Shown here in pieces: positions 1 through 33,715 of a stretch of 33,715 nt of DNA. The notes beneath the pieces are model-generated. The model did not search any database. It was not told the DNA's origin and saw nothing but the letters and a program-made list of their open reading frames with translations. Location: the IMG/VR virus record IMGVR_UViG_3300032236_000480, positions 1 to 33,715 of that record. One strand, written 5' to 3'. The position numbers and the translations under genes are program-made. This DNA comes from a virus. Within the stretch, counting starts at the first letter, position 1, and each line of letters begins with the position of its first letter.

Positions 1-2
1 CT

Positions 3-992
3 ACAGGAACATACAATGGATTGACCTGTCCTGGTAAGCCATTCCGTATCACACAGATCAAGGAAATGAAGGATGCTACAGGATTCTTAAGTGTACAGAT
101 TGTGGCAATGAGTTACAATGACTCAGTCTACACCACAATGAATCCACATTACTTCACACCTGATGAGTTTGGCCTATTGACCAATACCAATTTTATCAGT
201 AAGCCTAATGCTCCGATCTATCGTGCGGATCTAAGCAATACATCAACTGGTGTGTTTATTATACAGGGTGAAATCCCAGTCAGCGGCAACGTAACAGGTA
301 TGGAGTTTTGGTATAGTGTTACAACATCAACATTTAATTCTAACAACTATACTCTATATACCACACAGAACTATGCTAATGGTAGTCTATACCCACACAA
401 AGATTCTTTCGGCAACGCATTTATTGAACAGATCCAATTACAAGGATTTACTACAAATACCTATTGGTGGGTAACTAGAGCACAGGGTCCTAATGGTACT
501 AGTGAATTCAGTCAGCCAAGTGCGCCTATTGGATGGAGTTCAACCAGTACTGTTGTTGTAGGACAACAGGTTCTAGACAACAGTATCAGTGGCAGTAAGG
601 TTACTCCGCCAGCAAGCAATACACAACCAAGTCAGTCAGGTGGGTTTTTTGACACACTAGGTCCAATAGCCGGTGTAAGTCTAGGAGCCGCGGCAATCTA
701 TTATGGCTACAACAAGGGCATCTTTAATGATATCCTTCCTAAGGATTGGATTCCAAGTGGTGGTGGTAATGATCCAAGTAATGGTAGTGATACTGTTCAA
801 CCTAAGACTACCATCTACTATACTAAAAATGATGGCACACCAACTGACAATCCACAACCTGGTGATCAACAGACAATCGTAGCAGATGCCACACCTAACA
901 CTGCTCCGATTGAAGACAATGCCAACTTTGATGGATATACAACACCACCTGTCAACTACGCCGACAATGGTGGCGGTGATTATGTTGGTTAA
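3..992 (+). CDS. Tail-tip (J-like) protein, C-terminal part, 5' truncated
   Basis: The frame is open to the window edge, so this is the C-terminal ~330 residues of a larger protein; the TTG at 21 is not a convincing start. The first half resembles a fibronectin type III-like beta domain with the ending common in phage tail-tip proteins (a TYWWVTRAQGPNG-type strand followed by SQPS). A Gly/Ala-rich hydrophobic segment follows (GPIAGVSLGAAAIYYGY), then a low-complexity Asn/Asp/Thr/Pro tail. The start of a J-like hub gene runs off the other end of the window, so this is probably the end of that gene. The likely role is the central tail hub/tip, contacting the receptor or carrying the fibres encoded next. 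Family assignment rests on context and the FN3-like pattern, not on a search. Confidence 0.6.
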   Translation, partial: TGTYNGLTCPGKPFRITQIKEMKDATGFLSVQIVAMSYNDSVYTTMNPHYFTPDEFGLLTNTNFISKPNAPIYRADLSNTSTGVFIIQGEIPVSGNVTGMEFWYSVTTSTFNSNNYTLYTTQNYANGSLYPHKDSFGNAFIEQIQLQGFTTNTYWWVTRAQGPNGTSEFSQPSAPIGWSSTSTVVVGQQVLDNSISGSKVTPPASNTQPSQSGGFFDTLGPIAGVSLGAAAIYYGYNKGIFNDILPKDWIPSGGGNDPSNGSDTVQPKTTIYYTKNDGTPTDNPQPGDQQTIVADATPNTAPIEDNANFDGYTTPPVNYADNGGGDYVG

Positions 993-1003
993 TGGAGATA
1001 TGA

Positions 1004-2416
1004 ATGGCTAATCAAACAGACAAATTTAATACCACAACGTTTATCACAAACAATGCTCCACCTGTGGTCAATTGGAACAAGGGCGGATTCAATGTTAGTG
1101 ATGCTGATGGTAAGGTAATCAGTAATGTTCCTCTAGACAGCAATCGTCAGGCCAAGTACAGTAGAACACTGACTGGTGACATGATTGGTCAACAGAGCAT
1201 TAGGGCCACTTTTACAGGTGATCAAACGGCCGCACATGGTAGTCAAGATGGCTTTACTAGTGTGCTAGGTGGCAGTTCAGCCAGTGCTTATCCAGGTGTC
1301 CTAAGAATTGTTGCTGGACCTGGTATCTATATCAGTGCGCCTAATGGACAAGGAGTTGTTACTATTTCAACAAGTCCTATCAATCCCAATCCTGTTACCA
1401 CTGACCTATATGAAGTCACATGGAGCAAGAGAACTATTCATCCAGTAGATCCTGCCAACCTGGGTGAATTCATTGCTGTGGGTCTAAATGGTGTCAGCAC
1501 ACGTAGTCGTGATGGTGTCAACTGGACACAGTTACCTACAGTAGGTGGAGTCAGTGTGTTAAATGGTGTCTATGCTCACCTTGATGGTCTTATTAGTAAT
1601 GGACAACTAGAATATGCCGCAGTGGCCTATCCTAGCGTAGGCACACAGAATCAAATTACATTTGGCATACAGGGTGATGGCGTCGATGGATTCACCAATG
1701 GCACATATAACCTAATTGATCAAACATCATCACCTATTGTAGGCTGTAACTTATGTTATGTATTTCCAACCAGTGTAGGTCAAACTTATCTATATGCTGG
1801 TGCCGCTGGACAAATTTGGTCTGGTGCTGTAGTTGTATCAGGTAGTGACGGACAGATCTATGCTGAAACTGCTGTAGATACTAGCAAACAGATCAATCAA
1901 CTTGCGGCCAGCAACACTACCACAACCAATACATTCAAAGCCATAGCACCATATTATAACTTTGACAATGGTACAGGACAGATTCAACCAGGTGGCGGCG
2001 TATTTGTCAGTTCAAGAACAGGCAATAGTCATGGCACATGGTCCACTGCCTATACAGATGCCAGCGTAAGTTATTTCAGTGCCAGTTATGGTGATGGTCA
2101 TTATGTAGTAGGTGGTACGGGCAATACTGTTCTATGGAGTACAGATGCTGTCACTTGGCATAAGGTCAAAGGTGCTATTCCAGGTGCTATATGGTGGTAT
2201 GGAGCCTATGGCAATGGCCGTCATGTTATGGTAGGCTATAAAACAGTCAATGGACAAGACATTGGTGTTGTTCAATACAGTACAGATGGTGGTGCTACAT
2301 GGACAGCAGGCAACTCAGGCACTAGCAAGCGATTATATAGTATCACTTATAGTCCTGATTTAAATATCTTCGTGGCCGTAGGATCAGGTGGCTCAATTGT
2401 TTCAGTAAAAGGATAA
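1004..2416 (+). CDS. Tail-associated beta-propeller protein with Asp-box (BNR-like) repeats
   Basis: 470 residues. The first ~130 residues look like an attachment/beta region (VLRIVAGPGIYISAPNGQGVVTIS). The remainder carries repeated blades with Asp-box motifs S-x-D-x-x-x-W: SRDGVNW near residue 168, STDAVTW near 383 and STDGGATW near 427, alternating with FIAVG/FVAVG strands. This is the pattern of sialidase-like or photosystem-assembly-factor-like propellers found in phage fibres. No catalytic sialidase residues were identified, so binding is more likely than hydrolysis. The start at 1004 follows GGAGAT; an ATG at 1000 is in another frame. It lies 11 nt after the tail-tip gene and 4 nt before the Ig-like protein gene, consistent with a tail adhesin operon. 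Confidence 0.65.
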   Translation: MANQTDKFNTTTFITNNAPPVVNWNKGGFNVSDADGKVISNVPLDSNRQAKYSRTLTGDMIGQQSIRATFTGDQTAAHGSQDGFTSVLGGSSASAYPGVLRIVAGPGIYISAPNGQGVVTISTSPINPNPVTTDLYEVTWSKRTIHPVDPANLGEFIAVGLNGVSTRSRDGVNWTQLPTVGGVSVLNGVYAHLDGLISNGQLEYAAVAYPSVGTQNQITFGIQGDGVDGFTNGTYNLIDQTSSPIVGCNLCYVFPTSVGQTYLYAGAAGQIWSGAVVVSGSDGQIYAETAVDTSKQINQLAASNTTTTNTFKAIAPYYNFDNGTGQIQPGGGVFVSSRTGNSHGTWSTAYTDASVSYFSASYGDGHYVVGGTGNTVLWSTDAVTWHKVKGAIPGAIWWYGAYGNGRHVMVGYKTVNGQDIGVVQYSTDGGATWTAGNSGTSKRLYSITYSPDLNIFVAVGSGGSIVSVKG

Positions 2417-2420
2417 AGAT

Positions 2421-5400
2421 ATGGATTTCCAACCCGCTAGTCAAAATGGTGTTATTCCTCCCTCAGAGTTGGGAACACTACATTCAAGATTTGGTACATT
2501 GATCAGTACAACCAGTACAGTCTATGGACGTCCTGTTATTATCAAGGCCATTAGCGATGCCGCCATGTACAAAACAGAGCCTGTTAGTTTCTACACTCAA
2601 TACACAACAGGATCTGTTACCACAACTGTTCTACTAGGCGAAAGTCAATTTATCAAAACAGAATATGCGGCATTGGTTACTACCGCACTAGGCACAGGCA
2701 CACATCAGGTCTATGCCACATGGCCAGGTGAAGGCAAATATGCGGCTGTGTCAACAATCACAGCACCTATCACGGTCAGTGTTGCCAGTGGTTATCCTCT
2801 AGGAGCACCTATTGTTCTAACACCAGATCATCCTACTAACACGGTCATTGCTGGAGATGCTACGCCAATTACATTTACTGCGTCAATCACAACTGGCACA
2901 CAATTGGTAGGCAATGTTATCTTTTATAAAGATCATATTGAGATTGGCACTGGACAATTACAGAACAACTACAGCGGATCATATGTGGCCAGCATTACTA
3001 TTAATGATCTGTCTGGTGGTGATCATGTTATTACTGCGGTATGGCCAGGATCAACCATTGGTGGCGTAAACTATCAAGGGTTAACTACAGATCTTGCCTA
3101 TTCAGTACTACGTGGACGTACAATTACACAGCCAATGACCCTAACACTAGATCCTAGCCATGGTATTGTTGGTGAAGGACAGATCAATATTACTGCGGCT
3201 ATTTCAACAACTACACAATTACCAGGCACAGTCTATTTCAGCGTAGATGGTATGGATCTATACAACACACCATTTGTCAACAATGCCGCAACTATCTCAA
3301 TTCCTAATACCTATGCGCTTGGTGATCACTCATTTACAGCACGTTGGGATGGTAATCAGTCTGGCACACCTAAATACATTGAAAAGGCCACAACATCAAC
3401 ATGGACAGAATATGCTAGAGAGAATCCAGGTGAATTAACAGTCACAACACAGCCAGCAGATCACAATGCCTTTGCCTATGATACCGTATTGGTAGGTACA
3501 TTCTCAACTTCAACCAGCGTACAAGGCACAGTCTTGTTCTTTGATCAGTTTGCGGCCATTGGATCAGCACCTATTGTCAATAACAGCGCAACCTTTGTCA
3601 GCCATGGCCTAAGCACAGGTACACACCTAATACAGGCCTATTATGGAGGTAGCGCAACTGCGCCTAAGTACTATTCAGCATTGAGTTCAACTGCTACATT
3701 GTTGATCACTGAAGGCGTTGAAATTCCTGCTAACATTACAATGGATGTTACCAACGACAGTTATGCTGGAATCCGTACGCCATATATCATTGGCGAAACA
3801 CAAACAATTACAGCAAGTATTTCAACTTCAACTAGCCTAGTAGGTGCTGTTGAATTCTATGCTAATAATCAATTAGTTGGTCTAGGCAACTGGAGTGGTA
3901 ATCAAGCCAGCGTTAATACAGTATTCAACGCAACTGGCACACAGGTTGTAAGAGCACATTGGCCGGGACAGAGCATTGGTGGCACATTCTATTCTACTAA
4001 GGATAGTTTGACAGCCAGTGTAACCTTACTGCCAGGATATACTCTAACACCGCCAATTACCCTAAGCGCACCAGGACCAAAAGTCTACAATCAACCCGTT
4101 ACTCTATTTGCCAATGTAAGCACAAGTTCAAGTATGGCCAATGGTGTTGATTTCTATGTTAACAACTCATTTGTTGGAACAGGTAACTTTAATCCAACAA
4201 CTAACAGCGCAACTCTTGTTACCAATGTGTTTACAACTACAGGCAATTATCTATTGTCAGGACATTGGACAGGTGGATACATTGATGACCATAGATTATA
4301 TCTAGGTAAAGATACCAACACAGCCAGCATCACAGTGGTTGAAGCATTGACATTCCCTGGAGCATTGACCTTAAGTTCTACTCCAGCATATCAATTCAGC
4401 ACAACCAGCGTGACTTTATCAAGCAACTTTGGTAATACTCTAACTGGAACTATAGTTTACAAAGAATATGTCTACGATAACAATCAATACACGTTTGTAA
4501 CCACTGCTACTACATCAGTACCAACTTATTCTGAACCTGGAACATTGGCTGATTATGGTGGAGGTAACGCCGCGGCAACTCCTATTGGATTTGCCACTAA
4601 ACAACCATTCTCAATTGGACCAACTCATTATCCAGGCGGAGATGCTACTGTAAAAATTTATAGTCCTGATTTAAATTTTACAACCTATGCTTATGTTGAA
4701 AGTCATTATTATGAAACATCATACTATGGCATTCAACCTTTCTGGAATACATTATTTGTTCCATTGTCAGGACTTGGAAAAGATGGAAAATTAAATGTAT
4801 TTGAATTATTATACAATCACTACTGGCCACTAGCCACTATTGATGATCCATCAATTACTGATCCTGCGCAACAATCAAGATTAAGGCAAGCCGCAATTGA
4901 TGATTATGATAAGGCCTTAAAACGACTACAGTTTAGCATAGGATCATATCAGTCTAATAGCAGTTTTGGTCAATTGAAATATGTGTCTACATTGACTACT
5001 TCTACCTACACAACTACTCTACGTGTAAGACCAGTGGATTTCTTTGTAACCAACAGTTCTACACACAAAGTTCAAGTTGAATGGCTTGGCGGAAACATTG
5101 ATGGAGTAAGATATTTTGGTACATCAAGTAACACAGCCACAATGGCTGTAACTACTGCGTCAATTCAATTTGGTCCTAAATTTGTTGTTGGACAGGAAAG
5201 TCAATACCAACAGAAACCATATAGTTCACAACTAGTATTCACAGCAACTTTCAATACAAGCACTATGGATTCAGTAGCCTTACAATTGATGGACAATGGA
5301 GTTCCAGTCCAAACTTCTACAGTGGTTGGAAATTCAGCAACTTGGGTTCTAAGTCCAAATACATTGCCTATAGGAGAACACAGATTGTATGCTCAATACA

Positions 5401-5456
5401 GCGGACATTCTACTGTAACTAGCAATGTAAGCATATGGAAGATAACATCAGCATAA
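2421..5456 (+). CDS. Giant Ig-like repeat tail adhesin (eight Big_3/Big_5-type domains)
   Basis: 1011 residues made almost wholly of ~100-residue bacterial Ig-like domains. Each has the pattern 'ITASISTSTxLxGxVxFY..(N)G..xG...N..A...(T)GTHxxxAxWPG'. The diagnostic end motif recurs eight times, near residues 92, 199, 300, 399, 506, 607, 881 and 985. Domain 7 is split by ~180 residues (about 685-865) with a different composition: aromatic-rich, with a helical stretch (QSRLRQAAIDDYDKALKRLQ). No signal peptide or membrane segment is seen, as expected for a virion protein. The role is inferred as an extended tail fibre or surface-binding spike. The start follows AAGGATAAAGAT, a leader shared by several genes here. 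A gap with a hairpin and a TAAATA element follows. Confidence 0.75.
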   Translation: MDFQPASQNGVIPPSELGTLHSRFGTLISTTSTVYGRPVIIKAISDAAMYKTEPVSFYTQYTTGSVTTTVLLGESQFIKTEYAALVTTALGTGTHQVYATWPGEGKYAAVSTITAPITVSVASGYPLGAPIVLTPDHPTNTVIAGDATPITFTASITTGTQLVGNVIFYKDHIEIGTGQLQNNYSGSYVASITINDLSGGDHVITAVWPGSTIGGVNYQGLTTDLAYSVLRGRTITQPMTLTLDPSHGIVGEGQINITAAISTTTQLPGTVYFSVDGMDLYNTPFVNNAATISIPNTYALGDHSFTARWDGNQSGTPKYIEKATTSTWTEYARENPGELTVTTQPADHNAFAYDTVLVGTFSTSTSVQGTVLFFDQFAAIGSAPIVNNSATFVSHGLSTGTHLIQAYYGGSATAPKYYSALSSTATLLITEGVEIPANITMDVTNDSYAGIRTPYIIGETQTITASISTSTSLVGAVEFYANNQLVGLGNWSGNQASVNTVFNATGTQVVRAHWPGQSIGGTFYSTKDSLTASVTLLPGYTLTPPITLSAPGPKVYNQPVTLFANVSTSSSMANGVDFYVNNSFVGTGNFNPTTNSATLVTNVFTTTGNYLLSGHWTGGYIDDHRLYLGKDTNTASITVVEALTFPGALTLSSTPAYQFSTTSVTLSSNFGNTLTGTIVYKEYVYDNNQYTFVTTATTSVPTYSEPGTLADYGGGNAAATPIGFATKQPFSIGPTHYPGGDATVKIYSPDLNFTTYAYVESHYYETSYYGIQPFWNTLFVPLSGLGKDGKLNVFELLYNHYWPLATIDDPSITDPAQQSRLRQAAIDDYDKALKRLQFSIGSYQSNSSFGQLKYVSTLTTSTYTTTLRVRPVDFFVTNSSTHKVQVEWLGGNIDGVRYFGTSSNTATMAVTTASIQFGPKFVVGQESQYQQKPYSSQLVFTATFNTSTMDSVALQLMDNGVPVQTSTVVGNSATWVLSPNTLPIGEHRLYAQYSGHSTVTSNVSIWKITSA

Positions 5457-5480
5457 TCTAGATAAAAAACCTAGATAATG

Positions 5481-5486
5481 TAAATA
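5481..5486 (+). promoter_or_regulatory. TAAATA late-promoter-like element
   Basis: TGTAAATAAAC in the 83-bp gap before the gene at 5540, with no -35 box visible. It is one of at least 12 such elements in non-coding gaps. It sits just upstream of the hairpin at 5496, so a transcript starting here would contain that hairpin. Confidence 0.35.
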
Positions 5487-5495
5487 AACAAGACT

Positions 5496-5521
5496 GGTTA
5501 GGCCAACAGGACTAACCTTTT
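5496..5521 (+). terminator. Weak terminator-like hairpin
   Basis: GGTTAG (5496-5501) pairs with CTAACC (5512-5517) around a 10-nt loop and is followed by TTTT. The 6-bp stem is modest, so it may attenuate rather than stop transcription, or act as a leader hairpin for the gene at 5540. A smaller TCTAG/CTAGA hairpin lies at 5457-5475. Confidence 0.45.
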
Positions 5522-5539
5522 ATCCAACAGGAGAGCATC

Positions 5540-6043
5540 GTGGCAACTTTAGACTTTAGCCAATATATTGGCGGCAATGACAACGTACAGGTGGAGATTG
5601 TATTTCCATCTACTCAAAAGACCGTAGTTTACAACTATGGCACAGACATTACAGGATGGACTTTCCATCTTGACTATCAAACAGTAGTAGCAGACACTAT
5701 TACCTACAATGTTCAAACTGGAGCACCAAACTTCAGCGGAACTAAACTGATTGGAACATTCCCAGGTGGAATTATTTCAACCAGTACCTATGTATCGGTG
5801 ATCAATGCTAGTTCAGGTACTGTAGCAATTACAGTTCCAGGTGGTATCTACACAGGGCCAATCATTCCAGATGCTCGTAGTCATACTCCTATCACTGTTG
5901 TAGGTATTACATGGGCTGATGCTTCAACCCCACCCCAGGTTAATACACATCGTTGGGCATTGTTACAAGCATGGGAGCCAGGTGTTACTCCAGGAGATCC
6001 TGTACTAGATATTAACTATACTCCAATCACCGTAGGAGTATAA
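5540..6043 (+). CDS. Predicted virion/fibre-associated beta protein, unknown family
   Basis: 167 residues from a GTG start preceded by AGGAGAGCATC, which fixes the start. The sequence is beta-rich, with segments such as VQVEIVFPSTQKTVVYNYG and DITGWTFHLDYQTV that recall N-terminal domains of phage baseplate/receptor-binding proteins. That resemblance is only suggestive. It sits between the Ig-like adhesin and the first collagen-like fibre, and its stop is one base from the next ATG. It is therefore probably co-translated with the fibre as a fibre connector or accessory virion protein. Not recognised with confidence. Confidence 0.6.
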   Translation: MATLDFSQYIGGNDNVQVEIVFPSTQKTVVYNYGTDITGWTFHLDYQTVVADTITYNVQTGAPNFSGTKLIGTFPGGIISTSTYVSVINASSGTVAITVPGGIYTGPIIPDARSHTPITVVGITWADASTPPQVNTHRWALLQAWEPGVTPGDPVLDINYTPITVGV

Positions 6044-6044
6044 A

Positions 6045-7898
6045 ATGCCTTCAACAAACAACACAATTATTATTGAGGTTCAAGAACCCAATGTTGTTGT
6101 TAATGAAATCACAAATGAAGTAAAGATCAGTACTACTTCATCAATTGTAACTCTTAATACACAACCAACAATATTTCAAAATATTCCAGTGCCAGGAGCG
6201 ACTGGAGCACAAGGTGCCACTGGTGTCCACGGAGACCAAGGTATACAAGGACCAATGGGTCCTCAGGGCATCCAGGGCATTCAAGGACAGACAGGCGCAA
6301 CTGGCCCTACAGGTGCGACAGGACCACAAGGAAATATTGGCGCTACTGGATCAACAGGACCACAAGGTCTACAGGGATCAACCGGAGCACAGGGCGAAAA
6401 AGGCAATGATGGCGATCATGGAGCCACAGGTGCCACAGGACCACAAGGACCAGTTGGCCCAGGCGGAACTAACGGAACAGATGGTGCCACAGGTGCTACG
6501 GGACCTTCAGGTACTAACGGTCTAAATGGTGACCCAGGCGCAGATGGTGCTACTGGAGCAACAGGACCACAGGGCCCTCAAGGAACATCAGTTGTCTTAA
6601 AAGGTTCAGTACTGACATATTCAGCACTACCAACTGATGCCGCAGTAGGTGATGGATATATTGTTCTTGATCAAGACGGACACCTATTTGTCTGGGGTGA
6701 TGATGCCGCTTGGCATGATGTAGGACGAATTGTAGGACCTATGGGTGCTACAGGACCACAGGGCCCAAGCGGTGACATTGGACCACAAGGTACACAGGGT
6801 AATAATGGAGCCACCGGTGTTCAAGGTGCTACTGGTCTACAGGGTATTCAAGGTCCTGCGGGAACAAATGGTACAAATGGAAATGATGGCGCAACTGGAG
6901 CACAGGGTCTACAAGGAGCCACAGGAAGTCAAGGACCACAGGGCGTTCAAGGAGCAACAGGACCACAAGGTTATACAGGTAGCACAGGTGCTACGGGATC
7001 AGCAGGTCTAACTGGAGCAACAGGAAGTCAAGGACCTACAGGTGCCCAAGGCGGCGCTGGTGCTACGGGTGCCACAGGTGTACAGGGTGCTAGTGGTAAG
7101 GGCTATAGTGGCCTAACCTCAAGTGATACCAAGACAGTTGGACTGGGTATTCTAAGCATTGATGTAAACCAAAGTGCTGGAACCAACGCATTTAGTGTAG
7201 GTACATTTGTTTCATTGAGTGGTGGCAGTGGCAAGGTAATGGCAGGTCCAATTACTTCCTACTCATCAAACAACATGCAGATCAACGTGATCTACACAGC
7301 AGGTACGGGATCAAGTTCAAGTTGGACATTTAGTGTATCAGCGGCCCCAGGCGCTACAGGTCCATCAGGATCCAATGGTGCTACTGGATCAACAGGACCA
7401 CAGGGCGTTCAAGGAGCGACTGGATCACAAGGACCAAATGGAGCAACTGGATCAACAGGACCTTTAGGTGCTACTGGATCACAAGGACCCGTAGGTGCTA
7501 CAGGTGCTAGTGGACCAGGTGCCAACCAAACACTTGATACTTCTAGTAATGTTACATTTGCCAGTGTTAATTTAGATGGACTCGTAAATATGAGTGCGTA
7601 TTCTACCAGTGGAGTCTCAGGAACAACTCCTGTGGCCATTGGTGGTCTAGACACAGGTTCTTATTCATCAGCAAAGTACTTCATTAAAATTAGTGATGGA
7701 AGCAATTGGATGATACAGGAAATTGTGCTATTTGCCGACGGAGTTGATATCACCGCCAGCAGATATGGGGAATTAGATAACAATGGATCACTAGGTTCAT
7801 TCAGTTATGGATATTCTGGAGCGATCGCTGTGGTAACATTCACTCCTACAGCGGCAACAAACTTAACAGTGAATTCACAAGTAACTTATCTGGTCTAA
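6045..7898 (+). CDS. Collagen-like tail fibre 1
   Basis: 617 residues. The N-terminus (1-49) is a unique anchor with no match to the next two fibres. Three Gly-X-Y collagen blocks (about 50-180, 231-350, 436-493; mostly GATGPQG and GATGSQG) are separated by two globular inserts. Insert C (181-229) carries VGDGYIVLDQDGHLFVWGDDAAWHDVG, split here as VGDGYIV and GHLFVWGDDAAWHDVG, a module frequent in phage collagen proteins. Insert A (351-435) starts with GYSGLTSS and ends with SSSSWTFSVS. The C-terminal tip (494-617) is beta-rich and resembles the tip of fibre 2. It should form trimeric fibres on the tail tip, with the tip domain the likely receptor-binding head. Confidence 0.8.
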   Translation: MPSTNNTIIIEVQEPNVVVNEITNEVKISTTSSIVTLNTQPTIFQNIPVPGATGAQGATGVHGDQGIQGPMGPQGIQGIQGQTGATGPTGATGPQGNIGATGSTGPQGLQGSTGAQGEKGNDGDHGATGATGPQGPVGPGGTNGTDGATGATGPSGTNGLNGDPGADGATGATGPQGPQGTSVVLKGSVLTYSALPTDAAVGDGYIVLDQDGHLFVWGDDAAWHDVGRIVGPMGATGPQGPSGDIGPQGTQGNNGATGVQGATGLQGIQGPAGTNGTNGNDGATGAQGLQGATGSQGPQGVQGATGPQGYTGSTGATGSAGLTGATGSQGPTGAQGGAGATGATGVQGASGKGYSGLTSSDTKTVGLGILSIDVNQSAGTNAFSVGTFVSLSGGSGKVMAGPITSYSSNNMQINVIYTAGTGSSSSWTFSVSAAPGATGPSGSNGATGSTGPQGVQGATGSQGPNGATGSTGPLGATGSQGPVGATGASGPGANQTLDTSSNVTFASVNLDGLVNMSAYSTSGVSGTTPVAIGGLDTGSYSSAKYFIKISDGSNWMIQEIVLFADGVDITASRYGELDNNGSLGSFSYGYSGAIAVVTFTPTAATNLTVNSQVTYLV

Positions 7899-7929
7899 TT
7901 AACCAGACACACTATAGGAACAAATTGAC

Positions 7930-9741
7930 ATGTCAACAACAGAAAAGTATTTTAGAGTAGGTAATGGTTTACAGTTTCCTGATGGAACCTATGTAACCAC
8001 AGCCGATGGTCTAGTAGGCGCAACGGGCGCAACTGGTCCGCAAGGCGACAAAGGCGATAAAGGAGACATGGGCGACCAAGGTCTTCAAGGAGCAACGGGT
8101 GCTACAGGCCCACAAGGCGACCAAGGTTTACAAGGCGCGACAGGTTCAACAGGACCATTAGGTCTAAGTAGTTCAGTATTCAATTATATTACTGGAACAA
8201 AGTTTGCCTGGGGTGAACCAGCCAGCGGTCATATTTTATACAACGCAGGTGATTACAACGCAACTCCTCCAGGTGGATCACATATACTTGGTGTAAGCAC
8301 TGTCAATGCCAATGGTGTTGATGCTACCAACTATTTGAGTAACCTAAGAGTTGGTCAACAGATCATCATTAATGATGCCAGTAACTCTGCCAACTATCAG
8401 ATCTATGTAGTAACAGCCGCTCCAACTATCGAAGCAGGATCTACTGCTTGGGCATATATCCCAGTTGATCCAGTTGACATGGGCGGAACTGGTTACAATG
8501 GTTTCAATGAAGGAACACCAAGTGTATTCAGTATTCAACCAATGGTTGGTGCTACAGGCCCACAAGGCCCACAAGGTGACATGGGCAATGATGGTGCCAC
8601 TGGAGCAACTGGACCTCAAGGGGACAAGGGTGATAAAGGCGATACAGGTAATGATGGAGCAACCGGTGCTACAGGTCCTCAGGGTCCAGCAGGTGCCAAC
8701 GGAACATCAGTTACTATCATTGGCACAGTTCCAAGTTATATTGATGATGCTACACTAAACGCAATATTTGACACAGCCGTAGCAGGCAATGGTGTTATCG
8801 CAGAAGACACAGGACACTTATGGGTCTATAGCGGATCTACTGTCTGGGCTGATGTAGGACAAGTCAAAGGTGACCAAGGTAATCAAGGTGCCACTGGAGC
8901 AACAGGACCACAAGGCGACAAGGGCGATATGGGAGACCAAGGCGCTACTGGAGCAACTGGACCTCAGGGTGACAAGGGTGACAAAGGAGACATGGGTGAT
9001 AAGGGCGATAAGGGAGACATGGGTGACCAAGGTATTCCTGGCACATTCCCAAGCCCAATGAACTCAACAGCCAATGCTAGTTTAGACATTGTATTGACCA
9101 CAGGTGGTCTACCATACACAGCAGACTATGGTGTCTATGCTAACCCATTAACTGGTATCATCCAAGCAGGTGGTTATGTAGCGGCTGAAGGCAGTGGCGC
9201 AACTAATGGTTACGCATTCTCTGAAAGTGCTCAAGACACTGGAATGTATTCTAGTGGTGACGGCAATATCAACTTCTACAACAATGCTGTAGAAACTGTT
9301 GTTGCTACATCAGCAGGATGGCAATTCCAACAACAGGTCCAAGCACCTAAGGTCTACATCCCAGAAGGTGATTCTGATGTAACTCGTGATATTATTGATG
9401 GTGATTCTGTTAAGGTCAGCACATTCTATTCAAGTGCTATCACAGGAACTTCAATTGTTCCGTTGTCACAAATTCCAGCAGGAACTTATACAACTGTTAA
9501 GTATTTGATACAGGCAATTGACACAGCATCAGGAACTACACGCATTCATTCACAAGAAATGACCTGCGTATACGCAAATGGTGACCTGTTTGAAACTGAA
9601 TATGGAATTATCTACAGTGACGCAAGTCTAGGTGATTTCAACAATGTAATCAGTGGTAGCAATATTGTTCTACGATATACACCAGCAAACGATATTACCA
9701 GTGTAAACATTGTAGTCTATATAACCAGCATCGCGGCTTAA
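7930..9741 (+). CDS. Collagen-like tail fibre 2
   Basis: 603 residues. The N-terminal ~30 residues ([21 protein letters not shown]) nearly match fibre 3, suggesting a shared docking site. Collagen blocks occupy about 30-78, 206-258 and 314-371. They are rich in charged GDK/GDM triplets, unlike fibres 1 and 3. Insert B (79-205, from SSSVFNY to SVFSI) is homologous to the insert of fibre 3. Insert C (259-313, ending GHLWVYSGSTVWADVG) is homologous to that of fibre 1. The C-terminal ~120 residues resemble the fibre 1 tip. A strong GC hairpin follows the stop. Predicted receptor-binding side fibre; the collagen call is firm, the binding target is unknown. Confidence 0.8.
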   Translation: MSTTEKYFRVGNGLQFPDGTYVTTADGLVGATGATGPQGDKGDKGDMGDQGLQGATGATGPQGDQGLQGATGSTGPLGLSSSVFNYITGTKFAWGEPASGHILYNAGDYNATPPGGSHILGVSTVNANGVDATNYLSNLRVGQQIIINDASNSANYQIYVVTAAPTIEAGSTAWAYIPVDPVDMGGTGYNGFNEGTPSVFSIQPMVGATGPQGPQGDMGNDGATGATGPQGDKGDKGDTGNDGATGATGPQGPAGANGTSVTIIGTVPSYIDDATLNAIFDTAVAGNGVIAEDTGHLWVYSGSTVWADVGQVKGDQGNQGATGATGPQGDKGDMGDQGATGATGPQGDKGDKGDMGDKGDKGDMGDQGIPGTFPSPMNSTANASLDIVLTTGGLPYTADYGVYANPLTGIIQAGGYVAAEGSGATNGYAFSESAQDTGMYSSGDGNINFYNNAVETVVATSAGWQFQQQVQAPKVYIPEGDSDVTRDIIDGDSVKVSTFYSSAITGTSIVPLSQIPAGTYTTVKYLIQAIDTASGTTRIHSQEMTCVYANGDLFETEYGIIYSDASLGDFNNVISGSNIVLRYTPANDITSVNIVVYITSIAA

Positions 9742-9751
9742 TACGCACAAT

Positions 9752-9779
9752 GGGGGTGAAAAGCCCCCTCACTATTTTA
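9752..9779 (+). terminator. Terminator-like hairpin after fibre 2
   Basis: GGGGG (9752-9756) pairs with CCCCC (9764-9768) across TGAAAAG. TCACTATTTTA follows, so the T-run is imperfect. It lies between fibre genes 2 and 3 and probably reduces downstream transcription or stabilises the upstream mRNA end. Confidence 0.55.
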
Positions 9780-9805
9780 TCCTTAAGTGGAATATGGAAA
9801 CTTAA

Positions 9806-11701
9806 ATGAGTTCAAATGAAAAGTATTTTAAAATTAAAAATGGCCTACAGTTTGATGATGGCACTTATGTTACAACGGCCGTTGGCTTCGTAGGAGCCAC
9901 AGGTGCTCAGGGAAATGTTGGCGCAACAGGTAGCGCAGGCCCTACTGGGGCCACAGGGTCGCAAGGCCAGACAGGTGCCACAGGTAGTCAGGGATCGCAG
10001 GGTAATGTTGGTGCGACAGGTGCTCAGGGCATACAAGGAGCCACCGGGACCCAGGGTCCTCAAGGCGCTACTGGACTTGTTGGAGCAACTGGATTAACTG
10101 GAGCCACTGGATCAACAGGTGCTACAGGACCACAAGGTGTGTCCAGTAACATATTCCACTACAAGGCCAATACTACCAATCATTCTACTTCAACATATAC
10201 CAACAATGGCTTTATAGATTGGGATAATGCCACACAGATCAGTTCTGGCAATCTAATGTTTAGTCATTTGACTACTGATGGTATTGATATTGACATTTTC
10301 CTAGCCCTATTAGAAACCAGTCAAAAGATCATCATTCAAGATGAAAATCAAAGCAATAATTATCAATCTTGGCAGATCACATCAACACCTGTTCACAATG
10401 TCAGTGGTGCGGACAGTTGGTGGGTAGTTCCTGTTACATTGTTAGGCAGTGGTGGCACAGGAACCACAGGATTTAGCAACAACAGCCAAGTTATTCTGGC
10501 TTTGGCATCTGGTTCACAGGGTGCTACTGGTGCTACAGGACATCAAGGAGCCACAGGTGTTAGCGTTACTGGAGCAACGGGCGCAACTGGACAGACTGGT
10601 AATCAAGGCGCTACTGGTGTCAAGGGAGATACCGGTAATCAAGGCGCTACAGGTGTCATGGGCCCAAGTGGTAATGATGGTTATATGGGTGCTACTGGTG
10701 CCGCAGGACAACAAGGCGCTACAGGAAGTCAAGGCCCAGCAGGTGCTACGGGCTCACAGGGATCACAAGGAAATCAAGGAGCAACAGGTGTCGCAACAAC
10801 AGGAGCAACTGGATCACAAGGCGCGACAGGCGTTCAAGGTAATGTGGGCGCAACAGGAGCCACTGGAGTTCAAGGAACACAGGGTCTCCAAGGTGCTACG
10901 GGTGTCACAGGAGGAGTTGGTGCGACTGGTTCAGCGGGCTCCGCAGGTAACACGGGTGCGACTGGTGCCTCTGGCCTAGGTTATGCGGCATTAACTTCAA
11001 CTACTACGCGATCTACTGGATCAACAGGAAGTCAAACTTGGACTGTTAACTTAGATGCTAGTCAAAGTGCGTTTATAGCAGGTCAACGAGTACGAATAAC
11101 TCCTACAGCAGGTTCAGGTTATATTGAAGGTAATATTAATTCTTATTCTGGAACTAGTTTAACTGTTAACATTAGTTATTTGGCCAGCACTGGATTAAAT
11201 TATAGTGCTTGGACATTTAGTATAGCAGGAGATTTAGGTTCTACTGGACCTACTGGAGCAACAGGAGCAACAGGAACAGGTAACCCAGGAGCAACGGGTG
11301 CTACTGGATCAGCAGGTGGTGTGGGTGCTACAGGAGCCGCAGGTTCATTTGCCACAGCAGAAACACTATACTCAGGTTGGGGCTCAGTTTCAGCAGGTAC
11401 CTACAAGATTGATGTGTCATCAGGAACTGTTCACAAGATGACCCTAGCCGGTAACTTTGTGTTTGACGGATTCACTACACCAACCACCGGAACCTCAGTT
11501 ACAGTTCTAATGCGTCAAGATGCTACTGGTAGTAGACTATTGTCAACATCAACCAACGCCAACACAGTATGGGCAGGTGGTGTTAAGACCCTGTCAACAG
11601 TGGGTAACTCCAGCGATGTTCTAACTCTGTTCTATCAAGGTGCTACAGGTGGATCAGTTGGTGCTTACATTGCTACACTATCTAGAGGATACACCAGTTA
11701 A
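9806..11701 (+). CDS. Collagen-like tail fibre 3
   Basis: 631 residues. The N-terminal anchor [20 protein letters not shown] is paralogous to that of fibre 2. Collagen blocks lie at about 30-111, 237-390 and 478-514 and are almost uncharged (GATGSQG, GATGVQG). Insert B (112-236) matches fibre 2; insert A (390-477, [10 protein letters not shown] to SAWTFSIAG) matches fibre 1. The C-terminal tip (515-631, [19 protein letters not shown]...) is of a type seen on other phage fibres and differs from the tips of fibres 1 and 2. The stop TAA shares its last A with the next ATG (TAATG), so the LamG-like protein gene is translationally coupled. Confidence 0.8.
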
Positions 11702-12444
11702 TGCGTGCCTCACTACAAAGACATTTTAGTCCTGATCCCTTGGTCCTAGACCCCTATTGGAGCAAGGTGGTCTATTACTCTAGATATGAAACAGGTGTTA
11801 CTGAAAACCTAGGCTATGGAGCAACACCCACCCTAAGTTCGGGCACACCTCCAACTCAAAGTAATGTCCAAGCCAAATTTGCCTCAAACAGTATGTTACA
11901 TCCTGCTGGCGGTAACGTTGACACTCGAAGTAACTTAATTTTAGGTGGTGCTAACAACACGGACTATGCTTTTGGCACAGAAGACTTTACTGCTGAATGT
12001 TGGATCTATATTACCAGTATCAGTGATAGCACGTCATCAAACCATAATTATAGTGTTTTGAGTTTTACGCACACAGCAGGTGCTACCAATCGTATTTGGT
12101 TATTACAGTTTAATTCAAGTAATCAATTGTTCAACCATGCCTTCTATGATGGTGCGGCATACAGTCCACCTGCTGTATATTTTGGTTATAACACCTGGAC
12201 TCACATCAGCATTGGTCGTCAAGGCACACAACTCTACAGTAGTGTAAATGGTGTTGTCACAGCAACCAATACCAGTGCGGCCAGCATTGGAACTGCCACA
12301 GGTACACAGATTGGTAATGATTCAAATCAACAAAATAACTATACTGCTTATTATGATGATTTTAGAATCACTAGAGGATTTGCTCGTTATACCAGCAACT
12401 TTACACCTAGTGCAAAGGCATTCCCAACTCCACTCCTGGCATAA
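11701..12444 (+). CDS. LamG / concanavalin A-like lectin-fold protein
   Basis: 247 residues. The core (about 55-240) has the LamG_3-type pattern: FGTEDFTAECWIYI, then WLLQFNSSNQL, a YNTWTHISIGRQGTQLYSSVNG strand pair (given here in part), and YYDDFRITRGFARYTSNFTP near the end. That last motif (YDDFRITRGxARY) is characteristic of LamG-like domains in phage structural proteins. The fold usually binds carbohydrate. It is coupled by TAATG to fibre 3, so it is probably a fibre tip or cap binding host surface glycans. Confidence 0.75.
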   Translation: MRASLQRHFSPDPLVLDPYWSKVVYYSRYETGVTENLGYGATPTLSSGTPPTQSNVQAKFASNSMLHPAGGNVDTRSNLILGGANNTDYAFGTEDFTAECWIYITSISDSTSSNHNYSVLSFTHTAGATNRIWLLQFNSSNQLFNHAFYDGAAYSPPAVYFGYNTWTHISIGRQGTQLYSSVNGVVTATNTSAASIGTATGTQIGNDSNQQNNYTAYYDDFRITRGFARYTSNFTPSAKAFPTPLLA

Positions 12445-12453
12445 GGATCTGTT

Positions 12454-12624
12454 ATGATAGAAATGAACTATACCACTACTAACGCAGACGGTGATTGGCT
12501 TTTTAATCCAATCCAACTGTTAGATGAAACCAAATTAGAATTGATATTAAAGGGTGCCCCTAACATGTTGGACAATGTCAAACAGGGCATCGATGAAGGT
12601 TGGATCGTGGTGTTAGAAATATGA
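12454..12624 (+). CDS. Small protein of unknown function (56 aa)
   Basis: ATG at 12454 follows AAGGATCTGTT. The protein is short, acidic and predicted mostly helical (LLDETKLELILKGAPNMLDN). Its TGA overlaps the next ATG (ATGA at 12621), which supports real translation. No family recognised. It belongs to the string of small genes between the fibres and the terminator at 13.5 kb. Confidence 0.5.
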   Translation: MIEMNYTTTNADGDWLFNPIQLLDETKLELILKGAPNMLDNVKQGIDEGWIVVLEI

Positions 12625-12806
12625 ATCTGCCTACAGTAAAATATATTGATTGGTTAATTGATCATCCCGATGATCTAATCTTTGACCAATTACGCTATAG
12701 CGATTGGATCTTTGATAGACAGCAGTTTCGTCTGGCCTGTCAAGGCCTAATCAATCACTATAGACCAACTGTGAAATATGGAAAAGAACATGCTACCAAC
12801 AACTGA
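12621..12806 (+). CDS. Small protein of unknown function (61 aa)
   Basis: The ATG at 12621 is preferred over the in-frame TTG at 12600 because it forms an ATGA overlap with the previous gene. The protein is rich in Asp, Trp and Tyr (YIDWLIDHPDDLIFDQLRYS). No family recognised. The 3' end overlaps the next gene in another frame. Confidence 0.5.
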   Translation: MNLPTVKYIDWLIDHPDDLIFDQLRYSDWIFDRQQFRLACQGLINHYRPTVKYGKEHATNN

Positions 12807-13032
12807 AAATGAAAAAACAAGCCTAGAAGCACACGTAGACCTATGTGCCCTGCGATACCAAGATTTAGACTCAAGATTGACCAAATTAGAGGCAAAATTA
12901 GACGGAATTGACAAGAAAATTGATCAATTTAAGACGGATATTGCCTGGATGTTAATCAAGGGTGGTGCGAGTATTATCATGCTACTTCTAACTACAATTG
13001 GAACCATTCTTAAGGTTTTGGGGCACTGGTAA
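12778..13032 (+). CDS. Holin-like / XhlA-like coiled-coil membrane protein
   Basis: 84 residues (80 if the ATG at 12790, preceded by GGAAAAGAAC, is used). The first ~55 residues form a charged heptad-like helix (LDSRLTKLEAKLDGIDKKID). One hydrophobic membrane segment follows (about 60-81, IKGGASIIMLLLTTIGTILKVL) with a short cytoplasmic or external end. This layout matches haemolysin XhlA-type proteins, often found beside phage lysis genes. No endolysin gene accompanies it in the window. A role in lysis is an inference from topology. Confidence 0.55.
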   Translation: MEKNMLPTTENEKTSLEAHVDLCALRYQDLDSRLTKLEAKLDGIDKKIDQFKTDIAWMLIKGGASIIMLLLTTIGTILKVLGHW

Positions 13033-13036
13033 TACC

Positions 13037-13042
13037 TAAATA
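13037..13042 (+). promoter_or_regulatory. TAAATAC promoter-like element abutting a start codon
   Basis: CTAAATACTGGC runs directly into the ATG at 13048, 5 nt after the TAAATA core. No Shine-Dalgarno sequence fits between them. If this is a T4-late-type core, the mRNA would begin at or next to the start codon. Confidence 0.4.
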
Positions 13043-13047
13043 CTGGC

Positions 13048-13353
13048 ATGAACAAACATGCCTTAACAGAACATTTAGACCGACTGTGTGATCAATGGAT
13101 CAACACCACTGGTGAGCCCAAAACAGGTGGATCAGGACGCAGAAACAAGCAGAGCATTACAGATGTTGAAGAAGCACCTCTGGGCTATCCACTGATCAAA
13201 AAACTAGCACCTGTGTTCACTCAGTGTGGTGATTGCCACAAGGTCTGTGCGGATCAACGCAGAACAATCAAATTGACTGAACATGGCAAACATATCAAAT
13301 GTTCATGTGGCCTCAAATTTGCTGAAAATTACCAAAAAGGTTGCGTTGAATAG
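13048..13353 (+). CDS. Small cysteine-rich, zinc-ribbon-like protein
   Basis: 101 residues. The N-terminal half is helical and basic (GGSGRRNKQS). The C-terminal half has C60-x2-C63-x3-C67 and C85-x-C87 with neighbouring His 64, 79 and 82, a plausible zinc knuckle or ribbon. Nucleic-acid binding is possible but not shown. The start codon lies 5 nt after a TAAATA element with no ribosome-binding site, suggesting leaderless translation. It is the last gene before the hairpin-rich island. Confidence 0.6.
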   Translation: MNKHALTEHLDRLCDQWINTTGEPKTGGSGRRNKQSITDVEEAPLGYPLIKKLAPVFTQCGDCHKVCADQRRTIKLTEHGKHIKCSCGLKFAENYQKGCVE

Positions 13354-13364
13354 GCAAAGATGTT

Positions 13365-13370
13365 TAAATA
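13365..13370 (+). promoter_or_regulatory. TAAATA element at the start of the hairpin island
   Basis: TTTAAATAATATT lies 11 bp after the stop of the zinc-ribbon-like gene. No open frame of useful size follows before the terminator at 13517, so the product would be an untranslated RNA. Confidence 0.35.
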
Positions 13371-13375
13371 ATATT

Positions 13376-13544
13376 AACGCTTTGAATATATCCTTACTGA
13401 CATTAGGATCTCCTTGAATCGTTACTGTATTTGGTCACGCTCCGCAATGGGGATGTGCTCCAAAATGTCATAGATTGCCTAGTAACTTTTTATAACAAAA
13501 TCCAAATACAGTTGAAGCCCACTTTCTACAGTGGGCTTTTTTTT
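13376..13544 (+). ncRNA. Candidate small structured RNA (about 170 nt)
   Basis: The stretch runs from just after a TAAATA element to a strong terminator and contains only an 8-codon frame. It has a multi-step hairpin at 13430-13464 (TTTGG/CCAAA, CAC/GTG, CTCC/GGGG, loop GCAAT). TGACATT (13398-13404) can pair with AATGTCA (13464-13470), and GTTACT (13421-13426) with AGTAAC (13481-13486). The last two helices cross, so a pseudoknot is possible. No known RNA family was recognised; expression is inferred. Confidence 0.35.
13517..13544 (+). terminator. Strong rho-independent terminator
   Basis: GCCCACT (13517-13523) pairs perfectly with AGTGGGC (13530-13536) around TTCTAC, followed by eight T. 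It is the first of two tandem terminators. Confidence 0.9.
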
Positions 13545-13550
13545 GCCAGT

Positions 13551-13572
13551 TCACTTTACAAGTGATTTTTTT
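13551..13572 (+). terminator. Second tandem rho-independent terminator
   Basis: TCACTT (13551-13556), loop TAC, AAGTGA (13560-13565), then seven T. The stem is weaker than the preceding one. The TTTACA inside it could also act as a -35 box for TAAACT at 13577. Confidence 0.75.
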
Positions 13573-13581
13573 CGTGTAAAC

Positions 13582-13587
13582 TAAATA
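13582..13587 (+). promoter_or_regulatory. TAAATAC promoter-like element after the tandem terminators
   Basis: GTAAACTAAATACATA restarts transcription 10 bp after the second terminator. A sigma-70 reading is also possible: TTTACA (13555-13560), 16-bp spacer, TAAACT (13577-13582). Confidence 0.45.
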
Positions 13588-13606
13588 CATATCACTAGGC
13601 AACATC

Positions 13607-13657
13607 ATGGCACAATTAAATTCTCAATATTCCGTCTCAAAAGCAATCAGTTCATAA
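13607..13657 (+). CDS. Possible 16-residue leader peptide or gene remnant
   Basis: The short frame MAQLNSQYSVSKAISS begins 20 nt after a TAAATAC element; no clear ribosome-binding site is present. Its end lies in a 7-bp inverted repeat, CAATCAG (13644-13650) and CTGATTG (13671-13677). It could be a leader peptide, the first exon of a disrupted gene, or chance. Confidence 0.2.
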   Translation: MAQLNSQYSVSKAISS

Positions 13658-13917
13658 ACGAGGGGTAATCCTGATTGGCGCAATAATTCTACAGTAAGTA
13701 TTCTTGGATAATGTAGATAGCGTGTATGCCCTGTGTAGCCAGCAATGGTTGGAAGTAAGATATAGTCAAACCTCTTCCGGAAAACACACCAAGGACGACC
13801 CCCGGAGAGATTCGGGACACATTCAAAAGAGTTATTGAATGAGTTAAGTCGAGAGCAAATGTAGTGAGCAGATTTTTTATTTGCGGAAACTACATTTGCC
13901 CTCTCTTGACTCTTCAT
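13624..13917 (-). CDS. Possible reverse-strand gene, unknown (97 aa)
   Basis: An open frame on the minus strand starts at 13917, preceded on that strand by AAAAGAGATATT. It is the only candidate minus-strand gene in a non-coding stretch. The C-terminal half looks protein-like (YPRILTVELLRQSGLPLVYE), but no family is recognised. The N-terminal codons fall in a strong inverted repeat (13851-13905), and the same DNA carries a group I intron-like motif on the plus strand. An RNA element is an equally good explanation. Confidence 0.25.
   Translation of the reverse strand: MKSQERANVVSANKKSAHYICSRLNSFNNSFECVPNLSGGRPWCVFRKRFDYILLPTIAGYTGHTRYLHYPRILTVELLRQSGLPLVYELIAFETEY
13757..13809 (+). other. Group I intron-like S element with P9-like hairpin (remnant?)
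   Basis: AAGATATAGTC (13757-13767) is identical to the conserved S element (3' strand of P7) of group I introns, including the T4 td type. A P8-like CCA-GCAA-TGG hairpin lies just upstream. CTCTTCCGG (13772-13780) can pair with CCGGAGAG (13802-13809), in the position of P9. A Q-like AATCCTGA lies at 13667. No R element with GACTA, the partner of S, was found upstream, so this is at best a degenerate or rearranged intron. Confidence 0.25.
13851..13905. repeat. Long inverted repeat (hairpin)
   Basis: GAGAGCAAATGTAGT (13851-13865) is complementary to ACTACATTTGCCCTCTC (13889-13905) apart from a 2-nt bulge, with a 23-nt AT-rich loop. It gives 15 base pairs and would be a stable RNA or cruciform element. 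Confidence 0.7.
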
Positions 13918-13959
13918 AATATCTCTTTTGAATATGTCTCATGAGATATATTAAATGAT

Positions 13960-14020
13960 TGATTCATATTATACAAATAACACTGAAGCGAAGCGGAGGT
14001 GTTATTTTATAATTGAATCA
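13960..14020. repeat. 61-nt extended hairpin
   Basis: TGATTCA-T-ATTATA (13960-13973) pairs with TATAAT-TGAATCA (14008-14020). An inner stem, AATAACAC (13976-13983) with GTGTTATT (13999-14006), extends it to about 21 base pairs with one bulge. The loop is 15 nt. It lies 43 bp upstream of the gene at 14064 and may be a terminator, processing site or leader structure. Confidence 0.7.
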
Positions 14021-14037
14021 GGTCTTGCTAAAGACCT
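14020..14037 (+). other. Small perfect hairpin in the leader of the next gene
   Basis: AGGTCTT, loop GCTA, AAGACCT: a 7-bp stem directly after the 61-nt hairpin and 26 nt before the ATG at 14064. It may control mRNA stability or translation of that gene. Confidence 0.5.
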
Positions 14038-14063
14038 ATTAATTAAAGATTAAGGAGAACTAA

Positions 14064-14363
14064 ATGAAATCAAGTATCGCAAATAAATTAGATTATCTCG
14101 CAAATAGTCATCGCTTAAATGAAACACGAGTCTGGAATTTAATAGATGATCTATTTGATAAACCAAGTGATCTCATAGACACAGTCAATCACTTCATACA
14201 AAATCTAAGTCCTCGTCATCAAGTACCAGGTAAGGAATTTGAAGAACTTATGGGCATAGCACATTGGGTAGATGAGACTGATTTTGCCACAGAGAAACAA
14301 AAACGTGCTGTTGGTATAATTTTGGCATTGTATTGGAATGAACAAGTACCATTTGACTATTGA
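14064..14363 (+). CDS. Unknown helical protein (99 aa)
   Basis: The start is set by AAGGAGAACTAA before ATG, the best ribosome-binding site in the region. The protein looks all-alpha, acidic and soluble (NKLDYLANSHRLNETRVWNL; FEELMGIAHWVDETDF). No motif or family recognised. It is the only gene between the hairpin island and the promoter at 14399, so it has its own leader with two strong hairpins and is probably regulated separately. Confidence 0.65.
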   Translation: MKSSIANKLDYLANSHRLNETRVWNLIDDLFDKPSDLIDTVNHFIQNLSPRHQVPGKEFEELMGIAHWVDETDFATEKQKRAVGIILALYWNEQVPFDY

Positions 14364-14398
14364 ACAAATTACCTCTTTTAATACCAATATTTGCTGTG

Positions 14399-14410
14399 TA
14401 TAATAAATAC
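14399..14410 (+). promoter_or_regulatory. TATAATAAATAC promoter
   Basis: The 17-bp TGTATAATAAATACATG (14397-14413) is identical to the promoter at 18200-18216. It contains a perfect TATAAT -10 box (14399-14404) and an overlapping TAAATA. A -35 match is poor (TTTTAA at 14376). It drives the accessory operon that runs to 18075. Confidence 0.6.
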
Positions 14411-14430
14411 ATGACAGGAGATATAAAGAT

Positions 14431-14856
14431 ATGAGTGCGTATAAACATTACCTATTCAAACGTTGGAAGAACATGCTAGATGGCTGTCACAATCCCAATG
14501 TCAATGCTTGGGCCAGTAATGGTCGTCATGGAGTCAAGGTATGCCGTCGTTGGTATAACTTTTGGTCCTATGTAGAAGATATAGAATCTACACTGGGCAT
14601 ACCCATTGGTGATCGTAACAAGTTGGGTCGAGTCAATCGCAATAAGAATTGGCAACTGGACAATGTACGTTGGATGACCACTACTGAATTGGCCAGAACA
14701 CGTATTGACAACACCTTATTCAAATACAAGCGTTCATGGTATACTATTCCAGAACTGGCTGAGATATCAGGTGTTAACAAGGCCTGCTTATTCAGTAGAC
14801 TGTATGAATATGGATGGACAGTTGAAGAGGCTGTCACTGGAGTAAGACATGGCTAA
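14431..14856 (+). CDS. Degenerate HNH-like DNA-binding protein 1
   Basis: 141 residues. The opening RWKNMLDGCHNPN...HGVKVCRRWYNFWSYVED and the later GRVNRNKNWQLDNVRWMTTTE follow the phage HNH pattern 'RWxxMxxRCxNPxxxxYxxYGGRGIxVCxxW...LDRIDNDGNYxPENCRWAT'. The canonical LDRIDN acidic/His core is replaced by LGRVNR, so catalysis is doubtful. The C-terminus (105-141) adds a helix-turn-helix-like part (TIPELAEISGVNKACLFSRL) as in NUMOD-type modules. Likely a site-specific DNA-binding protein or decayed homing nuclease. The start follows GGAGATATAAAGAT. Confidence 0.6.
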   Translation: MSAYKHYLFKRWKNMLDGCHNPNVNAWASNGRHGVKVCRRWYNFWSYVEDIESTLGIPIGDRNKLGRVNRNKNWQLDNVRWMTTTELARTRIDNTLFKYKRSWYTIPELAEISGVNKACLFSRLYEYGWTVEEAVTGVRHG

Positions 14857-15256
14857 TAAAGGAGAAAGACTGGGACCTCGTCCAGACACTTGGGTCTATC
14901 CAGGTGATCGTGCCGCCAGTGACAAACATCGTGCTTGGTCACGTGCCAAGGCACAGGCCAACTTTCGTAAAGAAGAATGGTTGCTTGAAGAACAGTATTG
15001 GATGAATGATCTATGGCCTGAACACCTATGGAAGCGTCGTGGTCGCAGTTCAGATGGCTTGGGTATCACACGCTGGGATAGAGAAAAGGCATGGACACCA
15101 GAGAATACATTCATTGTCACACGTCGCGGACATGTAGCATGGGCACATTCGCCGGATCATGCTACACTAGAAGAAATTGAACCAGGAGTGTGGGACATAT
15201 CAGGTGAAAGTCTATTGAAATATCATTATGGCCTAAAATGGAGAAAGAAGAAATGA
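14849..15256 (+). CDS. Degenerate HNH-like protein 2
   Basis: 135 residues, overlapping the previous gene by 8 nt, with GGAGT upstream of its ATG. The layout is related to its neighbour: KHRAWSRAKAQANFRKEEW near the start and GITRWDREKAWTPENTFIVTRR in the middle, which aligns with the 'LDRIDNDGNYxPENCRW' part of HNH-like phage proteins. ITRWDREKAW keeps the acidic residue but lacks the typical His. It is basic and Trp-rich. Probably a DNA-binding or inactive HNH relative; the tandem arrangement suggests duplication and divergence. Confidence 0.5.
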   Translation: MANKGERLGPRPDTWVYPGDRAASDKHRAWSRAKAQANFRKEEWLLEEQYWMNDLWPEHLWKRRGRSSDGLGITRWDREKAWTPENTFIVTRRGHVAWAHSPDHATLEEIEPGVWDISGESLLKYHYGLKWRKKK

Positions 15257-15639
15257 AACGAGTTATCAAATTTATACCCAAGACAACCAATGCCAATACC
15301 AACTACAGAGAAGTGTCAATTGAGGACATGGCCTTTATACAGGAGCAGATGATCCGTTGGCTAGCAGTCATGGGTGAAAAGGGCATCAGCAGAGATGAGG
15401 ATGACAAATGGGTCAACACACAATGGTGGCACAAACGTACTTCAACTCTGCCCAAGAGCAAAACAGGTGAAAATACACCATGTAGTTTCACAGCGGGCAT
15501 GTTGAACAACTTCATGTTTGGTAATCAGCGTGATCTTACAGAAAAGCAAATGGACGCACTTACTAACATCAGTCACATTATGGGTGCGGCTTTTGAATCC
15601 TGTACAGAACTGGCATTTCAAATAGGTTTTGACCATTGA
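15253..15639 (+). CDS. Unknown protein (128 aa)
   Basis: The ATG at 15253 is preferred over 15238 because it makes an ATGA overlap with the previous stop and is preceded by GGAGAAAGAAG. Residues mix basic N-terminal strands (MKRVIKFIPKTTN) with helical regions and a Trp-rich stretch (WVNTQWWHKRTS). No family recognised. Encoded in the accessory operon after the HNH-like pair. Confidence 0.6.
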   Translation: MKRVIKFIPKTTNANTNYREVSIEDMAFIQEQMIRWLAVMGEKGISRDEDDKWVNTQWWHKRTSTLPKSKTGENTPCSFTAGMLNNFMFGNQRDLTEKQMDALTNISHIMGAAFESCTELAFQIGFDH

Positions 15640-15654
15640 TAGTTTAGTGCTAGT

Positions 15655-15660
15655 TAAATA
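15655..15660 (+). promoter_or_regulatory. TAAATAC element abutting a start codon
   Basis: GTTAAATACTCA runs directly into the ATG at 15665, with 4 nt between the TAAATA core and ATG. A TTGACC sits at 15629 but the spacing (20) is long for sigma-70. Confidence 0.4.
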
Positions 15661-15664
15661 CTCA

Positions 15665-15928
15665 ATGAAATACTACAACGCACCTGATTACGATCCAATC
15701 AAAAAATTGGAAGAGTTGATAACCAATACCAATAACAATACACATAATATCAACACGCTAGTAACCAGTGCTAACAACAATCAAAATGCTGTGGCCCTAC
15801 TGAACCAACAGGTATTGAATTTGACCAATATCATACAGGTCTTAGACAAGCGTATCAGCATGTTGGAAACCAGTAGATTAAGGGAGATAGAAAATGCCAG
15901 TACATCGCGCAACATCGAAGTCAGGTAA
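15665..15928 (+). CDS. Asn-rich coiled-coil protein, possibly leaderless
   Basis: The ATG at 15665 is chosen over upstream TTG/ATG-like codons because the sequence before it is promoter-like rather than coding. 87 residues: an N-terminal NAPDYDPIKKLEELI, then a long Asn/Thr-rich helix and leucine heptads (VALLNQQVLNLTNIIQVLDK). Trimeric or dimeric coiled coil likely; function unknown. It overlaps the next small gene by 35 nt. Confidence 0.55.
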   Translation: MKYYNAPDYDPIKKLEELITNTNNNTHNINTLVTSANNNQNAVALLNQQVLNLTNIIQVLDKRISMLETSRLREIENASTSRNIEVR

Positions 15929-16067
15929 ATCAGGATACCAATGGGGTAGCCATGGTAAGGTCTACACAGGACCCGGAGCACAGGCCAAAGCCGCCGCACA
16001 GGGTCGTGCCGCACATGCCGCAGGCTACAAAAGCATGAACACACATCAAAAAGGCAGAGGAAAATAA
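15894..16067 (+). CDS. Small basic Gly/Ala-rich protein (57 aa)
   Basis: ATG at 15894 is preceded by GGGAGATAGAAA. The protein is very basic and rich in Gly, Ala, His and Gln, with a KSGYQWGSHGKVYTG opening and repeated AAAQGRAAHAAGYK. It resembles small DNA- or RNA-associating phage proteins only in composition. Its stop shares an A with the next ATG (TAATG). Function unknown. Confidence 0.6.
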   Translation: MPVHRATSKSGKSGYQWGSHGKVYTGPGAQAKAAAQGRAAHAAGYKSMNTHQKGRGK

Positions 16068-16276
16068 TGGCCTACACAAGACCTTATAGATATCCAGACG
16101 GTGAACCAATCCCAACCAGTTTGCCAGACGCATATCAACCCGCAGATAATCCAATGGTACCCAGAGGGCAGAACTGTGCCAACTGTGGTTACTATGAGAA
16201 TGGATACTGCGATAAATTCAGCGCACCAGTTAGATCATATTACTGGTGTCGTAAATGGGAACCACAGGAGAACTAA
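16067..16276 (+). CDS. HiPIP-like four-cysteine protein (69 aa)
   Basis: Cysteines C37-x2-C40-x7-C48-x12-C61 sit in an aromatic setting (NCANCGYY, YCDKF, YYWCRKW). This closely follows the cluster-binding pattern of high-potential iron-sulfur proteins (C-x-x-C ... C-x-x-F ... G-W-C-x-x-W). It could bind a [4Fe-4S] cluster or zinc. The N-terminal 35 residues are Pro-rich and probably disordered. There is no export signal. It is coupled by TAATG to the previous gene and lies two genes before the Dps-like gene, hinting at iron or redox handling, which is inference. Confidence 0.6.
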   Translation: MAYTRPYRYPDGEPIPTSLPDAYQPADNPMVPRGQNCANCGYYENGYCDKFSAPVRSYYWCRKWEPQEN

Positions 16277-16277
16277 C

Positions 16278-16334
16278 ATGGGCTACGCACCAATGAAACG
16301 ACCAAAACCAATCAAACCACCTAAGAGGAAATAA
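16278..16334 (+). CDS. 18-residue basic Pro/Lys peptide gene
   Basis: MGYAPMKRPKPIKPPKRK is preceded by CAGGAGAACTAAC, a strong ribosome-binding site, and followed 2 nt later by the Dps-like ATG. The gap would otherwise be unexplained between two tightly packed genes. A translated micro-protein with charge about +7 is likely; it might bind nucleic acid or polyphosphate, but nothing shows this. Confidence 0.5.
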   Translation: MGYAPMKRPKPIKPPKRK

Positions 16335-16336
16335 CA

Positions 16337-16870
16337 ATGGCAGACGCAGAAGACAAATTAGTAGACCACATGAAGGAATTGTTTGCCAACAATTTCGTAA
16401 CCTATGTTAAGGCTCATGGCTTTCACGTAGCAGTGGTAGGGCACAAATTTTATGAATATCATAAGTTCTATCAAAAGATCTATGAATTCCTACAGGACAA
16501 CATTGACAACCTAGCAGAAGGTATTCGTGCTATTGATGAAGTTCCTCCATTTGCCATGAACCGTATTATGGATCTAAGTGAAGTTGAGGATGAAAAAGAA
16601 GCCCCTGACTATGTTGGCATGAGCAAGATATTATATGATGATATCGAAACCTGTATTGATCGTGCCCGCAAGGCCTACAAGCGAGCAGGTGATGTAGAAG
16701 AGTTTGGCCTACAGAACAAACTAGGTGCCTACATTGAACAACTCAACAAATTCTGTTGGCAGTTGGATGCGTCCACACAGGTGGTATTCACTCGTGAAGA
16801 AGACTCAGTAGATGCCTCAGGTCAAAAGCAACCACTTCATCACGAAGAATATAAACCAGAACAGTATTGA
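16337..16870 (+). CDS. dps: Dps-like ferritin (DNA protection during starvation)
   Basis: 177 residues. The Dps/ferritin core begins near residue 20. H30, H42, D57 and E61 have exactly the spacing of the inter-subunit ferroxidase ligands of E. coli Dps (H51, H63, D78, E82). They lie in AHGFHVAVVG, FYEYHKFYQ and DNIDNLAEGIRA. The family oxidises Fe(II) with hydrogen peroxide, stores the iron in a 12-mer cage and often coats DNA. The C-terminal ~25 residues are acidic and His-containing (HHEEYKPEQY) rather than the Lys-rich DNA-binding tail of E. coli Dps. Start preceded by AGAGGAAATAACA. In a phage it may protect DNA from oxidative damage or buffer iron. Confidence 0.85.
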   Translation: MADAEDKLVDHMKELFANNFVTYVKAHGFHVAVVGHKFYEYHKFYQKIYEFLQDNIDNLAEGIRAIDEVPPFAMNRIMDLSEVEDEKEAPDYVGMSKILYDDIETCIDRARKAYKRAGDVEEFGLQNKLGAYIEQLNKFCWQLDASTQVVFTREEDSVDASGQKQPLHHEEYKPEQY

Positions 16871-16892
16871 TTTAAATTAAGGATTTGTAGAT

Positions 16893-17333
16893 ATGATAGT
16901 AAATGGTAAGAAAATTAACAAGCAGAACTTTGCTGACTACACTAAGATCAGTGCCCGTGCTGTGGCACGATTTCATCACATAGACAAGATCATGTTCGCC
17001 ATGAGTCCCTTCTTGACGACAGAAGAGACTTATAAGATTATGGACGCTATGGAAAAAATGGCTGAAGGTAAGTTAGAGACCAACTGGTCAGCCAGTGATG
17101 CTATCATGTTCTGTAGAGAAACTATTGGCAATGATCGCTGGAACGCATTGGAAATGATCTGGGAGATTAACAGTCAAAATGCTCTACAGAGTCTATACAA
17201 GCCAGAAGAACTGCGTGACGCATGGGTACACAAGATCAGCATGTGCGAAGGTACAGCCGAAGAAGTCGCGGCCAACCCAGACAGTTACATTCTAATCAAA
17301 ACTACCAAAAACATGAACCAGTTGAATGGATAA
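16893..17333 (+). CDS. Unknown helical protein (146 aa)
   Basis: The start follows AAGGATTTGTAGAT. The protein is soluble and mostly helical (ARAVARFHHIDKIMFAMSPF; DAMEKMAEGKLETNW), with no recognised motif. It overlaps the PPK2 gene by 8 nt, so the two are translationally coupled and may act together. Confidence 0.6.
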   Translation: MIVNGKKINKQNFADYTKISARAVARFHHIDKIMFAMSPFLTTEETYKIMDAMEKMAEGKLETNWSASDAIMFCRETIGNDRWNALEMIWEINSQNALQSLYKPEELRDAWVHKISMCEGTAEEVAANPDSYILIKTTKNMNQLNG

Positions 17334-18075
17334 TGATTACAACCTTATCTCTGAACAAGAATATGAAGATAGGAAATATCTTCTCCAATGTGAACTGCTC
17401 AAATGGCAACAGTGGGTCAAAGAACAACAGACACAGCATATTATCCTGTGTGAAGGACGAGACGGTGCGGGCAAGACTGGATTCATTAAGCGAGCGTTTA
17501 TGGAACACCTTAATTCGCGAACAGCCCGTGTTGTGGCTCTTGATAAGCCCTCAGAATCAGAACGAGCAGAATGGTATTGGCAACGTTATATTAGACAATT
17601 CCCGCGAGCAGGAGAAATCACCGTCTGGGACAGATCGTGGTACAACAGATCGTGGGAACCTATTATGGGCTTCTGTACTGCCGAGCAAACAGATGCTTTT
17701 TATAGAGAGTGCCCCAAGTTGGAACGTATTTGGGTTCAAGCCGGAATCCAAATAATCAAGTTCTGGTTTAGCATTACACAAGAAGAACAACAAAGACGAT
17801 TTACAGAAAGGGCTACACATCCACTTAAACTGGGTAAACTCAGTGACGTTGATCGTGCTAGTATGACACTTTGGGAAGACTATGGCAGGGCCAAAGACCG
17901 CATGTTCAAACAGACTAGTAGACCAGAATGCCCTTGGATACAGATCAAGTCAAACTGTAAACGTAGTGGTAGAATAGCCGCACTACAATACATCCTACTT
18001 AAGAATGACTATCCGGATCGTAACCTAGCCAATATTGGTTCCATAAATAATTCCATACTCAAGCAAATAAATTAA
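17326..18075 (+). CDS. ppk2: Polyphosphate kinase 2 (PPK2) family nucleotide kinase
   Basis: 249 residues, normal length for single-domain PPK2. Walker A is GRDGAGKT (44-51). Walker B is WDRSWYNR (101-108) after the family block ERAEWYWQRYIRQFPRAGEI (79-98), and MGFC (114-117) follows. The lid region HPLKLGKLSDVDRASM carries the conserved Lys residues, followed by the DYGRAKDRMFKQTS helix and a PWIQIKSNCK strand. PPK2 enzymes move phosphate between polyphosphate and NMP, NDP or NTP; which step this one favours cannot be read here. It could regenerate nucleotides from host polyphosphate during infection. Last gene of the accessory operon, followed by two terminators. Confidence 0.88.
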   Translation: MDNDYNLISEQEYEDRKYLLQCELLKWQQWVKEQQTQHIILCEGRDGAGKTGFIKRAFMEHLNSRTARVVALDKPSESERAEWYWQRYIRQFPRAGEITVWDRSWYNRSWEPIMGFCTAEQTDAFYRECPKLERIWVQAGIQIIKFWFSITQEEQQRRFTERATHPLKLGKLSDVDRASMTLWEDYGRAKDRMFKQTSRPECPWIQIKSNCKRSGRIAALQYILLKNDYPDRNLANIGSINNSILKQIN

Positions 18076-18084
18076 GAACAAAAA

Positions 18085-18128
18085 ACTATCCAATCTAGCC
18101 GTAATGGGCATTTCTCCGGATGGTTTTT
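18085..18128 (+). terminator. Terminator 1 after the PPK2 gene
   Basis: ACTATCC (18085-18091) pairs with GGATGGT (18118-18124, one G-T pair), enclosing an inner GCC/GGC stem, followed by TTTTT. Confidence 0.65.
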
Positions 18129-18130
18129 AT

Positions 18131-18164
18131 TGGGCCCGATTCTAGATCATGGGCCCATTTTTTT
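18131..18164 (+). terminator. Terminator 2 after the PPK2 gene
   Basis: TGGGCCC (18131-18137) pairs with GGGCCCA (18151-18157) over a 13-nt loop, followed by seven T. Strong and placed directly after terminator 1, so the accessory operon is firmly separated from the AAA ATPase gene. Confidence 0.85.
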
Positions 18165-18178
18165 GGATCCAAAATCTA

Positions 18179-18212
18179 TTGACGATCACCAAGAACAACT
18201 GTATAATAAATA
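18179..18212 (+). promoter_or_regulatory. Sigma-70-type promoter with overlapping TAAATA
   Basis: TTGACG (18179-18184), a 17-bp spacer, TATAAT (18202-18207): near-perfect consensus. TAAATA (18207-18212) overlaps the end of the -10 box. The surrounding 17 bp are identical to 14397-14413. It drives the AAA ATPase and the two genes after it. Confidence 0.8.
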
Positions 18213-18218
18213 CATGTG

Positions 18219-18238
18219 TTAGACATTACGATGTTTAA
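18219..18238 (+). other. Leader hairpin 1 with UACG loop
   Basis: TTAGACAT, loop TACG, ATGTTTAA (8 pairs including one G-U). It lies at the very start of the transcript expected from the promoter at 18179-18207. Confidence 0.6.
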
Positions 18239-18251
18239 TACATAAAAAGCC

Positions 18252-18271
18252 GCTAACACTACGGTGTTAGC
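18252..18271 (+). other. Leader hairpin 2 with C(UACG)G tetraloop
   Basis: GCTAACAC, loop TACG, GTGTTAGC: a perfect 8-bp stem closed by C-G around a UNCG-type tetraloop, an exceptionally stable RNA form. It precedes the AAGGAG ribosome-binding site of the gene at 18305. Confidence 0.75.
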
Positions 18272-18304
18272 ACCAACCAAAATTGAAACTACTAAGGAGT
18301 TTAT

Positions 18305-19141
18305 ATGAATACTAATGGTCAATTCGCAACGGCTAAGACAAGCAAGCCAATCTTCCGCATCAATCCAATCGCCAAAGAAGTCCAGGATGTTTTTGACAGC
18401 ATCTATGGACAAGTAAGTGATTTTATTAAAAATCCTAATTCAGCAATGAACGGTATCATTGTTAGTGGCGACGCAGGTACAGGCAAAACCTATACTGTTA
18501 AAAAAGCACTTATTGATAATGGACATCAAAAGAATGTTGAATATATTAAAGGTGGTAAGATCACAGCGGCCAGTCTATATGTTAAACTGTATTTGAATCG
18601 TGCCAAACACAGAATCATTGTACTAGATGACTGTGATATTATCCATCACCAAGACAAAAATCAAATTGTTCCTATGCTATTAGGTGCGGCTGATCTCGGG
18701 CAGAAACGTGATGTTAGTTGGGAAACTGCTCGTAAGAATCCACTTATGGAAGAATACAATGTTCCCCATAATTTTAAGTTTGAAGGTAAGATTATTTGGA
18801 TTACTAACGACCGCCGTGAGCAGATCAACAAGGCAGTAAAACAATGGGCTATGGCTCTAGACAGTCGCTTTGGTTTTACTAAATGCTATTTTACTGATGA
18901 ACAAAAACTCATGTACACTCTACATCTTGTAGAACATGCCGACATGTTAGGAGAAAATTGTCAAGAGTACGAAGGTGGATATCCTGAAGATATCATAAGT
19001 GATGCGCTTGATTACATGACAGAAAACTATCGTTATTTGGTTGAAGTCACTCCTCGCCGTGCTATTATGATTGCGGACATTATGAATCAATGTAGTGATC
19101 CTAAACAGTTAAAAGAACGTCTTCGTCAACTTTGGAAGTAA
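18305..19141 (+). CDS. AAA-family ATPase
   Basis: 278 residues. Walker A is GDAGTGKT (55-62), Walker B is IIVLDD (104-109), and a sensor-1-like Asn is in IIWITNDR (near 170). The N-terminal ~45 residues look like a helical adaptor. An arginine-rich C-terminal helical lid carries VTPRRAIMIADIM. This is the only clear DNA-metabolism-like ATPase in the window, but its substrate is unknown: a helicase/clamp loader, DNA-remodelling or host-directed role are all possible. It has its own promoter, two stable leader hairpins and a strong AAGGAG site, suggesting high and separately timed expression. Confidence 0.75.
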   Translation: MNTNGQFATAKTSKPIFRINPIAKEVQDVFDSIYGQVSDFIKNPNSAMNGIIVSGDAGTGKTYTVKKALIDNGHQKNVEYIKGGKITAASLYVKLYLNRAKHRIIVLDDCDIIHHQDKNQIVPMLLGAADLGQKRDVSWETARKNPLMEEYNVPHNFKFEGKIIWITNDRREQINKAVKQWAMALDSRFGFTKCYFTDEQKLMYTLHLVEHADMLGENCQEYEGGYPEDIISDALDYMTENYRYLVEVTPRRAIMIADIMNQCSDPKQLKERLRQLWK

Positions 19142-19144
19142 ATC

Positions 19145-19648
19145 ATGACCAATACTAATACAACAGAATGGGGTAATATTGAATTACCTGGATTGAGTGA
19201 TGAGGATCTTTTTAAGAAAGATTGGAATAAGGTTGCCGCGGCAAGAGAAAGAGCCAAAGATCCTATTATTAAACTTAAACTAAGTAAGGCCAATACTGGA
19301 AAAATTCACAGCGAGGTTACTAAGAAAAAATTAAGAGAAATTAATACAGGAATAAGTAGACCAGCATCAGAAAAAACAAAAAAACTTATCTCTGAAAAAA
19401 AGAAGGGATGTATTAATCCAAACAAAGGAAAAAAATTAGGCCCTTCTGGAAGAATTGTTTCGTTAGAAACTAAGAAAAAACTTTCTAAAGCAATTAGTAA
19501 GCCGTTTATTACTCCAACAAAGGTGTTTGATAGCCAACAATTAGCGGCTGAACATTATTCTAAAATTTGGAATATTAAGGTCAATAGTGCTTTACGTAAG
19601 ATACAAGATTTAATGAAAAAATTACCTAATGAATGGAAATACAAATGA
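19145..19648 (+). CDS. NUMOD3-type DNA-binding protein without nuclease domain
   Basis: 167 residues, very Lys-rich. The opening TEWGNIELPGLSDEDLF is typical of phage free-standing homing-type proteins. NUMOD3-like units follow at about 46-68 (SKANTGKIHSEVTKKKLREI), 69-88 and 96-118 (GPSGRIVSLETKKKLSKAI). The C-terminal module (120-167, TPTKVFDSQQLAAEHY and LPNEWKYK) is like the DNA-contacting end of Seg/HNH homing enzymes. No GIY-YIG or HNH catalytic part is present. Local A-rich codon use differs from its neighbours, suggesting acquisition. Likely a decayed or adaptor homing protein. Confidence 0.6.
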   Translation: MTNTNTTEWGNIELPGLSDEDLFKKDWNKVAAARERAKDPIIKLKLSKANTGKIHSEVTKKKLREINTGISRPASEKTKKLISEKKKGCINPNKGKKLGPSGRIVSLETKKKLSKAISKPFITPTKVFDSQQLAAEHYSKIWNIKVNSALRKIQDLMKKLPNEWKYK

Positions 19649-19932
19649 CATTTTTAACTAAAGAACAAGTAGACCAATTGACCCTAGCACAAGCAGAAAG
19701 TGCTCTAAAAACTCTAACTAAAACCTATAAGTTGGACAAGTCATTACAGGAGTATATGACTCCTGAACTGTGGGACAACCTAGACTTAATAACTAATACC
19801 TTGCTTTATTTGGAAGATCGTATTGCCTACGTTAAGATGATTGATCATTTGAATTCAGTGCGTCACGGTGTTAAAAAGGATGAACCAGAAGACTTAGGTG
19901 ACCAAGAAGAGTTTATGACAAATTATGGGTGA
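19645..19932 (+). CDS. Unknown acidic helical protein (95 aa)
   Basis: The ATG at 19645 is preferred over 19633 because it forms an ATGA overlap with the preceding stop. The protein is helical and acidic, with a repeated Leu pattern (LTLAQAESALKTLTKTYKLD) and an acidic C-terminus (DEPEDLGDQEEF). No family recognised. It is the last gene before the terminator and structured region upstream of terminase. Confidence 0.6.
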   Translation: MTFLTKEQVDQLTLAQAESALKTLTKTYKLDKSLQEYMTPELWDNLDLITNTLLYLEDRIAYVKMIDHLNSVRHGVKKDEPEDLGDQEEFMTNYG

Positions 19933-19934
19933 AA

Positions 19935-19940
19935 TAAATA
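19935..19940 (+). promoter_or_regulatory. TAAATA element
   Basis: GAAATAAATATTG directly after the stop of the gene ending at 19932. A transcript from here would run through the ACTAGTA/TACTAGT hairpin (19957-19978) and end at the terminator at 20015-20045, giving an RNA of about 100 nt with no open frame. Confidence 0.3.
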
Positions 19941-19956
19941 TTGATCAGCAAGTTTG

Positions 19957-19978
19957 ACTAGTATATAATATTACTAGT
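19957..19978. repeat. Inverted repeat around TATAATAT
   Basis: ACTAGTA (19957-19963) and TACTAGT (19972-19978) are perfect inverted copies around an 8-bp AT core. It could be a hairpin or a two-fold protein-binding site. Confidence 0.5.
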
Positions 19979-20014
19979 AGGACATAAAAGTTCTACGTTA
20001 TTTAACTAGGTGCG

Positions 20015-20045
20015 AAAAGGGAGTAATGGTGCTCCCTTTTCTTTT
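20015..20045 (+). terminator. Strong terminator upstream of the packaging genes
   Basis: AAAAGGGAG (20015-20023) pairs with CTCCCTTTT (20032-20040) over an 8-nt loop, followed by CTTTT. The A-tract on the left means it could also work in the other direction. Confidence 0.85.
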
Positions 20046-20049
20046 GACC

Positions 20050-20055
20050 TAAATA
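20050..20055 (+). promoter_or_regulatory. TAAATA element driving the candidate RNA
   Basis: CCTAAATATACTG sits 5 nt before the first base of the structured element at 20061, close to the distance expected between a T4-late-type core and its start site. Confidence 0.45.
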
Positions 20056-20060
20056 TACTG

Positions 20061-20144
20061 GCAGGGTCGTTAACGGTCCTAGAGAGGATGCCAGTGACAA
20101 GGTTTTGACCGTTTCCCCACTATTAAGCCCAATCTCTACCCTGC
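20061..20144 (+). ncRNA. Candidate ~84-nt structured RNA or packaging-site element
   Basis: The ends GCAGGGT (20061-20067) and ACCCTGC (20138-20144) are perfect complements. Nested inside, AACGGTC (20072-20078) pairs with GACCGTT (20107-20113). An alternative pairing is ACTGGCA (20057-20063) with TGCCAGT (20089-20095). No open frame exists. A TAAATA element ends 5 nt upstream and another lies 5 nt downstream, so it is bounded like a separate transcript. It lies directly before the small terminase gene, so it could instead be a DNA pac/cos site. Expression and function are not shown. Confidence 0.45.
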
Positions 20145-20149
20145 TTCTG

Positions 20150-20155
20150 TAAATA
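20150..20155 (+). promoter_or_regulatory. TAAATAC element abutting the small terminase start
   Basis: TGTAAATACACC runs directly into the ATG at 20160, 4 nt after the TAAATA core, with no Shine-Dalgarno. Third example of this arrangement. Confidence 0.4.
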
Positions 20156-20159
20156 CACC

Positions 20160-20504
20160 ATGGAACTTGAAAAAAAATCAAGTGGACATGGTGGAGTTCG
20201 TGAAGGTAGCGGACGCAAGCCAGGCTCCACACAAAAACTATCAGCCAAGGAAATCCTGGCCGCCATTGAAGCCACTGCTAATGGCACACCATATGAAGTT
20301 ATCTTGGCCAATGACTTTCTACAGGCACGCTACGGTGATGACAAGCATCTAGTGGCCAAGTATCACCAATTGATCCTAAGCAAGGTCATTGCTGACAAGG
20401 TTGATATTACCTCAAACGGGCAAAGCATTGCTCCAACATTGACATTTGCCAAGAGTGAATTGCCTGACTATACAGAGCAAGTGATTGATGTCAAACCAAC
20501 ATAA
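20160..20504 (+). CDS. terS: Terminase small subunit
   Basis: 114 residues. The N-terminal GHGGVREGSGRKPGSTQK is the basic, Gly-rich start seen in many phage small terminases. Helical segments follow (AKEILAAIEATANGTPYEVI; HLVAKYHQLILSKVIADKVD). It lies next to the large subunit and overlaps it by 17 nt. The role is recognition of the packaging site and regulation of the large subunit. The lack of a ribosome-binding site and the adjoining TAAATAC suggest a leaderless message. Small for the family but complete. Confidence 0.75.
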   Translation: MELEKKSSGHGGVREGSGRKPGSTQKLSAKEILAAIEATANGTPYEVILANDFLQARYGDDKHLVAKYHQLILSKVIADKVDITSNGQSIAPTLTFAKSELPDYTEQVIDVKPT

Positions 20505-21933
20505 TATAACGCTCTATGGAGCACAGGATGAAGTATGGTCAGCGTTCTTAAGTGAGAAGAATGTCTGCGCTGTAGTTCCTGTTGGATCAGGTAAGAGTTT
20601 TCTAGCAAGTTTATTCCTACCCATAGCGGCCACAACTCCTACAATACATAAAGGCAAGGACATTCTTTATGTTGCTCCTACTGCTCCTATGATCGCACGT
20701 ATCATTTGGAAGGATTTAAAACAACGCTGTATCTCAATGTGGGGCCTGGAAGATGAAAAGCATATTAATAATTCTAGCAAGACTATCACCTTTCCTAACG
20801 GTATTAGAATATTTTGCCTATCTGCTGAGACAGGGCTTAAAGGTATTAATGCCGGACTTATCGTCTGTGATGAAGCCGCAGAGTTCAGTGACGAAAGCCT
20901 ACAAGAACTATCTAATCGTATCCGTCCAACACCAGGACAATTGGACAGTCAAGGTCGTCTTGTGCTTATCTCAACCCCAGAAGGAAAGAATGCTTTCTAT
21001 GACTGGTTCCAACATGCTACAAGTCACCCAGAATCATGGATTGTTATTCATAAGACCTGGGAACAGATGCGAGTCCAACCTAGAAAGTGGGTTGAAGAAC
21101 AAAAGTATCTACTCAGTCCACTAAAGTTTAAGAAAGACTTGGAGTGTGATTGGGGATCAGTACAGGATCAATTCTTCTACTCATGGCGCCGTACTATGGC
21201 ACAGATGGAACCTACACGTGATCGCGGTAAGGAACTATTCACGTGTCATGACTTTAACAAGAAACGCATGGCCGCTATTGTGGCACAGGTTGTGGGCGAT
21301 ATTAGAACTAATACAGGGCGTTTAGAAATACTAAAGAGTTACGCGATCAATGATTGCGGTACAGAACAAATGGCACAGGCCATACGTGCTGACTTCCCAC
21401 ACCGTCCACTCTATGCTATTATGGATCGAAGTGGTAGTCAACTTAATCGTGACACAACAAGTCAATTTGGTACTACTGACCAGACCATTCTAGAAAAGTA
21501 TGGATTCCGTATACATAATACTGCCAAGAGTAACCCACTAATCAGTGACAGTGATAACTCTAGCAACGCATTCATAGCACAGGGTAGACTTATTGTGCCA
21601 CAGAATGAAATCATGTTACTAGACGCACTTGAGACCTATCACTATGAAGATGGCTCACGTAAGAAACTAGTAAAATACCCCGAAGCCAAGTACATGCACA
21701 TTGACGGCCTGGGTGACTGCCTGCGATATGGCATTCACCACTTGTTCCCAATGACGCACGAACAGCCTACACTACCTGAATACATTGATGGAGACTTCCA
21801 AGCGTCAGTTGAGCCAGGTAGTGATTATATGCGTGATCCTAATGCTCGTAGCAAACAAGATGGCATGCCAACCATTGATCATCTAATTAAAACACGCTTC
21901 TTTGACCAAAATAGTGAAGAATATTGGTCGTAA
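20488..21933 (+). CDS. terL: Terminase large subunit
   Basis: 481 residues from the ATG at 20488 (the TTG just before is less likely). The ATPase domain has Walker A PVGSGKS (31-37) and Walker B LIVCDE (124-129), followed by the coupling motif VLISTPEGK. The nuclease domain has acidic residues at D255 (TCHDFNKK), D313 (AIMDRSGS) and D410 (GLGDCLRYG), the RNase H-like triad. It translocates DNA into the prohead and cuts concatemers. It starts inside the 3' end of the small subunit gene, so the two are translationally coupled. Confidence 0.92.
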   Translation: MSNQHNITLYGAQDEVWSAFLSEKNVCAVVPVGSGKSFLASLFLPIAATTPTIHKGKDILYVAPTAPMIARIIWKDLKQRCISMWGLEDEKHINNSSKTITFPNGIRIFCLSAETGLKGINAGLIVCDEAAEFSDESLQELSNRIRPTPGQLDSQGRLVLISTPEGKNAFYDWFQHATSHPESWIVIHKTWEQMRVQPRKWVEEQKYLLSPLKFKKDLECDWGSVQDQFFYSWRRTMAQMEPTRDRGKELFTCHDFNKKRMAAIVAQVVGDIRTNTGRLEILKSYAINDCGTEQMAQAIRADFPHRPLYAIMDRSGSQLNRDTTSQFGTTDQTILEKYGFRIHNTAKSNPLISDSDNSSNAFIAQGRLIVPQNEIMLLDALETYHYEDGSRKKLVKYPEAKYMHIDGLGDCLRYGIHHLFPMTHEQPTLPEYIDGDFQASVEPGSDYMRDPNARSKQDGMPTIDHLIKTRFFDQNSEEYWS

Positions 21934-21956
21934 TTTAACCATATTGAGGTGAGACC

Positions 21957-21964
21957 TATAAATA
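21957..21964 (+). promoter_or_regulatory. Exact TATAAATA (T4-late-type core) before the portal gene
   Basis: CCTATAAATAACC, 33 bp upstream of the portal ATG, matches the T4 late promoter octamer exactly. No sigma-70 -35 is found at proper spacing. It probably drives the head and tail genes. Confidence 0.55.
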
Positions 21965-21997
21965 ACCTTGATATCAAATTTTTAGGAACCTAAACCG

Positions 21998-23518
21998 ATG
22001 GCTTTAACAGTCCGTGAACTTATCGCACCTAGCACCTTGATCCACACGATCAAGCCACAGATGCAGGCTCTAAGAGCGGCCTATGAAGGTGGCCCCGCAT
22101 TTAAGAATAGTGTACTTGTAAAACGTCCAAGTGAAGACGCCGCACTGTTCCGCGACAAACTAATGAATGTCGCATCACTACCAATCTGTAAAGCCATTGT
22201 TGATGAAATCGTTGACGTGGTATTTGAAACACCCCCAACACGTCACCCAGCATTCTTAACCTATCCTGGCAAGCAGGACGCAGGTGTTCCTGATTGGTAT
22301 CATGCGTTCTGTGAAGATGCTGACCTCAATGGTAACTCACTAACAGCCTGTATGGAAATGGTGGCGGCCATGGCAGGCATTGAAGGATGGGCTTGGGTGT
22401 TTGTTGATCTACCAGAACAAGAGTCTAAGGCCAATCGTCCTTACATTAGTTTCTGTACTGCTGAACATGTTATTGATTGGAAGATCTTTACTGAGTATGG
22501 TAAGGACTACTTTGAATACATTAAAGTCATTGAGTATCAAGATCAGGAAATGACCATATACAAAGTATGGTATGCTGGTGATGCTAAGAATCCTACCTAC
22601 TGTGAACGTTACTTTGTTTCAGAAGGCATGATGAATGACATGGATCAAGAGATCTTCCCTGAAGAAACATATCAACTGCCAATGGGATTGCCTATTCCAG
22701 TTGTACAGGTTATTGCTCGTCAGGATCAACGCCGCAATGACCTAGGTGTAAGTGACCTAACAGAAGCCAATGATGTTCAACGTGAAATGTTGAAACTAGA
22801 AGCAGAAGCATATGACTCAATTCGCTTCTCTAAGCCAATGATTCGTGCCGCGGCTGGTATACGTATTCCAGCAGGTGGCGGTGGTATTATCCGTGGTGAT
22901 AAAGACCAAGTAGAAGTATTTGAAATCCCAGTACAAGATCTAGCACAGATTCGTGCTCAACAAGAAAGCCTAATTGAACGCCTAGATGGATTCCTAGGTC
23001 GTGGTGGTTTAAGAACAACAAGAATGCAGAGTCAAAGCGGTATCTCAATCATTGAAGAACGCCGCGCACTACATCGCAAGGCCGCACAACGTGCTCGCCA
23101 GTTAGAATCAGCAGAACAAGAAATACATGATCTAGTTTCCTGCTGGATGGACCTATACTGGGCCGGCGACATTGACTATGAAACAGATTATGAAGACAAG
23201 GACACACAGTTCCGTATGGCCTTGTTACAAACAGCGGCACAATTAAGTGCCAACAACCCTGTGGTCCAAGAGATCATTGATCGTGAAGTAATCAAGATGA
23301 TTGCTCCACCTGACCAGACTGCTGAATACCTAGCCCGTGTTGGATTAAGTAATACAACTGAGCCTAACAACGCTAGCGATTACACTCAAGGTGATGGTTA
23401 TAGTCTAACACAAGAGCAGATGCGTGAAAACATCTACAGTGGTGAGATTCAAGACAAGGGTGTTACAACTAATGATCCAATTGCTCGTCAGTTGGTCATG
23501 TTGGGCGTAGGAAGATAA
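21998..23518 (+). CDS. Portal protein
   Basis: 506 residues, immediately after the large terminase and before scaffold and capsid, as in lambdoid order. Family-like parts include an N-terminal helical region ending in IVDEIVDVVFETPP, a wing with beta strands (IEGWAWVFVDLP; FEYIKVIEYQDQEMTIYKV), and the long stem helix after LGVSDLTEANDVQREMLKLE with ARQLESAEQEIHDLV. It forms the 12-subunit ring through which DNA enters the head. Start supported by AGGAACC and the TATAAATA promoter. Confidence 0.85.
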   Translation: MALTVRELIAPSTLIHTIKPQMQALRAAYEGGPAFKNSVLVKRPSEDAALFRDKLMNVASLPICKAIVDEIVDVVFETPPTRHPAFLTYPGKQDAGVPDWYHAFCEDADLNGNSLTACMEMVAAMAGIEGWAWVFVDLPEQESKANRPYISFCTAEHVIDWKIFTEYGKDYFEYIKVIEYQDQEMTIYKVWYAGDAKNPTYCERYFVSEGMMNDMDQEIFPEETYQLPMGLPIPVVQVIARQDQRRNDLGVSDLTEANDVQREMLKLEAEAYDSIRFSKPMIRAAAGIRIPAGGGGIIRGDKDQVEVFEIPVQDLAQIRAQQESLIERLDGFLGRGGLRTTRMQSQSGISIIEERRALHRKAAQRARQLESAEQEIHDLVSCWMDLYWAGDIDYETDYEDKDTQFRMALLQTAAQLSANNPVVQEIIDREVIKMIAPPDQTAEYLARVGLSNTTEPNNASDYTQGDGYSLTQEQMRENIYSGEIQDKGVTTNDPIARQLVMLGVGR

Positions 23519-23527
23519 AATCGCTGA

Positions 23528-23564
23528 GAACAGAGCGTAATCTGTTCACTGGGGTATTGATCCC
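23528..23564 (+). other. Double hairpin between portal and scaffold genes
   Basis: GAACAGA (23528-23534) pairs with TCTGTTC (23541-23547), and GGGG (23551-23554) with CCCC (23561-23564). There is only TTAAA afterwards, so an mRNA processing or stability element is more likely than a terminator. Confidence 0.45.
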
Positions 23565-23591
23565 CTTAAACTCATAAAGGAAAATTCAGAA

Positions 23592-24350
23592 ATGGATGTT
23601 AAATCAAACGGCGGCTCCGTACAGCCAACAAGCGGCAACCAACAATCTGCGTCAGTAGATCAAGGAAGTCAACAGAGTGTTCCCCATCAGGATACACCCA
23701 ATCTTGGGGCTATTCGTAAGAGTGGACAACAAGAAGTACTTCAAGCACTTTCTAAAGTGACTGGTCAAGAATTTGGCAAAACTAAAGACGTGATCAAGTT
23801 TGTAGAAAGTCTAACGAAGAACACCGGTGGCTCCGAACAAGCCAAAGGTTCTAAATCATCAGGCAATGGTGAGATCAATGAACTGCGTAATATGATTCAA
23901 GGGCTACAATCACAATTGGAGCAGAAGGATCAAGCGGTTCGTCGTACTAGCCTACAGAGCCAAATTAAAGAGACAGCCGTGAAGGCAGGATTCGATCCTA
24001 ACATGTTAGATATCGCAACTGGCCTGTTCGAAAGTCAATTAGAATTTGATGATAATGGAAACTTTTATGTTAAGGGTGCGAATGGCGCTCCTAGATTAGA
24101 TAAGTCGGGTAACCCGATCGGTCTAGATGCCCTAGCACAAGATATATTGAGACAGCGTCCTAAACTAGCGGTCGATGATGCCCGTTCAGGCACTGGTTCA
24201 CGTTTTGGTCAAGGTGTAGGAAGGAATGACAACGAAATTCCTGACGCAAGCCAAGACTTAGAAGCGTGGAAGAAGTGGAAAGAACAACAAGGTATCGGTG
24301 GTCGTAGTTTGAAAGGTATGAATGTCTCTTTTAATAAGCCAATCGTCTAA
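23592..24350 (+). CDS. Capsid scaffold-like protein
   Basis: 252 residues directly upstream of the major capsid gene. The N-terminus is Ser/Gln-rich and disordered (SGNQQSASVDQGSQQSVPHQ). The middle is a coiled coil (INELRNMIQGLQSQLEQKDQ) and the C-terminus is basic and helical (DLEAWKKWKEQQGIGGRSLK). Composition, coiled coil and position fit an internal scaffolding protein that guides capsid assembly. No protease motif is seen. Confidence 0.75.
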   Translation: MDVKSNGGSVQPTSGNQQSASVDQGSQQSVPHQDTPNLGAIRKSGQQEVLQALSKVTGQEFGKTKDVIKFVESLTKNTGGSEQAKGSKSSGNGEINELRNMIQGLQSQLEQKDQAVRRTSLQSQIKETAVKAGFDPNMLDIATGLFESQLEFDDNGNFYVKGANGAPRLDKSGNPIGLDALAQDILRQRPKLAVDDARSGTGSRFGQGVGRNDNEIPDASQDLEAWKKWKEQQGIGGRSLKGMNVSFNKPIV

Positions 24351-24378
24351 GACGATATTAAATTAAAAGGAAATTAAC

Positions 24379-25461
24379 ATGGCCTACTTTATTGGTGGAA
24401 CATCTGGTGAAAGTTCCGCGTTTGAAAAAACGATCCAGAATAGCGCGATTCAAGTTCTACACGAATCACAAGGTCTAGTCAACATGACTAACGTTGTAAT
24501 GCCTAACCAAGGTAATACATACAAAGTGCCTAAAATGGCTCCTATCTCTTACGGTGATTACACTGATAGCGGTTCGAACCCATATGGTATCTATGAGCAA
24601 ACTGCTAGTATCACTGCTAAAGAAGTTATCGCAACTCCAGCAGTAGCACAAACAGCATTCTCTAAGTTCTTAGGATGGACAACAGCGTTCGACCTAGCAA
24701 ACAACTTAGGTTCTGAGTTGGGCGCAAGTTTCGCTGAAAAGGTTGATCAACGTGTTACTCAAGCATTCGTTGGTAACCCAAATGCTGTTACTTCAACAGA
24801 CACAAGCCAAGCAGGTTTCAAAGCAACTCAAGGTGCTAGTTACTATTCAGTATCTACAGCCACTTACACTGGTGGTTCAACAGCGATTGTTGACGGTTTC
24901 ACTCGTGTGTCAGCAATGGGCCAACAAGGTCTATGCTTCACAGACACACACGAGCAAGTTGCCGCTCACGCAGACAATGCTAACAGCGTAAGTCAATTGA
25001 TCCGCAACATCATCAAGCGTTGGAGAGAAGCACGTAACCCCGGCCGTCCGACAGTTGTTCTATCTCCAGTAGAAGAACAAGCATTGTTAAGCGAACTAAC
25101 TGGTGGTGCTGTTTACTCTGCACAATCTGGTAACTCTATCAACGCTGGTTTAACAGCACTTGGTGACGAGTTGTTGGCTACTGGTATGTTACGTAACTTG
25201 TACGGCTGTACAGTTATTTTCACAACATTCCTACAACAAGACGTTACACGTACTGTTGGCCGTGGTTCTGCTCAGTGCCACATTGGTGCCGCATTTGGTC
25301 CTCAAGCAATGACAACTGTCATGGTTAAAGGTCTTGACATCTCTATGGGTGATAAAGACGGTGGACTACAAACTTGGATCACTGGCTTGGGCTATTTCGG
25401 TTCAGGCGTTGTTGACCAGGCTCGTGGTTGCGAAATCGCGATTGTTGACTCATACAACTAA
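24379..25461 (+). CDS. Major capsid protein
   Basis: 360 residues, placed after scaffold and before connector genes, with a strong AAGGAAATTAAC leader. It begins near SAIQVLHESQGLVNMTNVVM and has an HK97-fold-like layout: an early E-loop-like strand region (YKVPKMAPISYGDYTDSG), a helical spine with FAEKVDQRVTQAF, and a beta-rich A-domain end (GCTVIFTTFLQQDVTRTVGR). Codon choice is more GC-ending (aac, tac, ggt, cgt) than in neighbours, as expected for the most abundant protein. A GC hairpin follows the stop. Confidence 0.85.
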   Translation: MAYFIGGTSGESSAFEKTIQNSAIQVLHESQGLVNMTNVVMPNQGNTYKVPKMAPISYGDYTDSGSNPYGIYEQTASITAKEVIATPAVAQTAFSKFLGWTTAFDLANNLGSELGASFAEKVDQRVTQAFVGNPNAVTSTDTSQAGFKATQGASYYSVSTATYTGGSTAIVDGFTRVSAMGQQGLCFTDTHEQVAAHADNANSVSQLIRNIIKRWREARNPGRPTVVLSPVEEQALLSELTGGAVYSAQSGNSINAGLTALGDELLATGMLRNLYGCTVIFTTFLQQDVTRTVGRGSAQCHIGAAFGPQAMTTVMVKGLDISMGDKDGGLQTWITGLGYFGSGVVDQARGCEIAIVDSYN

Positions 25462-25471
25462 GCAAGCGGGA

Positions 25472-25489
25472 GGGGGTCTAACAGCCCCC
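25472..25489 (+). terminator. GC hairpin after the major capsid gene
   Basis: GGGGG (25472-25476) pairs with CCCCC (25485-25489) over TCTAACAG. No T-tract follows. It probably sets the 3' end of abundant capsid mRNA or reduces read-through. Confidence 0.5.
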
Positions 25490-25506
25490 ACTAATGGAGA
25501 AAGAAT

Positions 25507-26199
25507 ATGGCTATAGCGAGTTTTTTATCATACAAAGATTCAACACTACAGATTACCTACGATCGTAGCGGAAATCCTACTGTTGGATTGAACAAGATAT
25601 CAGTGGCACAACCAAGTGATATCCAGTTCTATGATCGTGCGGCCTATCGTAGAATTGAACAGGTAGTTCAGAGTGATCCTCTTATTGAAGGTGACACTGA
25701 TCTATACATTACTTCAGTTCTATTTCCTAAAGCGTCAATTGAAATGTTGAATATGATGGAATTCGGGTTTTGGCCCTTGTATGTTGAACGTACCCTAGGT
25801 GCTTTCTACTATACAAGTGCTGTTCCTGGAACTCCAAAGTTTTCACCAGGTGGTCCTAATCAATCAGGACAGCCTATTATTCCTTCCGCGGCCAGTGGAA
25901 TGACTATGACGGCATTCAATCCAGGACAATTGATCAAGCAGAACCAAACTCTTATTCAGTTAGAAGTCTATAAGGCAGTGGAAATTTTCTACTCAACCTT
26001 GGTAACAGACAACTCTAACATTAACGATAAGGATGCGGCCAACTTGAACTTTGCCCGTAGACGTTTTGAAGAAGAATGGGAAAAAGCCAAACAAGAAAGT
26101 TATTGGTATGACATGAAGAACATTGGTTTCGTCGGTACATATCAACAAGACTGGTTGGCCGATGTCAACTTCTTTGAAGGTGATAGGAGATATTTCTAA
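25507..26199 (+). CDS. Head-tail connector/neck-region protein, unknown family
   Basis: 230 residues starting after GGAGAAAGAAT. It lies between capsid and tail tube genes, where connector, head-completion and neck proteins are encoded. It mixes beta strands (STLQITYDRSGNPTVGLNKI) with a long acidic C-terminal helix (NFARRRFEEEWEKAKQESYW). No specific family recognised. Its TAA shares an A with the next ATG. Confidence 0.6.
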   Translation: MAIASFLSYKDSTLQITYDRSGNPTVGLNKISVAQPSDIQFYDRAAYRRIEQVVQSDPLIEGDTDLYITSVLFPKASIEMLNMMEFGFWPLYVERTLGAFYYTSAVPGTPKFSPGGPNQSGQPIIPSAASGMTMTAFNPGQLIKQNQTLIQLEVYKAVEIFYSTLVTDNSNINDKDAANLNFARRRFEEEWEKAKQESYWYDMKNIGFVGTYQQDWLADVNFFEGDRRYF

Positions 26200-26606
26200 T
26201 GCCTTTATTCACAGCATCAGATGTTATTGCTAGTATTAACACAGCCAAGGCGGCAACGACTGGCACTAGTCTAGTAGAAACATTCACAGAGTTCCCAAGT
26301 GATCAAAATAAGATCTCAGAAGGAATCTATGTGGCTCGTGTATATCAAGCAGATAGAATGAAAAGCACCAACGGTATTCTTCCAGGCGGACACGTCTACT
26401 GGATCAAGGACCGTGTTGAAATGTATTTGGTGACTCAGCAGGTTAATCCTTTTGTGACTAACCTGTTGGGTATCTTCCAAACATTGATCGACGATGGTAT
26501 CTTTCAAGGATATTTCTTGAGAGAGCACACTATAGAACAACAGTATGTGATGAATAGCGAACGCTACAAAGTCATATTTGATCTCACAAGATTACAAACA
26601 ATATAA
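26199..26606 (+). CDS. Head-closure or tail-terminator-like protein
   Basis: 135 residues with TAATG coupling to the previous gene. The mixed alpha/beta pattern with FVTNLLGIFQTLIDDGIFQG and a final strand YKVIFDLTRL resembles small tail-completion proteins, which bind the tail tube end. It lies just before the tail tube gene, where lambda encodes gpZ/gpU. The assignment is positional. Confidence 0.55.
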   Translation: MPLFTASDVIASINTAKAATTGTSLVETFTEFPSDQNKISEGIYVARVYQADRMKSTNGILPGGHVYWIKDRVEMYLVTQQVNPFVTNLLGIFQTLIDDGIFQGYFLREHTIEQQYVMNSERYKVIFDLTRLQTI

Positions 26607-26616
26607 GGAAAGTAAA

Positions 26617-27105
26617 ATGGCAAATCTAAACGTAAGTAGCCCATCCAACTTCGTTAGTCTAACTATCAGTGCTACTGATGGTCGTACTATCAGTGGTGAT
26701 GCGACTACAGCAACTTGGACTGTTAATACTGCTACTGACATTGTTGTACCCGCACTTCAGGACATTACAGTTACTAACAGTAACGGTACGTTCCGTTGGG
26801 TCCAACTTGACAGCACAAGCAGAGCAGTCGTAGCAACACCAGCAACAAACAGTTTGAACTTCAACATTGTTCTTGATGATACTAGTTTCTTCACTGGAAA
26901 CGGTACAACCAAGGGCTTGTTCAACCTATCTAATCAAAAGACCAAAGTCTACTTCAAGTTCGCTTGGGGTGGTGGCACAACCAAATATGTAACTGGACAA
27001 GGTTACCTAGCAGGTCTAGCACCTAAGGTAAACCCAGACCAGCCAGTTTGGATCAGCCCATTGATCTTAGAAGTTGATGGTAACTACCTACCAAACACAC
27101 TATAA
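26617..27105 (+). CDS. Major tail tube protein
   Basis: 162 residues. The ATG at 26617 is chosen because it follows AAGGAAAGTAAA; upstream in-frame sequence lies in the previous gene. It is nearly all beta (FVSLTISATDGRTISGDATT; TKVYFKFAWGGGTTKYVTGQ), abundant-protein codon use, and is followed by a terminator. Position before the chaperone pair and tape measure identifies it as the tube subunit (lambda gpV equivalent). Homology was not tested. Confidence 0.7.
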   Translation: MANLNVSSPSNFVSLTISATDGRTISGDATTATWTVNTATDIVVPALQDITVTNSNGTFRWVQLDSTSRAVVATPATNSLNFNIVLDDTSFFTGNGTTKGLFNLSNQKTKVYFKFAWGGGTTKYVTGQGYLAGLAPKVNPDQPVWISPLILEVDGNYLPNTL

Positions 27106-27125
27106 TAGTGTGAGAGGTTAAAAAC

Positions 27126-27150
27126 AAGGGATATCTTAGGGTATCCCTTT
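27126..27150 (+). terminator. Terminator after the tail tube gene
   Basis: AAGGGATA (27126-27133) pairs with TATCCCTT (27142-27149) over TCTTAGGG, followed by TTGTCTT. It probably separates the abundant tail tube message from the rest of the tail genes. Confidence 0.7.
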
Positions 27151-27158
27151 GTCTTGAT

Positions 27159-27164
27159 TAAATA
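27159..27164 (+). promoter_or_regulatory. TAAATA element upstream of the tail assembly genes
   Basis: GATTAAATATTAG, between the terminator at 27150 and the ATG at 27184. No -35 box is visible. It can restart transcription for the tail assembly genes. Confidence 0.4.
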
Positions 27165-27183
27165 TTAGAAAGGATATAGAGAT

Positions 27184-27348
27184 ATGTTATTTGACGAACA
27201 CAGCGTCATGGATCTACTTAAGAGTCTAGAAGCAGAGATTGCCAAGACTATCAGTGAGGTCACACACGCACAACAAGATTTGGAGAAGGCGCAGAACCGT
27301 CAAAAGTTTATCCTAGCCCTAATCCATCACCTAAAATCAAGGATATAA
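27184..27348 (+). CDS. Small coiled-coil protein (54 aa)
   Basis: The ATG follows AAAGGATATAGAGAT. Almost the whole protein is one amphipathic helix with heptad Leu/Ile spacing (MDLLKSLEAEIAKTISEVTH; QKFILALIHHLKSRI). It lies between the tail tube and tail chaperone genes; a role in tail assembly is inferred from position. It ends 4 nt before the next ATG. Confidence 0.6.
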   Translation: MLFDEHSVMDLLKSLEAEIAKTISEVTHAQQDLEKAQNRQKFILALIHHLKSRI

Positions 27349-27352
27349 AGAT

Positions 27353-27643
27353 ATGAACTTAAAGAATTTAGCCGCCAAACCCCAACTAGTAAAATTGACC
27401 ATTGACGATGAGGACATTGTCAAAGAGTATGGAGAACCCCTTGACTTCTGGACATGGGATCGCCAGCCTATTGACAGTTATCTAAGACTGGCCAACGGGG
27501 GTGAAGGTAGCATGATGTTGGAAGTAGTAAAGAATAATGTATTGGATGAGGAAGGCAAGCAGGTCATCACTGATGGCATGACACTACCTGGTCCAGTCCT
27601 AGTGAAGGTTGTTAATAAGATAGTTGAAACTCTGGGAAAATAA
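27353..27643 (+). CDS. Tail assembly chaperone (lambda gpG-like)
   Basis: 96 residues, the short product of a frameshift pair. The fold looks small, acidic and alpha/beta (LVKLTIDDEDIVKEYGEPLD). It lies after the tail tube and before the tape measure gene, the universal site of tail chaperones. Its last codons are ctG GGA AAA TAA, forming a GGGAAAA slippery heptamer in the correct phase. It should coat the tape measure during tail assembly together with the longer fusion. Confidence 0.75.
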   Translation: MNLKNLAAKPQLVKLTIDDEDIVKEYGEPLDFWTWDRQPIDSYLRLANGGEGSMMLEVVKNNVLDEEGKQVITDGMTLPGPVLVKVVNKIVETLGK

Positions 27644-27888
27644 CCGGCGGTGACTATGATCCTGAGGGACCTGAAGTGTTTGTGGCAGTGACTTTAGATA
27701 CCTTGGGACAACGCTATAGTTTACTGCCCAGTGAGTTATTGACCAGAGCCACAACATTTGATCTGGAGATTGCTGACATTGCCCTAAGTTACGAATCATA
27801 CAAACGTAACAAGGCACAAGGTAAGACTCCAGAAATTAGACAGGATGTTCTACAACAGGCAATTGATGCCACAAGGAGCAAAGCATGA
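27353..27888 (+). CDS. Tail assembly chaperone fusion (gpG-T-like) made by -1 frameshift
   Basis: Slipping back one base at 27634-27640 continues from ...LGK into ITGGDYDPEGPEVFVAVTLD and on to the stop at 27886-27888, giving about 178 residues. The downstream frame has no good start of its own (no ribosome-binding site near 27676), which supports expression only as a fusion. The T part is helical (SLLPSELLTRATTFDLEIAD). The stop overlaps the next ATG (ATGA). Confidence 0.75.
27634..27640 (+). promoter_or_regulatory. -1 programmed ribosomal frameshift heptamer GGGAAAA
   Basis: The heptamer is in X XXY YYZ phase (G GGA AAA) immediately before the TAA stop, so stop-codon pausing may help. It is one base from the lambda GGGAAAG site. 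No strong downstream pseudoknot was found by eye. Confidence 0.8.
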
Positions 27889-28220
27889 CAGTTGAATTAA
27901 AATTTACTGATCTACAGTTAAAGGCCAAACTACATGACCTTAAGGCCATCAGAGCCGCAGTAATGCCTATCCTTTATCAAGAGTTTGTCAAGGATACTCC
28001 TGTTGACACTGGCAATGCTCGCGCTAGTACACAACTAAATGCCAACAAGATTCAAGCAAACTATACCTATGCCGCAGTGCTAGATGCTGGGCGTGGATAT
28101 AGAGATGGACAGATGAGAGGATCCACACAGGCACCAGATGGTATGACCAAACCTACCTTGGACCTTGCTAAGAAGATCATTCCTCAAATTGTACAACAAA
28201 TAGCAAACAAGAGAAAATAA
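27885..28220 (+). CDS. HK97 gp10-like head-tail/tail-completion protein
   Basis: 111 residues. The core TPVDTGNARASTQLNANKIQ followed by YTYAAVLDAGRG is the typical signature of the HK97 gp10-like family ('VDTGxLRxS...YAxxxExG'). It starts with an ATGA overlap after the chaperone fusion and ends 2 nt before the tape measure. In most siphoviruses this gene lies upstream of the tail tube; here it has been moved between the chaperones and the tape measure. Confidence 0.65.
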   Translation: MTVELKFTDLQLKAKLHDLKAIRAAVMPILYQEFVKDTPVDTGNARASTQLNANKIQANYTYAAVLDAGRGYRDGQMRGSTQAPDGMTKPTLDLAKKIIPQIVQQIANKRK

Positions 28221-28221
28221 C

Positions 28222-30525
28222 ATGGCAGATATTCAAGTCACCCTAGTCCTTGACGACAGTCAATATACAGGCAAGTTAACACAGGCAGAAAAGTCTGCTG
28301 AATCATTTGGCGATAAGTCCGCACAGGCAACTAAAAAGGCCAAAGAAGGTTTTGACAAACTTGGTGAAGGCATCAAAGGCGTTAACGAAAAGTTAAAGCA
28401 GATAATGGAAATCAAGTTGGCTGAAAAACTACTTGAATGGACCAAAGAAGGCCTAGAGTTTGCTGACAAGTTAGATGACATGGCCAAGGCATTTGGTCTA
28501 ACTATTCCACAGATGCTTGAATTCCAACAGGCCATTGTGTTGGCAGGTGGTAGTAGTGAAGCCGCTGGTCGTGGTATTGCCACATTCTTCACCAAGTTAG
28601 ATGATGCACGTCAAGGTAGCGGACAGGTACAGTACGCATTTGAACGCCTGGGTGTTAGTATGCGTGACCTAGCCAAGATGTCAGATCAAGACATCATGCG
28701 TAAGGCTTTGGATGGTTTAGTTAGACTAGGTACAGGTGCTGAACAAACACGCCTAGCAGTTGAATTCTTTGGCAAGGCATTCAAAGGTATTCCTGTTGAT
28801 GAAGTCAATGAAAAACTTACAGAATTAAAAGGCAGTTTTGACAAGTATGGCGTAGCCATTGAACAAGGCGCCAAGTTAAACAAGAGTCTTGAACAGGCAT
28901 TTACTAACCTTAAGTTGGCCACATTGGATGTATTTGGTCCTATCATTAAATCACTAGGTGACATGAATGATCCACAAAAAGGATTAGAAAAGGCACACAT
29001 GATTGTCAAAGGCCTAGTCATTGCCACTGGCGCATTCATTGGATTAAAGTTTGCCGCGGCATTGGTTGAGATTGGCGTTGCGGCCAGAGGAGCCGCTGTT
29101 GGTCTATATGCTATGGCCGCAGGTGAAGCCGCCGCAACAGGTGGTATCTCAATATTAACCAACATTGCCAGCAAGTTGGCCGCAATGGGCATTGGTGCTC
29201 TAGCCGCTAAACTTGGTATTGACATGATGGAAGAGTCACAGAAAAAGGCCAATGAAGAAGCAGAAAAAGCCTCCAAAGTTACTGAAAAGAAACAAGAAGG
29301 TGACAAACAGGTCTTAAACACTAGCCTTAAACTGCGTGAATCTATCCTACAACAAGTAGAAGCATTTAAGAAAGCACAAGAAGCAATCAACAATAAGATT
29401 GATACTGACGCACGTAGTATCACAATGAGTGAACGTCAGACCAAGGCCAATGCGGCCGCTGTTGAAGCACAGACAGCAATCAACGCTAAGATTACAGAAC
29501 TAGAAGGCAAGTTAGCCGAAGCCAAGAAAGCCTTGCCAGGTACTGACGAAGCACGTAATGTCAAGACCTATCAAAATGCCATTGATGACCTAAAGAACAG
29601 CATGGGTCCTATGATTGCCAGCAGAGTTGAATCAACACAAAAGGCCTATGACAGTATTGAAGCAACCAAGGCGCTAACTGAAAGCCTAACTGAACAGGCC
29701 AACATCACCAAACAACTACAACAGATTGAAGATGACTATGCCATTGCTACCTTAGGACCATTGGCGGCCAAATATGAAAATGTCACTGCCGCGGCACAGA
29801 GAGCAGTTGAAGAACGCATTGCCGCACGTAGAGCAGACAAGGGCATTACCAACGCCAATGCCACAGAAGCAGATCTAAAAATTGAACAAGACATGCGTAG
29901 ACAAAGTGCTGAAAATGCCAAGAAACTACGTGATGGCATGAAGGAAGCAGATGATGAACAGAGAAGAGATTGGCTAGGTGGTTGGAAGAAAGCCTTACGT
30001 GACTATATGGAGGCCAGCCAAGACATCTATGGACAGGTCAACATGATAGGTCAACACTTTACCAAGGGCCTAGAAGATGCCTTTGTTAACTTTGCCAAGA
30101 CAGGTAAACTAAGTTTCAAAGACCTTGCCAACACTATCATTGAAGACTTTATCCGCATGGAAGTGCGTATGATGACCAGTCAGATCTTTGGTATGTTTGT
30201 CAAAGGCACTTTTGGTTCAGGGTCAGTTACAGTAGGTGACCTAATTCCAGGCAAGGCCGCAGGTGGATTCATTGGTGCTGGACAGCCTACCCTAGTTGGT
30301 GAGAATGGTCCTGAGATCTTTACTCCTCCAACAGGTGGACAGGTTACACCTAATGGTGGTGCCGGTTATACTCCAATGGGTGGTGGTGATACTTATCATA
30401 CACACAATTACAATATACAGGCTGTTGACGCCAAGTCAGTGGCACAACTGTTCGCAGAAAACCGTATGACAATGTTTGGTATGGTTGAACAAGCACGTCG
30501 CGAACTACCAATGAGGACTAGATAA
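28222..30525 (+). CDS. Tape measure protein
   Basis: 767 residues. The N-terminal helical region (1-240) has LDDSQYTGKLTQAEKSAES and a TMP-like FADKLDDMAKAFGLTIPQM. A hydrophobic central part follows (about 258-345, LVIATGAFIGLKFAAALVEI and Ala/Gly-rich segments), then a long coiled coil (345-600). The lambda-type C-terminus has FVNFAKTGKLSFKDLANTII and GGFIGAGQPTLVGENGPEIF, the common TMP_C ending. At about 0.15 nm per residue it would specify a tail near 115 nm. No peptidase or lysozyme domain is seen. It is preceded by its chaperones. Confidence 0.9.
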   Translation: MADIQVTLVLDDSQYTGKLTQAEKSAESFGDKSAQATKKAKEGFDKLGEGIKGVNEKLKQIMEIKLAEKLLEWTKEGLEFADKLDDMAKAFGLTIPQMLEFQQAIVLAGGSSEAAGRGIATFFTKLDDARQGSGQVQYAFERLGVSMRDLAKMSDQDIMRKALDGLVRLGTGAEQTRLAVEFFGKAFKGIPVDEVNEKLTELKGSFDKYGVAIEQGAKLNKSLEQAFTNLKLATLDVFGPIIKSLGDMNDPQKGLEKAHMIVKGLVIATGAFIGLKFAAALVEIGVAARGAAVGLYAMAAGEAAATGGISILTNIASKLAAMGIGALAAKLGIDMMEESQKKANEEAEKASKVTEKKQEGDKQVLNTSLKLRESILQQVEAFKKAQEAINNKIDTDARSITMSERQTKANAAAVEAQTAINAKITELEGKLAEAKKALPGTDEARNVKTYQNAIDDLKNSMGPMIASRVESTQKAYDSIEATKALTESLTEQANITKQLQQIEDDYAIATLGPLAAKYENVTAAAQRAVEERIAARRADKGITNANATEADLKIEQDMRRQSAENAKKLRDGMKEADDEQRRDWLGGWKKALRDYMEASQDIYGQVNMIGQHFTKGLEDAFVNFAKTGKLSFKDLANTIIEDFIRMEVRMMTSQIFGMFVKGTFGSGSVTVGDLIPGKAAGGFIGAGQPTLVGENGPEIFTPPTGGQVTPNGGAGYTPMGGGDTYHTHNYNIQAVDAKSVAQLFAENRMTMFGMVEQARRELPMRTR

Positions 30526-31208
30526 TGTCATTACAAAGAATCGTTAATGTTTGTGAAACACTGAACATAGATCGCCGCAAGGTTGTTGGTGTTCAATACA
30601 CTCGCAGTGAAGTGGCCAAAGTCAGTGAAACACCAACACGTAATCCATGGCGCTTTAACCTAACAATTGCCGCGGCCTTGATCTACAGTCAGAATAGAGA
30701 TCTACTAGAACAGATTGACTACTTGGATCGTCGCTATCCTGAAGTGTTATCATTCAGCACATCAACAGGAGCCAGCGCAGGCTTGGCCTATATGTTTGCC
30801 TACCAAGGAGCCATTAAGACTTACATTCCATTGATTACTGTTACAAGTTTTGTAGGTAATCAATTGACTCTTAATGTGGCCAACGTAAGCATTCCCAACG
30901 TAGGTGGATCTACAGCGGTAGTGTTTAAGAAAGGTGACTTGATTCAGATCAAGAACTATCCATATCCATTTACATCAACTACTGATGTTCTACGTGGATC
31001 AGCAGATACAATTACTGTAACAACACACCGTCCTAACTTTATTGGCACAGGTGTAAATGGACTTGGTATCAATGTGGGCAATGACTGTCAATTCAAGATG
31101 TTCTGTCCTAACATGCCAACCTACAAGTTGTCACCAGGTGGACCTAATGCTATTATTCAATGGACCAGTGATTTCCAACTGTATGAATGGACTGGAGACA
31201 TCCTATAA
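30525..31208 (+). CDS. Minor/distal tail protein (lambda gpM position)
   Basis: 227 residues, coupled by TAATG to the tape measure. The N-terminus is helical (IYSQNRDLLEQIDYLDRRYP) and the rest beta-rich (TYIPLITVTSFVGNQLTLNV; GDLIQIKNYPYPFTSTTDVL). The position directly after the tape measure is that of the distal tail/gpM proteins that start the tail tip. Identification is from order and beta content. Confidence 0.6.
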   Translation: MSLQRIVNVCETLNIDRRKVVGVQYTRSEVAKVSETPTRNPWRFNLTIAAALIYSQNRDLLEQIDYLDRRYPEVLSFSTSTGASAGLAYMFAYQGAIKTYIPLITVTSFVGNQLTLNVANVSIPNVGGSTAVVFKKGDLIQIKNYPYPFTSTTDVLRGSADTITVTTHRPNFIGTGVNGLGINVGNDCQFKMFCPNMPTYKLSPGGPNAIIQWTSDFQLYEWTGDIL

Positions 31209-31894
31209 TGACCTACTTTACAGATGCCATTGACCAAAGTCTAGCATCAGCAAAGATCACTGATGCTGAGTTTATTCGTGTTACAGTTTACAATCCTATT
31301 GGTGGCGCCAACACACCTATTACCTACTGTCTAAGCAATTCGTTCAAGACTGAAACATTCAGTGGCAGTAACTTCAGTGGATCATATGTGGCCCTAGGTG
31401 GCCTAGTCAGTATCAGTGGACATCAACGTGACCTAAGTGCTACTGCCTTTGATACACAGATCACCCTAGTAGGTATTGATCAAACTAAAATTAAAGACAT
31501 TCTTGAAGTGGGTTGGAATGGTGATATTCCCAAGACATACCACGCTGGCCTAAAAGGTAGCAAGATTGAAATCTTCCGTGGATTCTATGATGCCAACTAT
31601 AATCTAATTGACACACCACAACTGCGCTACACTGGTATCACTACTTCATATCACATCAATGAAGAACGCCAACAGCAAGTTGACACATTCACCTTAACCC
31701 TACAATGTTCAAGTTACAAGACTGTTCTTGAAAATAGATTCAGTGGTCGTCATACCAATGGTGCCAGTTGGAATCCCAACGTACTGCCTCAGTATGATGG
31801 TAACGGCAATCCTACCAACGCTAACTATGATAGTTCAATGGATCGTGTACAGGCTATCCATAACACAACATTTAACTTTGGAAGGCCTTTATGA
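31208..31894 (+). CDS. Tail-tip hub protein (lambda gpL position)
   Basis: 228 residues. The ATG at 31208 is preferred over 31187 because of the TAATG overlap and a GGAGACATCC leader. It is beta-rich, with VSISGHQRDLSATAFDTQIT and a conserved-looking C-terminus FSGRHTNGASWN...SSMDRVQAIHNTTFNFGRP similar to gpL/DUF2163-type hub proteins. No Fe-S cysteine cluster as in lambda gpL is evident (only two Cys). It contributes to the tail-tip ring, inferred from order. Confidence 0.6.
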   Translation: MTYFTDAIDQSLASAKITDAEFIRVTVYNPIGGANTPITYCLSNSFKTETFSGSNFSGSYVALGGLVSISGHQRDLSATAFDTQITLVGIDQTKIKDILEVGWNGDIPKTYHAGLKGSKIEIFRGFYDANYNLIDTPQLRYTGITTSYHINEERQQQVDTFTLTLQCSSYKTVLENRFSGRHTNGASWNPNVLPQYDGNGNPTNANYDSSMDRVQAIHNTTFNFGRPL

Positions 31895-32340
31895 TTAGAC
31901 AAGCACTAGTAGAAGATACAGAACAGTTGATTGGCATGCTTCATCGTTACAAAGAAGCAAGTCCACTGGCCTGTCTGAAAACTGCCAGTGAAGACACAGC
32001 CCGTAAAATCCTTGACATGATCTTTACAAAACAGAATGGTATCATACTGGTTAGTACTGACGCACGTGGTGACCTAACTGGCATGTTGATTGCCATTAAG
32101 AATTTTAACATTTGGGACCACACACAATTCTGTATGAATGAACTTTGCTATTGGGTCAATCCAGAAGACCGAGGTACAAGTGCGGGATACAGACTACTTA
32201 AAACTTATGTTGATATCTGCGCTATGATGAAGGCCAGTGGAGAGATTGTCTACTATACTGTAAGCAAAATGATCAACAGCCCAGACCTTAACTATGAACG
32301 TTTTGGTTTCGCAAAATTAGAAGAGACTTGGAGCCAATAA
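31891..32340 (+). CDS. GNAT-family N-acetyltransferase in the tail module
   Basis: 149 residues, ATGA overlap with the previous gene. The opening MIRQALVEDTEQLIGMLHRY is typical GNAT. Strand beta4 and motif A follow (CYWVNPEDRGTSAGYRLLKT, 87-106, with the acetyl-CoA-binding R-G-x-x-A-G), and motif B YERFGFAKLEETW (135-147) ends the fold. It would use acetyl-CoA to acetylate an unknown amine. It occupies the place of lambda K (NlpC/P60 peptidase) between L and J. It might modify tail-tip proteins or host targets; the substrate is not visible. Confidence 0.8.
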   Translation: MIRQALVEDTEQLIGMLHRYKEASPLACLKTASEDTARKILDMIFTKQNGIILVSTDARGDLTGMLIAIKNFNIWDHTQFCMNELCYWVNPEDRGTSAGYRLLKTYVDICAMMKASGEIVYYTVSKMINSPDLNYERFGFAKLEETWSQ

Positions 32341-32341
32341 C

Positions 32342-33715
32342 ATGCCAGCCGCCCTGATAGCAACCGCCGTATTTGGATTAACTGAAGGTACATTTGCCTA
32401 CATGGCAACTACCTTTGCCCTGCGCTTGGCCACAACATTTGCCATTGCCAGTCTACTACAAAAAGATCCTCCTACAATAGGAACAGGAACGCCGGGTGGC
32501 GAAATACAGTTAGGCCCAGCAACGGATAATAAACTGCCCGTGGCCTATGGTGAAACCTATATTAGTCCTATTGTAACAGATGCTATCATTTCAACTGACC
32601 AACAGACCATGTGGTATGTACTGGCATTCAGTGAAGCCACTGATTCAGGTAACGTTCACTTTGAAGAAGTATGGTTTGATGGCAAGTTGTTGCTGTTTGA
32701 TGGCAATCCAGGTGGTAATCCAAATGAAATTCTAGGATGGTGGACACGCCCTAAAAAGAACAGCACAACTGGTGGTAACATTGAAGTAGGACCTGCTGGC
32801 AAGGTAGCCATGTATTTCTACAAAAATGGTTCAACCTTAACAGGCACACAACATCGTGCCTATAACAATACCGCTGGTTTTAACAACATCACTGACAATC
32901 TACAGTCTACCAATGCCACTGCTATCAGTGTATTACAAGATTCACGCATTCCTGATCAATTAAAATGGATTGCCAATGACAAGATGTCTAATACTGTTTT
33001 TGCTGTTCTAAGACTAAACTATGATCAAAACAATGGTGTTCATGGTCTAGGACAAATACAGGCCAAGGTCGTCAACACACTGAATGCTCCTGGTGATGTA
33101 ATTAAAGATTATCTATTAAACACACGCTATGGTGCTGGTGTTTCTATAGCCAATATCAACACAGCCAGCCTGACTAATCTTAATACCCTAAGTGCGTCGG
33201 CATTGAGCATTGTTGACACTACAGGACAGACTGTTAGCAACACATTTACCTATCAGATTAATGGTATTGTTGACACTACTAAAGACTGCCTAAGTAATCT
33301 AAATGAAATGACAGATGCCTGTGACAGTTGGCTACAATGGGATGAACGCCTAGGACAATGGGGCGTAATTCCCAACACCAGTTTGATACAAAGCGGACAA
33401 ACTACTGGCACAATGACTGTGATCAACGGTGACAATATCATTGGTGGTATTGCCATTACTCCGACTGACCTAAAGACCAGTGCTAACAAGATTACAATAG
33501 CATTTCCTAATCCAGACATCATTGGTCAAACAGACTATCGCTACTATTGGTTAGAAGATCAATATAAGAGTCCTAATGAGCCTGAGAACAATCTACAGGT
33601 AGCATTGAATTTTGTCAGTGACCCTATTCAGGCAACCTACTTAGGATATCGTAAACTATGGATGAGCCGTGAAGACCTTGTGATTAATTTTACAATGGAC
33701 TATTCAGGCATACAC
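32342..33715 (+). CDS. Tail-tip (J-like) hub protein, N-terminal 458 residues, 3' truncated
   Basis: It starts at the ATG one base after the GNAT stop and is open to the window end. The first ~40 residues are hydrophobic (ATAVFGLTEGTFAYMATTFA), which resembles a gpI-like membrane part placed in front of J. The block TDNKLPVAYGETYISPIVTD followed by WYVLAFSEA and VWFDGKL is the usual beginning of J-type hub proteins. Later, LNEMTDACDSWLQWDERLGQ matches the hub domain. It binds the tail tip and probably the receptor. The rest of the gene, likely including the part at 3-992, is outside or on the other edge of the window. Confidence 0.7.
   Translation, partial: MPAALIATAVFGLTEGTFAYMATTFALRLATTFAIASLLQKDPPTIGTGTPGGEIQLGPATDNKLPVAYGETYISPIVTDAIISTDQQTMWYVLAFSEATDSGNVHFEEVWFDGKLLLFDGNPGGNPNEILGWWTRPKKNSTTGGNIEVGPAGKVAMYFYKNGSTLTGTQHRAYNNTAGFNNITDNLQSTNATAISVLQDSRIPDQLKWIANDKMSNTVFAVLRLNYDQNNGVHGLGQIQAKVVNTLNAPGDVIKDYLLNTRYGAGVSIANINTASLTNLNTLSASALSIVDTTGQTVSNTFTYQINGIVDTTKDCLSNLNEMTDACDSWLQWDERLGQWGVIPNTSLIQSGQTTGTMTVINGDNIIGGIAITPTDLKTSANKITIAFPNPDIIGQTDYRYYWLEDQYKSPNEPENNLQVALNFVSDPIQATYLGYRKLWMSREDLVINFTMDYSGIH

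Follow-up and report, generated by a model that had tools for sequence, protein, structure and literature searches.

The locus and its surroundings

The window, by which we mean the whole stretch of DNA analysed here, is a linear virus record of 33.7 kb from IMG/VR, and because its last open reading frame runs off the end, the record is a fragment. Among its phage genes are those for the terminase, portal, scaffold, major head and tape measure proteins and for a collagen-like fibre. Upstream of the terminase gene lies an open reading frame whose product, by sequence and predicted fold, is a class I polyphosphate kinase 2 (PPK2; Table 1). Its start overlaps the end of the preceding gene in the eight bases ATGGATAA, an arrangement that suggests translational coupling, and the two hairpins on its 3' side, the second of which has a terminal T-run, fold with -31.9 kcal/mol (z -2.8). 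An Rfam scan of the window gave no matches. The sequence-only reading of this DNA had placed the action of the enzyme late in infection, for which the layout offers no support: the PPK2 gene closes its run ahead of the terminator-like hairpin, and a promoter-like site stands upstream of the terminase. Its remark that the phage has no visible nucleotide-synthesis genes is likewise unsupported, given a record that is a linear fragment.

Several other features of the window deserve mention. Three long tail-fibre genes with collagen repeats follow one another at 6045-11701 (617, 603 and 631 aa) and form an unusually large set of collagen-like fibres, and a protein of 1011 aa in which Big_3_5, a bacterial Ig-like domain, occurs six times (2421-5456) is probably a tail or adhesion protein. 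The PPK2 region is flanked by an HNH endonuclease-like sequence (14431-14856) and a NUMOD3/homing-endonuclease-like one (19145-19648), both possible mobile endonucleases. A hairpin, GCTAACAC-TACG-GTGTTAGC, at 18251-18272, upstream of an AAA ATPase-like gene at 18305, is terminator-like on the minus strand.

Table 1. Features of the PPK2 locus, in window coordinates
Feature	Position	Strand	Remarks
Upstream gene, 146 aa, function unassigned	16893..17333	+	8-base overlap with the PPK2 start; neighbour also conserved in sister phages
PPK2 gene	17326..18075	+	249 aa, ATG start, TAA stop; signature residue N107 marks it as class I
Walker A GRDGAGKTG, residues 44-52	17455..17481	+	T51 at a site that is G in nearly all bacterial class I enzymes
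Extra codon GCG (A57) after P-loop helix	17494..17496	+	in no other PPK2 compared
Walker B DRSWYNR (17629-17649) and S109-W110 (17650-17655)	17629..17655	+	in relatives, three residues of A-x-V type
Lid R158...R162...K168LGKLSDVD176	17797..17853	+	G170 in place of bacterial lid Trp
Two hairpins then T-run, TGGGCCC...GGGCCCATTTTTTT	18080..18163	+	terminator-like, directly after PPK2
Promoter-like TTGACG-17-TATAAT	18179..18207	+	upstream of next genes; consensus match only
Terminase large subunit	20485..21933	+	lineage marker used to find syntenic PPK2 copies

Family, fold and catalytic residues

The Pfam profile for PPK2, PF03976, matches the product with 243.4 bits (cut-off 22.3, E 2.9e-72), and a sequence search of the PDB places it nearest to the class I enzymes of F. 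tularensis (FtPPK2, E 2.3e-76) and S. meliloti. Its score against the NCBIfam equivalog TIGR03707, 286 bits, falls below the cut-off of 301.8. The same profile passes four of eight viral relatives that carry glycine in the lid and misses the other four, among them L010, which is incomplete at its contig end; the two bacterial PPK2 proteins tested scored 382 and 391 bits, both well above the cut-off. Thymidylate kinase or another P-loop kinase as the best match can be rejected, with TIGR00041 at 15.2 bits against a cut-off of 83.25 and AAA_33 also under its own. No PHROGs family was found for the protein, and PADLOC, run on the window, did not match it. The four motifs from which the sequence-only reading had named the gene are present in this open reading frame, GRDGAGKT at residues 44-51, ERAEWYWQRY at 79-88, DRSWYNR at 102-108 and KLGKLSDVD at 168-176, and the Walker motifs as defined for PPK2 (PMC11641546) are found as D46-GAGK50 and R103-SWY106.

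The predicted structure agrees with this assignment. An AlphaFold model computed from a 52-sequence alignment has a pLDDT of 94.1 (without an alignment the model was unusable) and superposes on polyphosphate-bound FtPPK2 (PDB 5LL0) with a TM score of 0.94 and an rmsd of 1.1 Å. In a PDB fold search with the model, the best 50 matches shown were all PPK2, and the PPK2 fold with its lid is present. Profile, PDB sequence match and fold thus bear out the PPK2 identity originally proposed.

Residue by residue, the active site of FtPPK2 is largely recovered. Both catalytic aspartates are kept, D62 and K66 corresponding to D46 and K50 of the window protein and D117 and R118 to D102 and R103, while H76, R174, R178 and K184 correspond to H61, R158, R162 and K168, and K228, K229 and R232 to K212, R213 (a conservative change) and R216. 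The polyphosphate-binding set of lysines and arginines (K50, R103, R162; R158, K168, K212, R213, R216) is therefore present. In FtPPK2 the substitutions K66A, R118A and R178A weaken polyphosphate binding and remove most of the activity (PMC8776046); the roles of H76, R174, K184, K228, K229 and R232 have also been described (PMC4748334). The asparagine that follows the Walker B motif and defines class I (PMC8776046) is N107 in the window protein, and asparagine occupies this column in 152 of the 154 aligned rows.

A phage branch with an altered lid and P-loop

We aligned 154 PPK2 sequences and computed a 101-row maximum-likelihood tree. The sequences with glycine at the lid position, 33 in all, are without exception viral (the window and 32 others) and lie on one side of a single branch (support 100/100), apart from the bacterial homologues; tryptophan stands at this position in every one of the 79 bacterial rows that have a residue there. 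The lid motif recognised earlier is thus present, but in altered form, KxWKLS having become KLGKLS, so that the bacterial pattern KxWKLSPxD is absent from the window protein. Nested within the branch is a subclade of 11 sequences (support 98/94) in which threonine or serine replaces the glycine after the Walker A lysine, a single change on the tree from GKG to GKT or GKS. It comprises the window and its phage group (L124, L125, L130, L141, L142, L171, L172) together with L178, L029 and L034, which have no other gene in common with the window; the 22 remaining lid-glycine rows retain GKG. On these sequences the window PPK2 belongs to a branch found so far only in phages. GKT by itself is not uniquely viral: the Novosphingobium genome of locus L100 encodes a second PPK2 (L273), class I-like, that has GRDTAGKTG with a normal tryptophan lid and represents an independent case.

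Where synonymous change is measurable, the clade is under purifying selection, with NG86 dN/dS values of 0.11 (L003/L017), 0.17 (L124/L125) and 0.20 (L124/L130), and 0.29 for L171/L172, which differ by few changes; between the window and L010 dN is 0.21 and synonymous change is saturated.

The gene also lies at the same place in related phages. Sister phages were sought through relatives of the terminase, and in five of them (L124, L125, L130, L141, L142) PPK2 lies, as in the window, between the homologue of the 16893 gene and the terminase. Three more (L171, L172, L241) retain one side of this arrangement and two (L135, L136) have a C-terminal PPK2 piece at a contig edge; at the corresponding place in L127, L133, L143, L144 and L152 no PPK2 match was present. 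The copies in the first eight, beside the same neighbours, are 54-60% identical to that of the window, and those aligned share the lid glycine and a Walker A threonine or serine but do not have the two single-codon indels described below; in L124, L125 and L130 the C-terminus ends earlier. The closest relatives by identity are on unrelated phage contigs (e.g. L002, L003, L010, L013, L023, L173, L190), whose lid-glycine enzymes fall in the same clade at about 50-72% identity and have GKG in Walker A, or GKS in L029 and L034, where the window has GKT. These contigs have no other gene in common with the window except for one weak endonuclease match, and their phage genes near PPK2 include DNA polymerase, helicase, exonuclease and virion transglycosylase. 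Stretches of IMG/VR that encode PPK2 relatives number 327, an upper bound on phage carriage because some are probably host-derived DNA. Calling the function uncommon for a phage is therefore a relative matter, given this count and the same placement in sister phages. Among public entries, a protein of 419 aa from a marine phage, entered as "thymidylate kinase" (BFVD A0A8D9CF65), has the PPK2 fold (TM 0.94, 38% identity) and is probably a misnamed phage PPK2.

Two changes are private to the window copy. Among the 154 aligned sequences, it alone has the inserted A57 behind the P-loop and the loop DRSWYNR-SW-EP, in which the three-residue stretch of the others, mostly A-x-V, has become SW with the loss of one codon (AGV to SW). 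The earlier description of the gene as apparently intact holds for its full length and its motifs; it is not quite right for these two single-codon indels beside motifs, one of them in the nucleotide-binding loop.

Predicted function and relation to known enzymes

Given the family, fold, catalytic and polyphosphate-binding residues, synteny and viral clade described above, we consider it probable that the gene encodes a phage-resident class I PPK2, tuned at its lid and P-loop, that uses host polyphosphate to phosphorylate nucleoside diphosphates. The reaction, polyphosphate plus NDP to NTP, is predicted from the polyphosphate-binding residues, catalytic aspartates and class I asparagine shared with FtPPK2. 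During infection the enzyme would take up host polyphosphate and hold it in a basic tunnel under the lid; the end phosphate would be transferred in line to an NDP (ADP or GDP) while the Walker motifs hold Mg2+; and the resulting NTPs would feed phage transcription, replication or packaging as host energy metabolism falters. NTP regeneration from host polyphosphate, as first suggested, is accordingly the role best supported by family, fold and residues, its late timing excepted. The effect of the substitutions in lid and P-loop is probably an adjustment of lid closure, of Mg2+ binding or of the substrate range and not a loss of activity, and the altered nucleotide-binding loop may have shifted the base preference of the window copy or changed its activity. 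Counting against this reading are the clade-wide loss of the lid tryptophan, the additional P-loop-proximal residue and the shortened, tryptophan-containing loop of the window copy, and the TIGR03707 score below cut-off.

More tentatively, the phage-only branch may have been remodelled stepwise, first in the lid (Trp to Gly), then in Walker A (Gly to Thr or Ser) and finally in the nucleotide loop of the window copy, towards a new donor or acceptor range, for example that of a polyphosphate/NTP-dependent kinase for (deoxy)nucleotide supply in phage replication.

A drift in function of the phage clade, in which it regained the canonical GK[T/S] P-loop and lost the lid tryptophan to become an NTP-dependent (d)NMP/NDP kinase or to use another nucleotide set, with polyphosphate as a minor donor, appears unlikely. 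Serine or threonine after the Walker A lysine is a ligand of Mg-NTP in most P-loop kinases, and the nested, clade-wide substitutions affect two catalytic elements, as this explanation would have it. Yet the polyphosphate-binding residues are all retained, a new donor does not follow from GKT, which the bacterial L273 combines with a normal lid, and the lid-glycine rows outside the subclade keep GKG.

That A57 and the SW loop are damaging mutations, or errors of assembly, so that the window copy was recently inactivated or altered while the rest of its phage family is functional, seems to us quite improbable. Both changes are private; one adjoins Walker A and the other falls in the nucleotide loop, where the lost valine is inferred from the alignment to match I130 of EbPPK2, a residue in the wall of the nucleobase pocket (PMC12257356). 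Within the loop change the 11 nt ACAGATCGTGG occur twice, at 17630 and 17645, as a direct repeat, which protein-preserving codon shuffles recreate at that spot in 79 of 5000 trials, giving modest support to a local copying event behind the SW loop; a search of IMG/VR for the loop DRSWYNRSWE found it in no further contig. Against inactivation, both indels are in frame and the reading frame is full length, and, once the two indels and P64S are set aside, conserved sites of the copy are not altered in excess, which disfavours general pseudogene decay. AlphaFold, a poor test of such damage, accepts both changes when given the alignment (pLDDT 94).

Recent capture of the gene from a host, or a contig of host DNA wrongly called viral, can be dismissed as highly improbable, since phage genes flank the PPK2 gene, the arrangement is syntenic in sister phages, the tree sets it apart and the best bacterial homologue among the matches listed in a GTDB scan is only about 54-55% identical, against 72% for the best viral one (among the matches listed from 398 genomes of one phylum, identity is at most 55%). 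Such contamination is probably real for some public matches: a record labelled Acinetobacter phage (L281, CAKLQH020000005.1) has recC beside a polyphosphate:AMP phosphotransferase and looks like bacterial DNA, and L193-L196 group with the S. meliloti PPK2.

Taken as a polyphosphate-using class I enzyme, the window PPK2 is a resident gene of its phage lineage within a viral clade that spans unrelated phages, and it shares with that clade an active-site change that none of the bacterial homologues compared has. This makes phage use of host polyphosphate as an energy store testable and supplies natural lid and P-loop variants of a family of enzymes employed to regenerate ATP. Viral carriage of ppk2 is not new, and the window gene is a variant of one already known from viruses: passages of PMC9636769 and PMC13188868 list virus-encoded ppk2 as an auxiliary metabolic gene, there merely one among many, and the latter cites a 2025 Water Research study on virus-encoded polyphosphate kinases. 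A limited literature search found no description of a viral PPK2 clade with lid and Walker A substitutions.

The closest characterised relative, FtPPK2 (PDB 5LL0, 5LLB, 4YEG), shares the fold (TM 0.94, rmsd 1.1 Å) at 49% identity, and the two proteins have in common the Walker A aspartate and lysine, the Walker B DRSWYNR, the polyphosphate-binding lysines and arginines and the class I asparagine. The window protein differs in the glycine that replaces the lid tryptophan, in GKT for GKG in Walker A, in one additional residue behind the P-loop and in a nucleotide loop one residue shorter, with SW for AGV. The PPK2 proteins of uncultured phages of 635-735 kb (LR745206, LR756502, LR756501) are phage-borne like that of the window, but they form a separate, distant branch and retain the lid tryptophan where the window has glycine.
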